Both the position numbers and the translations under genes were made by a program. Positions 1 to 64,000 of a stretch of 64,000 nt of DNA are shown here, piece after piece (position 1 is the first letter of the stretch; each line of letters starts with the position of its first letter). The DNA lies in assembly GCF_002161085.1 (NCBI RefSeq), contig NZ_NFLU01000003.1, positions 62,001-126,000 of the forward strand. The letters run 5' to 3'. The stretch comes from Flavonifractor sp. An112. GTDB taxonomy: Bacteria; Bacillota; Clostridia; Oscillospirales; Oscillospiraceae. The notes beneath the pieces are model-generated. The model was not told where the DNA came from, searched no databases, and was given only the letters and a program-made list of their open reading frames with translations.

Positions 1-9
1 GAAATTACC

Positions 10-38
10 TTTACTTTTCCTCTGCGTCCTGATATAAT
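10..38 (+). promoter_or_regulatory. Promoter of the B12 cluster
   Basis: A perfect TATAAT -10 box (33-38) lies 17 bases after TTTACT (10-15), a weak -35 match. It sits just upstream of the cobalamin riboswitch, so it is the likely start of the cbi transcript. No other good -10 box is seen before cbiD. Confidence 0.6.
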
Positions 39-54
39 GAGCGGAGAATTGAAT

Positions 55-220
55 CGTATCCGCAGTTGTGGCAGTGCCGCGAAAGGGGAAGCCGGTGCAA
101 ATCCGGCGCAGTCTTACCTCTACTGTAAGCGTGGACGAAGGCGCAAATACCATTGGCCCGTGGGGCTGAGAAGGTGCGCCGGAGGAGGAAACGCAAGCCA
201 GGAGACCCGCTGCAGGGATA
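55..220 (+). promoter_or_regulatory. Cobalamin riboswitch 1
   Basis: The B12-box core is plain to read: GAAAGGGGAAGCCGGTGC, then CAAATCCGGCGCAGTC, and further on GCCAGGAGACCCGCTGC. These are the conserved segments of the Rfam cobalamin riboswitch. It precedes cbiD and is followed by a strong intrinsic terminator, so B12 binding probably causes early termination of the long biosynthetic transcript. The edges are approximate. Confidence 0.93.
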
Positions 221-266
221 CCGTATTGCGTAGCTCTGAGGTGGAGAGGTGCGGCATTTTTTCATT

Positions 267-305
267 GAAAAAGGCCCTCCCCAAAGCTGGGGAGGGCCTT
301 TTTGT
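267..305 (+). terminator. Riboswitch-linked intrinsic terminator
   Basis: An 11-bp GC-rich stem (GGCCCTCCCC / GGGGAGGGCC core, short AAAGCT loop) is followed by a T tract at 299-303. It lies between riboswitch 1 and the cbiD ribosome-binding site, which is where a transcriptional riboswitch needs its off-state hairpin. Confidence 0.9.
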
Positions 306-323
306 GTCGAAGGAGGCGGTCTG

Positions 324-1460
324 GTGCTGGAACTGTATATCCCGGTGGGGAACAAGCAGCTGCGCTGCGGCTATACCACCGGCACTTGTGCCGCCGCCGC
401 TACAGCCGGGGCGGTCCGGCTGCTGCTTACCGGGGAGGCTTTGCCAGCAGTGCGGGTGGATACCCCTGCGGGGATCACGGTGGAGGCTGAACTGCTGGAA
501 CAGTCCGCCGGAACCGGCTGGGCCAGCTGCGCCGTCCGGAAGGACGGCGGGGACGACCCGGATGTGACAAACGGTACCCTGATTTTTGCCCGGGCGGAAA
601 AAACCGGCGCCCCCGGCATTATCATCGACGGCGGTACCGGCGTGGGCCGGGTGACCCGGCCCGGACTGGACCAGCCGGTAGGCGCAGCTGCCATCAACTC
701 CACCCCCCGGCGGATGATCCGGCACCAGGCGGAGGAGGAGATGGCCAAGGCAGGCTATACCGGCGGGCTGTTCATTACCATTTCGGTGCCGGAGGGAGAG
801 ACGCTGGCCGCCCACACCTTCAACCCCCGGCTGGGTATTGAAGGGGGCATCTCCATCCTGGGCACCAGCGGTATCGTCCGCCCCATGAGCGAGGCCGCCC
901 TCATTGACTCCCTCTACCTGGAGCAGGATATAGCCAAAGCCGCAGGCGTGACCGATCTGCTGGTCACCCCCGGCAACTACGGGGATTCCTTCGCGGAGGG
1001 GACTCTGGACCTGGACCTGACCCATCGCTGCACCTGCAGCAACTATCTGGGTCACGCCATCGACCACGCTGCCGGGCTGGGCTTCCGATCCTTCCTGCTG
1101 GTGGGCCACCTGGGCAAGCTGATTAAAGTGGCGGCGGGGAACATGAACACCCACTCCAAGGTGGCCGATGGCCGGCGGGAGACCCTCACCGCCCACGCTG
1201 CCCTGGCGGGCGGGAGCCCGGCGCTGCTGAAAGCCCTCTTTGCCTGCCCTACCACCGATGCCGGGGTAGAGCTGCTGAAAGAGGACGGGCTGCTGAAGCC
1301 GGTGATGGCCTCCATCGCCCAGGCTCTGGAGGAGGTGCTGCACCACCGGGCCGGGCCCGACCTGGCCATCGCGGCGGTGTTCTTCTCCAACCAGTACGGA
1401 CTGCTGGGCAAGACAACAGGGGCGGATAAATTGCTGGCTCTGCATCAACATCAATCGTAG
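324..1460 (+). CDS. cbiD: Cobalt-precorrin-5B (C1)-methyltransferase CbiD
   Basis: CbiD adds the C-1 methyl group to cobalt-precorrin-5B from S-adenosylmethionine in the anaerobic B12 pathway. The protein is 378 residues, usual for the family, and carries the N-terminal GYTTGTCAAAA segment and an internal NTPRRMI-like stretch. I place the start at GTG 324: AAGGAGG lies at 310-316, and the open frame that begins at 249 would have to be translated through the terminator. It is the first gene after riboswitch 1. Its stop codon lies inside a short intergenic repeat. Confidence 0.93.
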   Translation: MLELYIPVGNKQLRCGYTTGTCAAAATAGAVRLLLTGEALPAVRVDTPAGITVEAELLEQSAGTGWASCAVRKDGGDDPDVTNGTLIFARAEKTGAPGIIIDGGTGVGRVTRPGLDQPVGAAAINSTPRRMIRHQAEEEMAKAGYTGGLFITISVPEGETLAAHTFNPRLGIEGGISILGTSGIVRPMSEAALIDSLYLEQDIAKAAGVTDLLVTPGNYGDSFAEGTLDLDLTHRCTCSNYLGHAIDHAAGLGFRSFLLVGHLGKLIKVAAGNMNTHSKVADGRRETLTAHAALAGGSPALLKALFACPTTDAGVELLKEDGLLKPVMASIAQALEEVLHHRAGPDLAIAAVFFSNQYGLLGKTTGADKLLALHQHQS

Positions 1461-1484
1461 GGGCGACTTTTACGGCCGTCCGCC
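1455..1484 (+). repeat. REP-like palindromic repeat, copy 1
   Basis: The 30-base imperfect palindrome starting TCGTAGGGGCGAC and ending CCGTCCGCC overlaps the cbiD stop. Read on the opposite strand, 8343-8372 is the same element with four or so differences. Short GTAGGGGCGAC-type palindromes look like a dispersed intergenic family; two copies are visible here. Confidence 0.6.
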
Positions 1485-1506
1485 GATACAGATAGGAGTT
1501 TCGATT

Positions 1507-2262
1507 ATGGTACATTTCATCGGCGCGGGCCCCGGTGGGGCCGATCTCATCACCGTGCGGGGAGCTAAGCTGCTGGGGGAGGCGGATGTCATCATCTATG
1601 CCGGTTCCCTGGTGAACCCCGCCCTGCTGGATTATAAAAAGGAGGGCTGCCAGGTCTATGACAGCGCCAAGATGACCCTGGAAGAGGTCATTGAGGTGAT
1701 GAAGGACACCGAGGTCAGAGGGGGCACCACCGTCCGGCTCCACACCGGCGATCCCTCTCTGTACGGCGCCCACCGGGAGCAGATGGATGAGCTGGATCAG
1801 CTGGGCATCTCCTACGACGTGACTCCCGGCGTGTCCTCCTTCTCGGGAGCCGCCGCAGCCCTCTGCGCGGAGTATACTCTGCCTGACGTATCACAGTCGG
1901 TTATCATTACCCGTATGGCGGGACGCACTCCTGTGCCCGAGGGGGAGCAGCTGCGGAAGATGGCCTCCCATGGCTGTACCATGGTGCTCTTCCTGTCCAC
2001 CGGCCTGCTGGAGCAGGTGGAGGAGGAGCTGATGGCGGGGGGCTATTCTCCCGATACCCCGGCGGCCATTGTGTACAAGGCCACCTGGCCGGAGGAGAAG
2101 GTGTACCGCTGCACTGTGTCCACTCTGGCCAAAGCCGCCAAGGAGAACCATGTAACCAAGACGGCCCTCATTACCATCGGTTATTTTCTGGGGAACGATT
2201 ACCAGCGGTCCAAGCTGTACGACCCCACCTTTACCCATGAATTCCGGGAGGCCAGCAAGTGA
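1507..2262 (+). CDS. cbiF: Cobalt-precorrin-4 C11-methyltransferase CbiF
   Basis: This SAM-dependent tetrapyrrole methylase methylates C-11 of the corrin ring precursor. The 251-residue protein shows the family's N-terminal GAGPGGADLIT loop, the CobM/CbiF signature IIYAGSLVN, GDPSLYGA in the SAM pocket, and the TPGVSSF turn. The start is ATG with GATAGGAG upstream. The 3' end overlaps cbiG by four bases, suggesting coupled translation. Confidence 0.95.
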   Translation: MVHFIGAGPGGADLITVRGAKLLGEADVIIYAGSLVNPALLDYKKEGCQVYDSAKMTLEEVIEVMKDTEVRGGTTVRLHTGDPSLYGAHREQMDELDQLGISYDVTPGVSSFSGAAAALCAEYTLPDVSQSVIITRMAGRTPVPEGEQLRKMASHGCTMVLFLSTGLLEQVEEELMAGGYSPDTPAAIVYKATWPEEKVYRCTVSTLAKAAKENHVTKTALITIGYFLGNDYQRSKLYDPTFTHEFREASK

Positions 2263-3248
2263 CGGCGGCCATCATCGCCTTTACCCGACGGGGGGCGGCT
2301 CTGGGCCGTACTCTGGCCGATGCCCTGGGAGCCACCCTCCATGTGCCCGCCCGCTTTGCCCCTGAGGTGGGAGCGGAGGCCTATGATAGCCTGGAGGGTT
2401 GGACCGCCAAAGCCTGGACCGAGGCGGATGCCCTCATCTTTGTGGGGGCGGCGGGCATCGCCGTTCGGGCCATTGCTCCCTATGTGAAGGATAAGTTTAC
2501 CGACCCCGCCGTGGTAAGCGTGGACGAGGCTGGACGGTTCGTCATCCCCCTGCTGTCCGGCCATGTGGGCGGGGCCAACGAATTAGCCATCAAAGTGGCC
2601 GCCCTCACGGTTGGTCAGGCGGCAGTGTCCACCGCCACCGACGTCAACGGCCTGTTCGCCGTGGACGTGTGGGCCAGGGAGCGGGACATGGTCATTACCG
2701 ACCGGGTGCTGGCAAAAGAGGTGTCCGCCGCCCTGCTGGAGGGGAAGCCGGTGGGCTTTGCCAGCGACTTCGGCCACTCCTGCCCGGAGGGGCTGACCGG
2801 GGACCATGCGGAGCTGGGAGTGTGGGTCACCTATCGGAAAGGAAAGGGACCCTTTTCCCGCACCCTGCGGCTGGCCCCTAAGGGGCTGGTCCTGGGCATT
2901 GGCTGCCGGAGAGGAACTCCCATGGAGACCATCCAGGCGGCGGCGGATGAGGCCCTGTCCGGCTATGAAGCCCAGGCGGTGACCCAGGTGGCCACCATTG
3001 ATCTGAAAGAAAACGAGCCCGGCCTGCTGGCCTTCTGTGCCGCCCATAACCTGCCCCTGTCCGTCTTTTCGGCGGTGGAGCTGGAACAGGCGGAGGGAAC
3101 CTTCACCCCGTCCGCCTTTGTGGCCCATATCACCGGGGTGGACAACGTGTGCGAGCGGGCGGCAGTGTGTGCCGGCGGGACCATTCTGGTGCCCAAGCAG
3201 GCAAAAAACGGCGTCACCGTGGCGGTGGCGGGAAGGAAGATCCTATGA
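2259..3248 (+). CDS. cbiG: Cobalt-precorrin-5A hydrolase CbiG
   Basis: CbiG opens the ring lactone of cobalt-precorrin-5A and releases acetaldehyde, giving precorrin-5B, the substrate of CbiD. The 329-residue protein has an N-terminal domain with FVGAAGIAVRAIAPYVKDK, the LLSGHVGGAN motif near residue 95, and a C-terminal CbiG domain with GIGCRRGT. It starts with GTG overlapping the cbiF stop and ends in an ATGA overlap with cbiH. Confidence 0.94.
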   Translation: MTAAIIAFTRRGAALGRTLADALGATLHVPARFAPEVGAEAYDSLEGWTAKAWTEADALIFVGAAGIAVRAIAPYVKDKFTDPAVVSVDEAGRFVIPLLSGHVGGANELAIKVAALTVGQAAVSTATDVNGLFAVDVWARERDMVITDRVLAKEVSAALLEGKPVGFASDFGHSCPEGLTGDHAELGVWVTYRKGKGPFSRTLRLAPKGLVLGIGCRRGTPMETIQAAADEALSGYEAQAVTQVATIDLKENEPGLLAFCAAHNLPLSVFSAVELEQAEGTFTPSAFVAHITGVDNVCERAAVCAGGTILVPKQAKNGVTVAVAGRKIL

Positions 3249-3982
3249 AAAAAGTAACTGTCATCGGACTGGGCCCCGGCGGGGGCGCCGACCTCACCGG
3301 CCGTGCCCGGGCCGCTTTGGAAGGGTGCGACCTGATCGTGGGCTATACCGCCTATATTGAGCTGGTCAAGCTGGATTTCCCGGAGAAAGAGGTGCTGTCC
3401 ACCGGGATGCGTTGGGAGGTGGACCGCTGCCGGGCTGCCGTGGAGGCCGCCCTCACCGGCAAGGATGTGGCGGTGGTGTGCTCCGGCGATTCCGGCGTGT
3501 ACGGCATGGCGGGGCTCATCTACGAGGTGGCCCAGGACTATGAGCCCATCGAGATCGAAGTGGTGCCCGGCATTACCGCCGCCTGCGGCGGCGCCGCTGT
3601 GCTGGGCGCCCCTCTGACCCACGACTTTGCGGTGATCTCCCTGTCCGATCTGCTTACCCCCTGGGAGAAGATTGAAAAGCGGTTGACCGCCGCCGCCCAG
3701 GCGGACTTTGTCATCTGCCTCTATAACCCCTCCAGCCGGAGCCGGGCGGACTACCTGGCCCGGGCCTGCGACATCCTGCTGCGGGACAAGGACCCGGAGA
3801 CCGTGTGCGGTACCGTCCGCAACATCGGCCGGGAGGGGGAGGAGGGCAAGCTCCTCACCCTGGCCCAGCTGCGGGACACCCAGGTGGATATGTTCACCAC
3901 CGTGTTCATCGGCAACAGCCAGACCAAGGTGCTGGGCGGTAAGATGGTCACCCCCCGTGGCTACCTCCAGCGGGGGGAGTAA
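3245..3982 (+). CDS. cbiH: Cobalt-factor III / precorrin-3B C17-methyltransferase CbiH
   Basis: CbiH carries out the C-17 methylation with ring contraction. It has the methylase N-terminus VTVIGLGPGG, the CobJ/CbiH signature IVGYTAYIEL, CSGDSGVYGMAG and the VVPGITAA turn. The start is ATG 3245, inside the cbiG stop (ATGA); the longer open frame upstream is just cbiG in another frame. At 245 residues it is the single-domain form, without the C-terminal extension some CbiH60-type proteins carry. Confidence 0.94.
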   Translation: MKKVTVIGLGPGGGADLTGRARAALEGCDLIVGYTAYIELVKLDFPEKEVLSTGMRWEVDRCRAAVEAALTGKDVAVVCSGDSGVYGMAGLIYEVAQDYEPIEIEVVPGITAACGGAAVLGAPLTHDFAVISLSDLLTPWEKIEKRLTAAAQADFVICLYNPSSRSRADYLARACDILLRDKDPETVCGTVRNIGREGEEGKLLTLAQLRDTQVDMFTTVFIGNSQTKVLGGKMVTPRGYLQRGE

Positions 3983-3983
3983 G

Positions 3984-4727
3984 ATGAACATCCTGCTCTT
4001 CGGCGGCACCGGCGAGGGGAGAGAGCTGGCCCGGTGGCTGCTGGACCAGAAGATCCCCACCCTGGTGTGCGTGGCCACCGAGTACGGCGAGACTCTCTTG
4101 CCTCCTGAGGCGGAGGCCCATGTGGGCCGGATGGACCGGGGGGAGATGGAGGCTCTGATGGCCTCCCGCCCCTTCACCCATGTGGTGGATGCTACCCACC
4201 CCTACGCCGTGGAAGTGACCGCCAACATCAAGGCGGCGGCGGAAGGGGCCGGTTTGCCCCTCCTGCGGCTGGTGCGCCAGTCCGACGGCGAGGATCTGTG
4301 CCACAAGGCGGGAGACATGGCCGGGGCGGCGTATATGCTGGAGCGGTTGCCGGGTAATGTGCTGCTCACCACCGGCAGCAAGGAGCTGGACGCCTTTGCC
4401 AAGCCCGGCCTGGTGGAGCGGTGCTATCCCCGGGTACTGCCCATGGCGGACTCCCTGGACCGCTGCCTGAAGCTGGGCTTTCCGCCCAAAAACATCATCT
4501 GTATGCAGGGCCCCTTCTCCAAGGAGCTGAATGTGGCCCTGCTGAAGCAATATCACATCAAGACTCTGGTGACCAAGGACACCGGGGGTTACGGCGGGTT
4601 CCGGGAGAAGGCGGAGGCCGCCCGTGAGGCGGGGTGCGCGCTGCTGGTGGTGGAGCGGCCCCGGGCCGAGACTGGCCTCACCCTGGAGGAATGTAAGGAG
4701 AAGCTGCTGCGGGAGGGAGAAGCATGA
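3984..4727 (+). CDS. cbiJ: Cobalt-precorrin-6A reductase CbiJ
   Basis: CbiJ reduces cobalt-precorrin-6A to 6B with NAD(P)H. The 247-residue protein has the N-terminal ILLFGGTGEGRELA nucleotide-binding loop, the VVDATHPYA motif, LLTTGSKEL, and the C-terminal VTKDTGGYGG segment typical of CobK/CbiJ. Its ATG lies one base after the cbiH stop with GGGGGAG upstream. It overlaps cbiET by ATGA. Confidence 0.94.
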   Translation: MNILLFGGTGEGRELARWLLDQKIPTLVCVATEYGETLLPPEAEAHVGRMDRGEMEALMASRPFTHVVDATHPYAVEVTANIKAAAEGAGLPLLRLVRQSDGEDLCHKAGDMAGAAYMLERLPGNVLLTTGSKELDAFAKPGLVERCYPRVLPMADSLDRCLKLGFPPKNIICMQGPFSKELNVALLKQYHIKTLVTKDTGGYGGFREKAEAAREAGCALLVVERPRAETGLTLEECKEKLLREGEA

Positions 4728-5917
4728 AAGTCTATCTCATCGGCATGGGCATGGGCGCCCCGGAGACCATGACGGTGTGGGCGCTGGAGGCCGTCAAGGA
4801 GTGCTCCACCCTGGTGGGCGCTCCCCGGCTGCTGGAGCCCTTCCAGGAGAGCCACACCTGCGTCCCCCTCATCGCCGGCAGCGATATCGCCGAATACATC
4901 GAAAAGCAGCAGGAGGGCCCCATCGGAGTGCTCCTGTCCGGGGACACCGGCTTCTACAGCGGAGCCAAAAAGCTGTGGACCCTGCTGGGTAATCACGAGG
5001 TCATTACCATTCCCGGCATCTCCTCCCTCAGCTACTTCTGCGCCAAGCTGCACACCAGCTGGCAGGACGTGAAGATCGTCAGCGCCCATGGCCGCAGCCA
5101 CAACGTGGTGGGGGAGATCCAGCGCAACAGCCGTACCTTTGCCCTTACCGGCGGAGCCACCAAGGCGGAGGACATCTGCAAGGAGCTGACCCGCCGTGGT
5201 CTGGGCGGGGTCACCGTCTCGGTAGGGGAGCGTCTAAGCTACCCCGACGAGCGGGTGGTCACCGGTACCGCGGCGGAGCTGGCAGAGCAGACCTTTGCCG
5301 ACCTGTCGGTGGTGCTGGCCGAGAATCCCGACCCGGTGGTGCGGCCCTTCAACTCCCCCGGCCTGCCCGACGGGGCCTTCCTCCGGGGGGACGTGCCCAT
5401 GACCAAGGAGGAGGTGCGCACCCTCGCCATCTCCAAGCTGCGGCTGGAGGAGCACCATGTGGTGTGGGACGTGGGGGCCGGCACCGGCTCGGTGTCGGTG
5501 GAGTGTGCCCTGGCCTGCCCTGCCGGGCAGGTGTATGCCGTGGAGAAGAAGGAAGAGGCCGTGGCCCTGCTGGCGGAGAACAAAGCCCGGTTCCACACCG
5601 GCAATCTGGTGGTGGTACCCGGTACCGCCCCGGCAGTTCTGGAGGACCTGCCTGCACCCGACCGGGTCTTTCTGGGGGGTACCTCCGGCGAGCTGGAGGA
5701 GATTTTGAATCTAATTTTCCGGAAAAATCCCGCCGCCCGGGTGGTGTGTACCGCCGTTACCCTGGAGACGGTGGCCGAGGCCGCCCGGCTCTTCGCCCCC
5801 TTGGAGGGGGCTGATATGGTGCAGGTGTCCGCCACCCGCACCCGGCAGGCGGGCCGGTATCATCTCATGGACGCCCAAAATCCGGTGTGGATTTTCTCCG
5901 GGGAGGGACGCGCATGA
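4724..5917 (+). CDS. cbiET: Fused cobalt-precorrin-7 C5-methyltransferase / C15-methyltransferase (decarboxylating) CbiET
   Basis: The 397-residue protein joins two enzymes. Residues 1 to about 200 are CbiE, a tetrapyrrole methylase (LIGMGMGAPETMT, LLSGDTGFYSGA, IPGISSLSYFCAKL). Residues from about 210 are CbiT, a class I methyltransferase (VWDVGAGTGSVSVECA SAM loop). Together they methylate C-5 and C-15 and decarboxylate the C-12 acetate. The fused form is equivalent to CobL of the aerobic pathway and is common in clostridia. Confidence 0.95.
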   Translation: MKVYLIGMGMGAPETMTVWALEAVKECSTLVGAPRLLEPFQESHTCVPLIAGSDIAEYIEKQQEGPIGVLLSGDTGFYSGAKKLWTLLGNHEVITIPGISSLSYFCAKLHTSWQDVKIVSAHGRSHNVVGEIQRNSRTFALTGGATKAEDICKELTRRGLGGVTVSVGERLSYPDERVVTGTAAELAEQTFADLSVVLAENPDPVVRPFNSPGLPDGAFLRGDVPMTKEEVRTLAISKLRLEEHHVVWDVGAGTGSVSVECALACPAGQVYAVEKKEEAVALLAENKARFHTGNLVVVPGTAPAVLEDLPAPDRVFLGGTSGELEEILNLIFRKNPAARVVCTAVTLETVAEAARLFAPLEGADMVQVSATRTRQAGRYHLMDAQNPVWIFSGEGRA

Positions 5918-7287
5918 GTACCCCCCGGCTGCTGTTGTGCGCCCCCGCCAGCGGAGGGGGTAAAACCACCGTGACCTGCGCCCTTTTGCAGGCCCTGATG
6001 GATCGAAAGGTAAATCCTGTGGCCTTCAAATGCGGCCCCGACTACATCGACCCCATGTTCCACAGCGAGGTCATCGGGGCCAAGAGCCGCAACCTGGATC
6101 TGTTCTTCCTGGGGGAGGACCGCACCCGGTCCCTGCTGGAGCACAACAGCGTGGGGTCCGGCCTGGCCCTCATCGAGGGAGTCATGGGCTACTACGACGG
6201 CATCGCCATGAGCCATGAGGCCAGCGCCTACCATCTGGCCAAAGCCACCTGCACCCCGGCGGTGCTGGTGGTGGATGGCCGGGGGAGCGCTCTCACCCTG
6301 TCCGCCGTGGTCCACGGCCTGAAAACCTTCCGGCCGGACAGCGGCATTCAGGGCGTTATCTTGAACCGGGTGTCCCCCATGCCCTACCCCCGGCTGAAGG
6401 AATGTATTGAGGCCGAGACCGGCGTCACGGTGTACGGCTTCCTGCCCAGTCTGCCCGACTGTGCGTTGGAGAGCCGCCACCTGGGCCTGGTCACCGCCGA
6501 CGAGGTGGCGGGCCTGAAGGAGAAGCTGAAAAAGCTGGCCGCCCAGGCGGAGCAGACCATCGATCTGGACGGCCTGCTGGCCCTGGCCGCCTCCGCCCCC
6601 AACCTGAACGCCGGACCTCTGGATCTGCCGGAGCCGGTGGAGGGAGCGCCGGTGATTGCCGTGGCCCGTGACAAGGCTTTCTGTTTCTACTACGCCGACG
6701 GCCTGGAGCTGCTGGAGAAGCTGGGAGCCAGGCTGGTGGAGTTCTCCCCGCTGGAAGATCAGGCCTTGCCGGAAGGCACCTGCGGCCTCTACCTGGGGGG
6801 CGGCTACCCGGAGCTGCTGGCGGAGCAGCTGAGCCAAAATACCGCCATGTTGGCCGCCATCCGGGACGCGGTGGTGGGTGGCCTGCCCACCGTGGCCGAG
6901 TGCGGCGGCTTCCTCTACCTCCATGAGATGCTGGAGGATACCAATGGAAAAGACTGGCCCATGGCGGGCGTCATTCCCGGCCGGGCCTGGAATACCGGCA
7001 AGCTGGGCCGGTTCGGCTATGTGACCCTCACCGCCCGGACCGACGGCCTGCTGTGTCAGACGGGAGAAGAGCTGCCCGCCCATGAGTTCCACTACTGGGA
7101 CAGCCAGCAGCCCGGCGACAGCTTCCGGGCCCAGAAGCCTTTGAGCAATCGTGGCTGGGACTGCGGCGTCCATACCCCTACGCTGTACGCCGGTTTTCCC
7201 CACTTTCATTTCTGGGCCAGACCTGAGATGGCCCGCAATTTCGTGGCGGCGGCACGCCGCTATCAACAACAGGAGGCATCGCTATGA
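5914..7287 (+). CDS. cbiA: Cobyrinate a,c-diamide synthase CbiA
   Basis: CbiA amidates the a and c acetate side chains of cobyrinate using ATP and glutamine. The N-terminal dethiobiotin-synthetase-like domain has the P-loop APASGGGKTTVT and CGPDYIDPMFH. The C-terminal glutamine amidotransferase domain has LYLGGGYPEL and the nucleophile region AECGGFLYL (Cys near residue 330), with a late HFH. The start is ATG 5914, in the overlap with cbiET. The length of 457 residues is usual. Confidence 0.95.
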   Translation: MSTPRLLLCAPASGGGKTTVTCALLQALMDRKVNPVAFKCGPDYIDPMFHSEVIGAKSRNLDLFFLGEDRTRSLLEHNSVGSGLALIEGVMGYYDGIAMSHEASAYHLAKATCTPAVLVVDGRGSALTLSAVVHGLKTFRPDSGIQGVILNRVSPMPYPRLKECIEAETGVTVYGFLPSLPDCALESRHLGLVTADEVAGLKEKLKKLAAQAEQTIDLDGLLALAASAPNLNAGPLDLPEPVEGAPVIAVARDKAFCFYYADGLELLEKLGARLVEFSPLEDQALPEGTCGLYLGGGYPELLAEQLSQNTAMLAAIRDAVVGGLPTVAECGGFLYLHEMLEDTNGKDWPMAGVIPGRAWNTGKLGRFGYVTLTARTDGLLCQTGEELPAHEFHYWDSQQPGDSFRAQKPLSNRGWDCGVHTPTLYAGFPHFHFWARPEMARNFVAAARRYQQQEASL

Positions 7288-8342
7288 CACTGGAAGAAGT
7301 GGTCCGTTCCATTACCCACGCCGATCAGAACGCGGCGGCACAGGCCAAGGCCCGCTGGGACTCCATCGCTAAGCCCCTGGGCAGTCTGGGCGCCCTGGAG
7401 AGCGCGGTGATCCGCATGGCAGCCATCACCGGCACCCCTAATGTGGACATCTCCAAGCGGGCGGTGGTGGTGATGTGTGCCGACAACGGCGTGGTGGCTG
7501 ACGGAGTCACTCAGACCGGGCAGGAGGTCACCGCCATCGTGGCGGAGAATATGTCCACCGGTGACACCAGTGTGTGCGCCATGGGCCGGGCCGCCGGGGT
7601 GGAGATCGTGCCGGTGGATATCGGCGTGGCCACCCCCCTCCATGGAGAGAGGATCTTGCAGAGAAACATCCGCCGGGGCACCGCCAACCTGTCCCAGGGT
7701 CCCGCCATGACCCGGGAGGAGGCCGAGCGGGCCGTGCTGGTGGGTGTGGAAGTGGCCCGAGAGCTGTGTGACGGCGGCGTCAAACTGCTGGGCACCGGCG
7801 AGATGGGCATTGGCAACACCACCACATCCTCCGCCGTGGCCGCTGTATTTTTGAATAAAGAGCCGGAGGTCATGACCGGCCGGGGCGCCGGCCTGTCCAG
7901 CGAGGGCCTGGTGCGGAAGATCCACGCCATTGAGCGGGGCATCGCCGTCAATCAGCCCGACCCCAGTGATCCCATCGACGTGCTCCACAAGGTGGGCGGC
8001 CTGGATCTGGCGGGCCTGGCGGGCGTGTTCCTGGGCGGTGCTATGTGCCATGTGCCGGTGCTGGTGGACGGCTTTATCTCCTCGGTGGCCGCCCTCATTG
8101 CTGCGCGGATCTGTCCCACCTGCAAGGATTATATGCTGGGTTCCCACGCCTCCGACGAGCCGGCCAGTAAGCTGGTGCTGGGCGAGCTGGGTCTGGAGCC
8201 CTTCCTCTATGCCGGTATGCGGCTGGGAGAGGGCACCGGCGCGGTGGCAGTGATGCCCCTGCTGGACATGGGTCTGGCGGTGTACCGGGAGATGACCACC
8301 TTTGAGGACACAGATATTGAGGCATACCAGCCCTTGACCTGA
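7284..8342 (+). CDS. cobT: Nicotinate-nucleotide:dimethylbenzimidazole phosphoribosyltransferase CobT
   Basis: CobT makes alpha-ribazole phosphate, the lower-ligand precursor. The 352-residue protein has AKPLGSLGALE (the base-binding strand), VMCADNGVVADGV, GEMGIGNTTTSSA, GRGAGLSSEGL and the C-terminal LGEGTGAV with its catalytic Glu. It starts in an ATGA overlap with cbiA. The next gene is separated by a 45-base spacer holding a REP-like palindrome. Confidence 0.95.
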   Translation: MTLEEVVRSITHADQNAAAQAKARWDSIAKPLGSLGALESAVIRMAAITGTPNVDISKRAVVVMCADNGVVADGVTQTGQEVTAIVAENMSTGDTSVCAMGRAAGVEIVPVDIGVATPLHGERILQRNIRRGTANLSQGPAMTREEAERAVLVGVEVARELCDGGVKLLGTGEMGIGNTTTSSAVAAVFLNKEPEVMTGRGAGLSSEGLVRKIHAIERGIAVNQPDPSDPIDVLHKVGGLDLAGLAGVFLGGAMCHVPVLVDGFISSVAALIAARICPTCKDYMLGSHASDEPASKLVLGELGLEPFLYAGMRLGEGTGAVAVMPLLDMGLAVYREMTTFEDTDIEAYQPLT

Positions 8343-8372
8343 GGCGGGCGACCATAAAGGTCGCCCCTACGA
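8343..8372 (-). repeat. REP-like palindromic repeat, copy 2
   Basis: GGGCGACC and GGTCGCCC form a hairpin directly after the cobT stop. Read on the minus strand the 30 bases match the repeat at 1455-1484. It may cap or process the transcript between cobT and cobU, but lacks a T tract and so is not a classical terminator. Confidence 0.6.
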
Positions 8373-8387
8373 AATGGAGAATACGTT

Positions 8388-8909
8388 ATGCTGATCTTAG
8401 TTTCCGGCGGCTCGGCCAGCGGGAAGTCGGAATTTGCCGAATCTCTGGTGACCTCCTCCGGCCTGGAGAACAGAATTTATTTGGCCACCATGCAGGTGTG
8501 GGACGCCGAGAGCGTCCGCCGGGTGGAGCGCCACCGGCAGATGCGTGCCGGCAAGGGCTTTGAGACGGTGGAGTGCCCCACCGCTCTGGCGAACGCCGTT
8601 CTACCCACTGGCTGCGCCGTGCTGCTGGAGGACCTGTCCAACCTGTGCGCCAACGAGTACTTTTCCCCCGACGGAAAGGACGGCGCTCTGGACCGGGTGC
8701 TCTCCGGCATCCGCCGGGCGGCGGAGCAGGCGGAGCTGCTGGTGGTGGTCACCAACGAACTCTTCTCCGACGGCATGGACTATGACCCCGTCACCCTGGA
8801 CTATCTGTCGGTGCTGGGGGAACTGAATCGCCGGGTAGCCGCCCTGGCGGGACAGGTCTACGAAGTGGTGTGCGGCATCCCTGTGGCGTGGAAAGGAGAA
8901 CGTGCGTGA
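8388..8909 (+). CDS. cobU: Adenosylcobinamide kinase / adenosylcobinamide-phosphate guanylyltransferase CobU
   Basis: CobU phosphorylates adenosylcobinamide and then activates it with GTP for lower-ligand attachment. The 173-residue protein has the P-loop SGGSASGKSEFAE, the HRQMRAGKGFETVE segment with the guanylated His, LLEDLSNLCANE, and VTNELFSDGMDYD. It overlaps cobS by GTGA. Unlike the short paralogue at 9670, its P-loop is intact. Confidence 0.93.
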   Translation: MLILVSGGSASGKSEFAESLVTSSGLENRIYLATMQVWDAESVRRVERHRQMRAGKGFETVECPTALANAVLPTGCAVLLEDLSNLCANEYFSPDGKDGALDRVLSGIRRAAEQAELLVVVTNELFSDGMDYDPVTLDYLSVLGELNRRVAALAGQVYEVVCGIPVAWKGERA

Positions 8910-9673
8910 AAAGTCTCATCATTGCCTTTGCCATGTACTCCAAGGTCCCCATGCCCCGGGTAGACTGGGAGAAGAAGGCCCTGTCCTGGGCCCTGTGCTT
9001 CTTCCCCCTGGTGGGAGCGGTCATCGGTGCGGTGCTGTACGGCTGGATGGCCCTGGCCCGGTACCTGGGCTTCAGCCCCCTCTTCTTTGCCGCCTTCGCC
9101 TTGCTCATCCCCATCGCCCTTAGCGGAGGCATCCATCTGGACGGCTTCTGCGACACCTGCGACGCCCTGTCCTCCCACCAGAGCCGGGAGCGCAAGCTGG
9201 AGATCTTGAAGGATTCCCACACCGGGGCCTTTGCCATCATCTGCTGCGGGCTCTACCTGCTGGTATTTTTCGCCTGCTGGAGTGAGGTGGCGGCATCGGG
9301 ACGGGCCGCCCTGGTGCTGGCGTTGGGGCCGGTGCTCTCCCGCAGCCTGTCCGGTCTCTTTGCCGTTACCCTGCCCAACGCCCGGGGCACCGGCCTGCTG
9401 GCCACCTTTACCGACACCATGGATACCGCCAAGGCCCGTGGCGTCATGGTGATCTGGGTGGTGGTCTGCGTGGCCGCCATGCTGTGGCTGGACCTGTGGA
9501 CCGGCGGCGCCGCCCTGCTGGGGGCAGGACTGGCCTGCCTGTACTATCGGGTCATGAGCCAGCGGCAGTTTGGAGGCGTCACCGGCGATCTGGCCGGCTT
9601 CTTCCTCCAGATCTGCGAGCTTGGCATGGTGCTGATGGTGGCTGTGGTCCAGAAAATCGAGGTGTTGGTATGA
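8906..9673 (+). CDS. cobS: Adenosylcobinamide-GDP ribazoletransferase CobS
   Basis: CobS joins GDP-cobinamide to alpha-ribazole (phosphate), giving cobalamin. It is an integral membrane protein of 255 residues with about six hydrophobic helices. The family motif GGIHLDGFCDTCDAL lies near residue 75, followed by KDSHTGAFAI, and FGGVTGDLAG lies near the C-terminus. I take GTG 8906, coupled to the cobU stop, rather than the longer open frame from 8870. Confidence 0.94.
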   Translation: MKSLIIAFAMYSKVPMPRVDWEKKALSWALCFFPLVGAVIGAVLYGWMALARYLGFSPLFFAAFALLIPIALSGGIHLDGFCDTCDALSSHQSRERKLEILKDSHTGAFAIICCGLYLLVFFACWSEVAASGRAALVLALGPVLSRSLSGLFAVTLPNARGTGLLATFTDTMDTAKARGVMVIWVVVCVAAMLWLDLWTGGAALLGAGLACLYYRVMSQRQFGGVTGDLAGFFLQICELGMVLMVAVVQKIEVLV

Positions 9674-10026
9674 TACTCATCGTTGGCGGTGCGGGCCAGG
9701 GAAAACTGGACTATGTGCTGCAAAAAACGGGATATACCCCAGACCAGGTGGCCCATACCCCGGAGGAGGCCAAAAGCAAGCCGATTTTTGACGGCCTGGA
9801 GCAGTGGCCCCACCTGGACGAGGAGGAGCTGCTGACCGCCAATCCGGACCTGATCCTCATCTGCGACGAGGTGGGCTGCGGCGTGGTACCCATCGACCCG
9901 GCCCAGCGGGCCTGGCGGGAGGATGTGGGTCGGCTGTGCTGCCGCCTGGCTAAGCGGGCGGAGCGTGTGGAGCGCATTTTCTGCGGCCTGCCCATGACCC
10001 TGAAAGGAGACAAACCATGGAACTGA
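9670..10026 (+). CDS. Short CobU-like protein with degenerate P-loop
   Basis: This 118-residue protein resembles CobU at both ends but is a third shorter. The P-loop reads GGAGQGKLDY, with Leu where the Ser/Thr should be. The C-terminal part (ICDEVGCGVVPIDPAQRAWRED) matches the CobU segment NEVG-GIVP, and it ends MTLKG. The middle histidine segment is missing. It starts in an ATGA overlap with cobS and overlaps cobC. It may be a regulatory or guanylyltransferase-only relative; catalytic activity is doubtful. Confidence 0.75.
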   Translation: MILIVGGAGQGKLDYVLQKTGYTPDQVAHTPEEAKSKPIFDGLEQWPHLDEEELLTANPDLILICDEVGCGVVPIDPAQRAWREDVGRLCCRLAKRAERVERIFCGLPMTLKGDKPWN

Positions 10027-10613
10027 TCCTCATTCGGCACGGAACCACCCAGGGCAACCTGGAGAAGCGCTTTGTGGGCACTTTGGATGTACCGCTCACT
10101 CCCCAGGGGGAGGAGCTGGCCCGTAAAGTGGGGCCCACCCTGCCCTATGTGGAGCATATCTACCGCTCCCCGCTGATGCGGTGCCGCCAGACGGCTCAGC
10201 TGCTGTGGCCGGGGGTGGAGAGCACCGTGATCGAAGAGCTGCGGGAGACCGACTTCGGCCCCTTTGAGGGGAAAAACCACGAGGAGCTGAAGGACGATCC
10301 CCTGTATCAAGCCTGGATCGGCCAGCCCGGTACCCACCTGAACTTTGCCGCCATGCCGGTAGGGGAGACCGCCGAGCAGGTGGTGGAGCGGGTATCCATC
10401 GGCCTCGGGAAGCTGGCCAGGGACGCCGCCGCCCGCGGCTTTGAGCGGGTGGGCGTGGTGTCCCACGGCGGGGCGCTGATGGGCCTGCTGTCCAAGTATG
10501 GCCGCCCGGAGCGGGAGTATTACGGCTGGATGTGCCCCAACTGCGGTGGCTTCCGTATGGCCCTGGACCCGGACACCCTGGAACTGACGGTGCTGGAGGA
10601 GTACAAAGGATGA
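10017..10613 (+). CDS. cobC: Alpha-ribazole phosphatase CobC (histidine phosphatase)
   Basis: CobC removes the phosphate from alpha-ribazole 5'-phosphate or cobalamin phosphate. The N-terminal LIRHGTTQGN is the phosphohistidine motif of the phosphoglycerate-mutase-like family. The catalytic partner His lies in VVSHGGALMGLL near residue 145. The length is 198 residues, as expected. The start overlaps the preceding gene by ten bases. The role rests on its place in the cob operon, since the fold also serves other phosphatases. Confidence 0.9.
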   Translation: MELILIRHGTTQGNLEKRFVGTLDVPLTPQGEELARKVGPTLPYVEHIYRSPLMRCRQTAQLLWPGVESTVIEELRETDFGPFEGKNHEELKDDPLYQAWIGQPGTHLNFAAMPVGETAEQVVERVSIGLGKLARDAAARGFERVGVVSHGGALMGLLSKYGRPEREYYGWMCPNCGGFRMALDPDTLELTVLEEYKG

Positions 10614-11587
10614 GTTGGTGGATCAGTCATTTGACGGCGCTGCTCATTGGCTTCTGCCTGGACCTGCTGCTGGGGGACCCCCACTGGGCTCCCCACCCGG
10701 TGCGGGCCATCGGTGCCCTGATCTCCGGGTTGGAAAAGGTGCTGCGGAAGCTCTTCCCCAGGTCTCACGGCGGTGAGCTGGCCGGGGGCGTGGTGCTGGT
10801 GCTCCTCACCCTGGCCATCCCCACGGTTCTGACGGTGCTGCTGCTGTGGGGATGCTGGCTGGTGAGCCCCTGGCTGGCCCTGGCGGTGGAGAGCGTGATC
10901 AGCTACCAGCTGCTGGCCACCAAGTCTCTGGCCGCCGAGAGCCGTAAAGTGTACGATGCCCTGAAGACCGGGGATCTGGACAAGGCCCGGTACGCCGTCT
11001 CCATGATCGTGGGCCGGGACACCGACCGGCTGGACGAGGCCGGGGTAACCAAGGCGGCGGTAGAGACGGTGGCGGAAAACGCCTCCGACGGCGTCATCGC
11101 CCCCCTCATCTTCCTGGCCATCGGCGGCGCGCCCCTGGGTATGTTCTATAAGGCCGCCAACACCATGGACTCCATGGTGGGCTATAAAAACGACAAATAC
11201 CTCTACTTTGGCCGGGCGGCGGCCAGGTGGGACGACATTCTGAACTTCATTCCCGCCCGCATCTCCGGTGTGCTCATGTGCCTGGGGGCTGTGGCGGCGG
11301 GGTATGACGGGAAGAATGCCTGGCGCATTTTCAAGCGGGACCGGAAGAAGCACAAGTCCCCCAACGCCGCCCACACCGAGGCGGTCTGTGCCGGTGCCCT
11401 CCAGCTTCGGCTGGTGGGGCCCAGCTGGTACTTCGGCAAGCTGGTGGAGAAGCCCTACATCGGGGACGATCAGCGGCCCCCTGAGCCCCTGGATATCCTG
11501 CGGGCGGGCCGGATCCTGTACGCTACCGCCTTCTTCGCCCTGCTGCTCTTCTGCGGGGTGCCACTGCTGATTTTATTGTTCCCCTGA
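10610..11587 (+). CDS. cbiB: Adenosylcobinamide-phosphate synthase CbiB
   Basis: CbiB attaches aminopropanol phosphate to adenosylcobyric acid. The membrane protein has 325 residues with helices near the N-terminus, residues 55-90 and the C-terminus. The family motif LDLLLGDPHWAPHPVRAIG is near residue 15, with ETVAENASDGVIAPL and NTMDSMVGYKNDKY in the middle. ATG 10610 overlaps the cobC stop. It works with CobD, encoded next. Confidence 0.95.
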   Translation: MSWWISHLTALLIGFCLDLLLGDPHWAPHPVRAIGALISGLEKVLRKLFPRSHGGELAGGVVLVLLTLAIPTVLTVLLLWGCWLVSPWLALAVESVISYQLLATKSLAAESRKVYDALKTGDLDKARYAVSMIVGRDTDRLDEAGVTKAAVETVAENASDGVIAPLIFLAIGGAPLGMFYKAANTMDSMVGYKNDKYLYFGRAAARWDDILNFIPARISGVLMCLGAVAAGYDGKNAWRIFKRDRKKHKSPNAAHTEAVCAGALQLRLVGPSWYFGKLVEKPYIGDDQRPPEPLDILRAGRILYATAFFALLLFCGVPLLILLFP

Positions 11588-11626
11588 GGGCGGATGCCCA
11601 CTTTGTCCACGAAAAGGAGCGTTGTT

Positions 11627-12682
11627 ATGCCAGTCTACACCCACGGCGGGGATATCCTCACCGCCCAGACCGCCTACGGCGGGGAGGTCCTGGACTTTTC
11701 CGCCAACCTGAACCCCCTGGGGATGCCTGCCCCGGTGGCGGAGGCGGCCCGGCAGGCGGTGGACCAGTCGGCCTGCTACCCGGACCCCCTGTGCCGGGAC
11801 CTGCGGCGGGCCATTGCCGCCCACGACGGGGTGGGGGAGGAGCAGGTGGTGTGCGGCAACGGAGCCGCCGACTTGATCTTCCGATTGGTGTTTGCGCTGA
11901 AACCGAAAAAGGCCCTGGTCACCGCCCCCGCCTTCTCCGAGTATGAGGAGGCCCTCACCTGCGTGGGCTGTGAGATCGACCGGTACACCCTGGACCAGAG
12001 CAGGAACTTCGACCTGGACGCGGGCTTCGTGGACGCTATCGAATCGGACACCGACCTGGTGTTCCTGTGTACCCCCAACAACCCCACCGGGCGGCTGATC
12101 GATGAGGAATTGCTGGAAAAAGTGGTGCAGCGGTGCGGTGCTGTGGGCGCGGTGCTGGTGGTGGACGAGTGCTTCCTGCCTCTGGCCACCGGCGGGCCGG
12201 GGCTGGCCCCTTGGCTGGCCCACCACCCCAATCTGGTGTTGCTGCGGGCCTTCACCAAAAGCTACGCCATGGCGGGTCTGCGGCTGGGCTACTGCCTGAC
12301 GGCCAACGAGGGACTGCGGGAGCAGCTGGGCAAATTCGCCCAGCCCTGGAGCGTGTCCACCCCCGCTCAGGCGGCAGGCGTGGCGGCCCTGACCTGCTGT
12401 CCCCACTGGCCGGAGGAGGGCAGGCGCTTTGTGGAGGAAGCCCGGCCCGGTCTGGCCGCCGGTCTGACGGCGGCGGGGTGTACCGTGATTCCCGGGCAGG
12501 CCAACTATCTCCTGTTCCGGCTGCCCGGCGTAGCCGATTTGAAAGAGAAACTGCTGGAGCGGGGGGTGCTCATCCGCTCCTGCGCCAACTACTACGGCCT
12601 GGGCCCCGACTGGTACCGGGTGTGCGTCCGGGGCGAAGAAGAAAACCGGCGGCTGCTGGCCGCCCTCAGCGAGGTGCAGTGA
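11627..12682 (+). CDS. cobD: Threonine-phosphate decarboxylase CobD
   Basis: This PLP enzyme decarboxylates L-threonine O-3-phosphate to the aminopropanol phosphate used by CbiB. It has the HGG start, [19 protein letters not shown], the VVDECF segment and the PLP lysine in [17 protein letters not shown] chose ATG 11627 because AAGGAG stands ten bases upstream and the N-terminus then fits the family. The length is 351 residues. It shares bases with the cbiP start (TGATG). Confidence 0.94.
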
Positions 12683-14178
12683 TGGCAAAGGCAATTATGA
12701 TCCAGGGTACCGCCTCCAACGCCGGCAAGTCTCTGCTGGCGGCGGGGCTGTGCCGCATCTTCAAGCAGGACGGCTACAAGGTGGCCCCATTCAAGTCCCA
12801 GAACATGGCCCTCAACTCTGCCATCACCCCGGTTGGGCTGGAGATGGGCCGTGCCCAGGTCATGCAGGCTCAGGCGGCAGGTGTGGCCCCCGATGTGCGG
12901 ATGAACCCCATTCTCCTGAAGCCCACCAGCGATGTGGGCTCCCAGGTTATCGTCAACGGCATTCCCCGGGGTACTATGAAGGCGGGAGATTACTTCAAGT
13001 ATAAGAAAAACCTCATTCCCGACGTGATGGAGGCCTATTCCTCTCTGGGGTCGGAGTATGATATCATCGTCATCGAGGGGGCGGGCAGCCCGGCGGAGAT
13101 CAACCTGAAAGAGGACGATCTGGTCAACATGGGTATGGCCCGCATGGCAAAGGCCCCCGTGCTGCTGTGCGGCGACATCGACCGGGGCGGCGTGTTTGCT
13201 TCCCTCTACGGCACGGTGAAGCTGCTGGACCCGGACGAGCAGGAGATGATCAAGGGACTCATCATCAACAAGTTCCGGGGCGATGTGGAGATTCTCCGCC
13301 CCGGCCTCACCCAGCTGGAGGAGCTGGCGGGTAAGCCGGTGCTGGGTGTGGTGCCCATGCTGGAGGTGGACGTGGACGATGAGGACTCCCTGTCCGCCCG
13401 TCTGTCCAAATCCGGTAAAGTGGGCCTGGTGGACGTAGCGGTGATCCGCCTGCCCCGGCTTTCCAACTTCACCGACTTCAACCCCCTGGAGCGGATGGAG
13501 GAGGTCTCCCTCCGCTATGTGGGGAGCGTGGGGGAGCTGGGCCACCCCGACCTCATCATTTTGCCCGGCACCAAAAACACCATGGACGACCTGCGGTGGC
13601 TGCGGCAGAGCGGCCTGGAGGGCGCCATTCTGAAGCATACCGCCAGGGGCGGCGCGGTCATCGGTATCTGCGGCGGCTATCAGATGCTGGGCAACACCGT
13701 CTCCGACCCGGACGGGGTGGAGGGAGGAGGCACCCTGGCAGGGCTGGGCCTACTGCCCTCTGAGACCGTGTTCCAGGGGGAAAAGACCCGCACCCGGGTG
13801 ACCGGAACCTTTGTCCAGGCCGGGGGCATCTTCGCTCCTATGGCCGGTGTGGCCTTTGAGGGCTACGAGATCCATATGGGCAAGACGGAGAGCGCCGCCG
13901 CCCCGCTGGTGCAGTTTGCCACCCAGACCGGGGAGGAGCATATCGACGGCCTCAGCGCGGGCAACGTGTGGGGCTGCTACGTCCACGGCATCTTTGACAA
14001 GGCCGGCGTGGCCGAGGCCCTGGTGAATGCCCTGATGAAGGCCAAGGGCCTGGAGGGCCAGGCCGCCAGTGTGGACTGGCAGGAGTACGCCCAGCGGCAG
14101 TACGACAAGCTGGCGGACGGTTTGCGGGCCAGTCTGGACATGGAGCGGATCTACCGCATCCTGAACGGGGAGGAATGA
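12682..14178 (+). CDS. cbiP: Cobyric acid synthase CbiP
   Basis: CbiP performs the four remaining side-chain amidations (b, d, e, g). The 498-residue protein has an N-terminal [13 protein letters not shown]-loop, the KSQNMALNS segment, [10 protein letters not shown], and a GATase1 domain with LPGTKNTM and the nucleophile region [10 protein letters not shown] (Cys near 333). The late YVHGIFD contains the partner His. ATG 12682 is coupled to the cobD stop; the much longer open frame upstream is cobD shadow. Confidence 0.95.
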
Positions 14179-14181
14179 CCC

Positions 14182-14829
14182 ATGAAAAAGATAGAGTTGC
14201 AGCGGGTGGCCCCCGCTGACATTGAGGCCAGAAGCATGGAAATCATCGGCCAGGAGCTGGGGGACCGGGTGTTTCCCGCCGACCAGCTGCCCATCATCAA
14301 GCGGGCCATCCACACCAGCGCCGACTTCGACTATGCCGACAATCTGGTATTCTCCCCCGACGCGGTGGCGGCAGGCATTGCCGCCATCAAGGGGGGCTGC
14401 ACCATCGTCACCGACACCCAGATGGCCTTCTCCGGGGTCAACAAGAAGGTGCTGGAGAAGTTTGGCGGGAAAGCGGTGTGCTTTATGTCCGACCCCGATG
14501 TGGCCGCGGAGGCCAAGGAGCGGGGGGAGACCCGGGCCACCGTGTCCATGGAGCGGGCGGCCCGTCTGGAAGGCCCTCTGGTGCTGGCCATCGGCAACGC
14601 CCCTACCGCCCTGGTGCGGGCCTGTGAGCTGATGGAGGAGGGTAAATTGGCCCCCGCCCTGGTCATCGGGGCGCCGGTGGGATTTGTGAACGTGGTGGAG
14701 AGCAAGGAACTGCTGCTCACCATGAATGTGCCTCACATCGTGGCCCGGGGGCGCAAGGGGGGCAGCAACATTGCCGCCGCCATCTGCAACGCCCTGTTAT
14801 ACCAGGCCAGCAACAACGTACGGGAGTGA
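14182..14829 (+). CDS. cbiC: Cobalt-precorrin-8 methylmutase CbiC
   Basis: CbiC moves a methyl group from C-11 to C-12, giving cobyrinate. The 215-residue protein contains the catalytic-His region IHTSADFDYADNL, DTQMAFSG, AIGNAPTAL and IGAPVGFVNVVESKE. It starts three bases after the cbiP stop with GGGGAGGAATGACCC upstream. Its product feeds CbiA, encoded upstream. Confidence 0.95.
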   Translation: MKKIELQRVAPADIEARSMEIIGQELGDRVFPADQLPIIKRAIHTSADFDYADNLVFSPDAVAAGIAAIKGGCTIVTDTQMAFSGVNKKVLEKFGGKAVCFMSDPDVAAEAKERGETRATVSMERAARLEGPLVLAIGNAPTALVRACELMEEGKLAPALVIGAPVGFVNVVESKELLLTMNVPHIVARGRKGGSNIAAAICNALLYQASNNVRE

Positions 14830-14834
14830 AAGAT

Positions 14835-15620
14835 ATGAAACCACAAGCCCTTCTGGCGGTGTCCTTCGGCACCAGCCACCGGGACACCCTGGAAAAGACC
14901 ATTGCCGCCATCGAGAAGGCCCTGGCCGCCGCCTTTCCGGCGCGCACCCTGCGCCGGGCCTTCACCAGCGGTATGATTTTGAGAAAGCTGGAGCGGGAGG
15001 GCACCCACATCGACGACGTACCCACCGCCCTGGAGAAGCTGGCGGCGGAGGGATACACCGACGTGCTGGTCCAGCCCACCCACATCATGAACGGCGACGA
15101 GTACGACAAGATGATGGCTCTGGCCGGCCCCTTCGAGGGCCGGTTTGAGAAGCTGACCTTCGGCCGCCCCCTGCTCACCGAGACGGGGGACTACCTGGAC
15201 GCGGTGGGGGCCCTGCTCCAAGACCTGCCCCAGGCAGAGGAGGGCAAAGCCATCCTCTACATGGGCCACGGCACCGAGCACTTTGCCAACTCCTGTTACG
15301 CCCTGCTGGAGTATGTGTTCCGGGATATGGGCCGGAAGGACGTGGTCATCGGCACGGTGGAGGGCTACCCCGGCTTTGGGGAGGCGGTGCGCCGTATCCA
15401 AGAGCTGGGCGCCACAAACGTAGAGCTGCGCCCCCTGATGATCGTGGCGGGCGATCACGCCAAAAACGATCTGGCGGGGGAGGAGGAGGATTCCTGGAAA
15501 TCCCTGCTGGAACAAGAGGGCTACGCCGTCAACTGCGTGCTCCAGGGCCTGGGGGAGTTTCCCAGTATCCAGGCCCTCTTCGTCAAGCACGCCGGAGAGG
15601 CCAAACAACTCCAGGCGTAA
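14835..15620 (+). CDS. cbiK: Anaerobic cobalt chelatase CbiK
   Basis: CbiK inserts Co2+ into sirohydrochlorin, which makes this the cobalt-early pathway. The protein of 261 residues starts with LLAVSFGTSH, the first metal-binding histidine region, and has QPTHIMNGDEYD and the MGHGTEHFANSCY segment with the second active-site histidines. The start could be GTG 14826 (inside the cbiC stop) or ATG 14835; I use the ATG. No signal peptide is seen, so it is cytosolic. Riboswitch 2 follows at once. Confidence 0.93.
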   Translation: MKPQALLAVSFGTSHRDTLEKTIAAIEKALAAAFPARTLRRAFTSGMILRKLEREGTHIDDVPTALEKLAAEGYTDVLVQPTHIMNGDEYDKMMALAGPFEGRFEKLTFGRPLLTETGDYLDAVGALLQDLPQAEEGKAILYMGHGTEHFANSCYALLEYVFRDMGRKDVVIGTVEGYPGFGEAVRRIQELGATNVELRPLMIVAGDHAKNDLAGEEEDSWKSLLEQEGYAVNCVLQGLGEFPSIQALFVKHAGEAKQLQA

Positions 15621-15629
15621 GCCTGTTTG

Positions 15630-15782
15630 CATAGAGGGCCGGGAAAAGGGAAGCCGGGTGCAAATCCCGCGCAGTCCCGCTGCCGTAAGAGAAGAGCCGC
15701 CGGGCACCATGTCACTGGGAAAACCTGGGAAGACGCGCGGCGGCAGAGAGGCTCAAGCCGGAAAACCTTGCCCGGCCCGGAA
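15630..15782 (+). promoter_or_regulatory. Cobalamin riboswitch 2
   Basis: The conserved blocks GGGAAGCCGGGTGCAAATC, CCGCGCAGTCCCGCTGCC and AAGCCGGAAAACC are readable between cbiK and cbiM. No T-tract terminator follows. The 3' end is close to the cbiM ribosome-binding site (AGGAAAGGA), so translational control by hiding that site is more likely than termination. It would lower cobalt uptake when B12 is plentiful. Edges are approximate. Confidence 0.92.
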
Positions 15783-15821
15783 ACCACCCACCTACGAGTG
15801 ATAGGAAAGGATGAAACAACC

Positions 15822-16541
15822 ATGAAAACTCTGACTGCCAACAAAACCGTCCGCGCCGCGGCGGTGCTGGTGGGGCTGCTGGGTCTGATGACCATGAGCG
15901 CCTCCGCCATGCACATCGCCGAGGGTATGCTGCCGGTGAACTGGGCCATTGGCTGGGGCGCGGTGTGCGTCCCCTTCGTGGTGGCCGGCTTCTTCTCCAT
16001 CAAGAAGAAGATCGATCAGGCCCCCCGGGCCAAGATCCTGCTGGCCATGTGCGGCGCCTTTGCCTTCGTGCTGTCAGCGCTGAAGATCCCCTCGGTGTCC
16101 GGCTCCTGCTCCCACCCCACCGGTGTGGGCCTGGGCGCCATCCTGTTCGGGCCCCTGGTGATGACGGTGCTGGGCCTCATCGTGCTGCTCTTCCAGGCCC
16201 TGCTGCTGGCCCACGGCGGCCTGACCACCCTGGGGGCCAACACTTTCTCCATGGCCATTGCCGGGCCCATCGTGTCCTGGCTGATCTATAAGCTGCTGCG
16301 GAAGGCCAAGGCTCCCGCCGCTGTGGCGGTGTTTGCCGCCGCCGCCCTGGGTGACCTCTTCACCTATGTGGTCACCTCGGTCCAGCTGGGGGTCATCAAC
16401 GGCGGCATGGTGAAGTTCCTTACCATCTTCGCTGTGACCCAGATCCCTCTGGCCATTGCCGAGGGCCTGCTCACCGTGGTCATCTTCAACGTGCTGGAGA
16501 AGTACAGCAAGACCGAGCTCCATGAGCTGCAGGTGCTGTAA
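15822..16541 (+). CDS. cbiM: Cobalt ECF transporter S component CbiM
   Basis: CbiM is the substrate-binding membrane unit of the CbiMNQO cobalt transporter. An N-terminal hydrophobic segment ends in SASA and is followed by MHIAEGMLP. The His at position 2 after processing is the family's metal ligand. About six membrane helices follow, with [18 protein letters not shown] near residue 90. ATG 15822 has a good AGGAAAGGA site; the out-of-frame ATG 11 bases earlier stops at once. Confidence 0.95.
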
Positions 16542-16554
16542 GGAGGGGACGGAT

Positions 16555-16851
16555 ATGAAAGTTTGGCAGAAAAATTTGATTTTGATCCTGTTGGTGGTGG
16601 TCATCGCCGCCGTGCCCCTGTGGCTGCTGCCCAATGCCGAGTTCGGCGGGGCCGACGGCCAGGCTGAGGAGGCCATTATGGAGCTTAACCCCGACTATGA
16701 GCCCTGGTTTGAGCCCATTCTGGAGCCCGCCAGCGGCGAGGTGGAGTCTATGCTCTTTGCCCTCCAGGCCGCCATCGGCGCCGGTGTGGTGGGCTTCATT
16801 CTGGGCCGCATCACCAAGAAGCCGGACGGGAAAGAGAAAGGAACGAACTGA
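16555..16851 (+). CDS. cbiN: Cobalt transport protein CbiN
   Basis: CbiN is the small accessory subunit that lets CbiM move cobalt. The 98-residue protein has two membrane helices (about 7-25 and 62-82) joined by an extracytoplasmic loop with the family motif GADGQAEEAI and PWFEPILEP. AAGGAGGGG precedes ATG 16555. It stands between cbiM and cbiQ, the classical order. Confidence 0.93.
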   Translation: MKVWQKNLILILLVVVIAAVPLWLLPNAEFGGADGQAEEAIMELNPDYEPWFEPILEPASGEVESMLFALQAAIGAGVVGFILGRITKKPDGKEKGTN

Positions 16852-16853
16852 CC

Positions 16854-17633
16854 ATGGGCACCGACCGCTACGCCTATCAGTCCCGCCTGCGGCGGGTGTC
16901 TCCCATGCCCAAGCTGCTGCTGACGGTAGTCGCTCTGGTGATCTGCCTGTGCTGCGACAGCGTGGCGGTGGGCCTGTTTACCCTGATTCTGATGGGGGTA
17001 CTGATTACCGCCCTGGGGGGACTCTCCCCCAGGGTGTACCTCCATTTTCTCAAGGTGCCGCTGATCTTCCTGGTCATCGGCTGCCTTACCATCGTGGCGG
17101 GGGCCTACCCCGCCGGGACGGAGATGGTGGCCGCCATTCCGGTGGGGGACAGTTTGTGGGGCTTTACCGTGGATGGCCTTTGGCTGGGCGGCCGGATCTT
17201 CTGCAAGGCCCTGGGGGCGGTGGGATGTATGTATTTTCTCTCCCTCAATACCCCCGTTACCGACCTGACCATGGCCCTGGGGCGGCTCCATGTGCCCAAG
17301 CTGCTGGTGGAGCTGATGGAGCTGATCTACCGCTTCATCTTCGTGCTGGCCGAGACGGCCTCCAACATCCGCACCGCCCAGGATTCCCGGCTGGGCTACC
17401 GGGGGTTCCGCCGGTCGGTGTCCTCCCTGGGGATGCTGGCATCCATGGTGTTCCTGCGGGCATGGCGAAAGGCCGACCGTATCTATACCGCCCTGGAGTC
17501 CCGGGGCTATACCGGCAGCCTCACCACCCTGAATGATGCCTACCGTCCGGGGTGGGGGCTGCTCCCCCTCACCGTATTTGCGGCGGCGGGGCAGATTGCC
17601 ATTTGGTTTGTGGAAGGGAGGCTGCTGCTGTGA
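16854..17633 (+). CDS. cbiQ: Cobalt ECF transporter T component CbiQ
   Basis: CbiQ is the transmembrane coupling subunit between CbiM and the ATPase. The 259-residue protein has five or six hydrophobic helices and two Ala-Arg-Gly type coupling motifs, seen here as AQDSRLGYRGF and ALESRGYTG. It starts two bases after cbiN and overlaps cbiO by GTGA. Confidence 0.92.
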   Translation: MGTDRYAYQSRLRRVSPMPKLLLTVVALVICLCCDSVAVGLFTLILMGVLITALGGLSPRVYLHFLKVPLIFLVIGCLTIVAGAYPAGTEMVAAIPVGDSLWGFTVDGLWLGGRIFCKALGAVGCMYFLSLNTPVTDLTMALGRLHVPKLLVELMELIYRFIFVLAETASNIRTAQDSRLGYRGFRRSVSSLGMLASMVFLRAWRKADRIYTALESRGYTGSLTTLNDAYRPGWGLLPLTVFAAAGQIAIWFVEGRLLL

Positions 17634-18478
17634 ACGCCATCCAGGCAGAAGATCTGTGTTATACCTATGAGGACGGCACCGTAGCCCTGGACCATATTAC
17701 CTTTGCCGCAGAAAAAGGGAAGGTCACCGGTATTCTGGGGGCCAACGGGGCGGGCAAATCCACCCTGTTCCTCAGCCTCAACGGGGTGCTTACCCCCAAG
17801 AGCGGCAAGGTAGTGCTGGGGGGCCAGCCGGTGCGCTACGATAAAAAGGGCCTGCTGGAGCTGCGCCGCCGGGTGGGTATCGTGTTCCAGGACCCGGACG
17901 ATCAGCTCTTCTCCGCCGACGTGTATCGGGACGTGTCCTTCGGCGGGGTGAACCTGGGCCTGCCGGCGGAGGAGGTCCGCCGCCGGGTGGAAGCCGCCCT
18001 GGAGCGCACCGGCGTGTCCCATCTGCGGGACAAACCCACCCACGCCCTGTCCTACGGACAGAAGAAGCGGGTGGCTATCGCCGGAGTGCTGGTGATGGAG
18101 CCGGAGGTGCTCATTCTGGATGAGCCCACCGCCGGACTGGACCCCCAGGGGGTGAGCGACATCATGAAGCTGCTCACTCGCCTGCGGGACGAGCTGGGCA
18201 TGACGGTGCTCATCGCCACCCATGACATGGATATCGTGCCCCTGTACTGCGACTACGCCTACCTGCTGGGGGGCGGCAAGGTGCTGCTGGAGGGTACGCC
18301 GGAGCAGCTTTTTGCCGACCCGGCGGCCCTGCGGGCCAATCATCTCCGTCTGCCCCGCATCGCCCACCTGATGGAGGTGCTGCGGGAGGTGGATGGTCTG
18401 GACGCCGACCGGTCCGCCGCCACCATCGGGGCGGCCCGGCGGGAGATCCTGCGAATGCTCAAGGAGGAAAACCAATGA
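17630..18478 (+). CDS. cbiO: Cobalt ECF transporter ATPase CbiO
   Basis: CbiO energises cobalt uptake. The 282-residue ABC ATPase has Walker A GANGAGKST, the Q-loop FQDPDDQLFS, the signature LSYGQKKRVAIAG, Walker B VLILDEPTAGLD and the H-loop ATHDMD. The start is GTG 17630, coupled to the cbiQ stop. The next gene, cbiL, begins inside its stop. Confidence 0.94.
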   Translation: MNAIQAEDLCYTYEDGTVALDHITFAAEKGKVTGILGANGAGKSTLFLSLNGVLTPKSGKVVLGGQPVRYDKKGLLELRRRVGIVFQDPDDQLFSADVYRDVSFGGVNLGLPAEEVRRRVEAALERTGVSHLRDKPTHALSYGQKKRVAIAGVLVMEPEVLILDEPTAGLDPQGVSDIMKLLTRLRDELGMTVLIATHDMDIVPLYCDYAYLLGGGKVLLEGTPEQLFADPAALRANHLRLPRIAHLMEVLREVDGLDADRSAATIGAARREILRMLKEENQ

Positions 18479-19167
18479 GAGGAATGTTGTACGGCGTGGG
18501 GGTTGGCCCCGGCGATCCCGAACTGATGACCAAGAAGGCGGAGCGCATCATCCGCCAGGCGGCGGTGCTGGCCGTGCCCGACCCGGGCCGGGGGGAGAAG
18601 ACCGCCCTCAATATCGTGGGGGAACTGGCCGACGGCAAGGAACTGCTCACCTGCGAGGCCCCTATGGTGCGGGACCATGCCGCCCTGGACGGGGCCTACG
18701 AGCGCAACGCCGACCGGGTGTGCGCCGCCCTGGACGGGGGCAAGGACGTGGCCTTCATCACCCTGGGGGACCCCACGGTGTACTCCACCTATCTCTACCT
18801 CCACAAGAAGGTGGTGGCCCGGGGGTACGACGCCCAGATCATCCCCGGCGTGCCCTCCTTCTGTGCCGTGGCTGCAAAGTTGAATATGGCCCTGTGTGAG
18901 AAGAGCGAGCGGCTGCTCATCGTCCCCGCCTCCCACAAGGATGTGTCCGACTGCCTGGACCTGGACGCCAACCTGGTGTTCATGAAGGCGGGCAAGGAGA
19001 TTGGTGCCCTGAAAAACACCCTGGAGGAGCACGGCCTGCTGAGCCGGGCCTCCCTGGTGGCCAACTGCGGCATGGAGGGGGAGCTGGTATGCCCCCACTT
19101 TGCCGACCTGGAGGAGGGCAGCGGCTACTTCTCGGTGGTACTGGTGAAAAAGGGGGAACAGGTGTGA
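18475..19167 (+). CDS. cbiL: Cobalt-factor II C20-methyltransferase CbiL
   Basis: CbiL adds the C-20 methyl group, the first methylation after cobalt insertion. The 230-residue tetrapyrrole methylase has YGVGVGPGDPELMT at the start, LGDPTVYST in the SAM pocket and IPGVPSFCAVAA. It lies apart from the other cbi methylases, after the transporter, and is coupled to hemA by GTGA overlap. Confidence 0.94.
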   Translation: MRGMLYGVGVGPGDPELMTKKAERIIRQAAVLAVPDPGRGEKTALNIVGELADGKELLTCEAPMVRDHAALDGAYERNADRVCAALDGGKDVAFITLGDPTVYSTYLYLHKKVVARGYDAQIIPGVPSFCAVAAKLNMALCEKSERLLIVPASHKDVSDCLDLDANLVFMKAGKEIGALKNTLEEHGLLSRASLVANCGMEGELVCPHFADLEEGSGYFSVVLVKKGEQV

Positions 19168-20810
19168 AGCTCATCATGACCGGCCTGGACTGGCATAAAG
19201 CCCCCATCGACCTGCGGGAACAGCTGTCCTTCACCCGCAATCAGGTGCTGGAGCTGGACCGCCGCCTGTCCCGCCGGGCGGGGGTGGAGGGCTGCGTGCT
19301 GCTGTCCACCTGCAACCGTACCGAACTGTATCTCTCCTGCGGGGAGGGGCCCATGCCCGACCCGGGACGGCTGCTGTGTGCCGAAGCGGGGGTGGAGTAC
19401 TCCCCCTTTGCGGCTGCTTTTGTCACCCGGACGGGGGAGGAGGCGGCCCGCCACCTGATGGAGGTGGCTGGCGGCCTGCGCTCCCAGATCTGGGGGGAGG
19501 ATCAGATCGTAACCCAGGTGAAGGGGGCCGTCCAGGCCGCCCGGGAGGTGGGCACAGCGGACGGGGTGCTGGAGACCCTGTTCCGCAATGCCGCCGCCGC
19601 CGGTAAGGAGATCAAGACAAAGGTCCGCTTTATCGGGGTGCCCCGGTCGGCGGCCCGGTCTGCCGTGGACCGGCTGGAAGCCCATCTGGGGGGCCTGAAG
19701 GACCGGAAGGCCCTGGTCATCGGCAACGGGGAGATGGGACGGCTGGCCGCCTCCCTCCTTTACGAGGCGGGATGTGCCGTCACCGTGACCCTCCGCAGCT
19801 ATCACCACGGGGAGACCGTGGTGCCCGCCGGGTGCGCCGTCACCCCCTATGAGGAGCGGTATCAGGCCATGGAGGGCATGGACCTGGTGCTCTCCGCCAC
19901 CACCAGTCCCCACTATACCGTGACGGCCTGGGAGCTGGCGGAACTGTCCCATCCGCCCAGGGTGCTGGCCGACCTGGCCATCCCCCGGGATATCGAGCCT
20001 CAGGTGGCCACTCTGCCCGGCTTCACCCTCTACAATGTGGACGACCTGGGGGTGGAGACCAGCCGGGAACTTCCACCGGAGGCGGCGGCCATTGTGGAAA
20101 AGTATCTGGAGCGGCTGAACCAGTGGGAGAACTACAAGAACTGCCTGCCCGGCCTGGAGCGGGTGAAGCAGGCGGTGGCCGCCCGGGTGCTGTCCACCGA
20201 CCTGGAGGGCCCGGAGGCCCGGGAATTGGTGGAGCTGGCGGTGAGCCGGGCGGTGGATCTGCTGTCCGGTGGGCTGAAGGACAACCTGACCCCGGAGGAC
20301 CTGGAGCGGTGCGCCGCCAAGATCGAGGTCCACACCGCCGCCAAGCCCCGGTGGACCTTGCCGCCGGAAAAGCACTTCCGTTTTCCACTTTTCATCGACC
20401 TGATGGGGAAAACTGCCGTGGTCATCGGCGGCGGCGTGGTGGCCTGCCGCCGGGCGGAGGTATTGGCCCGCTTCGGCGCGGAGGTCACCGTCATTGCCCC
20501 CAGATGTAAACCGCTGGACGGGCGCATACAGTGGGAAGGACGGCCCTATGCCCCCGGCGATCTGGCGGGTGCCGCCCTGGCGGTGGCCGCCACCGACGAC
20601 CGCTCGGTGAACCGTGCCGTGGGGGAGGAGGCCCGTGCCCTGGGCATCCCGGTGAGCGTGGCCGACGCCCCGGAGGAGTGTACCTTCTTTTTCCCCGCCA
20701 TCTGCACCGGGGACAACATTGTGGCCGGAGTGGCGGGGCGGGGAGACGACCACGCCCGCACCGCCCGGGCCGCCAAGGCCATCCGGGCCGTACTGGAGGG
20801 ATTGGAATGA
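19164..20810 (+). CDS. hemA: Fused glutamyl-tRNA reductase / precorrin-2 dehydrogenase (HemA-CysG N)
   Basis: Residues 1 to about 400 are glutamyl-tRNA reductase, the first enzyme of C5 tetrapyrrole synthesis: LSTCNRTELYL holds the catalytic Cys, then GEDQIVTQVKGA and the NADPH-binding VIGNGEMGRLA. Residues from about 405 are an NAD-dependent precorrin-2 dehydrogenase of the CysG/Met8 N-type: DLMGKTAVVIGGGVVACRRAE and DAPEECTFFFPA. One chain thus makes both the first intermediate and sirohydrochlorin, CbiK's substrate. The start is GTG 19164 (AAGGGGGAACAG upstream); ATG 19176 is possible. Confidence 0.94.
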   Translation: MKLIMTGLDWHKAPIDLREQLSFTRNQVLELDRRLSRRAGVEGCVLLSTCNRTELYLSCGEGPMPDPGRLLCAEAGVEYSPFAAAFVTRTGEEAARHLMEVAGGLRSQIWGEDQIVTQVKGAVQAAREVGTADGVLETLFRNAAAAGKEIKTKVRFIGVPRSAARSAVDRLEAHLGGLKDRKALVIGNGEMGRLAASLLYEAGCAVTVTLRSYHHGETVVPAGCAVTPYEERYQAMEGMDLVLSATTSPHYTVTAWELAELSHPPRVLADLAIPRDIEPQVATLPGFTLYNVDDLGVETSRELPPEAAAIVEKYLERLNQWENYKNCLPGLERVKQAVAARVLSTDLEGPEARELVELAVSRAVDLLSGGLKDNLTPEDLERCAAKIEVHTAAKPRWTLPPEKHFRFPLFIDLMGKTAVVIGGGVVACRRAEVLARFGAEVTVIAPRCKPLDGRIQWEGRPYAPGDLAGAALAVAATDDRSVNRAVGEEARALGIPVSVADAPEECTFFFPAICTGDNIVAGVAGRGDDHARTARAAKAIRAVLEGLE

Positions 20811-21697
20811 AGACCATACGGGTGGGCAGCCGGGAGAGCAAGCTGGCTGTCATTCAGTCTGAGCTGGTGATGGAGGGCATCAAGACGCTCCATCCGGATA
20901 TGACGCTGGAGCTGGTGACCATGAAGACCACCGGCGACAAGATCCTGGACCGCACCCTGGACAAGATCGGCGGCAAGGGCCTCTTTGTGAAGGAGCTGGA
21001 CGCCGCGCTGCTGGACGGCCGGGTGGATCTGACGGTACACAGCTGCAAGGACCTGCCCATGGAGGAGGACCCGGCCATTCCTCTGGCGGGCTTCTCCCAG
21101 CGGGAGGACCCCCGGGATGTGCTGGTGCTCCCCGAGGGTGTCACCGAGCTGGACCCCGCCAAGCCCATCGGCTGCGCCTCCGCCCGGCGGGCGGTGCAGC
21201 TCAAGGCCCTGTTCCCCCACATGGAGGTGGCTCCGGTGCGGGGCAATGTGCTGACTCGCCTGCGCAAGCTGGACGAGGGCCAGTATTCCGCCCTGGTGCT
21301 GGCTGCCGCCGGTCTGAAGCGGCTGGGGCTGGAGGGACGCATCACCCGGTATTTTACCGTGGAGGAGATGATCCCGGCGGCGGGCCAGGGCATTATGGCC
21401 CTCCAGACCCGGGCCGAGGAGGACCTGCGCTATCTCACCGGCGTGGTGGATGAGGAGGGTACTCTGTGCGCCCAGGCCGAGCGGGCCTTTGTCCGCAAGC
21501 TGGACGGAGGCTGTTCCTCTCCCATTGCCGCCCACGCCGTGATCGAGGGGGAGACCATCACCCTCACCGGCCTCTATGTGGACGAGGCCGGGCAGGTGTT
21601 CCGGGACAAGATCTCCGGACCCAAGGAACAGGGAACCGCGCTGGCGGAGCAGCTGGCCAATTCCATGAAGGAGGGAAATCCATGCCTGGTAAAGTAA
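20807..21697 (+). CDS. hemC: Hydroxymethylbilane synthase HemC
   Basis: HemC polymerises four porphobilinogens to hydroxymethylbilane. It has IRVGSRESKLAVIQ, KGLFVKELDAALL, VHSCKDLPM and, at the cofactor-binding site, EGGCSSP-like LDGGCSSPIAAH near residue 230 with the dipyrromethane Cys. The length of 296 residues is usual. ATG 20807 overlaps the hemA stop. Confidence 0.95.
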   Translation: MKTIRVGSRESKLAVIQSELVMEGIKTLHPDMTLELVTMKTTGDKILDRTLDKIGGKGLFVKELDAALLDGRVDLTVHSCKDLPMEEDPAIPLAGFSQREDPRDVLVLPEGVTELDPAKPIGCASARRAVQLKALFPHMEVAPVRGNVLTRLRKLDEGQYSALVLAAAGLKRLGLEGRITRYFTVEEMIPAAGQGIMALQTRAEEDLRYLTGVVDEEGTLCAQAERAFVRKLDGGCSSPIAAHAVIEGETITLTGLYVDEAGQVFRDKISGPKEQGTALAEQLANSMKEGNPCLVK

Positions 21698-23166
21698 CAT
21701 TGGTGGGGGCAGGCCCGGGCGATCCCGGCCTGCTGACCCGGAAGGGGCTGGAGGCCCTCCAGAAGGCGGAGGTGGTGGTGTATGACCGGCTGGTCAGCCC
21801 CGCCATCCTGGCCATGATGCCCGAGAAAGCCGAGCACATCGACGTGGGCAAGCAGGCTTCCCGCCACCCGGTGCCCCAGGACCAGATCAACCAGATCCTG
21901 CTGGACAAGGCCCTGGAGGGCAAGAATGTGGTGCGCCTCAAGGGGGGCGACCCCTTCCTCTTTGGCCGGGGCGGCGAGGAGCTGGAGCTGCTGGCCCAGC
22001 ACGGCGTCTCCTTTGAGGAGGTGCCTGGCATCACCTCCGCCATTTCCGCCCCCGCCTACGGCGGTATTCCGGTGACCCACCGGGACTGCTGCTCCTCCCT
22101 CCACATCGTCACTGGCCATCAGCGGGCGGGGAAGGAGCTGGACATCGACTTTGAGGCTCTGGTGCGCACAAAGGGCACCCTGGTCTTTCTGATGGGCGTG
22201 TCCGCCCTGCCCCAGATCTGCAAGGGCTTGCTGGACGCGGGCATGGAGCCCCATATGCCCGCCGCCGTGGTGGAGCGGGGCACCACCCCCGCCCAGCGGC
22301 GCATTTCCGCCACCCTGGGTACCCTGCCCGCCGTGGCCGAGGAGGCCAAGGTGGAGAGCCCTGCCGTCATCGTGGTGGGTAAGGTGTGCGCCCTGGCGGA
22401 GGACTTTGACTGGTTCGACAAGCTGCCCCTGAAGGGGAAGCGGGTGGTGGTCACCCGCCCCAAGGAGCGCTCGGGCACCCTATCCGCCCGGCTGCGCGCC
22501 ATGGGGGCCGATGTGTGGGAGTACCCCTGCATCGCCACCGTGCCTCTGGACCCCTGTCCCGCTGTGGATAAGGCCATGGAGAAGCTTCACGGCTATGAGT
22601 GGCTGGCCCTCACCAGTCCCGCCGGGGTGGAGGCCCTGTGGAACTGGCTGGAGGGCCACGGCAAAGACGCCCGCGCCCTGGGTGCCGTGAAGCTGGCCGC
22701 CATTGGCCCCGGCACCGACCGCGAGCTGAAAAAACATGGTTTGAAGGCCGACTATGTGCCGGAGGTGTACGACGCCGCCCATCTGGGAGAGGGTCTGCCC
22801 GCTACGGGCAAGGTGCTGGCCCTTCGGGCGGAGGAGGGCTCCCCCGCCTTGACAGAGGGGCTGGCAAGGCGTAACATTGCCTGTGACGACGTGGCCAGCT
22901 ACCGCACGGTGTATGAAAATCCCCGCTCTCAGGAGCTGCGGGCGGCGGTGGAAGGGACGGAAGGCCTGTTGGTGACCTTTACCTCCGCCTCCACGGTAAA
23001 GGGCTTTGTGTCCTCTGTGGGGGAGGAAGTAAATTTCTCCCATATGGTGGGGATGTGCATCGGGCAGCAGACTGCCGCGGAGGCAAAGAAATTCGGAATT
23101 CCTGTGCGGGTGGCCCGTGAGGCCACCATGGACGCGCTGGTGGAAACCATTTTGGAAGGTGTTTGA
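21682..23166 (+). CDS. cobA: Fused uroporphyrinogen-III C-methyltransferase / uroporphyrinogen-III synthase (CobA-HemD)
   Basis: The 494-residue fusion has an N-terminal SUMT domain (about 1-245: VTLVGAGPGDPGLLT, VYDRLVSPAIL, RLKGGDPFLFGRGGEE, VPGITSA) that makes precorrin-2. A C-terminal HemD domain (about 250-494: RVVVTRPKERSGTLSARL, LTSPAGVEAL, TFTSASTVKGF) closes hydroxymethylbilane into uroporphyrinogen III. The order of activities is the reverse of the domain order. GAAGGAGGG precedes ATG 21682, inside the hemC 3' end. Confidence 0.95.
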   Translation: MPGKVTLVGAGPGDPGLLTRKGLEALQKAEVVVYDRLVSPAILAMMPEKAEHIDVGKQASRHPVPQDQINQILLDKALEGKNVVRLKGGDPFLFGRGGEELELLAQHGVSFEEVPGITSAISAPAYGGIPVTHRDCCSSLHIVTGHQRAGKELDIDFEALVRTKGTLVFLMGVSALPQICKGLLDAGMEPHMPAAVVERGTTPAQRRISATLGTLPAVAEEAKVESPAVIVVGKVCALAEDFDWFDKLPLKGKRVVVTRPKERSGTLSARLRAMGADVWEYPCIATVPLDPCPAVDKAMEKLHGYEWLALTSPAGVEALWNWLEGHGKDARALGAVKLAAIGPGTDRELKKHGLKADYVPEVYDAAHLGEGLPATGKVLALRAEEGSPALTEGLARRNIACDDVASYRTVYENPRSQELRAAVEGTEGLLVTFTSASTVKGFVSSVGEEVNFSHMVGMCIGQQTAAEAKKFGIPVRVAREATMDALVETILEGV

Positions 23167-23167
23167 T

Positions 23168-24151
23168 ATGGAACTGATCCAACGGCCCCGCCGCCTGCGG
23201 GGCAATGACGCGGTGCGCCGGTTGTGCCGGGAGACCCGGATGTCCCCCGACAGCCTGATTTACCCCATCTTTGTGGACGAGACCCTCCAGGGGGTACGGC
23301 CCATTGAGGCCCTGCCCGGCCAGAATCACTATGGCATCGACAGCGTGTGCCAGGCGGTGGAGGAGTGCCTGTCTGCCGGGGTAAATCACTGCATCCTCTT
23401 CGGCCTGCCCGCCCACAAGGACGCCATCGGCTCCTCCGCCTGGGATGAGCACGGCGTGGTCCAGGAGGCCATTCGGGCCATCAAGGCCAAGTACCCCGAC
23501 TTTTATATCATCACCGACGTATGTATGTGCGAGTACACCGACCACGGCCACTGCGGCATCCTCTGCGGCCATGAGGTGAACAACGACAAGACCCTGGAGG
23601 TGCTGGCCAAAACCGCCCTGTCCCACGTCCAGGCCGGGGCCGACATGGTGGCTCCCTCCGACATGATGGACGGCCGGGTGGCCGCCATCCGGGCTATTCT
23701 GGATGAGCACGGCTATCAGACTACCCCCATCATGGCCTACTCCGCCAAGTATGCCTCCGCTTTCTACGGTCCCTTCCGGTCGGCGGCAGGCTCCGCCCCC
23801 TCCTTCGGGGACCGGAAGGGCTACCAGATGGACCCCCACAACCGGAAGGAGGCCCTGAAGGAGTGCGCCCTGGACATTGAGGAGGGGGCCGACATCATCA
23901 TGGTCAAGCCCGCCCTCAGCTATCTGGACGTGATCCGGGAGTGCTCCGACGCCTATGATCTGCCCATGTGCGCCTACTCCGTGTCCGGCGAGTACGCCAT
24001 GATCAAGGCCACCGCCGCCGCGGGTCTCATTGACGAGTACCGCATCATGTGCGAGTCCGCCCTGTCCGTGTTCCGGGCGGGTGCCAATATGCTCATTACC
24101 TACTACGCCAAAGAACTGGCTCAGGCCATTCAGAAAGGGGACATCGGCTGA
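23168..24151 (+). CDS. hemB: Delta-aminolevulinic acid dehydratase HemB
   Basis: HemB condenses two 5-aminolevulinates to porphobilinogen. The 327-residue protein has [15 protein letters not shown], the Cys-rich zinc site, plus the Schiff-base lysines in [14 protein letters not shown] and [10 protein letters not shown]. The zinc form is indicated by the cysteines. ATG 23168 follows the cobA-hemD stop by one base and the stop overlaps hemL. Confidence 0.96.
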
Positions 24152-25431
24152 TGGGACGCTCGGAAGAACTGTTTGAGCAGGCCGTGAAGGTCCTGCCCGG
24201 CGGGGTCAACTCCCCGGTGCGGGCCTACCGGGCGGTGGGTATGGCTCCCCGCTTCATCACCCGGGCCGACGGCCCCTTCATCTGGGACGAGGACGGCCGG
24301 AAGTATATCGACTATGTGTGCTCCTGGGGTCCCATGATCCTGGGCCATAACCACCCGGTGATCCGGGAGGCGGTGGAGAAGGCCGTCAAGGACGGCCTGT
24401 CCTTCGGCGCCCCCACCCGCCGGGAGGTGGAGATTGCCCAGCTCATGGTGGAGCTGGTGCCGGGCATCGAGATGGTGCGCATGGTCAACTCGGGCACCGA
24501 GGCGGTCATGTCCGCCGTCCGTCTGGCCCGGGGGGCCACCGGCCGGGACAAGATCATCAAGTTTGAGGGCTGCTACCACGGTCACTCCGACTGCCTGCTG
24601 GTGAACGCCGGTTCCTCCGCCCTGGCGGGCGGCCATCCCTCCTCCGCCGGTGTGCCCGAGGACATCGTGAAGCACACCCTTACCGCCCAGTTCAACGACC
24701 TGGCCTCCGTGGAGGTCCTGCTGGACGCTTACCCCGGCCAGATCGCCTGCATCATTGTGGAGCCGGTGGCCGCCAACATGGGCGTGGTCAATCCTGCTCC
24801 CGGCTTCCTGGAGGGGCTGCGGGCCCTGTGCGACAAGAGCGGAGCCCTCTTGATCTTTGATGAGGTTATCACCGGCTTCCGGCTGGCCCTGGGCGGCGCC
24901 CAGGAATACTTTGGCGTGAAGGCCGACCTGGTGACCTTCGGCAAGATCATCGGCGGCGGTATGCCGGTGGGCGCCTACTGCGGCAGCCGTGCCCTCATGG
25001 AGCAGGTGGCCCCCTGCGGCCCGGTGTACCAGGCGGGTACCCTCAGCGGCAATCCGGTGGCCATGGCCGCCGGTCTGGCCCAGCTGAACTACCTGAAGGA
25101 CCATCCGGAGGTCTATACCCACATCGCCGCCAAGGGCGAGAAGCTGGCGGCAGGTCTGCGGGCAACCATTGCCAAGACCGGCGCGCCGGTGGTGGTCAAT
25201 CAGATCGGCTCTTTGCTGGCCCCCTTCTTCACCCCCACCGCCGTGTCCACCTTCGTGGACGCCAAGGGCAGCGACGTGGGCAAGTACGCCCAGTACTTCC
25301 AGGGGATGCTGGAGCGGGGCGTGGCTCTGGCCCCCGCCCAGTTCGAGGCCATGTTTGTCTCCGCTGCCCATGGGGAGGAGGAACTTCAGGCCACTCTGGC
25401 CGCCGCGGAAGCGGTATTCGCCGGACTGTAA
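24151..25431 (+). CDS. hemL: Glutamate-1-semialdehyde 2,1-aminomutase HemL
   Basis: HemL, a PLP enzyme, converts glutamate-1-semialdehyde to 5-aminolevulinate. It has [45 protein letters not shown] and the PLP lysine in [14 protein letters not shown]. The length of 426 residues is usual. It is the last gene of the B12/heme run and is followed by a strong terminator. Confidence 0.96.
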
Positions 25432-25434
25432 TTA

Positions 25435-25469
25435 CAAAGCCGCTGCCTTTGGCAGTGGCTTTGTTTTTG
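25435..25469 (+). terminator. Terminator of the B12/tetrapyrrole operon
   Basis: A 12-bp stem (AAAGCCGCTGCC / GGCAGTGGCTTT, one mismatch, TTT loop) is followed by GTTTTTG, four bases after the hemL stop. It separates the 25-kb cluster from the DUF134 gene, which has its own promoter. Confidence 0.9.
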
Positions 25470-25476
25470 CGTGTTC

Positions 25477-25504
25477 TTGACATATACCGGAAATCTGCTA
25501 CACT
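25477..25504 (+). promoter_or_regulatory. Promoter of the DUF134 gene
   Basis: A perfect TTGACA (25477-25482) is spaced 16 bases from TACACT (25499-25504), just after the hemL terminator and 27 bases before the DUF134 start. Confidence 0.7.
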
Positions 25505-25530
25505 GAGAGCAGGAACAGGAGGGAGCGCCC

Positions 25531-25950
25531 ATGGCAAGACCGAAGAAATGCCGCCGCATCTGTGCCCTGCCCCGGCACAACACCTTTGGACCGCTGACCG
25601 GGGGCGGGGACGGGACGGTGGAGATGGCGGTGGAGGAATACGAGGCCATCCGCCTGATGGATCTGCTGGGCTGTACCCAGGAGGAGTGCGCCGCCCAGAT
25701 GGGGGTGGCCCGCTCCACGGTGCAGCAGGTGTACGATACCGCCCGCAGGAAGCTGGCGCTGGCCCTGGTGGAGGGACGGCGACTGACCATCACCGGCGGC
25801 GACTATGCCCTGTGTCCACAGGGGGAAGTATGTCCGGGCCGGAACTGTGCGCGGCGGGACTGCGGCGGAGGCCGCTGCGGCTGCGGGGTGTGTTCCCACC
25901 CGGAGGGTCCGGGGTGTGATGGGCAAAATTCACAAAAACTTTTGAAATAA
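25531..25950 (+). CDS. DUF134-family putative DNA-binding protein
   Basis: The 139-residue protein begins MARPKKCRRI, then has a helix-turn-helix of the sigma-70 region 4 type (about 40-85: EEYEAIRLMDLLG, CTQEECAAQMGVARSTVQQ). The C-terminal 40 residues are rich in Cys (eight or more: CPGRNCARRDC, CGCGVC), probably a metal or redox centre. The function of the family is not known to me beyond likely regulation. AGGAGGGAG precedes the ATG. Confidence 0.88.
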   Translation: MARPKKCRRICALPRHNTFGPLTGGGDGTVEMAVEEYEAIRLMDLLGCTQEECAAQMGVARSTVQQVYDTARRKLALALVEGRRLTITGGDYALCPQGEVCPGRNCARRDCGGGRCGCGVCSHPEGPGCDGQNSQKLLK

Positions 25951-25953
25951 GTT

Positions 25954-25982
25954 GTGACAATCTGCGTACGACGTGGTATAAT
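25954..25982 (+). promoter_or_regulatory. Promoter of hpf
   Basis: A perfect TATAAT (25977-25982) stands 17 bases after GTGACA (25954-25959), within TTGTGACA. It overlaps the DUF134 stop region and leaves a leader of about 60 bases before hpf. Confidence 0.75.
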
Positions 25983-26049
25983 CAAATCAGGGAACCGGCC
26001 CCGGCCGGCGAACCAATCCCTCTTCGGAGGGCGGAAGGAGTTGAAAACG

Positions 26050-26595
26050 ATGAAGTTCGTGTTCACAGACAAGAAGATCAACCTGCCCAACAAGGTCCAC
26101 GCCTACGCTGAGAAAAAGGTGGGCAAGTTAGACCGTTATTTTAAGGCGGATGCGGAGGCCGCCATCGTCTTCAGCGTGGAAAAGGACCGCAACAATGTGG
26201 AACTGACTATCCGCTCCGGCGGTACCATCATCCGCGTGGCGGAGAGTACCTCCGATATGTTTGCCACCATCGACGCGGCGGTCTCCTCCGTGGAGCGCCA
26301 GCTGCGTAAGAATAAGAGCCGCCTGGAGAAGCGCCTGCGTCAGGATGCCTTCTCCCGCAGTGTGGACGCCGAGGAGATTTCCTCCTTTGCCCCCGAGGTG
26401 GACGAGGAGGAGTTCAAGATCGTCCGTACCAAGCGCTTCCCCATCAAGCCCATGACGGTGGACGAGGCGGTGCTCCAGATGAATCTGGTGGACCATACCT
26501 TCTTCGCCTTCAAGGACGTGGATCAGGATGGACGCTTTGCCGTGGTCTATAAGCGCAACGACGGCGGCTACGGCCTCATCGTGGACGAGGACTGA
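26050..26595 (+). CDS. hpf: Long-form ribosome hibernation promoting factor HPF
   Basis: Residues 1 to about 105 are the ribosome-binding S30AE domain (KFVFTDKKINLPNKV, LDRYFKADAEA). Residues from about 122 are the C-terminal dimerisation domain of the long form (IVRTKRFPIKPMTVDEAV, VYKRNDGGYGLI). The protein pairs 70S ribosomes into inactive 100S dimers in stationary phase. At 181 residues it is the usual long form of Firmicutes. GGAAGGAG precedes ATG 26050. Confidence 0.95.
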   Translation: MKFVFTDKKINLPNKVHAYAEKKVGKLDRYFKADAEAAIVFSVEKDRNNVELTIRSGGTIIRVAESTSDMFATIDAAVSSVERQLRKNKSRLEKRLRQDAFSRSVDAEEISSFAPEVDEEEFKIVRTKRFPIKPMTVDEAVLQMNLVDHTFFAFKDVDQDGRFAVVYKRNDGGYGLIVDED

Positions 26596-26607
26596 TCATT
26601 CAGACGT

Positions 26608-26645
26608 AAAAAAGGGAGCGGCGTAAGCCGCTCCCTTTTTTAATT
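26608..26645. terminator. Bidirectional terminator between hpf and yycI
   Basis: AAAAAAGGGAGCGGC, GTAA loop, GCCGCTCCCTTTTTTT: a 9-bp GC-rich stem with an A tract on one side and a T tract on the other. It can end both the rightward hpf transcript and the leftward walRK operon that converge here. Confidence 0.92.
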
Positions 26646-26646
26646 A

Positions 26647-27474
26647 TTATTCCAGAGGTGAAAACTCACCGGTGACCGCGTTGACGTAGTAGGTGCCGGT
26701 GTCGGTGACAAACCGCCATACCGGCGTCAGCTGGACCTGTCGGGTAGTGTTGCTGGAGAGCAGGTAGCCCCCGTCCATGGTATCGATGCGGCTGCACACA
26801 TATCCGCCCTCCTTGATCCCGGCCAGAAAGCGGACCAGAATGGTGGGGGTGGAGAGGAGAGACTTGGTGACCGAGGCGGAAATGCTGCCGTCCAGTCGCT
26901 GTCCCTCCACCTGGACCAGGTCGTTTTCCAGCCAGTGGAGACGGATGGTGCAGGAGAAGAGGGGAGAACCCTCCCAGCTTTGGCAGTAGGTCAGCACAGT
27001 TTCTGCGCCGGTCTGCTCCGTGTCGGACAGGGTGCCGGTAAAGCCCATGGCCTCCAGACAGGCCTGGCTGGAGGACTCATAGTCCTGGTCGCTTTCAAGT
27101 CTCCAGGTTCCGGGGGTAAGGGTAATGGTAAAGCTGCCGTTCATGGAAAATTCCGCCACGCCGCCGGGGCCGGAGTAGCGGGGACGTACCTCGCTCTCCC
27201 CCTCCAGGGTGACCTCTCCCAGCAGGGCGGCGGCGATGCCGGCTTCGCCGGTCCGGTCACGGGTGACGGTGGTCACCGACAGCGCCAGATCGTCGGGGAA
27301 TTCATCCAGGGTAAAGTCGATGCCGCCCTGTTCCAGCACGGCCTGGGCGGCCTGCCTGGTTTCCGCCTGGTAGCGCTTGTCCTGGCTGGCCTGACTGCCC
27401 ACAAGCAGGAGCAGGATGATGTTGACGCACAGCAGCATCAGCAGGATCACATTTTTCAGTTTAGACCATTCCAT
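26647..27474 (-). CDS. yycI: YycI-like regulatory membrane protein
   Basis: The 275-residue protein has one N-terminal membrane helix (about 8-26) and a large extracytoplasmic part with the C-terminal PVWRFVTDTGTYYVNAVTGE seen in YycI-domain proteins. With YycH it holds back the WalK sensor kinase by contacts in the membrane. It is the last gene of the walR-walK-yycH operon; sequence similarity in this family is low, so position counts strongly in the call. Confidence 0.8.
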   Translation of the reverse strand: MEWSKLKNVILLMLLCVNIILLLLVGSQASQDKRYQAETRQAAQAVLEQGGIDFTLDEFPDDLALSVTTVTRDRTGEAGIAAALLGEVTLEGESEVRPRYSGPGGVAEFSMNGSFTITLTPGTWRLESDQDYESSSQACLEAMGFTGTLSDTEQTGAETVLTYCQSWEGSPLFSCTIRLHWLENDLVQVEGQRLDGSISASVTKSLLSTPTILVRFLAGIKEGGYVCSRIDTMDGGYLLSSNTTRQVQLTPVWRFVTDTGTYYVNAVTGEFSPLE

Positions 27475-27492
27475 AGGAACCTCGCGATCTCG

Positions 27493-28833
27493 TCATTTGG
27501 CCACCCATCCGGCCTGGACGGTGTCGCCGCCGCTGTCGCTGTAGCACAGGACCAGCTCCCGGCCCTCCGGGTCCAGGGCCTCCAGAGCTGCGGCGGCCAT
27601 CCGCTCGTTTAGCACCAGACTGGTTTGGCCAGCATCCTCGTACCGCCGGAACCGGAGGGTAAAGGCGGTAATCTGTCCATCCTGGATGGTGAAGAGGGCG
27701 GCGCTGTCGCCGCCGGAGAGGCTGACCTCCGCGCCGTTCAGGCTATAGCCGTAGCGGACGGACAGACCGGTGTCGGTTTCGGTTACATCCATCAGATAGA
27801 TGCGGGCGGCGCCGCAGTAGCGGCCCACCGTATCGGCGGCCATCCGCCGGGTGGTCTCCACCACCTCGGTGATGTCGTAGCCATACTCACTCCCCACGGG
27901 GTAGCGGGAACTGGTGCCCTCCGCCGTGGTATAGGAGACGGTGCCGGTGTTGCTGATCTCCAGGGTCTCCTGGCCTTCCCGGATACGGATACCGTTGGGA
28001 ATGGCATAGTAGGAGGTCTGGAAGGAGAGAGCCTGCTGCAGACTGCTGATCAGCGTGTCGTCCAGGTTGGCCAGGGGATTGGAGGCGCGGTAAATGTTGG
28101 GGGTGGGTGCGGAGGCGGAGATGAGCACATAGGGGTCCAGCCCGTCATAGCCGCTGTCCGTGCCCAGCTCAAAGGCAAAGGGAACGCCGTTGCCGCCGTA
28201 ACCGGCGATCAGCTCGTCCATATGCCCCTGATAGGTCACTGCCGTTTTACAGGTATAATACAGGCCGTCACTCTCATTATGATAGTACAGCCGCACCCCG
28301 TCGTCCGCCAGAGCCACGGCGATCCGCCGGGCGGAGCCAGTGAGGGCGGTGTTGATGCCCCCCTCGCCGGTCCAGGCGCTGAGGGTCTCCAGAGGGATCT
28401 TGCCCAGAAAATCAAACCAGACACCGGGGGCACTCAAAGCAGCCTGCCATACCGATTCAGTGACCACCGTGGGGGAGTCCGCACTGGACAGGGCTTCGCC
28501 CAACAGAATGCCCACGCTGTCATACAGTTTGTCGGTTTGGGTGGTGTTGTACTGGACGGCGTAGCGGCTCACCCCGTCGCATACCGCGATACGGACCGGG
28601 CGGGCGGCGGCGGTGAGCTGCACGGTGTTGCCGGGGTCGGAGGTCTCCACAGTGCTCTGAGGGCGGAAGAGGGAGATCAGCCCGCTCAGCAGTCCCTGGG
28701 AGCCGGAGACCCGGTTTTGTACCAGGGCAAGGCCGGTCAGATAGATGGCGGACAGGGAGAGCAGTACGATGAGCAGGGTCTTGAGCCGCTCCAGTCCCCG
28801 GTTCCGGCGGCGTCTCGGTTTACTCCTTTCCAT
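27493..28833 (-). CDS. yycH: YycH-like regulatory protein
   Basis: The 446-residue protein has an Arg-rich cytoplasmic start, one membrane helix (about 17-38) and a long extracytoplasmic domain. It overlaps the end of walK by 14 bases and precedes yycI, so it is placed as YycH, a modulator of the WalK cell-wall sensor. No catalytic motif is seen. Confidence 0.75.
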   Translation of the reverse strand: MERSKPRRRRNRGLERLKTLLIVLLSLSAIYLTGLALVQNRVSGSQGLLSGLISLFRPQSTVETSDPGNTVQLTAAARPVRIAVCDGVSRYAVQYNTTQTDKLYDSVGILLGEALSSADSPTVVTESVWQAALSAPGVWFDFLGKIPLETLSAWTGEGGINTALTGSARRIAVALADDGVRLYYHNESDGLYYTCKTAVTYQGHMDELIAGYGGNGVPFAFELGTDSGYDGLDPYVLISASAPTPNIYRASNPLANLDDTLISSLQQALSFQTSYYAIPNGIRIREGQETLEISNTGTVSYTTAEGTSSRYPVGSEYGYDITEVVETTRRMAADTVGRYCGAARIYLMDVTETDTGLSVRYGYSLNGAEVSLSGGDSAALFTIQDGQITAFTLRFRRYEDAGQTSLVLNERMAAAALEALDPEGRELVLCYSDSGGDTVQAGWVAK

Positions 28834-30610
28834 GGCGAGGCCCCTCCGTCAGCAGGGTGATGCGCACCGTCAGGCCGGGACCGGGCCGGTCCAGCAGCTC
28901 AATGGTGCCCTCGTGCCGGTCGATGATCTCCTTGGCGATGGAAAGGCCAAGTCCGGTGCCGCCGGACTCCCGGGAGCGGGCCTTGTCCACCCGGTAGAAC
29001 CGCTCGAAGATGCGGCCCCGGTCGGCTTTGGGAATGCCGATGCCGTTGTCGGCCACCTCCATCCACACCTTACCCGGCCACTGGCCGGCGGAGATGCGGA
29101 TGTGGCCTCCGTCGGGAGTGTACTTGATGGAGTTGGAGACGACGTTCATCATCACCTGCAAAATACGTTCCCGGTCGCCCACGATGTCGGGCAGGCAGGG
29201 GGGCAGCTTCAGCTCCACCTGATGGCCGTGGCGCTGGGCCTCCATCAGGATGGCGTTGTATACATCCTGCACCGCCTGTCCGAAGGAGAAGGGGGCCAGC
29301 TTCAGCTCCGACCGGCCGGAGTCGAACCGGGAGAGGGTGAGCAGGTCCTGCACGATGTGGGTCATCCGGTCGGACTCATTGAGAATGACCCCCAGGAAAT
29401 TCTTTTCTGTGTCAGGGGGCAGCTCTCCGGCGTTGTCTACCAGAGTTTCTGCGTAGGAGCGGATGTTGGTCAGGGGGGTGCGCAGCTCGTGGGACACGTT
29501 GGCCACAAACTCCCGGCGCATCTCCTCGGTCTTGTGCTGCTCCGTGACGTCATGGATCATCACCAGCACGCCGCCCAGCCGCTCCTGGTCAAAGGGGGTG
29601 AGCAGCAGCTCCAGGCTCTTGCCGCCCACGGTACGGGTCCCGTCCAGGTAGCCGGGGGATTGGACCGCCAGCACCCCCTGGAGGGGCGCAATGTCGGAGA
29701 ACAGGGTATCATAGTTGACGCTGCCGCCAATGGGAATGGCCGTCCCCAGCAGTTCCTCGGCGGCAGGGTTGGACTGGATCACAGCGCCGTCTCGGGCAAA
29801 GGCCACCACGCCGTCGGTCATGTGGAGGAACAGGGTGCCCAGCTTGTTGCGCTCGTTCTCCACCTCCTCCAGGGTGTGGTGGAGCTGACGGGCCATGTCG
29901 TTGAAGGTGCCGGTGAGGATGCCGATCTCATCCCGGGAGGCCACCTCCAGTTTCTGAGAAAAGTCGCCGTTGGCCACCCGCTCCGCACCCTCGGTAAGCC
30001 GCTCAATGGGGGTGATAAGGGTTTTGGACAGCAGGAAGGAGAGGAGTACTGAGATCACCAGACCGAAAACCAGAGCCTCCACGATGAGGGTGATGAGTTC
30101 GCTGTTCAGGGCGGCGGCATTGGTGCCGTCGTCCCGGACATAGATGATATAGCGCTGGTCCCCCCGCTGAACGGCCACCGCCACATCCATGTAAGATGCG
30201 GAGGGGGTGCTGTCGTCGCTCTTTTCCTCTCCGGCCAGCACCCGCATCAGATTGCGGGAGTCCATGTCCAGAGGCTGGTCGGCGTCCTGCTCGTCAGAGC
30301 CCGCCAGCCAGTGGCCGTCCTTACCGTCCAGCACATAGTATTTCCGGCTGCGGTTGTCCACGCCCAGGGTGCCGTTGTAGGCGTTGAGGATCTCGGCAAT
30401 GCTGGCAGCGCCGTCCTGCTCGCCGGGGGTTGGGGTGTTCAGGTCGGCCCAGAACACCTCGTCGGCAAAGGCCTCCGACATCTGGGTGTAGAAGTCCTGG
30501 GTGTAGTAATTGGCCACAGAGTTGATGAGGAACGCGCCCACAACGGTCATCAGCAGAATGATGAGCAGCGTCATGATGAGCATGAGCTTCATGTGCAGGC
30601 TGCGGAACAT
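28820..30610 (-). CDS. walK: Sensor histidine kinase WalK
   Basis: WalK senses the state of the cell wall and phosphorylates WalR. Domains in order are: membrane helix (about 10-32), extracytoplasmic sensor, second helix (about 170-192), HAMP (to about 245), PAS (about 260-360), HisKA with FVANVSHELRTPL (phosphorylated His), and HATPase_c with VVSNSIKYTPDG and GGTGLGLSIAKEI. I start it at ATG 30610; GTG 30622 lies too close to the AGAGGA site. The kinase is 596 residues. Confidence 0.93.
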   Translation of the reverse strand: MFRSLHMKLMLIMTLLIILLMTVVGAFLINSVANYYTQDFYTQMSEAFADEVFWADLNTPTPGEQDGAASIAEILNAYNGTLGVDNRSRKYYVLDGKDGHWLAGSDEQDADQPLDMDSRNLMRVLAGEEKSDDSTPSASYMDVAVAVQRGDQRYIIYVRDDGTNAAALNSELITLIVEALVFGLVISVLLSFLLSKTLITPIERLTEGAERVANGDFSQKLEVASRDEIGILTGTFNDMARQLHHTLEEVENERNKLGTLFLHMTDGVVAFARDGAVIQSNPAAEELLGTAIPIGGSVNYDTLFSDIAPLQGVLAVQSPGYLDGTRTVGGKSLELLLTPFDQERLGGVLVMIHDVTEQHKTEEMRREFVANVSHELRTPLTNIRSYAETLVDNAGELPPDTEKNFLGVILNESDRMTHIVQDLLTLSRFDSGRSELKLAPFSFGQAVQDVYNAILMEAQRHGHQVELKLPPCLPDIVGDRERILQVMMNVVSNSIKYTPDGGHIRISAGQWPGKVWMEVADNGIGIPKADRGRIFERFYRVDKARSRESGGTGLGLSIAKEIIDRHEGTIELLDRPGPGLTVRITLLTEGPRHGKE

Positions 30611-30691
30611 ACTGTGGACCACTCCTCTCTTGCAAAAAATAAAGACAGGGCGGGCAGGGACGGCCGCCCCGGCCCGCCAAGATTGCTTCTA

Positions 30692-30757
30692 TCAGGCGTT
30701 GAAATAATAGCCCAGACCTCTCCGGGTCACTACGAACTGGGGAGAAGTCGGATCGTC
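30692..30757 (-). pseudogene. Remnant of a second walR allele (last ~21 codons)
   Basis: On the minus strand these bases encode SDPTSPQFVVTRRGLGYYF, Asn, Ala, stop, which is the WalR C-terminus with two changes. Against the intact walR end (30931-30994) there are nine base differences in 64. One changes an amino acid inside the compared codons, seven are silent and the stop is TGA instead of TAA. That pattern means the copy diverged while still a working gene, so it is the cut-off tail of another walR allele and not a fresh duplication. Confidence 0.85.
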
Positions 30758-30914
30758 CGATTCCCGGCGGCAGAGCCGCCGGGAGCCCTGGAGATCATTG
30801 CATCTGGCCGGGAAAAGTGAATTTCCCCGGCCATCAAGGATTTGCCCGCTGGGCAAATCGCTTGTACGGCGCAGGCGCCGCCCCGCTGTGCGGGGGCCCG
30901 TGGAGGACGATCCG
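30749..30914. repeat. Multi-hairpin cloverleaf palindrome A
   Basis: A 10-bp outer stem (CGGATCGTCC 30749-30758 with GGACGATCCG 30905-30914) encloses a row of hairpins: 30763-30783 (9 bp, loop AGA), 30806-30832, 30839-30859 (9 bp, loop GCT), 30868-30879 and 30881-30895 (loop TGT). It lies between the walR stop and the walR remnant, just upstream of walK. It shares the layout, and a GCSGTACAAGC core on the opposite strand, with elements B and C near smpB. No protein-coding content is seen. Confidence 0.75.
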
Positions 30915-30930
30915 GACAGTTGGCGCAGGG

Positions 30931-31635
30931 TTACGCGTTAAAATAGTATCCCAGGCCTCTCCGGGTCACTACAAACTGGGGAGAAGCCGGGTCGTCCTCC
31001 ACTTTTTCACGGAGGCGGCGGACGGCCACGTCCACAGCCCGCACGTCACCCACATAGCCCTCGTAGTTCCAGACGTGCTCCATGAGGGCCTCCCGGGAGA
31101 ATACCTTGCCGGGCTGGGAGGCCAGGAATTTGATCAGCTCGTACTCCCGCTGGGTCAGATCCAGGGGGCGGCCATCCTTGCAGACCACCATCTGGTCGGG
31201 ATCGATGGAGATGCGGCCCAGTTCCATCCGGCTGCCGGAGGGGACGGAGGCGGGAGCGCCGGACATCATCTCGTTGCGGCGGATGTTGGCCTTTACCCGG
31301 GCCAGCAGTTCCCGCATGGAGAAGGGTTTGGTGATATAGTCGTCGGCGCCCAGCTCCAGGCCCAGCACCTTATCGGTCTCCTCCTCCCGGGCAGTAAGCA
31401 TGATGACCGGGGTGGAGCGGTTCTCCTTGCGGAGGTTGCGGCACACATCAAAGCCGTCCATTTTGGGCAGCATCAGGTCCAGCAGGATCAGGTCGGGATT
31501 CTGCTCCAGCGCCAGCTGGAGTCCCGCCTGACCATCATAGGCCTCCAGGGTCTCGTAGCCTTCCTTGGTCAGGTTGAAGCTGAGGATGTCCACAATGTTC
31601 TTCTCATCCTCCACAATCAGAATGCGCTTGCTCAT
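30931..31635 (-). CDS. walR: Response regulator WalR
   Basis: WalR is the essential OmpR-type regulator of cell-wall metabolism genes. The receiver domain (1-120) has the acidic pocket EDE, the phosphorylated Asp in LILLDLMLPKMDGFD, and the KPF lysine. The winged-helix DNA-binding domain (about 135-234) ends VVTRRGLGYYFNA. It lies 16 bases after the nudix gene. A remnant of another walR tail follows downstream. Confidence 0.94.
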   Translation of the reverse strand: MSKRILIVEDEKNIVDILSFNLTKEGYETLEAYDGQAGLQLALEQNPDLILLDLMLPKMDGFDVCRNLRKENRSTPVIMLTAREEETDKVLGLELGADDYITKPFSMRELLARVKANIRRNEMMSGAPASVPSGSRMELGRISIDPDQMVVCKDGRPLDLTQREYELIKFLASQPGKVFSREALMEHVWNYEGYVGDVRAVDVAVRRLREKVEDDPASPQFVVTRRGLGYYFNA

Positions 31636-31650
31636 GCCAACCTCCTGTCT

Positions 31651-32187
31651 TTACAGACCCAGCAGCTGCTTGACCTTCAGCACCAGGGCCACCGTCTTGG
31701 CGTCCACGATCTCCCCGTCCATGACCTGCTGGGCCAGCTGGGCAAAGGGCACCCGCTCCACCTCCAGAAATTCGTCGTCATCCGGGTGGCAGGCGCCCTG
31801 CTTCAGATCCTGAGCCAGATACATATGGAGTACCTCGGAGGAGAAGCCGGGGGAGAGGTACAGGCAGCCCAGATAGGTCAGCTTGCCGCAGGTGACGCCC
31901 ACTTCTTCTTCCAGCTCACGCAGAGCGGCGGGGCGGTGGTCCTCTCCCTTCTCCAGCTTGCCGGCGGGCAGCTCGGTGACCACGGCCTGGAAGGGATAGC
32001 GGAACTGCCGTACAATGCTGACGGTACCGTCGTCAAACAGGGGCAGCACAGCCACCCCGCCGGGGTGCTCCACCACCTCCCGCCGGGCGATCCGGCCATT
32101 GACCAGCTGGGCCTTGTCCAGCTTCAGGGTGACAATTTTACCTTCAAAGAGCGTTTCGCTCTCTACAGTCTTTTCCCACAGTTCCAT
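31651..32187 (-). CDS. NUDIX hydrolase, ADP-ribose pyrophosphatase type
   Basis: The 178-residue protein has a complete Nudix box, G-x5-E-x7-RELEEEVGV, near residues 75-97. The pattern before it (VVRQFRYPFQ) and the length match ADP-ribose pyrophosphatases of the NudF group, which split ADP-ribose into AMP and ribose 5-phosphate. It heads the leftward walRK operon. The substrate is inferred from family. Confidence 0.88.
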   Translation of the reverse strand: MELWEKTVESETLFEGKIVTLKLDKAQLVNGRIARREVVEHPGGVAVLPLFDDGTVSIVRQFRYPFQAVVTELPAGKLEKGEDHRPAALRELEEEVGVTCGKLTYLGCLYLSPGFSSEVLHMYLAQDLKQGACHPDDDEFLEVERVPFAQLAQQVMDGEIVDAKTVALVLKVKQLLGL

Positions 32188-32222
32188 CCGGCATATCCCC
32201 TTTTCTTACATCGGTTAGGTGC

Positions 32223-32251
32223 ATTATATCATACTTCCAGGTTCCGTGCCA
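32223..32251 (-). promoter_or_regulatory. Promoter of the nudix-walRK operon
   Basis: On the minus strand a perfect TATAAT (32228 back to 32223) lies 36 bases before the nudix start. The -35 position at 17 bases reads TGGCAC, a weak match. It diverges from the mecA promoter. Confidence 0.55.
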
Positions 32252-32309
32252 CCCTCAGCTTTTCCAATCAAGCCAATCATTACAGCTGTACGGAAGGGGC
32301 CGGAACGGG

Positions 32310-32315
32310 TATAAT
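32310..32315 (+). promoter_or_regulatory. -10 element of mecA promoter
   Basis: A TATAAT hexamer stands 28 bases before the mecA ATG, followed by the ribosome-binding site GAGAGGAGG. No recognisable -35 box is seen at the proper distance. Confidence 0.5.
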
Positions 32316-32343
32316 CGTTCCTGCATTTGAGAGGAGGCAGACT

Positions 32344-32838
32344 ATGACCATCCAGCCCATCGGCAGCGCCAGCGTTGCCCTGTACATCACCCCCGCCGAC
32401 CTGAAGGAGCACGGCCTGACACCGGTGGGGCTCACTCTGGAGCAGGCCCTGGAGCTGACCCGTACCGCCTTCCGGCAGGCGGGTATGGATCTGGAGGGCT
32501 CCATTGAGATCGAGGCCTACCCGGAGTCCTGCGGCGTGCTGGTGTTTGCCCACGTGCGTCCGCCGGAACAGCGGTGGTTCTCCTTTGCCTGCCTGGAGGA
32601 CCTGGCTGCCGCCGCCCGGGTCCTGGATCAGCCCAGGCCGGATGCCGCCCTGCTGTGGTGGGAGGAGCGGTGGTGGCTCTCTCTTCCCGCAGAGGCGGAG
32701 CAGACTGCCGTACGGCTTTCTGAGTTCGGCCGCAGCGAGGCCGGGCGGCCCCATCTGGAAGCCAGTCTGGCAGAGCACGGGCGCATGGTCTTTCCTGCCG
32801 ATGCTCTGGCCGGGGTGCTGACCTACTTTCCCGTCTGA
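32344..32838 (+). CDS. mecA: MecA-family Clp adaptor protein
   Basis: MecA proteins bring substrates to the ClpC ATPase. The N-terminal part has ITPADLKEHGL, like the substrate-binding domain. The C-terminal half has FACLEDLAAAARVL, WEERWWLSL and RLSEFGRS, ending HGRMVFPADALAGVL, which follows the ClpC-binding domain pattern. At 164 residues it is shorter than the Bacillus protein because the middle linker is reduced. ATG 32344 has GAGGAGG upstream. It is unrelated to the methicillin-resistance gene of the same name. Confidence 0.78.
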   Translation: MTIQPIGSASVALYITPADLKEHGLTPVGLTLEQALELTRTAFRQAGMDLEGSIEIEAYPESCGVLVFAHVRPPEQRWFSFACLEDLAAAARVLDQPRPDAALLWWEERWWLSLPAEAEQTAVRLSEFGRSEAGRPHLEASLAEHGRMVFPADALAGVLTYFPV

Positions 32839-32861
32839 GCTATTGACAGCTGTGGTATAAT

Positions 32862-32938
32862 ATCAACAGTTGCCGCACAGTGCGCGGCAGGATACCATCG
32901 TATCCAGGCGTTTTGCGGGCAAAACGCCTGCTGTTGAT
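32862..32938. repeat. Cloverleaf palindrome B
   Basis: An 8-bp outer stem (ATCAACAG 32862-32869 with CTGTTGAT 32931-32938) encloses three hairpins laid end to end: 32871-32889 (TGCCGC/GCGGCA), 32890-32905 (GGATAC/GTATCC) and 32906-32929 (AGGCGTTTTG/CAAAACGCCT). Almost no base is left unpaired between them. A second cloverleaf follows after five bases. Confidence 0.8.
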
Positions 32939-32943
32939 GTTAC

Positions 32944-33018
32944 ACCATGGCCAAAACCGGCTGCGCCGGTTTTCCGCCGCTCTGCGGCGTACAAGCCCGA
33001 ATGGCTTGTGGCCATGGT
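32944..33018. repeat. Cloverleaf palindrome C
   Basis: A 9-bp outer stem (ACCATGGCC 32944-32952 with GGCCATGGT 33010-33018) encloses three contiguous hairpins: 32953-32973 (AAAACCGGC, loop TGC), 32975-32989 (CGCCGC, loop TCT) and 32991-33009 (ACAAGCC, loop CGAAT). The right stem runs into the smpB -10 box. B and C together are flanked by the direct repeat TGGTATAATAT (32853-32863 and 33015-33025). Confidence 0.8.
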
Positions 33019-33023
33019 ATAAT
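33015..33023 (+). promoter_or_regulatory. Extended -10 promoter of smpB
   Basis: TGGTATAAT, an extended -10 element, stands 40 bases before the smpB ATG. It overlaps the right arm of cloverleaf C, and no -35 match is seen, so folding of the element could affect the promoter. The same TGGTATAATAT occurs at 32853 on the other side of the two cloverleafs. Confidence 0.6.
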
Positions 33024-33062
33024 ATACGCTCAAGAGATCTGTCCCGGTTGGGAGGTGGCGGA

Positions 33063-33536
33063 ATGGAGAGCAAGGGCGTCAAAATCGTGGCCAAGAACAG
33101 TAAGGCCTACCACGACTATTTTATTGAGGATAAGTACGAGGCAGGTATTGAGCTGGCGGGCACTGAAGTCAAGTCCATCCGCCAGGGCCACGTCAACCTG
33201 AAGGACTCCTTCTGCATTGTCAAGGATGGGGAGATGCACGTCCATGGGATGCACATCAGTCCCTATGAGAAGGGCAACATCTTCAACAAGGACCCGTTGC
33301 GGCCCCGCCGTCTGCTGATGCACAAGCGGGAGATCCTGCGGCTCTTTGCTAAGGTCAAGCAGGACGGATACGCGCTGGTTCCCCTGTCCATCTATTTCCG
33401 AGGCCCCTGGGTCAAGCTGGAAGTGGGCCTGGCCAAGGGCAAAAAGCTCTATGACAAGCGGGATTCCGCCGCTGCCAGGGACGCCAAGCGGGAGATGGAC
33501 CGCACCATGAAATCACACCGCCGCAGCGGTTATTGA
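33063..33536 (+). CDS. smpB: SsrA-binding protein SmpB
   Basis: SmpB binds tmRNA and delivers it to stalled ribosomes for trans-translation. The 157-residue protein has NSKAYHDYFI, GIELAGTEVKSIRQGHVNLKDSF, and the basic C-terminal tail from about 130 (KRDSAAARDAKREMDR) that reads the empty mRNA channel. GGGAGGTGG precedes ATG 33063. Its RNA partner ssrA lies 620 bases downstream. Confidence 0.96.
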   Translation: MESKGVKIVAKNSKAYHDYFIEDKYEAGIELAGTEVKSIRQGHVNLKDSFCIVKDGEMHVHGMHISPYEKGNIFNKDPLRPRRLLMHKREILRLFAKVKQDGYALVPLSIYFRGPWVKLEVGLAKGKKLYDKRDSAAARDAKREMDRTMKSHRRSGY

Positions 33537-33576
33537 CAAGGGGGGCACAGCCCCCGAAGAAAGGAAGGAAAATCAA

Positions 33577-34098
33577 ATGGCTCAGAATCCCATTGTGACC
33601 TTTGAAATGGAAAACGGCGGCAAGATGGTGGCCGAGCTCTACCCCGATGTGGCTCCCAACTCCGTCAACAACTTTATCAGCCTGGTGAAGTCCGGCTTCT
33701 ATAACGGCCTGATCTTCCACCGTGTGATCCCCGGCTTCATGATCCAGGGCGGCTGCCCCCAGGGCACCGGTATGGGCGGCCCCGGCTACTCCATCAAGGG
33801 CGAGTTTGCCCACAACGGTGTGAAGAACGACCTGAAGCATGACCGGGGCGTGCTGTCCATGGCCCGTGCCATGCATCCCAATTCCGCCGGCAGCCAGTTC
33901 TTCATCATGGTGGAGAAGGCTCCTCACCTGGACGGTGAATACGCCGCCTTCGGCAAGGTGATCGAAGGCATGGACGTGGCCGACGCCATTGTCAATGTGA
34001 AGCGGGACCGGATGGACCGCCCCTACGAGGATCAGCGGATGAAGTCCGTCACCGTGGAAACCTTCGGTGTGGACTATCCCGCGCCGGAGAAGTGCTGA
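33577..34098 (+). CDS. ppiB: Peptidyl-prolyl cis-trans isomerase, cyclophilin type
   Basis: Cyclophilins speed proline isomerisation during folding. The 173-residue cytosolic protein has FHRVIPGFMIQGG with the catalytic Arg, GMGGPGYSIKGEF, LSMARAMHPNSAGSQFF and AAFGKV. No signal peptide is present. AAGGAAGG precedes the ATG. It lies between smpB and ssrA. Confidence 0.95.
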   Translation: MAQNPIVTFEMENGGKMVAELYPDVAPNSVNNFISLVKSGFYNGLIFHRVIPGFMIQGGCPQGTGMGGPGYSIKGEFAHNGVKNDLKHDRGVLSMARAMHPNSAGSQFFIMVEKAPHLDGEYAAFGKVIEGMDVADAIVNVKRDRMDRPYEDQRMKSVTVETFGVDYPAPEKC

Positions 34099-34131
34099 GT
34101 CTGACCGGCTTCCAGTAAAGTGTTACCTGTC

Positions 34132-34154
34132 GCGGCGCGGCTTGACCGCGCCGC
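34132..34154 (+). terminator. Possible terminator hairpin after ppiB
   Basis: GCGGCGCGG and CCGCGCCGC form a 9-bp GC stem with a CTTGA loop five bases before ssrA begins. There is no T tract, so it may act as an attenuator or processing site at the tmRNA 5' end. Confidence 0.4.
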
Positions 34155-34159
34155 TCCAT

Positions 34160-34507
34160 GGGGGCGTACTGGTTTCGACGGGGACGTAGAGGCGGGAATA
34201 GCGGGCGGATGTGCCTGACATCCTTAAAACGGGCAACTTATAAATTAAAGAACAACGATAACGTTGAGCTTGTCGCGGCTTAAGCCGTGACCGTCCCGTC
34301 CGGAAGGACCACGAGCCGGAACGGGGCGTCGTTTAGTGGTGCACGTGTGTGCGCAAAGCTTTGAGCGCACCATGAACAATGAAGCTACCAAGCCCTGAAG
34401 TTTGACGGCCTACGTCAGGGTGCGGGAATGTAAATGACCGTCTGCGCCCGGAGAAGTTCCCGTTGAAGCGTTTTCGGACGGGGGTTCGACTCCCCCCGCC
34501 TCCACCA
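34160..34507 (+). ncRNA. ssrA: Transfer-messenger RNA (tmRNA)
   Basis: tmRNA rescues stalled ribosomes with SmpB. The 5' end GGGGGCGTACTGGTTTCGACGGGG pairs with the 3' end CGCCTCCACCA to form the Ala acceptor stem with CCA encoded. The T-arm GGGTTCGACTCCC is readable. The tag frame near 34248-34283 reads AAC GAT AAC GTT GAG CTT GTC GCG GCT TAA, giving a tag ending NDNVELVAA. A prophage begins directly after the 3' end. Confidence 0.95.
34480..34507 (+). other. Likely prophage attachment site (attL) in the ssrA 3' end
   Basis: Phage genes start 116 bases after the tmRNA CCA. The tmRNA T-arm and acceptor 3' half is a classic target of tyrosine integrases. The gene remains intact, as expected when the phage carries an identical core. 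The matching attR and the integrase should lie beyond the right edge; the exact core length cannot be read from one end only. Confidence 0.6.
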
Positions 34508-34585
34508 CATTCGACTGATACGGACCCCGGCGCCACGCTTTACTTCGTGGCCCCGGTGTTCGTGTTGGTCGCTCGATTCGACTAC

Positions 34586-34624
34586 AAAAAAGAGACCGCA
34601 CCTTGATGGTGCGGCCTCTTTTTC
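34586..34624. terminator. Bidirectional terminator at the prophage edge
   Basis: AAAAAAGAGACCGCACC, TTGAT loop, GGTGCGGCCTCTTTTT: a strong stem with A and T tracts on both sides. It can end ssrA read-through and the leftward late phage transcript. Confidence 0.88.
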
Positions 34625-34943
34625 ATTTTACCTGTGTGAACTGTTCCAGCAGCTGGCGCAGCTTATCATACCCGAACATGGCGGCGTATGCCGTCAGGAA
34701 GCCCACGACCACGGCGGCCACCACCAGGTACCACGTCACCGCCACCGCCATCAGCTGGCAGAAGGCGAAGAGGGCTACCAGGGCCAGGACCATGGCCACC
34801 GCCAGCGCCAGGATATTCGACGGAACGCTGGTGAAGATCTTCTTCACGACCTCGGTGACGACGTTGGTCAGCACGACCAGCACGGCCACGATGATCAGCA
34901 CGTAGGAAACGACCGCGGGGATACTCTGAATGATGTTTTCCAT
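34623..34943 (-). CDS. Putative holin
   Basis: The 106-residue protein is almost wholly hydrophobic with three probable membrane helices (about 10-30, 45-65, 67-90) and a short charged C-terminal tail. It follows the endolysin gene in the late leftward operon and is the last phage gene before ssrA. Holins share no sequence motif, so the call rests on size, topology and position. Confidence 0.65.
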   Translation of the reverse strand: MENIIQSIPAVVSYVLIIVAVLVVLTNVVTEVVKKIFTSVPSNILALAVAMVLALVALFAFCQLMAVAVTWYLVVAAVVVGFLTAYAAMFGYDKLRQLLEQFTQVK

Positions 34944-34958
34944 GATGTCCTCCTTCTT

Positions 34959-35927
34959 TTACACGCTCCCGCCCAGGGCGCACAGCAGCAGGTCCAGGGA
35001 AGGGCAGTTCTTGTAATTCTCCAGCCAGTAGTCCGGGCTGTTGATGACGCCGGCAGCCACCAGGGCAGCCACCCCGTTCTCCGCCGTCTTCAGCCGTGTG
35101 CCGGCCTTCTCGATGACCTGGGCGGCCTTCTTCAGCAGCAGGTCCAGGTACTGGAATTTCTTCGCCTGTTCCGCCCAGTAGTCCGGGCTGTTGATGACGC
35201 CCAGGGCCTCCAGCTTCTCCACGGCAGCCTCCACGGAGTCCTCCAGCATAATGACCTGGCCGACGCGGATCAGGTTCTTGTTCTTGATGGCGTTCACTTC
35301 CACCAGCTTGTCCACCGTGGTGCCGGCGGCGGCCGCAATCTTCGACAGGGTGTCCCCGGCCACGACGGTGTGCGTCTTCGCTTCCTTCGTCCCTCCTGTT
35401 GCCGTTCCGCCCAGCTTCTTCGCAATCTCCGCGAAGTTCGGGCAGATAAAGCCCCTGATGTACTTCCCGTTCACGGCCATGGTCCTGGTTCCGACCTTTC
35501 CGCCCGACATGTTCCCCTCGGTCACCACGAAGGTGCTGGCGGCCGTTTTGGTGACGATGCCGATGTGGTCGGAATACCCGGTACAATCACCCTTTCCGGT
35601 GTCGTCCCAGTCGTAGACGCAGGCGTCGCCGATTTCGGGCTTGTGGGCGTCGTTCTCGATCCAGATCCCCAGCCCCTTGGCAATCTCGACATACTTCTCC
35701 ACACCGCACTCGGTCCCGGTGTACTCCGCGATCCCCGCCTTGATGTACGCCGCGCTGACCGTGGTGGCGCAGTATGCGTCCGTGGTCTTCACGGTGTAGC
35801 CTCTGGCCAGGGGCTTGTGCCCGTTGTAGATGGCCAGGATTTCCAGGTGCTTCGCGCTCCCTTTAGTTGCCCCGACCCAGCTGGTGATGATGTCCGCGAC
35901 CTTCTGCCGCAGGTCCTTTTCTGTCAT
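34959..35927 (-). CDS. Endolysin (CHAP/NlpC-like domain, LysM and repeat region)
   Basis: The 322-residue protein likely cuts peptidoglycan at host lysis. The N-terminal domain (about 1-165) has a Cys in DAYCATTVSA and a His in SDHIGIV, in the arrangement of CHAP/NlpC peptidases. A LysM domain follows (about 186-230: HTVVAGDTLSKIA, RVGQVIML). The C-terminal part has two repeats of GVINSPDYW (about 248 and 300), likely a wall-binding module. No signal peptide is present, so it needs a holin. Confidence 0.85.
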   Translation of the reverse strand: MTEKDLRQKVADIITSWVGATKGSAKHLEILAIYNGHKPLARGYTVKTTDAYCATTVSAAYIKAGIAEYTGTECGVEKYVEIAKGLGIWIENDAHKPEIGDACVYDWDDTGKGDCTGYSDHIGIVTKTAASTFVVTEGNMSGGKVGTRTMAVNGKYIRGFICPNFAEIAKKLGGTATGGTKEAKTHTVVAGDTLSKIAAAAGTTVDKLVEVNAIKNKNLIRVGQVIMLEDSVEAAVEKLEALGVINSPDYWAEQAKKFQYLDLLLKKAAQVIEKAGTRLKTAENGVAALVAAGVINSPDYWLENYKNCPSLDLLLCALGGSV

Positions 35928-36319
35928 GGTGCATTTCCTCCTTGAATTCCTACGTCCGGCGGCTCTTGCCGGTCTTCCGGCGGTTCCGGCGCGTTTCCTG
36001 CCGGCGCCCGGGCCTCTTTCTTCTGCTTCTCGTTTTTAATCCACCCCATGACGCCGTTCTCCACGCCGCACAGGCTGAACACGCAAGCGGTCAGCGTTGA
36101 AGGTTCCGTCCCCGTATGCCAAAACACCGCCAGGGCCGCGATAGTGTAAGCTATCAGAACGACGGCTTCCAACAGCAGGATCTTGTCCATCGTTCCTATT
36201 TTCGTTTTCTGTTTTGCTCGCTTCCCTCCGCGAAGTTTATGGGCTACCCAGCACGCCGCGAAGCCCACGGCGGCACCGGCGGCCATTGAGGCGGCCGCCA
36301 CAAAGAACAGCGCCATCAT
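35924..36319 (-). CDS. Phage membrane protein, lysis module
   Basis: From ATG 36319 (AGAGGTGG upstream) the protein has 131 residues with two membrane helices (about 2-22 and 46-66) and a charged Pro-rich tail. It overlaps both neighbours by four bases in the lysis operon. It may be a second holin or a spanin-like helper; no motif decides this. Confidence 0.6.
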   Translation of the reverse strand: MMALFFVAAASMAAGAAVGFAACWVAHKLRGGKRAKQKTKIGTMDKILLLEAVVLIAYTIAALAVFWHTGTEPSTLTACVFSLCGVENGVMGWIKNEKQKKEARAPAGNAPEPPEDRQEPPDVGIQGGNAP

Positions 36320-36597
36320 GCCACCTCTTCGTCGTGTGCCGCCTGGTTCAGGTGCTTCTCGATTTTGTTCAGCGCTTCGGACACCGGGCCATTGCAGCCC
36401 TGTTCTTTCAGCCCTTTCAGGCATGCCATGATTCCGTAGCACAGCAGGGTCTGTTCTTTCTGGATCGCCTGAATTCTGGCCGTCTGCTTCCGGTCGCTGT
36501 CCACGAACTTATAGACCGCAACTACCACGCCGGCAATGGTTCCCAGCGCCCCCAGCAGCTTCGCGGCTGTAATGATGGATTCGGCGTCAATATACAC
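36316..36597 (-). CDS. Small phage protein with one membrane helix
   Basis: The 93-residue protein has one hydrophobic helix (about 9-29), then a charged helical part. It resembles the small membrane proteins found before holins in siphoviruses of Firmicutes. The function is unknown; a holin accessory role is suggested by location only. Confidence 0.6.
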   Translation of the reverse strand: MYIDAESIITAAKLLGALGTIAGVVVAVYKFVDSDRKQTARIQAIQKEQTLLCYGIMACLKGLKEQGCNGPVSEALNKIEKHLNQAAHDEEVA

Positions 36598-36600
36598 GGT

Positions 36601-37029
36601 TTATCCCTCCACAAGCTCCCAGCCGGCAGGGTACGCTTCAGGACTCCATACGTTCCCGTCGATGGTGGATTTATACAGGGTCCCGTTGTAGTCCACAATG
36701 TCGCCCGTGTTGTATGCGTCGTGGGCGCCGGTCGGTTGGCTCCACACCGGATACCCTTCTTCGTTCAGTCCGAAGGCGTCGTACAGGCTTTCCGTCCCCG
36801 CGCCCGGCACCCAGTCGGCCTGGCTCGTGTGCTGCTGTACGACTCTGTATAGCTGCGGGTCTCCGACCTCGTTTACCCCATAGGAAAAGATGTCTCCCAC
36901 TGCATAGGCGTGCCCCACTTCCCATGTGGGATACACCGTTGCGACCTCCATTGCCTGCTCGTCCGTCAGCGTGTTGGCGTAAAGCTGGAGCGCCCGCCGC
37001 AGCTGCTCCGCCGCTTGCAGTCTGTTCAT
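36601..37029 (-). CDS. Phage protein with carbohydrate-binding (CBM5/12-like) modules
   Basis: From ATG 37029 the protein has 142 residues. Two segments follow the chitin-binding type 3 pattern: VGHAYAVGDIFSYG with LYRVVQ near residue 40, and YNTGDIVDYNGTLYKS with SPEAYPAGWELV at the C-terminus. It probably sits at the tail end and binds cell-surface sugar. It overlaps the next upstream gene by ATGA. It lies between the lysis genes and the DGR. Confidence 0.75.
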   Translation of the reverse strand: MNRLQAAEQLRRALQLYANTLTDEQAMEVATVYPTWEVGHAYAVGDIFSYGVNEVGDPQLYRVVQQHTSQADWVPGAGTESLYDAFGLNEEGYPVWSQPTGAHDAYNTGDIVDYNGTLYKSTIDGNVWSPEAYPAGWELVEG

Positions 37030-37301
37030 TCCGTCACCCCCAGCAATGCGTTCAGCACTTCCGTGTCCGTCGGCTCCTGTTCCGGTTCCGGCTCCGGTTC
37101 TTCTGGCAGGATCTCTTCCGCCGGCGTCATTCCGGTGATGTTCCCGTCCTCGTCCGCGGTAATTTCCACGAAGGGGCCGGACGCCTCCCAGGTTTCCGTG
37201 AACTCTTCCGGCAGCTCCGCCCACCCGGGCAGGGTATAGTCGACGCCCTCCAGACTTGCATGGGCGTTGTTCCATTCCTTTTCGATCTTGATAATGGTCA
37301 T
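37026..37301 (-). CDS. Small acidic tail-region protein
   Basis: The 91-residue protein has a Glu/Pro-rich stretch near residues 63-76 and no recognised domain. It lies between the DGR target and the carbohydrate-binding protein, where many siphoviruses carry an XkdX-like or linker protein. Function unknown. Confidence 0.6.
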   Translation of the reverse strand: MTIIKIEKEWNNAHASLEGVDYTLPGWAELPEEFTETWEASGPFVEITADEDGNITGMTPAEEILPEEPEPEPEQEPTDTEVLNALLGVTE

Positions 37302-37318
37302 AGCTTCATGCCTCCCCG

Positions 37319-38026
37319 TCAGGTCATTTTCAGCCAGATGCCGTTCTGCTTCACATACTGCTCTCCGGCGGGTGCGCTTTCCACTGTGTAGCAGCCATCA
37401 CTGTCAGGGCTGTCAGATACATAGATTTCAGAGGAAAGAGCTAAAGCCGGGCGCGGGCAGTAGTTGTTCGCGTAGTACACGCGGTAGTCGCTCAGCGCCC
37501 CCGAAGTATTCACGTAATACGCGTTGCCGTAGTTCGAGCTAGGGGAGCGCAGCCACCAGCTGACCGCTGTCGCGGTCTCGTCATAATAGGCGATTCTGTT
37601 TGCCTGCGACCCCGACAGGTATGTGAACGGTGTTCCTTCCTTTGCCGCTCCGTTCTGGTTGGCCACTTCGTTGCACGACAGGGCAAATCCCTTTCTATAC
37701 AGGTTCACGACGGTGGCGTCCGTATCTCCCGTGATAGCTCCCCTCGCCGTCGGGATCGGGACGTTCACCAGGCACGCCTGAATGATGGGGTCCAACATTC
37801 TCGGGTATTCTACGTTGCAGAACATGTCCAGATCGCTACCGTTGTACCCGTTTCTTCCGCTGTCTCCGCCTTTGAAGGCCTTTGTGGCGAAGCTATCCTT
37901 CCGCAGGACAGTGACTTCGTTTTTTCCGTAATGGTTATACTGGAGGAAGATCAGCTTCTTCGGCTGCCCGTTTTCGTTCAGCTTCAAAAGGTTTCCCGCC
38001 GCCAGGGTGCTGATTTTTTTGCTCAT
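37319..38026 (-). CDS. DGR variable protein 1 (DUF6273 / C-type-lectin-like)
   Basis: This 235-residue protein is the main DGR target. The C-terminal half has the DUF6273 pattern: AVSWWLRSP, AYYVNTSGAL, CPRPALALSSEI. The variable repeat VR1 codes for residues about 153-194; the changed positions are mostly AAC codons of the template turned into Ser, Tyr, Gly, Asp or Arg. The fold is probably the C-type lectin type used by known DGR targets. It starts at ATG 38026 (AAGGAGG upstream), 92 bases inside the reverse transcriptase gene. Tail location suggests a host-binding role. Confidence 0.88.
   Translation of the reverse strand: MSKKISTLAAGNLLKLNENGQPKKLIFLQYNHYGKNEVTVLRKDSFATKAFKGGDSGRNGYNGSDLDMFCNVEYPRMLDPIIQACLVNVPIPTARGAITGDTDATVVNLYRKGFALSCNEVANQNGAAKEGTPFTYLSGSQANRIAYYDETATAVSWWLRSPSSNYGNAYYVNTSGALSDYRVYYANNYCPRPALALSSEIYVSDSPDSDGCYTVESAPAGEQYVKQNGIWLKMT
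37444..37569 (-). repeat. DGR variable repeat VR1
   Basis: These 126 bases match the template repeat 39263-39388 without gaps. There are 12 differences, and all 12 are at positions where the template has A on the coding (minus) strand. The 3' end in coding sense is an invariant GC-rich stretch ending CCGCGCCCGGCTT, the place of an initiation-of-mutagenic-homing site. It is wholly inside the variable protein 1 gene. Confidence 0.95.
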
Positions 38027-39113
38027 TCCTTGCCTCCTTGAAAATTTTGTCTACCCGCTCGCGCAGCTGCTGGCGCAGCACGCGGGTGTCTCCGTGCTTT
38101 GCATGGGCGTTCCACGCTTGGAATCTGTCTTCGATCTCCCTCCGCGTGACCTTGCCCTCTTTGAAGTCCCGCTCCCACCTCCTGATTCTGCGCTTCATGC
38201 GTTTCTTTGATGACTGTCGCAGCTTTCTGATGACTCGCCCGCTTTTTGTCAGGTACAGATGGAAGCCGCAGAAGTCGATGCCGTTCTGAAGCGGGTATAT
38301 CCCGGTCTTCTGGTTTAGTTCATATCCCAGTTCCCTGAACTTCTCCCTGGCCTTTTCCAGCAGCTCCACGGCCTGTTCCTTCGTCTCCACTATCGCGTAC
38401 CAGTCGTCCATATACATGCCCGACATGGGACAGTGTAGGTCCTGGTTGATGTAGTGCAGCGCCTTGGACAGGTAGAACACCGCGCAGATGTGGCTGGTCT
38501 GGTGCCCCAGGGCCAGCCCGTCCACCTGGTCGATGTACTTTTCCAGCAGGTAGCAGAATTCCGGCCCCGGCAGTTTCGGAAATACGACCGCCTTCAGCTT
38601 TTCGTGGTCCGTTGAAGGGAAGCATTTTCTGACGTCTCCCTTCACCACCCAACCGCGCGCGTAGTCCCACTCCTCCATGGGCCTGTATGGTAGCCCCGCC
38701 TTTTTCCTGATTGTCTCGTCCGCTGCCTTCCGGCGCAGGAAGTATGTGCGCATGTGCTTTTCCAGCAGGTCCAGCCCGTAGTGTTGCCCTTTTCCGGTCT
38801 GTGCCGCGAAGGCATTGTACGGAATGGACGGTGCCAGGGCTGGGTACACCACTTCGTCCGTCAGCGCCCGCTGCACGATCTTGTCGCGGAACGACGGTGC
38901 GTTTATGACCCTGGGCTTTGGTTCGTAAATCATAAATTGGTCCAGGGCTGCCGGCTCGTATTTTCCGCTGCGCAGGTAGTTGGATAATGCGATCAGCCTG
39001 GCCGTCTCCCGGCTCTCGAAGATGGCTTCAGCGCGTTTTCCGCGCTTCCCTCGCCGTGTCTTTCGATAGGCCTCGTCCAGGACTGACACGCTGGTAAACT
39101 CTTCATAATTCAT
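37935..39113 (-). CDS. DGR reverse transcriptase
   Basis: The enzyme copies the template-repeat RNA with errors at adenines. It has 392 residues. Motifs seen: VVKGDVRKCFPSTDH (motif A Asp, about 170), GLALGHQTSH (about 210, where DGR enzymes usually have LG-x3-SQ), GMYMDDWYAIV (catalytic YMDD, about 245), and FCGFHLYLTKSGRVIRKLR (thumb side). The His in place of Gln in the fourth motif is unusual. The basic C-terminal tail is encoded over the start of the variable protein gene. No maturase or integrase domain is seen, which argues against a group II intron. Confidence 0.93.
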   Translation of the reverse strand: MNYEEFTSVSVLDEAYRKTRRGKRGKRAEAIFESRETARLIALSNYLRSGKYEPAALDQFMIYEPKPRVINAPSFRDKIVQRALTDEVVYPALAPSIPYNAFAAQTGKGQHYGLDLLEKHMRTYFLRRKAADETIRKKAGLPYRPMEEWDYARGWVVKGDVRKCFPSTDHEKLKAVVFPKLPGPEFCYLLEKYIDQVDGLALGHQTSHICAVFYLSKALHYINQDLHCPMSGMYMDDWYAIVETKEQAVELLEKAREKFRELGYELNQKTGIYPLQNGIDFCGFHLYLTKSGRVIRKLRQSSKKRMKRRIRRWERDFKEGKVTRREIEDRFQAWNAHAKHGDTRVLRQQLRERVDKIFKEARNEQKNQHPGGGKPFEAERKRAAEEADLPPV

Positions 39114-39262
39114 TGGCCCGCCGCTGATAGCGCGGCTTCCCTCCTTTGTGGGCCGCCGCGCGTCGGCAGGAAGTGTTTGCCCCTTACGGGGCAGGGAATG
39201 GCCTCCTTTGGCAGGCCTCTGCTTTCACCAAATGGTTACTCGTTCGCGGTATCTGCATGCCG
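39114..39262 (-). ncRNA. DGR spacer RNA between template repeat and reverse transcriptase
   Basis: The 149 bases hold no gene but several hairpins, for example TGCCCC-TTAC-GGGGCA near 39178 and a GCCGC/GCGGC stem near 39119-39135 between an AAAGGAGG site and the reverse transcriptase ATG. In the Bordetella phage DGR the RNA just after the template repeat is needed to prime cDNA synthesis. By position and length this stretch is the likely equivalent; that is inference. Confidence 0.55.
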
Positions 39263-39388
39263 AAGCCGGGCGCGGGCAGTAGTTGTTCGCGTTGTTCACG
39301 TTGTTGTTGTTCAGCGCCCCCGAAGTATTCACGTAATACGCGTTGTTGTTGTTCGAGTTAGGGGAGCGCAGCCACCAGTTGACCGCTG
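39263..39388 (-). repeat. DGR template repeat TR
   Basis: The template lies between the Avd-like gene and the reverse transcriptase. In coding sense it is packed with AAC codons (about 14), giving runs such as NSNNNNAYY and GALNNNNVNNANN. AAC mutated at its adenines can give fifteen amino acids and no stop codon. It matches VR1 over 126 bases and VR2 over 109. It is not itself in an annotated gene. Confidence 0.95.
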
Positions 39389-39414
39389 ATACAGGCCATA
39401 CCCCGAAGTAACGG

Positions 39415-39840
39415 TCAGCGCCTGGTCATATCGCTTTTGTACCACGCCGCGCACAGGAAGCGCACGTCCATGGACTTCTGCGTCCAGATCGCCGCCTTGT
39501 GGGCGTCGACGCCGGGATAGGCCTTCGACGCCTTCAGGGCGTTGATCAGGTTTTCAAATACCAGGCACAGGGCCATTATTTCCTCTTGCAGCGCCTGGCG
39601 CTCTTCGCGCTTTGTTTTCAGGCTCTTTGTATTGGCCAGGTAGCACTTGTCCATAATCTCGAAAGTCATATTTTCAAGCCGCTGCCCCGCCGTGTGCCGT
39701 CTGTGCTTTGGGATAATATTCGTATTCCCGATTGCCTCCGACGTGTAGATGTATAGGTCCTTCGCTTTGTTCCCCAGGACGAAGGCGTCTTCCTTTTCCC
39801 GGCTCTCCGGCCGGTTATCTCGTCTTGATGTAGAAGTCAC
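39415..39840 (-). CDS. avd: Avd-like DGR accessory protein
   Basis: Avd proteins are small basic four-helix bundles that bind the reverse transcriptase and the RNA. This 141-residue protein is helical, rich in Lys/Arg, related in pattern to the 23S rRNA intervening-sequence family, and lies 26 bases before the template repeat. The start is GTG 39840, overlapping the tail gene upstream by 26 bases; no ATG is suitably placed. Helices are about 42-62, 65-85, 86-108 and 115-135. Confidence 0.8.
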   Translation of the reverse strand: MTSTSRRDNRPESREKEDAFVLGNKAKDLYIYTSEAIGNTNIIPKHRRHTAGQRLENMTFEIMDKCYLANTKSLKTKREERQALQEEIMALCLVFENLINALKASKAYPGVDAHKAAIWTQKSMDVRFLCAAWYKSDMTRR

Positions 39841-40669
39841 CGTTCGCCCCCAGGGAGGAAGAGGGCACCGTGGTTCCCGTGTGGATCGTCGGCCCCGCCT
39901 TGATTGTCACCCACCGGACGCCCGACGCAGTCTTCTGGAGGTATTGCCCGGTGGTCCCTGTCGTGGGTGCTGTGATTTTCGTGTCGATGGCCTGCTGCAA
40001 GGCTTCGTCCGCCGCCTCGTATGCAGCCGTGATTCCATCGTCCGCTTCTTCCATGTCCGCCCGCAGCTGTTCGATCATCTGCAAAAGGTTCCCGGCCTCG
40101 TCTTCTCCCAGGATTCCCTTCACATAATCAAACCAGGTGTTGAACTCCGCCAGCATCTGCTCCAGGTAGTCGGCCGTCGGGATATGCTGCACAGCGCTGA
40201 CAGTAATCCCGCACACAGCGTCGTCCAGCCGCGTGTCTGTAATCATCGTCTGGTCGATCTTGGTGGTGCCAGCGTTCACGCGGACCTCCGCGATCTTCAG
40301 GTCGTAGATGTCGGCCGTTCTTGTGATTCCCGGTGCCACGGGGTTCGTGCTGAAGCTGCCCGTCAGCACCTCGGTGGTGATAGTCCTGTCCGTCATGTTC
40401 AGGCGCACCACGATGGAGTCTATCCTGTGCAGGGCGCTGTCGGCCGTTGTGATGGCTTTTGTCAGGGGCGTGTCGTTATGATACAGGTATCCCTCCACCC
40501 ACGCCCGCCCAGCTCCCACCACGACGTCCATGGCGGTTCCCGCCGTCACGCCCAGTTCCGAAGAGTATACGCCGGTGGTCACCAGGGCCTTGATGAACTC
40601 CGCCAGCCAGTCAGGCGTGTAGACTCGGTCGCCGTTCTGGGACACAAAAAAGCCGCTGCTTTCGCTCAT
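39815..40669 (-). CDS. Phage tail/baseplate protein
   Basis: The 284-residue protein begins with a segment (FFVSQNGDRVYTPDWLAEFIK, AGRAWVEGYLYHND) common to baseplate upper or receptor-binding proteins of Firmicutes siphoviruses. It goes on with a helical central part and ends in a small beta-rich C-terminal piece with GANGDFYI. It lies after the tail-lysin-like gene and before avd. Confidence 0.7.
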   Translation of the reverse strand: MSESSGFFVSQNGDRVYTPDWLAEFIKALVTTGVYSSELGVTAGTAMDVVVGAGRAWVEGYLYHNDTPLTKAITTADSALHRIDSIVVRLNMTDRTITTEVLTGSFSTNPVAPGITRTADIYDLKIAEVRVNAGTTKIDQTMITDTRLDDAVCGITVSAVQHIPTADYLEQMLAEFNTWFDYVKGILGEDEAGNLLQMIEQLRADMEEADDGITAAYEAADEALQQAIDTKITAPTTGTTGQYLQKTASGVRWVTIKAGPTIHTGTTVPSSSLGANGDFYIKTR

Positions 40670-41706
40670 TCGGTATCATCTCCTAAATTCAGTGTTTCCG
40701 GCAGAGGGGAACCGAAGGTGGGCGTGAACGTGGCCACTCCACGCTCGTACACCTCTTCCACCTCCGTCACCCGCTCGTGCATTGTAATTCCCAGCCGCGC
40801 ATACTGGACGGTCACGATGTCCCCCAGGTCCCAGTCCTTCAGGTACTCGAAGTTTCCGACGTTCTCGCCGTCCCCTTCGAAGTTTTCCACCTTCGGGCAC
40901 TCGGCCAGCTTCTCCAGGCCGCGCTGCCGCAGCAGGGCTTCGTATTCCTCTGCGGTGACGCCTTCTTCCTGCTGAATGTCTTTTGCGTCAACATACAGCT
41001 CCCTGGCCTCTTCGCCGTCCGTCAGATCCACGATAACCACCACGCGGTCGTCTCCTTCGCCCTGTCCGGCAACGTAAGCCTTGTTCTTGTAGTCCACCGA
41101 CGTCTTCGTATACTTCGGCGCGGCCAGGTTCCCGAACTCGTCGGAGAAGATGACCACCGGGCGCTCGCTCTGCTGCACGCTGCGGTCCGTCCCCTGGAAT
41201 ACTACGAAAGTCATTTCCCCGGGGGCGTATTCGACCCGGTACCCCAGGCCCGACGACTTCGCCAGCCGTTCCTCCACGGTCAGCAGGTTTTTGTATGTGG
41301 CCTGCACGTCCACTGTGGTGTCCCCGATCCCTTTCACGGCTTCCGCCGCCAGCTCCGGCACCACCCTGGTGCCCTCCGGTATGACCGTTTTCATGGCCTT
41401 CTCCGCTGTCATGTTCATGGTATAGCGCTTCGACAGGATCGCCCGCTCCAGTACAGCGGACAGCATGCGCCCCGTGACGGTCAGGTCGTTTTCGTCAATC
41501 TCGATTCCTTCGATGATGGCCGCGTCGTCCTGGTCCAGCCGTTTGATGATGCGGCCCTCTGCCATCAGCTCGACGTTCTCCCTGGTGGCCGGCATGTGGA
41601 TTTCGATTTCTCCCGGTTCCTGGTACTTTCTCCGCCAGCGCACGCTGGTGGTGGCGTCCGCCACCCCTTGCAGGCCCGTGGCTCTGTCATAGATATACAG
41701 GTCCAT
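40666..41706 (-). CDS. Phage tail protein, Gp37-like (siphovirus ReqiPepy6 type)
   Basis: The 346-residue protein starts MDLYIYDRATGLQGV and has the pattern of the Gp37-like family, with RWRRKYQEPGEIEIH, YKNLLTVEERLA and the C-terminal YLKDWDLGDIVTVQ. Such proteins form the hub below the distal tail protein. I choose ATG 41706 by family alignment; the preceding gene ends two bases before. No peptidase motif is seen. Confidence 0.8.
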   Translation of the reverse strand: MDLYIYDRATGLQGVADATTSVRWRRKYQEPGEIEIHMPATRENVELMAEGRIIKRLDQDDAAIIEGIEIDENDLTVTGRMLSAVLERAILSKRYTMNMTAEKAMKTVIPEGTRVVPELAAEAVKGIGDTTVDVQATYKNLLTVEERLAKSSGLGYRVEYAPGEMTFVVFQGTDRSVQQSERPVVIFSDEFGNLAAPKYTKTSVDYKNKAYVAGQGEGDDRVVVIVDLTDGEEARELYVDAKDIQQEEGVTAEEYEALLRQRGLEKLAECPKVENFEGDGENVGNFEYLKDWDLGDIVTVQYARLGITMHERVTEVEEVYERGVATFTPTFGSPLPETLNLGDDTE

Positions 41707-41707
41707 A

Positions 41708-42559
41708 TCATGCCCCCCAGTATGCCGGCGTCGATGCAAGGACGACCTCCAGGACGTCCGTCCCGCTGTCCGCTGTATATCGGAATACATTCTTCCCCGG
41801 CTCTACCTGAAGCCAGGTTCCGCCGAAGTCCCACAGGTTGTTGATGTTGATTTCCTCCGTCTCGCGGTACAGTTTCAGCCGCTTGTTCCCTGGGGCGGTC
41901 GTCAGTACGATAATGTCGCCGGCGTGCATGGTCGTGTTGATTTGCAGGCTTTCCTGTCGGCTCACTTCCACCATTCCGGGGTTTACTACCTCGCCGGACG
42001 CCCGGAATGTAATCGTCAGTCCTCTGGACACGCTGCTGTCGTTCACTATGGTGGCCATCAGGGTGCTGTCCTTTATGCCCACCTCAAACTCCGGCGCCAG
42101 TTCCACCGGCCACTCGATCTTTCCGGTGATTTCTGCCATAGGGTAGCTTTCGTCCTGCACGGCCTTGAAGGTAGGATCGTGGCAAAGAAGCGACAGCTCC
42201 ACCGCTCTGAAGATCCCGTCCATTTCAAACTCGCAGGACTCCACTTTGTATTCGATTTTCCGTTCCGTTGTGCCGTCGTACAGGTACAGCGTCCCGGTCT
42301 CCCTCGGCACAAAGAAGGCGAAGAACTCTTGCCGGATCTCCGCGTGTGTCTTTCCGTTCGGTGGAATTACGGTGGCCTTGATGGTCACGTTTCGCACATT
42401 TGCCGTGGCGCCCTGGTACAGCTCGCCGTCTTGCCCGGTTGCTTTCTCGCTCTCCACGTCGCAGTCCAGTTCCCCCAGGCCCTCGGTTTCCTCCAGCCAG
42501 TAGGGGAGGGCGTGGGCGAAGGTAATTCTGCGGTCGTCCCGCTCGCATACAATTCTCAC
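41708..42559 (-). CDS. Distal tail protein (Dit-like)
   Basis: The 283-residue protein lies straight after the tape measure gene, the standard place for Dit. The C-terminal half has GNKRLKLYRETEEININ and LEPGKNVFRYTADSG-like strands found in phage tail adaptor proteins. It starts with GTG inside the tape measure stop. It would form the ring joining tail tube and baseplate. Confidence 0.8.
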   Translation of the reverse strand: MRIVCERDDRRITFAHALPYWLEETEGLGELDCDVESEKATGQDGELYQGATANVRNVTIKATVIPPNGKTHAEIRQEFFAFFVPRETGTLYLYDGTTERKIEYKVESCEFEMDGIFRAVELSLLCHDPTFKAVQDESYPMAEITGKIEWPVELAPEFEVGIKDSTLMATIVNDSSVSRGLTITFRASGEVVNPGMVEVSRQESLQINTTMHAGDIIVLTTAPGNKRLKLYRETEEININNLWDFGGTWLQVEPGKNVFRYTADSGTDVLEVVLASTPAYWGA

Positions 42560-44841
42560 GCTTTCACCCCCGCAAGCATTTTTCTGGTGGCGTTCCTGGT
42601 TTTCCGTGCCACCTGCGACGGCGTCATTTCGGCGCCGTAGAAGTTCAGTGTCTGATTGAAGCCAGCGGCCGCCGGCACGCTGCTTCCGGTGTTCCCGGCA
42701 GAAGACAGGGGCGTGACCCGTGCCTTTCCGTTCAGCAAAGACAGCAGCTCGGGGCCGTTTTCGCCGACCACGGCGCTGCCGGCCTCCAGGATGCCGCCCT
42801 TCGCCAGATATGCAATTTCCGGGATACTCGGGATTGTGGGGATTCCGGCGCCCAGCATGTTGATTACGCCGATGACCTGGTTAATCCCGCTGATGAACGT
42901 ATTGATGAAGCCGATGGCCTTGTTCAGCAGGAAGATAACGCCGTTCAGCGGCGCCTTCACAATGCCCTCCAGGGCCTCGAAGATCCCGCGGAAGATGTCC
43001 TGCACTCCCTGCCAGGCTCGTTCCCAGTCTCCCGTGAAGACGCCCGTCACAAAGTCGATGACGCCCTGGAAGATGGTCTTCACTCCGTCGATGATTTGCA
43101 CCACATTGTCCTTGAAGGCAGTCAAGTAGTTGATGACATTATTCCATGCGGATTGCCACCACGTCAGGAAGGTGGCAGTCAGCCAGTTGATCAGGCCCGT
43201 GAAGATTGTCGTGGCGGCCTGGATAATGGTCTGCACCACACTTCCGAAGGTGGACAGCACGTCCTGGAGCATGGCGAAGACGTCGCTCCAGGTCACGCCG
43301 AAGACGTCCATCAGGAAACTTTCAAAGACCTGGAACACTTCCGTGATTGCTTCCCACGCAATCGTCAGGGCCTCCTGGAAGGTTTGGAAGACCGTCTGCA
43401 TGGCCAGGACTACCGCGTCCCACACCGGCGCAAAGGTCGCTTGTATCCACTCCAGGGCCGCCTGGAAGGCCTGCTTGATGACTTCCCACGCTGCCGTGAC
43501 CGCCGTCCTGAAGCCCTCGCAGTTGTTCCACAGCAGAATGATGGCTGCCGCTGCGGCGGCCACGGCTGCGATCACCAGGCCGACCGGGCCGGTCAAGACC
43601 GTCATCACGGTGGCCAGGCCGGTGGCTGCTGCCGTTCCCGTTGTCGCTGCTCCCGTGAAAATGGCGATGGCCGACGACACCGTTCCGATGACCGTGGCCA
43701 CCGGGCTGATAGCTGCCACAATGGCCAGGATCGCGGCGATGGCGACCTTCTGCCCGCTCGACAGGCTATTAAACCAGTTCAAGAATGTGGTTGCCAGCTG
43801 CGTGGCCATAGTCACCACCGGGGCTATGCTTTCGGCCAGATCCGCCAGCGCCTGCTGCATTTCCGCCGAAGCCTCTTTCCCTTCGACTAATGCGGAGTTG
43901 CTTTCCTTCCACGCGTTGTATGAGTCCATCAAGCCAGCGTCCGCCAGGGTTTGCAGCACCAGATTTTGGCGTTCCGCCTCAGTTGAACACTCCGCCAGGG
44001 CGGCACTGAAGTTCTCCGCTCCGATGCCAAGTCGGTCCAGCAGCTCACCAAATTGCCCCGTCGCCTCTCCGGTAGCCAGCGTTTCTTGCAAGCTGTCCGC
44101 CAGAGACTCAATCTTCATCGTGTCCGGGAAGGCCAGGTATGCCCCGGCCAGCCCCTCCACCGCTTTCTGGAGGTTTGATTCTGTGAAACCGGCTTGCAGC
44201 AGGTTGGCGGTGGCCTCCACGCTGCTGTCTGTTTCGTCTGATACGACATTAAAAGCCGTAAACGCTTCCCTGGCCGCGTCCACGCCCACGCCTGCCTGTC
44301 TGGCGTTGTTATCCAGCTTCGACAGGTCTGTGCGTAATTCTTCCGTTGCTGGTACAGTTGCCAGCACAGCAGCGCCCAGCCCCAGGATTCCCGCCGTTAC
44401 CGGCGCAGTTGCAGATGCTACCTTTCCTGCGCCTTCCGAAATATTGTTTGCAGCCTGGCCGACCTTCTGCATGGCCACGCTACTTTTTTGGGCCGCTGCC
44501 TCCAGGCTTTCCAGGCGCTGCTCCGTTGCGATGATTTCCCGTTGCAGGGCTTGATACTGTTCTTTCGACGCCTCGCCGCGCTGGAACTGCGCCTGCACCT
44601 GGGCTTCCGCGGTCTTCAGGCTCTCCAGCTTTGTTCTTGTGTCGTCCACCGCCTGGGCCAGCAGCTGCTGCTTCTGTTCCAGCAGGACCGTGTTCGACGG
44701 GTCCATCTTCAGAAGGCGCTCGACGTCCTTCAGGGCGGACTGCGTGGAATTGATCTGCTTATTCACCGACCGCAGCGCGTCGTTCAGCTTCGTGACGTCG
44801 CCGCCGATCTCTACGGTGATTCCCTCGATTCTGCCCGCCAT
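42556..44841 (-). CDS. Tape measure protein
   Basis: The 761-residue protein sets tail length. The N-terminal 110 residues are coiled coil (IEGITVEIGGDVTKLNDALR, then long Glu/Lys/Gln helices). The middle has hydrophobic segments (about 350-440, alanine-rich) and repeated Trp-rich helices; the C-terminus ends in a KTRNATRKM helix. I take ATG 44841 with GGGAGGTGG upstream; the in-frame TTG two codons earlier is less likely. Confidence 0.93.
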   Translation of the reverse strand: MAGRIEGITVEIGGDVTKLNDALRSVNKQINSTQSALKDVERLLKMDPSNTVLLEQKQQLLAQAVDDTRTKLESLKTAEAQVQAQFQRGEASKEQYQALQREIIATEQRLESLEAAAQKSSVAMQKVGQAANNISEGAGKVASATAPVTAGILGLGAAVLATVPATEELRTDLSKLDNNARQAGVGVDAAREAFTAFNVVSDETDSSVEATANLLQAGFTESNLQKAVEGLAGAYLAFPDTMKIESLADSLQETLATGEATGQFGELLDRLGIGAENFSAALAECSTEAERQNLVLQTLADAGLMDSYNAWKESNSALVEGKEASAEMQQALADLAESIAPVVTMATQLATTFLNWFNSLSSGQKVAIAAILAIVAAISPVATVIGTVSSAIAIFTGAATTGTAAATGLATVMTVLTGPVGLVIAAVAAAAAAIILLWNNCEGFRTAVTAAWEVIKQAFQAALEWIQATFAPVWDAVVLAMQTVFQTFQEALTIAWEAITEVFQVFESFLMDVFGVTWSDVFAMLQDVLSTFGSVVQTIIQAATTIFTGLINWLTATFLTWWQSAWNNVINYLTAFKDNVVQIIDGVKTIFQGVIDFVTGVFTGDWERAWQGVQDIFRGIFEALEGIVKAPLNGVIFLLNKAIGFINTFISGINQVIGVINMLGAGIPTIPSIPEIAYLAKGGILEAGSAVVGENGPELLSLLNGKARVTPLSSAGNTGSSVPAAAGFNQTLNFYGAEMTPSQVARKTRNATRKMLAGVKA

Positions 44842-44858
44842 GTTCAACCACCTCCCGC

Positions 44859-45397
44859 TTAAAAATTGTCGAAGTCCCGCTGCGTCGCCTTGTACGGATA
44901 CTTCGCTTCGTCGTTGCTCTGCTCGATATACATGTCATCGACCATTCCGATAGTCAGCAGATCCAGATCGGCCAGGGAGATGCCCAGCTGCACGCAGCGC
45001 AGCAGGAAAAGGGCCGTGTTCATCTCCCTGGTCGATGGTCTTATTTTTTTTTACTGGTCGACATGCCTTCCATGTTCAGGTCCCACAGCTCGATGATTTT
45101 CGGGAAGATCTCGTAGATGCTGAAGGTGTTGAAGGTGTCCAGCCACTCTTCCGGGGACGCGGGGACGTTGTCCTTGTCCGCGTGTTTTGCCATGATATAG
45201 GCGATATTCTCGAACATTTCCAGGGCCTCCGGGGGGAGGCTCACTTCCTCGTTCTCCTTCTTCTGGTCCAGGCACCGCTGGATCGCCTGCATATCCTGGA
45301 TAATATCCCGGCGGAACTTAATCCGATACAGGCGCGGCACCGCTGCGGTGGCCCGGAAGGGCACGTCTTTCCCGTCAATCTTGATGATGTCCTGCAT
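44859..45397 (-). CDS. Tail assembly chaperone, long frameshifted form (G-T type)
   Basis: Slipping -1 in the A9 run (45044-45052) joins the 118-codon upstream frame to a 60-codon second frame that ends at TAA 44861-44859. The second frame reads ADLDLLTIGMVDDMYIEQ and ends YPYKATQRDFDNF, the typical end of tail chaperone T domains. The fused product of about 178 residues binds the tape measure during tail assembly. Coordinates span both frames. Confidence 0.88.
45041..45052 (-). other. Programmed -1 frameshift site
   Basis: On the minus strand AGT is followed by nine A and then the TAA stop (AAA AAA AAA TAA). A -1 slip gives AAA AAA AAA ATA AGA and opens the second chaperone frame. Position, direction and the sense of the second frame agree with the conserved G/G-T frameshift of tailed phages. 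Confidence 0.88.
45041..45397 (-). CDS. Tail assembly chaperone, short form (G type)
   Basis: The 118-residue helical protein ends STSKKK, stop. It precedes the tape measure gene and follows the major tail protein, the position of lambda gpG. The zero-frame stop lies directly after the nine adenines used for frameshifting. It is made in excess over the frameshifted form in known phages. Confidence 0.88.
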   Translation of the reverse strand: MQDIIKIDGKDVPFRATAAVPRLYRIKFRRDIIQDMQAIQRCLDQKKENEEVSLPPEALEMFENIAYIMAKHADKDNVPASPEEWLDTFNTFSIYEIFPKIIELWDLNMEGMSTSKKK

Positions 45398-45415
45398 GTT
45401 TTGTCCCTCCTATCA

Positions 45416-45985
45416 TTACGCCCCGGTGGGGGTGTACACTTCGTTGTACCAGTCGGCCGCCACCTGCTGGGTGGTTTCCGCGCCGGTTCTCGCTTTCACG
45501 TATCCGTTCGGCAGGGCGGCGGCAGAGATCGTCACAGTCTCGGTGGACGGCTCGATCTCTTCCTCGGTGGTCGCGCTCTCGATGTTGGGGCGGGTGGACG
45601 TGCAGTTATACAGCACGTGCTTCGTCCCGGTCGCGTCGCCCTCGAACTCGAACAACAGGGCGAAGGGGGTAGACTTCGCAGTCGCCTTCTCCATGTAGAC
45701 CTTGTCGGTCTCCACCAGCTCTTCGCCCAGGCAGTCCACGCGGAACTCGTCCGGCACCAGGGCGGTGGTCAGGTCGCCCTCGTAGCCGTTGTTCTTGGCG
45801 CTCTGCCAGTAGACGATGCCGTCAGCATAGAACTTGCTGATGCTGCCCTGCTGCTCCAGGGACATTTCCACGGCGCCGGGCCAGGGCTTCGGCTCTCCAT
45901 AGGTGGGGAAGGTGGTCGCCGTTCCCTCTGCCGTGATGGGCGCGTAGTGTACGTTCTTCAGGTTGTATTTGACTTTGTCAGCCAT
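45416..45985 (-). CDS. Major tail protein
   Basis: The 189-residue protein builds the tail tube. It has VKYNLKNVHYAPIT at the start, the phi13-type pattern DGIVYWQSAKNNGYEGDLTTALVP in the middle, and a C-terminal TVTISAAALPNGYVKARTG. It lies between head-tail joining genes and the tail chaperone. Confidence 0.9.
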   Translation of the reverse strand: MADKVKYNLKNVHYAPITAEGTATTFPTYGEPKPWPGAVEMSLEQQGSISKFYADGIVYWQSAKNNGYEGDLTTALVPDEFRVDCLGEELVETDKVYMEKATAKSTPFALLFEFEGDATGTKHVLYNCTSTRPNIESATTEEEIEPSTETVTISAAALPNGYVKARTGAETTQQVAADWYNEVYTPTGA

Positions 45986-45988
45986 TTT

Positions 45989-46318
45989 TTACACCTCGAT
46001 TTCATAGATGATTTCGTGCATGTGTTCCGACTCGATGTAGGTCTCGTCCTTCGTCCAGTAGATCCCGGCAGCGGTCAGCGCCCGCTCCACCAGGGCCTCG
46101 GTCTCCGGCTCTTTTGCGTCGGTGTATAGCTCGATGGTGTACCGCTGTGCGCTGAAGTACACCACTCCGTCGGCGGCCATGTTGTTCGCTTGGCCGGCGT
46201 AATATACGCAGAAGGGCGGGTCGGGCGATTTGCCTTCCTCCCACATGCGATATGCCACAGGCAGGCCCGTGGCGGTCAGGATCGCGCGGACGTCTTTCGG
46301 TTCTTTCACGGCTGGCAT
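45989..46318 (-). CDS. Tail completion / head-tail joining protein
   Basis: The 109-residue protein has the look of tail terminator proteins of Firmicutes phages (YTIELYTDAKEPETEALVE, then a short strand with IIYEIEV). It stands between the HK97 gp10-like gene and the major tail protein. The assignment is from position plus general pattern. Confidence 0.7.
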   Translation of the reverse strand: MPAVKEPKDVRAILTATGLPVAYRMWEEGKSPDPPFCVYYAGQANNMAADGVVYFSAQRYTIELYTDAKEPETEALVERALTAAGIYWTKDETYIESEHMHEIIYEIEV

Positions 46319-46686
46319 GCCTCCTTCGCCTTCTGCTCGAACTCCTTTATGGCGGTCTGCTCCGCCGGTTCAATGTGCGGTTGCGCCTGTACGCGGCCGC
46401 CTCCGCGCTTTGCGTGGCCTTTCTCCAGTAGGTGGGTCAACTGGTAGTCGGTGGCGTTGTGGACCGTGTAGCGCACGCTGGCGGCGTTCTCGAAGGCCTT
46501 TGTCTTCTTCCAGCCCCTGCGGTAGTCTCCCGTCAGCTTCGGTGAAGTGCTTCGCAGCTCCTTCACGCAGCCGTCCGCTGATTGGCTCGCCGCTTTCTTG
46601 ATTCCGTCCGCCGTTGCGGTTGCATACTCTTTCACAGCCTCCGATACTGCCGTGGCCAGCCCGTCGATCCCGACTCTATTTGCCAC
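46306..46686 (-). CDS. HK97 gp10-like tail completion protein
   Basis: From GTG 46686 it has 126 residues. STSPKLTGDYRRGWK and the C-terminal HLLEKGHAKRGGGRVQAQPHI are the family's signature. HK97 gp10-like proteins help join head and tail. It overlaps both neighbours. Longer starts up to 46713 are possible but lie deeper in the adaptor gene. Confidence 0.85.
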   Translation of the reverse strand: MANRVGIDGLATAVSEAVKEYATATADGIKKAASQSADGCVKELRSTSPKLTGDYRRGWKKTKAFENAASVRYTVHNATDYQLTHLLEKGHAKRGGGRVQAQPHIEPAEQTAIKEFEQKAKEACQP

Positions 46687-47014
46687 GCACGTCACCCGCC
46701 TTTTCGGTGACATACAGTTCCACGTCCTCGCCTCTATTGAAGGTTCGGTAGACGGTCAGGCGCTTGTCCGCTGCCACCTCCACGATGGTCTGGCCAGTGT
46801 AGTCGCTGGCGTGTACCACCACCGTGCAGGACGGTTTCAGCCCCATGGCGCCGGCAGCCGCCGTTTCCGCCCTGGAAGGGCTTTGCAGGTCCGCCCACAC
46901 CTCCAGGCTTTCGTCCGTGTATGCAGGGTTCCCGATGTCGTCCAGGACAGGGTTCCCCGCCTCGTCCAGCTGCGTGACGCGCCGGATCAGCTTCACTCTG
47001 TCGCTGAAGTACAA
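46676..47014 (-). CDS. Head-tail adaptor (head closure) protein
   Basis: The 112-residue beta-rich protein has the pattern of SPP1 gp16-like closure proteins: DRVKLIRRV, EVWADLQSPSRAE and TVYRTFNRGEDVELYV. It overlaps the connector gene by 22 bases. Confidence 0.82.
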   Translation of the reverse strand: MYFSDRVKLIRRVTQLDEAGNPVLDDIGNPAYTDESLEVWADLQSPSRAETAAAGAMGLKPSCTVVVHASDYTGQTIVEVAADKRLTVYRTFNRGEDVELYVTEKAGDVRGK

Positions 47015-47298
47015 TAGGCCACCTTCTTCCTGATTTCGTCGCGCATGGTCATGTAGTCCTCCCGGTTCACGGCCGCCTCGTCGTTGTTCAGGCCGAACTT
47101 CCAGCGGACGAAGCAGCGGATCGCCCCCAGAATGAGGGCGTCCGCTTCATCGTTCGCTTTGCTTTCCAGGACTCCCAGCCCGATCAGGTCCAGGCGGCAC
47201 TCTTCGATGATGTCGGTCAGCTCCGCGTCCACTTCCGCGTTCTCGCCGCGGCGCACGGCTCTGCGCAGCTTGGCCAGGTATTCAGCAGTCACCGCCAT
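46993..47298 (-). CDS. Head-tail connector protein, gp6-like
   Basis: The 101-residue helical protein (VDAELTDIIEECRLDLIGLGV, LILGAIRCFVRWKFG) follows the pattern of the HK97 gp6 / phage QLRG connector family, which forms a ring under the portal. It follows the capsid gene, as expected. Confidence 0.85.
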   Translation of the reverse strand: MAVTAEYLAKLRRAVRRGENAEVDAELTDIIEECRLDLIGLGVLESKANDEADALILGAIRCFVRWKFGLNNDEAAVNREDYMTMRDEIRKKVAYCTSATE

Positions 47299-47314
47299 GG
47301 CTCACACCTCCGGG

Positions 47315-48520
47315 TTAGGCGTTCGCGGCAATCTGGCACACCATGAAGCCGTTGTGCCGGATCAGGTTGCCACCGGCCATGACCTCGCCCAGGATAGTCA
47401 GCAGGCCCTCGCCGAACTTGTAGTCCTTGCTGACTTCGACGGTGTAGTCGCCGAACAGGCCCAGCTCGTAGTTCATCGGGTCTCCGTAGACCATGGTGTT
47501 CACGGCGCTGGTGGTCTGTGCGGTGCCAGACAGGGGCGTCAGGGCGCTGTTGATGGTGTAGGGAACAGCCAGGCCGCCGTCCTTGATGATGCCGGTGTTG
47601 GGGTTGCCAGCGTCGGGCAGGATCTCATACACCGCCTTCTTCTCGTTGGTACCACGGACGTCGCCAAAGGCGATCAGGTCGGTCTTGTGCAGATACAGGC
47701 GCGCATTTGCGCCCACATTCTCGTCTCCGCCATACCCCAGGACGATTTTCCGCAGGGTGTTCTGGTCAATGACGCCCTTCCCGCTGCTCACAGTCATGGC
47801 CAGGGTGGTGTAGATGGCCTCGCTCTTGGTGTTCACCGCGTTCTTGATGCCGTAGAAGGTGCCGTCGTTGCCGTTCACGATCAGCTTCGATACCTTGGCG
47901 CGAAGCGCGGTAAGGGCCAGCTCGCGGACCTTCTCCGCATAGGGGACAGGGGTCAGCTTCTCGATGTTCTTGGACACATAGGACACGACGTTGACCAGGT
48001 TGGGCTTGATGGCCGCCACCCGGAAAACGGGGTCGCTCGGGTCGGGTGCGGTGCCGTCGGTGCCGTCGTCGGCCTCGGGCATGCTCTTCACATAGGCCTC
48101 GGTCCACTCGCCGCAGCCCGTGCAATCCATCACGCGGACCTGGTCCACGATGGAGGAAACGACGTTGAAGCCCTCGTCGATGGTCTGACCCACGCCGGTG
48201 GGCTTCGCCAGGCTGTCGGTGGTGATCAGGGTGGAGCGAAGGGAAGCCAGCCCGCGGCGCACTTCATCGGCGGACAGGGTCAGCTTCTTGCTGCGGTAGA
48301 TTTCCTCGGCGCGTTCCTCCTTGTCCTCTCCGCCCTCGCTGCCGGGGATCTCGGTCAGCTTATTGGCCACGGCCTGCTTGGAGCGCAGGGTGGCCAGCTC
48401 CGTGTTCAGGCCGTCGACCTCGGTGTCCAGCTCCTTGGTGCGCTGCTCGTCGGCGCCCTCGATCTCTTTGGCGATCTCCGCCTTTCTGGCCTCGATTTCC
48501 GCAATTCTCTTCTGGTACAT
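47315..48520 (-). CDS. Major capsid protein, HK97 fold
   Basis: The 401-residue protein has an N-terminal coiled-coil delta domain (about 1-60, rich in Glu/Lys) that acts as scaffold and is removed by the protease encoded next door. The mature part has VSYVSKNIEKLTPVPYAEKV, LIVNGNDGTFYGI and the C-terminal FGDYTVEVSKDYKFGEGL. GGAGAACGAACC precedes ATG 48520. Confidence 0.93.
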   Translation of the reverse strand: MYQKRIAEIEARKAEIAKEIEGADEQRTKELDTEVDGLNTELATLRSKQAVANKLTEIPGSEGGEDKEERAEEIYRSKKLTLSADEVRRGLASLRSTLITTDSLAKPTGVGQTIDEGFNVVSSIVDQVRVMDCTGCGEWTEAYVKSMPEADDGTDGTAPDPSDPVFRVAAIKPNLVNVVSYVSKNIEKLTPVPYAEKVRELALTALRAKVSKLIVNGNDGTFYGIKNAVNTKSEAIYTTLAMTVSSGKGVIDQNTLRKIVLGYGGDENVGANARLYLHKTDLIAFGDVRGTNEKKAVYEILPDAGNPNTGIIKDGGLAVPYTINSALTPLSGTAQTTSAVNTMVYGDPMNYELGLFGDYTVEVSKDYKFGEGLLTILGEVMAGGNLIRHNGFMVCQIAANA

Positions 48521-48541
48521 GGTTCGTTCTCCTTTCGGTTT

Positions 48542-49141
48542 TTAGATTTTGCATTTCAGGGTTACCCTGCGCTTCATCAGCTCCAGGGATGCCTTCCGCT
48601 CTCCCGCCGCCTTTTCGACGGCGGCGCGGCGGGCGGCGATGCTGGTGTCATCATAGGCCGGAATGTCCACGGCGCTGGTGTCATACAGCCGCTTCACCTT
48701 CTGGACCGTCCACATTCTCGCTTCCTTGTCGAAGCTCTCTTCGCGCACGGTGAAGGCGAAGGACATTCTGTCGATGTAGCCGCCGGCGATCTCGTCATAC
48801 AGCCGTCGGCCTTCCTCCGTCCCGTCCAGGCGGGCGCGGATAAATAGGCCATCGTCGTCCACCTTCAGCTCCAGCGTGCCGTTCCTGGTTCGCGCCATGA
48901 CCTTCCCGCCGTGGTTGTAGTTGAAGATCACGTCGTCCATCTTGGCCTCGTCGAAGGCGTGCCGGTCAATCTGTTCCTTGTACTCCACGCCGCCCATCTC
49001 GAACAGGACGGTGGGGGAGTTGAAGCGCACCGCGTATCCCTCGACATACAGTTCCTTCTGGCCTTCCTGTCCCTCGGCCTCCACGGCTCTGGTCTTGACC
49101 TCAAAGCAGCGTTCCATTCGGTCGTTCCGCTTATTCTCCAC
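48542..49141 (-). CDS. Prohead protease, HK97 family
   Basis: The enzyme trims the capsid delta domain. The protein has YVEGYAVRFNSPT, the catalytic His in FNYNHGGKVMAR (about 78), and SFAFTVREE with the serine near 125, ending in an Arg/Lys-rich tail. I choose GTG 49141, which has AAGGGGGTGA at a good distance; GTG 49162 and ATG 49117 are alternatives. It overlaps the portal gene end by 11 bases. Confidence 0.9.
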   Translation of the reverse strand: MENKRNDRMERCFEVKTRAVEAEGQEGQKELYVEGYAVRFNSPTVLFEMGGVEYKEQIDRHAFDEAKMDDVIFNYNHGGKVMARTRNGTLELKVDDDGLFIRARLDGTEEGRRLYDEIAGGYIDRMSFAFTVREESFDKEARMWTVQKVKRLYDTSAVDIPAYDDTSIAARRAAVEKAAGERKASLELMKRRVTLKCKI

Positions 49142-50426
49142 TTTCTTCACCCCCTTTCCCACCGTCTCCGGCTCCTTCTTCCGCCGCCGGCTCCTGGCCG
49201 CCCTGGTCTCCCTGCGGCTCCTGGCCCCCCGTGTTTCCAGGGTCCTCTTGCGGCTCCTGGCCCGTCTGGTACTTGGACATGTCGGACTGCTTGATATAGT
49301 TCAGGGAAATAATCCGCTCGTCCCCGCCCTCGACAGGCGGCAGGCCGAACAGCTCCCGCTGCTCGTTCGTTGTCATCAGGCCGATTTCCCGCGTCGCGTT
49401 CACCAGCTGCACCTTCTCCGACGTCGACGCGTTGATCATGGCCGACGACGTGAAGATGATGCGGTTGCCCACGTCCTTTTCGCGCTGCGTGAAGCACGCG
49501 TTCGTGAAGGCCTGTCCCATCTGGATTAGGATCGGCTCTATCACGCTCTCATAGAAGGCTTGCCACTGGTCGCTGGTGTAGCTGGACTTCAGGATCGGCT
49601 CGCTGATGCGCCAGTAATAAAACAGGTTTTCGCGGATCTCCCGCATTTGCGCCGCGTTCGTGGACCACGGCGTAACATTCAGCGGGGTGAAGTCCTCCAT
49701 GGAGTCCACGCCGATGATGCCGCCCTCTTTTGCGGCCGTCTTGAAGCGGTTCACGAAGTCGTCGGTGCTTTTCTTGACGTCTTCCGGCGCCAGCATAGCC
49801 TTCTTCTGCTTCAGCAGCCCGCGCACCTTATTGGCCACGGTCAGGGCCTCCGTCAGTCCCTCGTCGCTTGCCTTGATCATCGTCAGCGTGTTGTTGATCG
49901 GCTGGTTTCCGTCTCCGGCGATAGGGTGGTGATTGAAGAACTTCCGCAGAATGACGACGTCCTCGACGTTCAGTATGTATTCCTTCCAGTCGGTTTCATC
50001 TACGAAGCGGACCGCATAACCGCCGCCTTTGATTCCGAAAAATTCAAAATTGCTGTACTGGACCGGGATAATTGCCTTCGGCGTCAGTCCGTCCCATTTG
50101 ATGAAGGCCATGGCGGTTGTCTTGTCTTCCAGCTGTGCCACCAGCTTATACTTCAGGTCGAAGCCGGACATCAGGGTGTTCGGCTGTTGGTTCAACAGCT
50201 TTGCATACGGGCTTGACCTTTTGATTTCTTTGATGCGCCCCTGCTTGTCTTCAATCACGTGCATGGCCTGCGACTTCGCTGTGTGCGATGCGATGCAGTC
50301 GATAATGGCCCTCACCGTTTCCTGCTCATACGCTTCTCTGTTCCACGGACTCGACCTCCCGGACGGCCCGAAGTACACCTGCACCTTCGGCCGGAAGAAG
50401 TCAAAGAACTGGCTGAAAATGCCCAT
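49131..50426 (-). CDS. Portal protein, HK97 family
   Basis: The 431-residue protein forms the DNA entry ring. It has the family's early segment YEQETVRAIIDCIASHTAK, LLNQQPNTLMSGFDLKY, AFIKWDG and FYYWRISEPILKSSYT. The C-terminal 50 residues are disordered, rich in Gly, Gln, Glu and Pro. It follows the terminase gene by four bases. Confidence 0.93.
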   Translation of the reverse strand: MGIFSQFFDFFRPKVQVYFGPSGRSSPWNREAYEQETVRAIIDCIASHTAKSQAMHVIEDKQGRIKEIKRSSPYAKLLNQQPNTLMSGFDLKYKLVAQLEDKTTAMAFIKWDGLTPKAIIPVQYSNFEFFGIKGGGYAVRFVDETDWKEYILNVEDVVILRKFFNHHPIAGDGNQPINNTLTMIKASDEGLTEALTVANKVRGLLKQKKAMLAPEDVKKSTDDFVNRFKTAAKEGGIIGVDSMEDFTPLNVTPWSTNAAQMREIRENLFYYWRISEPILKSSYTSDQWQAFYESVIEPILIQMGQAFTNACFTQREKDVGNRIIFTSSAMINASTSEKVQLVNATREIGLMTTNEQRELFGLPPVEGGDERIISLNYIKQSDMSKYQTGQEPQEDPGNTGGQEPQGDQGGQEPAAEEGAGDGGKGGEESGE

Positions 50427-50430
50427 CTTA

Positions 50431-52095
50431 TCACCTCAAATATTGCAAAAATTCGTCTTCGTGGTTGTAGTAGCCCACCATGGCGTTCAGTAGACTGACC
50501 GTTCCGTCGATTCGTCTGTTCGACGTGATTTTTTCCGGCTGGATACTGTCGATTCCGCGTTGATTGCTGGCTCTGGCCGCCGTGTTCGACAGACACCACC
50601 GCAGGATCGGGTTGTTCTGGTAGACCATCAGGTGGTCCTCGAACAAACCCTTCATGCGCTTCATCGGATAGGTCCATGTCACCGGCCCCTGGCGGATCTT
50701 CTCCATCTCGAAGCCGGTTTCTGTCATCTGCGGCACCCAGTAGCCGGACAGGGCCGCGTCGTAACACACCCACAGCGGCCTGATGTCCCGTTCCTGGACC
50801 ATTTTCACAAACCAGGCCGTCACGGCGTTGTAGTCCACGGTGGCCGACTCGCACAGCGTCAGCCACTTCTGTTCCGCCCATAGGGTGTATGGCGCTTCCT
50901 TTCGCCCCTGTGTCTGTATTTGCTCGACCCTTGCCTTCGGCAGGAAATACTGCTGGAGTACGTAGAAGCGCGGGTCCTTCGGCCGGCGGATCAGCAGGGT
51001 GGCGCACGTCAGGTCCGTGGTCGCCGACAGGTCGCAGCCGCCGATAGCGTAGGTGTGGTTCAGGTATTCATCCGGCACCACCAGTTCATTCTTCAGCACC
51101 GCGAAGGGCAGCCAGGCCGCCGCCGCGTTTTCCTGAATGTTGAAGTCCTTCACCAGCAGGGTGGGCAGGTAGGACGGGTCGTTCTTCGCCCGCTCGACAT
51201 CGTCGGCCAGCTGCTGCCGGTCCTTGATGGTCCCCAGGCCCGGGTTCGCCTTTTCCCACGCCTCCGGGTTCGTCCATTCTTCCCGGCTGTCCAGCATATA
51301 AAGCAGGGGCAGCATGCGGTCGTCCTGCACGGTTCCCTTTGCCACAGACAGGGCATACTCGAAGATGCTGTCGAAGATCCCTTCCCGCGCAAAGCCTGCC
51401 GTCGTGATGCTGCCATAGATCGGCTGCTTCCTGGCCTTCATGCCCTGCTTCGTGACGTCGTACATGTTCCGGTCTTCCTGCGCGTGCAGCTCGTCGCAGC
51501 TGCAATAATGCAGGTTCAGGCCGTCCAGTGTTTTCGACTTGGACGCCAGGGCCTTCATGGTGCTGTTCGTCAGCTTGAACTCCATGCCGCCCACAATGGG
51601 GCGCACCAGGGCGTCCAGCTCTGGGTCTTGCTCCACGATCTTCCTGGCGGTTTTGTAGACGATGGCCGCCTGGTCGTATTTCGTGGCGATGCTGACGCAC
51701 TGGGCGCCAGGCTCTCCGTCTGCCACCAGCATGTAGACCATGATGCAGGCCGACAGCATGGACTTTCCGTTCTTCCGGGCCACCAGCAGCAGGAACTCCC
51801 GGAAGCGCCGCAGCTTCGTTTTCTTGTCGATCCAGCCGAACAGTGTCTGAATGAAGGCTTTTTGCCACAGGTCCAGCTTCACCAGCTGCCCCGCCAGGTC
51901 TCCCTCGTAGTGCCGGCAAAATGTTTCGATGAATTCTATGGCGTGGTTTCCCAGCTTCAGGTCGAAGCGGTATTTGCACGTCTTGTCCGCCTGTTCTTTC
52001 TCCAGGCGCTCGTACACCATGCGCACCGGCTCGGAGACTTTCACCTTCCCGTCCCGGATGGCGTTCAGGTATCGGCGGGCATAGTTTACGGCCAC
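50431..52095 (-). CDS. Terminase large subunit
   Basis: TerL packages DNA into the prohead. The 554-residue protein has a Walker A-like LLLVARKNGKSML near residue 105 and a Walker B-like NLHYCSCDELHAQED near 195. A nuclease part from about 330 contains GGCDLSATTDLTC with the metal-binding Asp. This is the HK97/phiC31-type large terminase. It starts four bases after the small subunit. Confidence 0.93.
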   Translation of the reverse strand: MAVNYARRYLNAIRDGKVKVSEPVRMVYERLEKEQADKTCKYRFDLKLGNHAIEFIETFCRHYEGDLAGQLVKLDLWQKAFIQTLFGWIDKKTKLRRFREFLLLVARKNGKSMLSACIMVYMLVADGEPGAQCVSIATKYDQAAIVYKTARKIVEQDPELDALVRPIVGGMEFKLTNSTMKALASKSKTLDGLNLHYCSCDELHAQEDRNMYDVTKQGMKARKQPIYGSITTAGFAREGIFDSIFEYALSVAKGTVQDDRMLPLLYMLDSREEWTNPEAWEKANPGLGTIKDRQQLADDVERAKNDPSYLPTLLVKDFNIQENAAAAWLPFAVLKNELVVPDEYLNHTYAIGGCDLSATTDLTCATLLIRRPKDPRFYVLQQYFLPKARVEQIQTQGRKEAPYTLWAEQKWLTLCESATVDYNAVTAWFVKMVQERDIRPLWVCYDAALSGYWVPQMTETGFEMEKIRQGPVTWTYPMKRMKGLFEDHLMVYQNNPILRWCLSNTAARASNQRGIDSIQPEKITSNRRIDGTVSLLNAMVGYYNHEDEFLQYLR

Positions 52096-52098
52096 GGG

Positions 52099-52449
52099 TT
52101 ATTTTTTCCCTTTCGCCACAAATGCGGCCAGCCTATCGCCGGCCTGCGACTTCTGCGCGTCCTTCTTCTCCGGCAGAAGGTCCGCCAGCTTTTTCTGGAG
52201 ATCTCCATACCTCTGGACCAGGGTGCAGTATGCCTTCATGGCGGGGCTTTCTCGCAGCATTGACTGTCTGCCCTGGACGAAGTTGTCGACGGCTCCGTTT
52301 TTTTCGATGTCTTCCTTCAGCCTGCCCAGCTGTTCCTCCATGAAGCGCAGCTCGACGATGTACTTCCGGGCCACTACCTTGCGGGCCGGGTCCACCTTTT
52401 CGTAGCTTTCGGCATAATCGCCGAAATCCATCGTTTTGTCCTCTGCCAT
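52099..52449 (-). CDS. Terminase small subunit, P27 family-like
   Basis: The 116-residue helical protein begins MAEDKTMDFGDYAESYEKVD and ends with LVQRYGDLQKKLADLLPE, the pattern of small terminases that recognise the packaging site. I chose ATG 52449 for the GGGGGG run upstream at ribosome-binding distance. It lies between the HNH gene and terL. Confidence 0.78.
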   Translation of the reverse strand: MAEDKTMDFGDYAESYEKVDPARKVVARKYIVELRFMEEQLGRLKEDIEKNGAVDNFVQGRQSMLRESPAMKAYCTLVQRYGDLQKKLADLLPEKKDAQKSQAGDRLAAFVAKGKK

Positions 52450-52530
52450 TTTGATACCCCCCCTCATGCTCGCACGTGGCGCGTGTTTTCGTGTGTGCCC
52501 CTCTCGGTCCCCAGGGCCGGGGTGTATTCC

Positions 52531-52827
52531 TCACCCTCCCCGGGGGGTCAGCTGGCCGTCGGCGTTGAAAAAATATCCTTCTGCGCAATCAGAGTTTCCT
52601 TGCGTGATCGCCGTGTGGCAATCGTGGCATAAACTGTGCAGCAGTTTGGGATTCAGCGCGATGGCCGGGTCGTCGATGTTGCCCGGCGTCAGTTCGATTT
52701 CATGGTGTACTTCCGTGGCTCTCGCTCCGCACTCTTCGCAGGTGAACATGTCGCGCCGCAGGATCTCCGCCCGCAGCTGGCGCCACGCCCTGCTCTTGTA
52801 GAAGCTCTTCGCCCATTCTTTTGCCAT
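52531..52827 (-). CDS. HNH endonuclease
   Basis: The 98-residue protein has the HNH core: CEECGARATEVHHEIELTP, then LNPKLLHSLCHDCHTAIT, with zinc-binding Cys pairs. Genes like this stand beside the small terminase in cos phages and assist packaging-site cleavage. The order hnh-terS-terL-portal is standard. Confidence 0.92.
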   Translation of the reverse strand: MAKEWAKSFYKSRAWRQLRAEILRRDMFTCEECGARATEVHHEIELTPGNIDDPAIALNPKLLHSLCHDCHTAITQGNSDCAEGYFFNADGQLTPRGG

Positions 52828-52976
52828 TGCTTCCTCCTATGACGAACGGCCGCCACCTCCCGGGCAGCGGCCGTTCTCCCGGTATGTCCCGCCGGTGCGG
52901 TCTGGAGGGACAGAACATGCCCGGGTTTCCCCGGTATGGACATGGTAGCAAATTTTTTCGCTGCACAGTCCCAACT

Positions 52977-53336
52977 TTACAGCAGCCCCATGCGGGCCGC
53001 GATGTCCTCCAGGAACTTGTCTTTCCTGCGGTAGAAGTCCGACCTGCTCACGCCCTCCAGGCGCAGCAGTTCATACGGGTACTTCCTCCCGCTCTTCACG
53101 TTCAGCATGATGGCCTCGCGCAGCTGACGCCGCACTTCGTCGGCGGCGATGTCCGCGCCCACGGCCACCAGCGCCTGCTCCACGGCCTCCAGTCGCTCCC
53201 GCTCTCGGTTGCGTCCTTTCCCAGCTCTGCGGCTGCCGGGGTGCTTTTGGTCCTGCTCTTTCGCAAGCCGCCTTTCGTATCCCTTCGCCAGCCACAGGCA
53301 AACCTGCTTCACGTCCTCCGGCAGTCGCTTGGCCAT
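52977..53336 (-). CDS. Putative late-gene transcriptional regulator (ArpU/RinA-like)
   Basis: The 119-residue protein is highly charged. It has a helical core with LEAVEQALVAVGADIAADEVRRQ and a C-terminal helix-turn-helix-like part (LRLEGVSRSDFYRRKDKF). It stands between SSB and the HNH/terminase genes, where Firmicutes phages keep late activators. ATG 53336 has GGGAGGTG upstream. The name is by position and general pattern; it is not certain. Confidence 0.5.
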   Translation of the reverse strand: MAKRLPEDVKQVCLWLAKGYERRLAKEQDQKHPGSRRAGKGRNRERERLEAVEQALVAVGADIAADEVRRQLREAIMLNVKSGRKYPYELLRLEGVSRSDFYRRKDKFLEDIAARMGLL

Positions 53337-53338
53337 CG

Positions 53339-53740
53339 TTACACCTCCCAGGGCGGACGCCATTCGTCCGCTGCGTCTCCATACTCTCCGCGCTCATATC
53401 CTCCGTCCGCGGGCTGCTCCGTCTGTTTCCCGCCGGCGAAGTATGCGTTGTCGACTACAAACTCCACGACAGTGTGGTTCTGGCCGTCCCGCTCGTAGGT
53501 CCTCGACTGGGCTTTCGTCTCGACCACCATCGGCTGGCCTCTTCGGAAGTTCCGGGCTATGAATTCGGCCGTCCCTCTCCAGGCCACAAAGTTCAGCCAG
53601 TCGGTGGCCCTCTGTCCGTCCTGCCCCTTGTAGTCCCGATCCACAGCCAGGCGGAAGGAACAGCACGACGTCCCGCTCCCGGTTTTCCGAAGTTCTGGGT
53701 CGGCAGCCAGCCGCCCCATGAAGATACACCTATTCAGCAT
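53339..53740 (-). CDS. ssb: Single-stranded DNA-binding protein
   Basis: The 133-residue protein has the OB fold pattern of bacterial SSB: MLNRCIFMGRLAADPELR, ATDWLNFVAWRGTAEF, then KAQSRTYERDGQ. The tail ends DEWRPPWEV and not the usual DDDIPF, so the contact with host replication proteins may be altered. It is a phage copy in the early leftward operon. Confidence 0.93.
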   Translation of the reverse strand: MLNRCIFMGRLAADPELRKTGSGTSCCSFRLAVDRDYKGQDGQRATDWLNFVAWRGTAEFIARNFRRGQPMVVETKAQSRTYERDGQNHTVVEFVVDNAYFAGGKQTEQPADGGYERGEYGDAADEWRPPWEV

Positions 53741-53753
53741 TTTTCCCTCGCTT

Positions 53754-54206
53754 TCAGATTTCCGTGATGTCCAGACCCAGGCGGTCGGCCATCATTTTCT
53801 TTTTCATCAGGTACACCCTCGTCCTGGTCGGCTTGCTCTTGACGTCCTCCACCACATACTCCCAGCTTCCTCCGGTGTCTCGGTAGTAGGTGAAGTCCGC
53901 CAGGTACCTGATGGCCCGCACCCTCTCGCCGTCCGGCGTAGTGTACGCCGCTTGCAGGGTGAACTCCACTTGAAGCCGCAGGTCCTTGATGGTCCCGGCG
54001 GCCAGCTCCGCCGCCAGCTCGTCGAAGCGGCGGGCCTCCTTTTTGCTGTCAAAATGCAGGGCGTCCCGCCCGGTCTTTACGTTTCCGTATTTCGACCGGG
54101 CGGGCTGCTGCGTCACCGCTCTTTTCTTTTGCTCCTGTTTCGCCAGCTTGGCCAGGGCCTGGGCCTGGTACTTCGGCGGGAGGTCCGCCAGGTTGATGTT
54201 CGCCAC
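53754..54206 (-). CDS. DUF1064 family phage protein (nuclease-fold-like)
   Basis: From GTG 54206 the protein has 150 residues. It has SKYGNVKTG, FDSKKEARRFDELA and YLADFTYYRD with VVEDVKSKPTRTRVY. The DSKKEA-RF / D-Y / ED-VK arrangement resembles a PD-(D/E)xK nuclease fold, as known for DUF1064. A role in DNA processing is likely but not shown. It starts within one base of the stop of the small Cys protein. Confidence 0.82.
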   Translation of the reverse strand: MANINLADLPPKYQAQALAKLAKQEQKKRAVTQQPARSKYGNVKTGRDALHFDSKKEARRFDELAAELAAGTIKDLRLQVEFTLQAAYTTPDGERVRAIRYLADFTYYRDTGGSWEYVVEDVKSKPTRTRVYLMKKKMMADRLGLDITEI

Positions 54207-54343
54207 TATTTCAGCCCCTTTTCCAGCCACTTGCATTTCCGGCACCTGGCCGCCGTTGTTCCCGTCCTCGTGGGTTTCCCCAGGCAGGTGTTCGCCCCGT
54301 GTGCCAGGTAGCATTTTGGCTTCTTCCGCCGCCGGCGGGTCAT
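54206..54343 (-). CDS. Small Cys-rich phage protein
   Basis: The 45-residue protein starts MTRRRRKKPKCYL and has four cysteines (CYLAHGANTC and CRKC), a possible zinc knuckle, with a basic N-terminus. It begins in an ATGA overlap with the DUF3102 gene and ends in an overlap with DUF1064, so translational coupling on both sides supports it as real. Confidence 0.7.
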   Translation of the reverse strand: MTRRRRKKPKCYLAHGANTCLGKPTRTGTTAARCRKCKWLEKGLK

Positions 54344-55473
54344 TTCAGCACCTCCAGGGTGGTGGTCAGCAGGGCAGCCAGGGCGTTGCGCAGCTTTCCG
54401 GCGCCTTCGCCGTCTCCCGCCTCCATCATTTTCTCGATGCACTCGGTCATCTTGTTGATGGAGGTCTGCCCCTGCTCGAAGTGCAGTTTGAAGATGGTCA
54501 TTTCCGAAGAGGACGCCACCGCCAGCTTCTTCTGGAGGGCCTGCACCTGCTCCGCCAGGTTTTTCTTCTCCTGGTTTGCGATGGCCTGGGCCTCCTCCTG
54601 GGCCACCTTCATGGCCGCCAGGTCCTGCTCCGCTTTTGCCTTGGCCTGCTCTGCCCGTTCCTTGGCCTTCTCCGCTTTCTCGATTTTCGCCTTCAGCTTC
54701 TCGGCCGCTTCCTTCCTGGCTTCCTCCGCTGCGGCCTTGACCGCCTCTTCGTCCACCACGGTCTCCACGGCCACGGGCGCCGGCTCCGCTGTGACCTCCA
54801 TCAGCTCCGCCTTCAGGCTGTCGATGTCCTCCTGTGCCTTCTCCAGGTCCGCCGCCGCCTTTGCCTTGGCGTCCTCCAGCTTCTTGGCATATCCCGCCGC
54901 CCGGTTCTCCGCTTCCTCCAGGCGGCCCTGAATTTCCGCCATGTCCGTGTCGTAGACGGTGCGCTGTTCCTCCAGCTGCTCTTCCATGGTTTTCTCCAGC
55001 TCTTCGGCCTTCTGGCGGGCCTCGTCCCGCTCCTTGATGGCCTGGGCCAGCTCCCGCTTCGACATTTCCATGACCGTCTTTTCCTGGCCGTTTACCTCGT
55101 GTTTTTCGGCGATAAATTCGCCCCGCTCGGAAGCCGGCAAAGCCAGTAATTGCAAGGCTTTGGAGGCTCCCAAATCCGTCACCAGAGACGGGTTTTCGTA
55201 CTCCCTCGCAAGCCTCATAAATCGCTGTGCTGTGACCTCGGAAAACTCCACTTTTTCCTCCAGCCAGGGCAGCCACTCACCATGCGACAGCTGGGCCTTC
55301 GCTTCATTCAGCCGCCGGCCGATTTCCAGGATCGCGGCGCCGGCCTGCTGCTTATACAGCCAGATCTCCGCCGTGATGACCTCGATGGAGCGGGGCGCCA
55401 CCTCGTTCACCCCTGCGGTCTCCATGGCCGCCGCTTCCTGTTCCTGCATTTCCGTGCCCTTGTACTCTTCCAT
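54340..55473 (-). CDS. DUF3102 family phage protein with long coiled coil
   Basis: The 377-residue protein has an N-terminal DUF3102 domain (about 25-130: IWLYKQQAGAAILEIGRRLNEAKAQL, GEWLPWLEEKVEFSEVTAQRFMRLA). A Glu/Lys/Ala coiled coil runs from about 140 to 300, and a short helical end follows. DUF3102 occurs in phages and plasmids near replication or partition genes; function is unknown. AAAGGAG precedes the ATG. Confidence 0.8.
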   Translation of the reverse strand: MEEYKGTEMQEQEAAAMETAGVNEVAPRSIEVITAEIWLYKQQAGAAILEIGRRLNEAKAQLSHGEWLPWLEEKVEFSEVTAQRFMRLAREYENPSLVTDLGASKALQLLALPASERGEFIAEKHEVNGQEKTVMEMSKRELAQAIKERDEARQKAEELEKTMEEQLEEQRTVYDTDMAEIQGRLEEAENRAAGYAKKLEDAKAKAAADLEKAQEDIDSLKAELMEVTAEPAPVAVETVVDEEAVKAAAEEARKEAAEKLKAKIEKAEKAKERAEQAKAKAEQDLAAMKVAQEEAQAIANQEKKNLAEQVQALQKKLAVASSSEMTIFKLHFEQGQTSINKMTECIEKMMEAGDGEGAGKLRNALAALLTTTLEVLK

Positions 55474-55488
55474 GCTGTTCTCCTTTCA

Positions 55489-57561
55489 TCATGCCGCAGT
55501 AGCGGCCTTCTTGCGTTCTTTGTCCTTCTTGGTCGCCCGCTCGACCCATGCGTCGACGAAGTTCTTCACGGACTCGTCCTGCTCGTATGTCGCGTTGTGA
55601 CTTGTCCGGCATTGAACGACGACGCCATTCCGATATTCCAGGGTGTAGAACGGTGTGTCCGGTTCTTCTGCCTTCCTGATAAACAGGATCACCGTCTCGC
55701 CCGCCGCCATTCGGTCCGCATATCCGCCGACACAATGGTGCAGGGCCTTCCCCTCCGCCGTCAGCTCCCCGGGCGTTCTTGCCGGCCGGATCAGCAGGCC
55801 GTCCCGCTCCCATGCCATGGCGGCCAGCTTCCTGGCTTGCTTCTCGAACTTCTTCCACGCCGCTTTGTTCTCCTGGTATTTCACCTGTGCGATGGTGCGC
55901 TGGTGCGCGGCCTCCAGGTCAGCGGGGAAGAGGACTTCCCGGTCGTCCAGGTTCAGATGCAGCCGCACACAGTCGGCCAGGTAGTCCCGGTATGTCTCCG
56001 GGGAATATACCCTGCCCCGATAATAGGGCATGCGGTTCTTCTTGGCCTCCGCTTCCTCCGCGTCCTTCTTCGCCTCTTCTTCGGCTACCAGCTTTTCCAC
56101 ATATTTCACAACTTTGTGGACAGTTGCATGCCCCAGGGCCTGCCGCACGTTGTCAATCTCGACCCCGGCGGTGAACAGCTCCACGGCCTCCCGCTCCTGG
56201 ATCACGCCGGCGGTGGCCAGCTCCCGCAGCTCCGCCAGCTTTGCGATGTCCTTTGTGGTCCATTTCGCCGTCTCTTTCAGCCGCAGCAGGCGCAAGGGAA
56301 GGTGTACGGCGTCCTGGATCTTCCGCGCCGTCCAGGTGATGCTGTGCTTCTTCGTCCTCCACTGTCCTGTCATTCGTTCGTGGATCAGTTCGGTGTACCT
56401 GGCTTTCCACAGCTTTTCCACGGCCGGGTACCTGGCCCAGTCCATCAGGAAGCGCACCGGGTTGCCCCGGTGGTCTGCCTCCCGCCGCGCCAGCTCCCGC
56501 TCCCGGACGTAGCCGCCCAGGTCGCAGTATTCCAGGCTGGTTCCTTGTAGGATCTCCCGCCAGTTCGGCGGCAGGAAGAACTGGTACGTCCCGTCGTAGA
56601 CCTCGGTCACGTTCTTGACTCGCTCCCAGTCCTTCAGGCGGTAGCGGTAGGTGTTCATGCACCAGGCTTCTTTCTTCTCAATCTGCCACTTGGCCACCCT
56701 GTTGCCGCGGACGGCATATCGGGCGATCTCTTCCAGGTAGTCCTCCACGGACTCCCATTTTGCGGACTTGTCCCTGCACAGATGCCACTGCCGCAGGAAC
56801 AGCGTGGCGCCGTCCTTGCCCTTCTGGACCGTCACCAGGTCCTGAACGTAGTCCACGGCGTAGCGGTCGCTGCTCTCCAGGTAGGCCACCACCATGGCCC
56901 CGCAATCCGGGCACTTCGCCACTGTTCCCTGGCGGAAACGCTGGCCTCGTGCGTATACCGTCTCGCCGCAGGCGAAACATGTCCCCCGGACGTTGCCCTT
57001 CTTGTATAGCAGCACCCGGTCCTGGGGCAGCATGGTGTTCCGTATGTACTCCACCAGCCCCTCGGGCAGCTCGTCCGGGCACAGCCGTGTCACCTCGTCG
57101 TCCTCCAGCTCGCCCCTGGCGCGGGCCTCCGCCTCTCGCTCTTGCTCCATGGCGTCCTCTACCCACCTGGACAGCTCCGGCAGCATGTGGTTCATGGTCT
57201 GCTTGGCTCCCAGCCACTTGGCCAGGGCTGCCTCGTCCTCCGGCGTGATTTCCGGGTAACAGGTCCCCACGCTGACGCACATGGCCCCGACCGCTTCTTC
57301 CAGGTCTGCCCGCTTCTTGGGTCTCGACCCGCCGCGGTACTCCATGGCCGCCCGGTTCCGCTTTTTGCTGCACACCAGCCGGACGTCCGGCCCCGGCGGC
57401 GTTCCGTAGCGCCGTTTCCCCGTGTTCCGGCGGAAGGTGACCACCATCAGCCGCTCGTGGTCTACCACCGGCCAGTCCAGCGTGACGATGACGTCCTGGT
57501 TCGTCTGGCTCTTCCACTCTTCCGGCCACGGCATGGCCTTGACCTTCTTCGGCACATTCAT
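55489..57561 (-). CDS. PcfJ-like protein
   Basis: The 690-residue protein has a zinc-ribbon-like part near 215 (CFACGETVYARG, CPDCGAM). Near residues 610-670 is the PcfJ domain: LHHCVGGYADRMAAGETVILF, then PFYTLEYRNG and CRTSHNATY. PcfJ proteins are named from a conjugative plasmid; their activity is unknown. In phages of this type they lie beside the PcfK/AcrIIA9-like gene, as here. Confidence 0.85.
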   Translation of the reverse strand: MNVPKKVKAMPWPEEWKSQTNQDVIVTLDWPVVDHERLMVVTFRRNTGKRRYGTPPGPDVRLVCSKKRNRAAMEYRGGSRPKKRADLEEAVGAMCVSVGTCYPEITPEDEAALAKWLGAKQTMNHMLPELSRWVEDAMEQEREAEARARGELEDDEVTRLCPDELPEGLVEYIRNTMLPQDRVLLYKKGNVRGTCFACGETVYARGQRFRQGTVAKCPDCGAMVVAYLESSDRYAVDYVQDLVTVQKGKDGATLFLRQWHLCRDKSAKWESVEDYLEEIARYAVRGNRVAKWQIEKKEAWCMNTYRYRLKDWERVKNVTEVYDGTYQFFLPPNWREILQGTSLEYCDLGGYVRERELARREADHRGNPVRFLMDWARYPAVEKLWKARYTELIHERMTGQWRTKKHSITWTARKIQDAVHLPLRLLRLKETAKWTTKDIAKLAELRELATAGVIQEREAVELFTAGVEIDNVRQALGHATVHKVVKYVEKLVAEEEAKKDAEEAEAKKNRMPYYRGRVYSPETYRDYLADCVRLHLNLDDREVLFPADLEAAHQRTIAQVKYQENKAAWKKFEKQARKLAAMAWERDGLLIRPARTPGELTAEGKALHHCVGGYADRMAAGETVILFIRKAEEPDTPFYTLEYRNGVVVQCRTSHNATYEQDESVKNFVDAWVERATKKDKERKKAATAA

Positions 57562-57573
57562 GACTTCGCCCCC

Positions 57574-57948
57574 TTACAGGAAGTCGGCCAGGTTCAGGGC
57601 CACCTTCTTCGCGGCCGGCGGCGTCACCGGCGTGTGGGTCGCCCCGCAGGCTGCCATCATGGCCCGCTCCTGGGCCTCTTCGTCCGTCTGCATGCCGAAG
57701 TATTCGTCTACGGCTCCGAAGACCTGCGCCGGCAGCAGCACGGCATAATTCCCGTGCTTGGCCTTCTTGGCCCGCTCCATCACCGCCGTCATGGCTCCCG
57801 CCAGGGTCTTGCCCTCTTTGGCCACCAGGGCGCCGTCGGTGTCGCTGGTGCAGCGGTCGATGATGTACTGCCCGACGATCTCGGTGTACTGGTCCGTCGG
57901 GTTCTTCTGCATTTCGGTGTTGATTTTCTCGATTGCCTGCATGTTCAT
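57574..57948 (-). CDS. PcfK / AcrIIA9-like protein, candidate anti-CRISPR
   Basis: From ATG 57948 (GGAGGAACAGAAC upstream) it has 124 residues. The N-terminal MNMQAIEKINTEMQKN, the centre GKTLAGAMTAVMERAKK and AVLLPAQVFGAVDEYFGM match in outline the PcfK-like family to which the Cas9 inhibitor AcrIIA9 belongs. It sits between the HUH gene and the PcfJ-like gene. Family membership is my reading; inhibition of Cas9 is inference. Confidence 0.6.
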   Translation of the reverse strand: MNMQAIEKINTEMQKNPTDQYTEIVGQYIIDRCTSDTDGALVAKEGKTLAGAMTAVMERAKKAKHGNYAVLLPAQVFGAVDEYFGMQTDEEAQERAMMAACGATHTPVTPPAAKKVALNLADFL

Positions 57949-58757
57949 GTTCTGTTCCTCCTTCTTCGCCGGGGTGGTGCCTTCTGCTTGACGGGCAGCC
58001 CCGGCGGCTCCACCCGCAGCTCGAAGTATTCCTGCCAGGGCCAGCCGTTGACCTCGTGGACCCCCGACCGGCACGTGGCGCCGTTGTCGTCCTTCAGCAG
58101 CACATACCCCTTCCTGGGGCGCGGCTCCTTTGCCCAGCTGGCGGCCCGGATCACGTGGTAGACCGGTTCCGGCTGCACCATGCCCTTGGCGCAGCTGAAG
58201 CGCTTGTACCGTTTCCCGGCCTCCTTGTGCCTGGCCACGGTGGACCTGGTTTCCTTCATCAGGTACCTGGCCAGCTTCGCGTGGTTTCCTCGCTTGTCCA
58301 GGGGCTTGATGGATATGTTCCCGTTATTCTGGCCGACCACCCGCTCCCAGGTGTTCGATAGGACCGCCACCTCTACGGCCGGCATGATGATGTGGTGGTG
58401 GACATTGGTCATCCGCTTGGTCTCTGTGCATGCGACATACTTCCAGGCGACGCCCAGCTTCCGGCACTCCTTCCGCAGCAGCCGCAGGAATTCCTTCTTG
58501 TCCTCTTCGGCTTGCTCCAGGGTGACCCCCTTGTCGTAGTAGTGCAGGACCAGGTGGTAGTCTCCGGGGGTGAAGTTTGCGTTCAGCTTCCAGCGTAGCC
58601 GTTCCTCTGCCACCCGCTCGTTCACCTTCGCTTGGGCCTCTGATGTCGCCCCCCTGTTTTCCTCCCTTGTCGCTCCCTGTGTATGTACCCTTCCCGTGAA
58701 GGTCTTCAGGGTCTCACGGATTGGACCGGCCTCCACAATGCGCTCGACGTATGGCAC
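57945..58757 (-). CDS. HUH replication initiator-like protein (rolling-circle type)
   Basis: From GTG 58757 (CGGAGGGAA upstream) it has 270 residues. TNVHHHIIMP near residue 140 is the His-hydrophobic-His motif of HUH endonucleases. YLMKETRS near 185 provides the Tyr for the covalent DNA link. WKYVACTETKR precedes it as in Rep motif I-II spacing. A very basic tail ends the protein. No helicase domain is attached. It probably nicks the phage origin to start replication. Confidence 0.78.
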   Translation of the reverse strand: MPYVERIVEAGPIRETLKTFTGRVHTQGATREENRGATSEAQAKVNERVAEERLRWKLNANFTPGDYHLVLHYYDKGVTLEQAEEDKKEFLRLLRKECRKLGVAWKYVACTETKRMTNVHHHIIMPAVEVAVLSNTWERVVGQNNGNISIKPLDKRGNHAKLARYLMKETRSTVARHKEAGKRYKRFSCAKGMVQPEPVYHVIRAASWAKEPRPRKGYVLLKDDNGATCRSGVHEVNGWPWQEYFELRVEPPGLPVKQKAPPRRRRRNRT

Positions 58758-58831
58758 CGTGATTCCCTCCGTTCGCTTTACTAATACCCTTACCGGGGCC
58801 GGAACGCCGTCCCCCGGCGGCTTTGTCACGG

Positions 58832-58860
58832 TTGCAACGGGCGCTTCTCTCTGATATAAT
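58832..58860 (+). promoter_or_regulatory. Rightward promoter inside an inverted repeat
   Basis: TTGCAA (58832-58837), 17 bases, perfect TATAAT (58855-58860), pointing right, against all nearby genes. The -10 box lies between the arms of an inverted repeat, GCGCTTCT (from 58841) and AGAAGCGC (to about 58874), which could be an operator. Confidence 0.6.
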
Positions 58861-58866
58861 TGGTAT

Positions 58867-58938
58867 AGAAGCGCTCGTCTTCTCTTTTTGTATGGCCCCC
58901 TGCGTTGTGTTGCCGCACGATACGCAGGGGGCTGTTCT
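58867..58938 (+). ncRNA. Candidate small phage RNA
   Basis: The rightward promoter at 58832-58860 is followed within 80 bases by a strong hairpin (GCCCCCTGCGT with ACGCAGGGGGC, near 58891-58933) and a T-rich run TGTTCTTTTACTCTTT. Promoter, about 70 bases and terminator make a short transcript antisense to the 3' end of the gene at 58940. No good short reading frame with a ribosome-binding site is seen. Confidence 0.45.
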
Positions 58939-58939
58939 T

Positions 58940-59521
58940 TTACTCTTTCCGATGCAAGTCCACGGTCTCCATGGCCGCCCAGGCGGTGGATACCCAGTCC
59001 TTTTCCCAGCAGGCCCCCGTGGGTCTGACGGCCCCCAGGATCACCAGCTCGCCGTCATGGCTCCAGTACAGCCGGCGCTCGCCCTTCCTGGTGGCCTCCT
59101 TATGCTGGGCCACGTCCCGCTCCACGATGGACAGCAGTGGAGCGGCTACGCCATAGCAGGCCCCGCCGCCGTCTGTCTGATACAGCTGGTACCCCTGGAA
59201 CAGCACCGGCACCATGGTGACGGTGTCCGCCTCGTCCTCTCCGGTCTCCCAGGACGCCACGTCCTGGCCCGCCACCTCCGGCATGACCACCTGCGGCTCT
59301 TCGCCGGCCATGACGGCCAGGGCGTCCGATGTCGCCGGCAGCATGCCCATGCACTCCACGATGGCCGCCAGGGCCTTGCGCGGGAACTTGTCCCAGTCCG
59401 CCCGGACGTACCAGTCTTCCGTGAACAGGGTCACCTGGTCGCCGGTGCTGATGATGGTGTACCCGCTCCGCTTGTAGGCCTGCTTGATGTTTCGCACCAG
59501 GCCCCGCTCGTTAATAATCAT
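58940..59521 (-). CDS. Hypothetical phage early protein
   Basis: The 193-residue protein (MIINERGLVRNIKQAYKRSG start) is acidic in the middle and has no motif I recognise. It resembles phage proteins that carry a short nucleic-acid-like domain near the N-terminus, but the likeness is weak. It overlaps the next upstream gene by four bases, typical of the early operon. Confidence 0.65.
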   Translation of the reverse strand: MIINERGLVRNIKQAYKRSGYTIISTGDQVTLFTEDWYVRADWDKFPRKALAAIVECMGMLPATSDALAVMAGEEPQVVMPEVAGQDVASWETGEDEADTVTMVPVLFQGYQLYQTDGGGACYGVAAPLLSIVERDVAQHKEATRKGERRLYWSHDGELVILGAVRPTGACWEKDWVSTAWAAMETVDLHRKE

Positions 59522-59802
59522 TCGTCATACCTCCAGACTTTCGCGTGGATAATCTCTGTCCAGTCGCATTTCCACACTTCCGCCGCGCACAGGATCGCCG
59601 CAAAGGGGGGCGCGCAGGGGACGATGACCTCGCCCCGTTTCGGATCTACCACCCGGGCCTTGCACTTGTGCGCCCAGCGGTCCCGCCGCGAACGCTCTTC
59701 TGCCATCTTCCTGGTGCGCTGGCGTTCTTCCTCTTCACCAGCCCATGGCGGCAGCCCAGTATTCTGCCCGCTCCAGGACCTTCTGGCTGTATTCGGTCTC
59801 AT
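59518..59802 (-). CDS. Hypothetical phage protein
   Basis: The 94-residue frame starts at ATG 59802 with GGGAGGAAGG upstream, though those bases also code for the preceding protein; ATG 59706 would give 62 residues. The C-terminal part (KARVVDPKRGEVIVPCAPPFAA) is shared by many clostridial phage proteins of unknown role. The overlap with the lysozyme-like gene is 68 bases for the long form. Confidence 0.55.
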   Translation of the reverse strand: MRPNTARRSWSGQNTGLPPWAGEEEERQRTRKMAEERSRRDRWAHKCKARVVDPKRGEVIVPCAPPFAAILCAAEVWKCDWTEIIHAKVWRYDE

Positions 59803-60586
59803 AGATGCCTTCCTCCCAGGCTGCCGCCGCGCCGGACGGCCCCATGTTGTAGGCCATCAGGGCCTTGTGTACGGTGTCTGTGCGTTCCATCTGCTGCGCC
59901 AGGTAGGCCAGGCCGGTGCGGAAATTATCCCTCGGCACCCACAGGTCCGTGGCGCCGACCTGCTCCATCAGGTCCGTGTGCAGGGTCCCATTCACCTGCA
60001 AGTATCCGATGGACGCGCCGCCGTCGCCGGCGACATTCTGGAAGGACGTTTCCACGTCGACCATGCCCAGGGCCAGGGGGTACCAGATGTCGAAGGCGTC
60101 CGCCGCGTTGAACAGTTCCATCTGTTCCTCCGCCGTCAGCGGCACAGCTTCGCAGTAGAATATCGGCTGCACAATTTCTTCCTGCTCCAGCAGCGGCAGC
60201 AGCTGGACGGCTCCCGTGGCGCCCGTGCTTTCCACTTCCGCCGCCGGCTCCGTCTTCGGCTCCGCCAGGACTCTGGCCATGACGATGATCAGCAGCACGG
60301 ACGCCAGGACGGTCAGGGCCGCCAGGGCCACGATGCGCCGGTGCGCCTTCCTGCGGCGGTTCCGCTCTCTGGCCCTCCGCGTCCGCTCCCTGCGCCCCCG
60401 CTCTTCGGCGTCCTCCCTCTGCTTGACGGCCCGCCCCAGCTCCGCCTGGCGGTCTCTGGCCATGTTCAGGTCCCTGTCCATGACCGCGACCTTGTTCTTC
60501 AGGTAGTCCACGTCCCTGGCGATCCCCTCGTACTGCGTCAGGGCGCTGCGCAGGTACTTCTCTTTCCTCTGGCTCATGTCACACAC
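59735..60586 (-). CDS. Membrane-anchored lytic transglycosylase-like protein
   Basis: The 283-residue protein has a basic cytoplasmic coiled-coil start (1-85), one membrane helix (about 88-108), and an outer SLT/lysozyme-like domain (about 145-283). Catalytic Glu is in LGMVDVETSF, followed by GDGGASIGYLQVN and ALMAYNMG. It lies in the early region far from the lysis genes, so it may act in entry, in the lysogen, or in wall remodelling and not in lysis. Confidence 0.82.
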   Translation of the reverse strand: MCDMSQRKEKYLRSALTQYEGIARDVDYLKNKVAVMDRDLNMARDRQAELGRAVKQREDAEERGRRERTRRARERNRRRKAHRRIVALAALTVLASVLLIIVMARVLAEPKTEPAAEVESTGATGAVQLLPLLEQEEIVQPIFYCEAVPLTAEEQMELFNAADAFDIWYPLALGMVDVETSFQNVAGDGGASIGYLQVNGTLHTDLMEQVGATDLWVPRDNFRTGLAYLAQQMERTDTVHKALMAYNMGPSGAAAAWEEGIYETEYSQKVLERAEYWAAAMGW

Positions 60587-60590
60587 TCCT

Positions 60591-60767
60591 TCATTCTCCG
60601 GCCGCTCTGGCCGGTTTTCTTTTGCGGTATTCCTTCAGCCACACCTGGAAGGCCGCTTCTGCCTCCGGCTGCTCGAAGTAGGCCGCCACCCGTTCCAGCA
60701 GGCAGCGGGCCAGGTCATCGCAGACGCCCCGGGGCACCCGCTCGACGTCAATGGCGATTCGCTCCAC
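60591..60767 (-). CDS. Small phage protein (58 residues)
   Basis: GTG 60767 with GAAGGAGG upstream opens a 58-codon frame, VERIAIDVERVPRGVCDDLA at the start and a basic KEYRKRKPAR end. It overlaps the upstream gene by 20 bases and ends five bases before the transglycosylase gene. Function unknown. Confidence 0.6.
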   Translation of the reverse strand: MERIAIDVERVPRGVCDDLARCLLERVAAYFEQPEAEAAFQVWLKEYRKRKPARAAGE

Positions 60768-61113
60768 GGTCTTTGCCTCCTTCCGGGTTTGCCGGCAGTC
60801 CGTTCACGTTCCGCCACCTCGCCACGGTGGACACGCCGCAGCCGGCAATGGCGGCGATCTCCTTGTCCGTCTTCTTCCGGCGGTATAGGTCTTCGACCTT
60901 CCCATAGTCCACCTTCCGCCGGCGGTCTCCCGTCGTCTTCACGGTACACCCAGGGCCTGGAGGGCACGGCCTGCGGTGGCCGACGATGCCGATGTAATCG
61001 CAGCAGCGGCTGGCGGTGAAATAGATGCAGCCTTTGCAGGCTCTGGCCAGGGCCGCCCATTCGGCGTTGATGCGGTCCTGCCGCGCCCTCTTTCCCTGCT
61101 TCCCGCCGCTCAT
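60748..61113 (-). CDS. Cys-rich helix-turn-helix protein
   Basis: From ATG 61113, overlapping the stop of variable protein 2, it has 121 residues. The N-terminal half has CKGCIYFTASRCCDYIG and RPCPPGPGC, a probable zinc site. The C-terminal half is a small helix-turn-helix (KTDKEIAAIAGCGVSTVARWRN). It is likely a DNA-binding regulator translated together with the DGR target. Confidence 0.7.
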   Translation of the reverse strand: MSGGKQGKRARQDRINAEWAALARACKGCIYFTASRCCDYIGIVGHRRPCPPGPGCTVKTTGDRRRKVDYGKVEDLYRRKKTDKEIAAIAGCGVSTVARWRNVNGLPANPEGGKDRGANRH

Positions 61114-61763
61114 TCTCTCCCGGCTCTGTTCCATAGCTCTTTGATCAGCTCCGCGTCGGTGTATCGTGCCAGGGTGCCATCCCCTTCGGCAATCACCGCA
61201 GACGGCACGCTCATAGATACAACGATTTCAGATTTCAGGTAAAAAGCCGGGCGCGGGCAGTAGTCGTTCGCGCTGCGCACGTAGTTGTCGTTCAGCGCCC
61301 CCGAAGTATTCACGTAATACGCGTAGTCGTAGTTCGAGCGAGGGGAGCGCAGGGTGGCCCACCCGGTGGCCAGCCAGTAGGCGCGGGACGTCAGCGGGAT
61401 AAAGCGGCGGTATTTCCTGTATTCGTCCACCGTCAGCGACCGCAGGGACAGTTGCGGCTTTCCGTAGTCCGTCATGCCGTCCATGGTGGTCAGGTCGATC
61501 TCCCGCTCCAGCAGGGCCTCGTACAGATTCGGGCGGCTCTCCGCCCAGTCCTCGATAATGTGGTGCAGGTTGCTTCCCTGGTAGTTGTTCGGCGCTTCCA
61601 CTTCTTCGTCGTTACAAAAGGGGACGGTGTTCGGCAGTGCGTCAGCGGTCACCACGAAGCTGCCTTCGCCGTCATCGTCCAGTTTCACCAGCTCCACGCC
61701 GTCCAGCAGGAAGCTGTATCCGCGCGGTACTCCGCCCAATTCCAGATTGATTTTCATGTTCAT
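61110..61763 (-). CDS. DGR variable protein 2 (remote target)
   Basis: From ATG 61763 (CAGGAGGAAGG upstream) it has 217 residues. The N-terminal half is unlike variable protein 1 (INLELGGVPRGYSFLLDG, then TMDGMTDYGKPQ). The C-terminal part has the same variable cassette: TLRSP, AYYVNTSGAL, CPRPAFYLKSEI. VR2 codes for about residues 138-173. It is embedded in the early operon between a helix-turn-helix gene and small unknown genes, about 22 kb from the template. It lacks membrane or signal segments, so it looks cytoplasmic. Confidence 0.88.
   Translation of the reverse strand: MNMKINLELGGVPRGYSFLLDGVELVKLDDDGEGSFVVTADALPNTVPFCNDEEVEAPNNYQGSNLHHIIEDWAESRPNLYEALLEREIDLTTMDGMTDYGKPQLSLRSLTVDEYRKYRRFIPLTSRAYWLATGWATLRSPRSNYDYAYYVNTSGALNDNYVRSANDYCPRPAFYLKSEIVVSMSVPSAVIAEGDGTLARYTDAELIKELWNRAGRE
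61244..61352 (-). repeat. DGR variable repeat VR2
   Basis: The 109 bases match template 39263-39371 without gaps. Eleven differences, all at coding-strand template adenines. The invariant GC-rich 3' end (CCGCGCCCGGCTT) is the same as in VR1, while the match at the 5' side stops after CTGCGCTCCCCT, earlier than VR1. Differences from VR1 are also at the same class of positions. Confidence 0.95.
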
Positions 61764-62158
61764 GCCTTCCTCCTGTTCTTTTTCCCGTTCTCCGTTCCGT
61801 ACCGGACCAGGGCGGACAGGGCTTCCTCGCCCACGTCCTCGCGCCCCTCCGCCGCCCGCCGCTTCGCACAGCGGGCCAGGGCCTTCTCCCGGTCGTAGCC
61901 GATGGCGGCCGCGTACTTCCCGGCGATGTATCTGTATCTCTCGATGCGGCACTCGATGGCCCCCACCTGGTAGGCGGTCAGCTTGTCCCGCTCCCGCTCG
62001 ATGTACTGCTCGCAGATGTCGGCGTAGTCCTCCAGGGCGTCGCAGATCAGGAACAGGTCCCCCTCGCACGTCCTGATGGCGGAAGGATAAAAGCCCTTCC
62101 GGCCCCTCCGCAGGAACTCCAGGGCCGTCTCCTGGCTCTCCGGCTCCCGGCCGGTCAC
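61760..62158 (-). CDS. Hypothetical phage protein
   Basis: The 132-residue helical protein (GTG start in overlap with the next upstream gene) contains LFLICDALEDYADICEQYIERER and a basic Arg/Lys tail. It directly precedes variable protein 2, overlapping it by four bases, so the two are made together. No known domain. Confidence 0.65.
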   Translation of the reverse strand: MTGREPESQETALEFLRRGRKGFYPSAIRTCEGDLFLICDALEDYADICEQYIERERDKLTAYQVGAIECRIERYRYIAGKYAAAIGYDREKALARCAKRRAAEGREDVGEEALSALVRYGTENGKKNRRKA

Positions 62159-62349
62159 CGGCGCACCTCCGGGGGCTTGGCCGGCAATCTCGCCGCCCTG
62201 GACAGCGCCAGCATGTGGTCCCTGGTCAGCTTGTCGATGACCTTCCCGATGTGGCCATACCCGGCCATGTCGGCCAGGCGCTCCAGGTTGTAAAGGGTTT
62301 GCGGTGTCACCAGCACAGACACGCGCCGCAGGTTCTTCTTTCTGCTCAT
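62155..62349 (-). CDS. Ribbon-helix-helix-like small protein
   Basis: The 64-residue protein has a basic start with a short strand (KNLRRVSVLVTPQTLYNLERLADMAG) and two helices, the pattern of CopG/Arc DNA-binding proteins. It overlaps both neighbours by four bases. It is likely an early regulator. Confidence 0.65.
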   Translation of the reverse strand: MSRKKNLRRVSVLVTPQTLYNLERLADMAGYGHIGKVIDKLTRDHMLALSRAARLPAKPPEVRR

Positions 62350-62477
62350 TCTCCGGCTTCCTCCTTCTTCACTCCGTAGTAGCAGTCCTTGCAGTCCTCG
62401 ACCTCCCCGGTCTCCATGGGGCAGTAGTCGCCGTCCTGATACATGGCGTATTCCGGCTTCCCGCAGGTATAGTTCAT
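62346..62477 (-). CDS. Small Cys-containing phage protein (43 residues)
   Basis: From ATG 62477 (GTGAAGGAAGA upstream) it encodes 43 residues, starting MNYTCGKPEYAMYQDGDYCP and containing four cysteines including CKDC, a possible zinc ribbon. The longer open frame from 62573 lies inside the neighbour gene. Confidence 0.6.
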   Translation of the reverse strand: MNYTCGKPEYAMYQDGDYCPMETGEVEDCKDCYYGVKKEEAGE

Positions 62478-62484
62478 TCTTCCT

Positions 62485-62727
62485 TCACCTCCCCAGGACC
62501 ACGGCGTCCCATTGTTCTCTGGAAAGTCCCTCCAGCAGCTTGTTATCCAGCTCTTCCAAAGCCGCTTTTTCATCTTCGGCCTGTTCTGCTGCTTCCCGCA
62601 AAATATCGCTTCCGGGGAATTTGGCCGCGCTCTCTATGGCCTCCTTCGCGTCTGCGATCTCATGGAGCAGCGCACGGCGCAAGGCTCTGGCCTCTCTCGG
62701 CGTCAATTTCAGTGTTATCTTTTTCAT
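62485..62727 (-). CDS. Hypothetical helical phage protein
   Basis: The 80-residue protein (KKITLKLTPREARALRRALL start) is fully helical and charged with a Glu/Asp-rich centre. Similar short proteins occur in clostridial phage early regions. Function unknown. Confidence 0.6.
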   Translation of the reverse strand: MKKITLKLTPREARALRRALLHEIADAKEAIESAAKFPGSDILREAAEQAEDEKAALEELDNKLLEGLSREQWDAVVLGR

Positions 62728-62746
62728 GCCCTTGCGCTTCTCCCGG

Positions 62747-62956
62747 CTATGCCTTCACGTACCTGTGCGTAACCGTCACCTTCAGGGCACACTCCGTACA
62801 GGCGGCCATCAGCTTCGGGTTCTTCTCCATAACGTCCAGCACCCCCGGCCGTTCCCAGCACTCCCGGCCGCATACCGGGCACGTGACCAGGCGCCACGCC
62901 GGGCCGCCCTCCGGCACGTTCTTCTTCATCGGCATGGTGATGACTCCGTCTTTCAT
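62747..62956 (-). CDS. Small zinc-ribbon-like phage protein
   Basis: The 69-residue protein has CPVCGREC and CTEC, a four-Cys zinc-ribbon pattern. Its leader GGAGGAACAGAACATGAA is the same as those of the genes starting at 57948 and 63456. Function unknown. Confidence 0.65.
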   Translation of the reverse strand: MKDGVITMPMKKNVPEGGPAWRLVTCPVCGRECWERPGVLDVMEKNPKLMAACTECALKVTVTHRYVKA

Positions 62957-62974
62957 GTTCTGTTCCTCCTGTTG

Positions 62975-63003
62975 TTGCCCCGTCCGGCGCCCCGTGGTAT
63001 CAT
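62975..63003 (+). promoter_or_regulatory. Possible promoter of the rightward 66-residue gene
   Basis: TTGCCC (62975-62980), 17 bases, TATCAT (62998-63003) preceded by TG (extended -10). It lies 25 bases before the only complete rightward phage gene. Confidence 0.5.
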
Positions 63004-63027
63004 CAAGGCAGGGAAGGGGGTGATTTT

Positions 63028-63228
63028 ATGAATGAAATTGAAGTTTCCGTCAAAGAGCTTTACAAAATGGCCAAAGCAATGCTTGATGACGGCATGGATA
63101 CCGTTCTTATTCGCTTTTTAGAGTCTGGCGGAGAAAACGGCCGTCCCTGTATTTCCTTTGAAGCGTCCTCCGAGAATGAGTCTGATTTCGGGGTCGACTA
63201 TGAGGAGATCGAAGAGATCAGCGATTAA
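63028..63228 (+). CDS. Small acidic rightward phage protein
   Basis: This 66-residue gene runs against its neighbours. AAGGGGGTGA precedes the ATG. About a quarter of residues are Asp/Glu, with a very acidic end (DYEEIEEISD). The separate promoter and opposite strand suggest expression in the lysogen. It could be a DNA-mimic or superinfection factor, which is only a guess from charge and orientation. Confidence 0.65.
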   Translation: MNEIEVSVKELYKMAKAMLDDGMDTVLIRFLESGGENGRPCISFEASSENESDFGVDYEEIEEISD

Positions 63229-63252
63229 CTCATACCGTCCGGCGACTGTTGG

Positions 63253-63456
63253 TCAGTCGCCGGACCTTTCAATTTTGTAGGACACGCTTTCGATGCCGCG
63301 CTTCCGCAGCCTGCGCCGGACTTCCCGCATGACTTCCGCCATCAGGTTGAAGGCCTCGTTCTCGTCCGCCAGCTCCGCGCCCGCTCCGTTGATGGTCACG
63401 TTGATATGCAGCTTTCCTTCCGCCGCTGTTCGGATTCCCTTCTTTTGCCTGTTCAT
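63253..63456 (-). CDS. Hypothetical phage protein
   Basis: The 67-residue protein (MNRQKKGIRTAAEGKLHINV start, helical C-terminus VMREVRRRLRKRG) carries the common leader GAGGAACAGAACATGAAC. No domain recognised. It follows the Cro-like gene in the leftward early operon. Confidence 0.6.
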   Translation of the reverse strand: MNRQKKGIRTAAEGKLHINVTINGAGAELADENEAFNLMAEVMREVRRRLRKRGIESVSYKIERSGD

Positions 63457-63481
63457 GTTCTGTTCCTCCGTTCGTTATCGT

Positions 63482-63700
63482 TTAAGCAACTTCTTCTTCA
63501 AAAAAAACGGCCGGGTCGATGCCCCACTTCTCGCAAATCTTCCGCTGCTCGGAGATGTAGAAGTCAGAGTATCCATTGATTTTCAGCTGTACCGTGGTTT
63601 CCGATACTCCAATCAATTCGGCCACCATTTTATACGTCACGCCTGCACCGGCAAGTGCCCGCTTCAGCGTAACATACGGGGCGTGTACTTTCTTTTTCAT
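63482..63700 (-). CDS. Cro-like helix-turn-helix regulator
   Basis: The 72-residue protein has a helix-turn-helix of the XRE/Cro type (YKMVAELIGVSETTVQLKINGY) and is the first gene leftward from the lysogeny control region. It is divergent from the CI-like gene at 63850. It probably turns down the lysogenic promoter when the phage enters the lytic cycle. Confidence 0.75.
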   Translation of the reverse strand: MKKKVHAPYVTLKRALAGAGVTYKMVAELIGVSETTVQLKINGYSDFYISEQRKICEKWGIDPAVFFEEEVA

Positions 63701-63728
63701 CGTGGGTTCCTCCTTTCTTCGCCGTTCG

Positions 63729-63746
63729 GTTATCGTTTACGATAAC
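63729..63746. promoter_or_regulatory. Repressor operator O1
   Basis: GTTATCGTTTACGATAAC: seven-base perfect arms around TTTA, just downstream of the leftward -10 box. A second near-copy lies 33 bases away centre to centre, about three helical turns. Confidence 0.7.
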
Positions 63747-63775
63747 AAGATAGCACAGTTTTTTATCGCCGTCAA
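63747..63775 (-). promoter_or_regulatory. Leftward early promoter (cro promoter)
   Basis: On the minus strand TTGACG (63775-63770), 17 bases, TATCTT (63752-63747). It drives the Cro-like gene and the early operon. Operators O1 and O2 lie at its start point and -35 box, so repressor binding would shut it off. Confidence 0.78.
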
Positions 63776-63779
63776 TAAC
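63762..63779. promoter_or_regulatory. Repressor operator O2
   Basis: Read on the minus strand it is GTTATTGACGGCGATAAA, matching O1 in the arms (GTTAT-G and CGATAA) with one or two changes and overlapping the leftward -35 box. Found by comparison with O1. Confidence 0.6.
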
Positions 63780-63796
63780 TTTATTTACATTTCCCA

Positions 63797-63825
63797 TTGA
63801 TTTATTTGTGTCTGTTGCTTATAAT
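63797..63825 (+). promoter_or_regulatory. Repressor maintenance promoter
   Basis: TTGATT (63797-63802), 17 bases, perfect TATAAT (63820-63825), 24 bases before the CI-like ATG. It diverges from the leftward early promoter. Confidence 0.75.
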
Positions 63826-63849
63826 TCGGTTTGTAGGGGGTGTTGTTTT

Positions 63850-64000
63850 ATGAAGACCAGTAATCCAGATAGCCATTTCGGCCGTACATTTCGTCAGCTC
63901 CGTGAAGCCGCTGGCCTCACCGTGGAGGAATTTTGCAAGCAGTATAATTCCCGTTTCGACGGCCGCATGAACAAAAGCACAGTCAGTCGTTACGAAAACA
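63850..64000 (+). CDS. CI-like phage repressor (partial)
   Basis: The first 50 codons are in the window. They contain a helix-turn-helix of the XRE type (FRQLREAAGLTVEEFCKQYN and KSTVSRYEN). TAGGGGGTG precedes the ATG. The gene runs off the right edge. Position opposite the Cro-like gene and next to paired operators marks it as the lysogeny repressor. Confidence 0.75.
   Translation, partial: MKTSNPDSHFGRTFRQLREAAGLTVEEFCKQYNSRFDGRMNKSTVSRYEN

Follow-up and report, generated by a model that had tools for sequence, protein, structure and literature searches.

A DGR with two targets in a Flavonifractor prophage: a second variable gene in the early region and its relatives in other phages

Introduction

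The DGR of Bordetella phage BPP-1 (Mtd) consists of a template repeat (TR), a variable repeat (VR), a reverse transcriptase (RT), the accessory protein Avd and adenine mutagenesis, all of which recur in the prophage described here; unlike that prophage, it has a single target, in the tail fibre. A DGR can act on any gene that holds a matching repeat and an initiation site. According to the accessible parts of the respective reports, viral DGR targets of three clades are mostly tail proteins (PMC8144416), and phages Toutatis and Brigit have one target each (PMC5883640). Two targets under one DGR have also been reported, as far as the available text of the sources goes: phages nd4 and nd12 combine a tentaclin with a small DUF6273 protein, tgt2, for which receptor binding was supposed (PMC10743442), and a small DUF6273 second target was found in Lelie and CP11, with its function left open and Roseburia phage Shimadzu cited as a similar case, a likeness that we take from that mention only (PMC11792537). 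The Quimbyviridae have a second, distal and non-structural target in a defence-related island (PMC8008677, published in 2021), and four gut prophages carry a distal second VR near counter-defence genes (PMC12629997, published in 2025), each in the portion of the paper available.

In this study, we analysed a stretch of 64,000 nucleotides from Flavonifractor sp. An112 (contig NZ_NFLU01000003.1, positions 62,001 to 126,000), hereafter the window, which holds a prophage DGR with one template and two targets. Like nd4, nd12, Lelie and CP11, it pairs a DUF6273 protein at the tail end with a small second target of the DUF6273 kind, both served by one template; it differs in that the window's tail-end target is short (235 aa), and the early operon passes without remark in the accessible parts of those two reports (PMC10743442, PMC11792537). 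With the Quimbyviridae it has in common a distal non-structural C-type-lectin second target, for which a role in phage-host conflict was proposed, whereas those are Bacteroides phages with the second target on the opposite strand near methyltransferases, a comparison made by description only and on the available part of the source (PMC8008677). The four gut prophages, likewise compared by description from part of the report, resemble the window in their remote second VR, in being temperate gut phages and in the arms-race reading given to them (PMC12629997). Thiohalocapsa PB-PSB1, too, has DGR targets of the C-type-lectin kind in a context of conflict, and a cytoplasmic location is predicted for some of them; in contrast to the window, these are bacterial proteins, some with STAND NTPase systems, and not phage early proteins, according to the part of the paper at hand (PMC10907252). 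An earlier note on this DNA, made from the sequence alone, had suggested that the second target would be a new use of a DGR. That claim is not supported, as distal non-structural second targets (PMC8008677, PMC12629997) and a small DUF6273 second target (PMC10743442, PMC11792537) are in print even in the portions of these papers available. What appears to be new is a conserved family of early-operon targets together with its Lar and MazG-like fusions; neither early targets as one early-operon family nor these fusions were found in the open-access literature, bioRxiv aside.

The DGR and its two variable repeats

The genes and DGR repeats given for the window below all lie on its minus strand. 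The RT gene (37935..39113; RVT_1 1.4e-9, phrog_1423 7e-92) and the Avd gene (39415..39840; phrog_3206 'Avd protein of DGR', 2.8e-18) adjoin the template in the same element, as in a DGR. Repeat alignment places the part of TR homologous to VR2 at 39263..39371 and the corresponding part of VR1 at 37444..37552, the match of VR1 to the template extending over 124 nt. VR1 belongs to the tail-end target of 235 aa (37319..38026; Pfam DUF6273, E 1.5e-29; phrog_10993 'Hoc-like', 1.9e-24), and VR2 (61244..61352) belongs to the early target, 21.9 kb from TR.

Over 109 nt VR2 differs from TR at 11 positions, and all 11 fall on the 32 template adenines (chance 3.4e-7, a p-value independent of the repeat-finder and alignment biases that affect the relatives described below). 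VR1 shows the same pattern, with 11 of 11 differences at adenines over the same 109 nt and 12 of 12 over 124 nt. The two VRs differ from each other at 12 positions, all of them template adenines, and are therefore separate copies. The adenine-only match of VR2 to a template some 22 kb away, and the supply of two proteins by one template, had both been proposed before and are confirmed by these comparisons. When the template was compared with the full genome (2.96 Mb), it found itself, VR1, VR2 and one further match of 17 bases (E 0.1), which was set aside as noise. Read in the frame of the target, 18 codons of the template contain an adenine; 13 of them are AAC, a codon in which adenine changes cannot yield a stop. 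We have practically no doubt that the VR2 gene is a real DGR target.

Position of the second target in the early operon

Judging from gene order, the 3' end of the window is the interior of a prophage with its genes on the minus strand; a serine recombinase gene and a repressor-like gene, identified by eye, follow on the opposite strand just past the window end. The early location of the VR2 gene rests on the minus-strand order within the prophage, which runs from a Cro-like HTH gene (63482-63700, identified by eye) through small genes, the VR2 gene, an HTH gene, an SLT gene and the replication initiator, and continues with RusA, SSB, terminase, portal, capsid, tail and the DGR (Avd, TR, RT, VR1 gene). 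The VR2 gene (61110..61763, 217 aa) lies about 2 kb from the Cro-like gene and 2.3 kb ahead of the gene for the replication initiation protein (REP_ORF2/G2P; 57945..58829; Pfam 2.7e-9, phrog_3584 2.7e-43). The SSB and Holliday-junction resolvase genes (53339..54314; phrog_44 1e-37, phrog_190 6e-36) come next, and the late block, which starts with the terminase large subunit gene (50431..52095; phrog_9 2.7e-149), separates VR2 from the DGR. Moreover, the stop of the upstream gene (61760..62158) overlaps the start of the VR2 gene (ATGA), and the VR2 gene end is overlapped by 25 nt by a downstream HTH-like gene (60748..61134; HTH matches below Pfam cut-offs), so that the VR2 gene sits inside a tight operon. 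We are highly confident that the VR2 gene belongs to the early operon; the gene order agrees with the proposed setting among small regulators and away from the tail genes.

Some other features of this prophage deserve mention. The SLT transglycosylase gene (59735..60586; Pfam SLT 1e-8) stands within the early block, with the replication initiator on one side and the VR2 gene on the other, an unusual position for an enzyme of lysis or of the tail. PADLOC gave the HTH gene that follows VR2 one weak match, to mad1 (E 2e-4), through its HTH part; we take this as a resemblance between HTH motifs. A repeated segment (34983-35063 and 35133-35213, 78% identical) occurs near the C-terminus of a putative endolysin, and two 63-nt copies, 89% identical and 239 nt apart, are found at 30696-30758 and 30935-30997.

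Family and predicted fold of the VR2 protein

The VR2 protein matches phrog_9958 near full length (residues 9-214, E 5e-48), and the tail-end protein matches the same profile over nearly its whole length (E 4e-22). A Pfam search of the VR2 protein gave no match, the DUF6273 cut-off not being reached; this cut-off is passed by 9 of 10 early-type relatives, the exception being Brigit. The VR2 protein is thus a diverged relative by fold and PHROG profile only. Its AF2 model (pLDDT 86, pTM 0.80, from a 20-row alignment) has one main domain, predicted to be C-type-lectin-like, and the VR falls within it, as in other DGR targets. Modelled residues 6-187 match residues 32-297 of 9qa6, an IgA peptidase of Thomasclavelia ramosa and the closest solved structure (Z 15.7, rmsd 2.6, 172 aligned), and C-type lectins match at Z about 7-8. 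Foldseek alone gave one PDB match below E 0.001; in the viral library it gave 19, with DUF6273 phage proteins among the best. As the matching part of 9qa6 belongs to an IgA peptidase from a gut bacterium, bacterial enzymes contain domains of this fold as well.

The earlier note had given the two variable proteins different N-terminal halves. At the level of sequence this is correct, as BLASTP finds no match between them outside the VR (best E 0.79). However, both match phrog_9958 nearly full length, and the idea of a separate N-terminal body fails against the structure model, which shows one C-type-lectin-like domain and no separate N-terminal domain. The two proteins are, on the model, diverged members of one fold, and not one variable tail on two bodies.

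The common fold bears on the most obvious alternative to a role inside the cell, namely that the early target, despite its early-block gene, is packed into the virion and serves there as another protein for receptor binding or adhesion. The C-type-lectin-like fold and the profile common with the tail-end target speak for this, as does the adenine spectrum, which is the same in both; the variable residues are tyrosine-rich in both as well, with tyrosine in 50 of 159 AAY codons of early targets and 54 of 188 of tail-end targets in 16 phages. It was also proposed for tgt2 of nd4 and nd12 by the authors of the tentaclin paper, in the part of it available (PMC10743442). Early proteins weakly match 'Hoc-like head decoration' through the VR part. 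Against a place in the particle, none of the early targets scanned with Pfam showed an Ig/Fn3 or tail-attachment domain, and in the VR2 protein, with its one modelled domain and its gene outside the tail block, Pfam likewise found no Ig/Fn3 or fibre-attachment domain. PADLOC assigned no defence family to the VR2 protein or to the early-type proteins scanned.

Recurrence in other phages and genomes

In 17 partly unrelated phages, the window's among them, a single template accompanies both a tail-end target and a second target that is a phrog_9958-type gene. Of 50,697 phage records searched by tblastn with the VR2 protein, 12 matched, none of them named a Bacteroides phage. The template search, which did not extend to MT839794 and MT839055, covered five complete phage genomes, and all five could be linked: in Toutatis, Lelie, Brigit and nd4 alike, one template goes with a tail-end target and with an early gene that holds a second adenine-specific VR, and nd12 has two targets too, with nd4, nd12 and Lelie counted among the 17. 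The three unannotated fragments (L068-L070) gave no linked template (3 of 3). In two surveys of the family, with 400 genomes each, 11 and 14 had a match, and in a survey of the order 14 of 394 did, each count including the window's own genome.

We tested 25 bacterial-genome loci with a phrog_9958-type match for a template, the two contigs of G273 being counted once and G160, G758, G588, G473 and G777 being outside the test. Eleven early targets were tied to a template, 10 on the same contig and one, in G273, with template and target on two contigs and 14 of 14 differences at adenines, a count which, like the p-values and base counts of the relatives generally, leans towards a DGR because the repeat finder retains a pair only if A or T of one copy accounts for at least 70-75% of the differences and because mismatches at template adenines are cheaper in the alignment. 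The other 14 of 25 were not counted as two-target cases. G306 was rejected because, with a template present, only 13 of 21 differences are at adenines; G606 has a tail-end target only and G486 local VRs only. On the fetched stretches of G246 contig 89, G009, G109 contig 2, G006, G107, G727, G482, G118, G149, G109 contig 8 and G289 contig 33, several of them short or ending early, no template was found.

The setting of the early target is similar in these phages. A replication or recombination marker lies within 9 kb of it in 13 of the 17; the markers used gave none in nd12, G371 contig 19 and G246 contig 74, and in Lelie, which is not in the 13, one is assumed only by likeness to Toutatis. The nd4 early target overlaps a gene annotated as DNA polymerase III alpha subunit, and that of G109 contig 4 abuts a homologue of the same gene. 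Head or tail markers were not hit in G326. TR and VR2 are 18-41 kb apart in 13 same-contig cases other than nd4, nd12 and Lelie, whose records appear start-shifted, so that their distances are not comparable. No neighbour gene is common to all early targets, the widest cluster being present in 9 of 22 contexts. That early targets stand among replication genes in phages with different replication modules argues further against a virion protein.

Several loci show other layouts. A phrog_24518 gene (L031:10836-11486) lies just upstream of the Toutatis early target and has homologues near the early target in 8 of 22 contexts. DUF6273 genes with VRs near the template, in a layout unlike the early and tail-end pair, were seen in L016, L017, L018, L025, L026 and L027, with two VRs per template in all of these except L025. 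In L080 (G009) and L083 (G006), which appear to be prophage remnants, an amidase comes very soon after the early target and a replication or polymerase gene, and the stretches fetched gave no hit to a structural marker.

Two old families under one template

Once the VR is cut out, the VR2 protein groups with the early targets and away from the tail-end targets. The tree without VRs splits 23 early-type from 19 tail-end targets on one branch (support 100/99); the split is found in all 200 bootstrap trees, and none of 500 shuffles was as low. Six of the early-type rows have no template link (G306, G109 contig 8, G289 contig 33, L012, L028 and L053). The tree leaves out a local multi-VR family and its kin (L016-L018, L020-L027, L029, G486, G032), unlinked or remnant loci (G009, G006, G246 contig 89, G109 contig 2, G107, G727, G482, G160, G118, G149), and L011, L013-L015 and the close relatives L041-L052. 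Long branches belong to the early-type rows G326, G371 contig 19 and G109 contig 4, two of which join each other. Related phages adjoin in both halves of the tree (window with G273; Toutatis, Lelie and G642; nd4 with G534; G289 with G712).

A recent duplication of the tail-end gene is rejected, since the families separate on one branch without their VRs; for the same reason the early target is taken not as a fresh duplicate but as the holder of a long-kept role. Each phage's own template apparently overwrites the VR of its early target.

Variation and selection among relatives

In relatives that are otherwise 93-99% identical, we compared the early gene at adenine columns, at other VR columns and over the rest of the gene. 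Toutatis and Lelie differ at 16/33, 1/71 and 12/544 positions, respectively, and Toutatis and L041 at 10/33, 1/71 and 16/544. The corresponding values for nd4 are 12/25, 2/70 and 7/610 with L043, 14/25, 2/70 and 45/610 with L044, and 9/25, 5/70 and 36/502 with L045; Brigit and L053 differ at 12/30, 2/98 and 17/484. The more distant L042 differs from Toutatis outside adenines too (16/33, 9/71, 58/541). The remaining six of the 13 pairs compared show the same adenine excess. Outside the VR, pN/pS was 0.11 to 0.18 in the four pairs computed, which indicates that the early gene is there under purifying selection in three other phage groups. A VR2 constant in all relatives had been named as the finding that would tell against the earlier note; template adenines are the sites of variation of the early VR in the groups of Toutatis, nd4 and Brigit, and the view of this VR as a constant relic is rejected for these three.

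In the available parts of published reports, both VRs of CP11 vary among cognate genomes and no variation peak was seen at the Lelie VRs in sequencing reads (PMC11792537), and VR2 variation was seen in nd4- and nd12-like genomes (PMC10743442). The window's own phage is represented elsewhere only by an identical copy (L010) and by relatives of near 50% identity, whose fragments yielded no template. Orthologues of the VR2 gene at L013:515-1137 and L014:8965-9578 (L014/L015) have a frameshift inside the VR, from either assembly collapse of a varied population or inactivation.

These data also bear on the possibility that VR2 is a by-product, in which a homologous gene captures copies of the template without any benefit from variation. 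The indifference of a DGR to the gene it acts on, given a matching repeat and an initiation site, would allow this. However, the early family is kept apart, its VR matches the phage's own template in 17 phages, and there is purifying selection outside the VR, and we consider a by-product very improbable.

Fusions and cellular location

The early target of nd12 has DUF3310 in front (PF11753, 2.5e-16), a motif reported in the available part of the original description (PMC10743442), and so has an early-type gene on contig 33 of G289 (2.8e-16); the two are near relatives in the tree, so that the fusion was probably one event. The early target of G371 contig 19, whose 8 differences from its template are all at adenines, carries a MazG-like pyrophosphohydrolase tail (phrog_2245, 1e-17), for which Pfam, NCBIfam and PDB sequence searches gave no match. 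A Lar restriction alleviation domain stands in front in G109 contig 8 (PF14354, 4e-8, 33.8 bits against a cut-off of 28.6; TIGR03655, 33.7 bits, below its cut-off of 39.6; phrog_599, 1e-8), a gene that is sister to the template-linked G246 target (support 94/84), and a WDGH domain stands behind in G149 (PF25311, 7e-40). The Lar and WDGH fusion genes had no matching template on the stretches fetched. Lar, MazG-like, DUF3310 and WDGH are domains of early or cytoplasmic phage proteins, and to our knowledge they are not virion parts. The fusions are therefore the best evidence that the early protein would work inside the cell, and they weigh against its being a component of the particle.

None of 23 early-type proteins (23/23) has a hydrophobic stretch above 1.57 (mean Kyte-Doolittle value over 19 residues); the highest, in G289, is close to 1.6, which is the usual limit. 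The hydrophobicity scan and the domain searches thus support the earlier suggestion of a second protein with no clear sign of export or virion function. In our judgement the early protein probably acts inside the cell and not in the particle, and its packing into the virion as a second adhesion protein is unlikely.

A role inside the cell could also be played in the lysogen, in superinfection exclusion or immunity, with the early protein binding incoming phage proteins or masking a receptor from inside. The nearness of the early target to the repressor/Cro-like switch in the window and in Brigit is consistent with this, as are the remnants G009 and G006, which keep it with one early gene and the amidase and gave no structural marker hit. 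The VR2 gene, however, reads away from the repressor on the lytic-side strand, and early-type proteins have no clear export or membrane signal. We regard activity in the lysogen as quite unlikely.

Proposed role and implications

The reading that we favour, though without great confidence, is that of a two-target DGR whose second product serves as an early intracellular variable binder in phage-host conflict. The RT with Avd would copy the template RNA, misreading adenines, and the cDNA would replace the VR of either target, a step for which the adenine signature is the only support here and the mechanism is taken from other DGRs. The first target, at the tail end, is probably displayed on the particle. 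The second, from a separate old phrog_9958 family in the early operon beside replication and recombination genes, would be a small C-type-lectin-like protein, apparently soluble and produced at an early stage of infection or induction, if gene order is a guide to timing. Its contact surface would be varied to follow a variable partner, most likely a defence component of the host or of a rival phage. We suggest counter-defence in particular with some hesitation. More tentatively still, it is possible that temperate phages keep, in the early operon, a dedicated and hypermutable antibody-like counter-defence binder that acts inside the cell, has its own old lineage, uses the template of the tail-end target and has had effector domains swapped on to it (restriction alleviation, nucleotide pyrophosphohydrolase, DUF3310, WDGH).

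The Faecalibacterium phage Lelie was reported to be active after induction, in the available part of the source (PMC11792537), which makes the question testable, and the Lar and MazG-like fusions offer concrete activities to assay. The main interpretation of phage DGRs is that they switch host range through tail proteins. The presence of a conserved family of second targets in the early operon, across different replication modules, suggests that this machinery is also applied to a protein that likely serves after entry; if the early target binds defence components, its variants would be a natural library for finding them.
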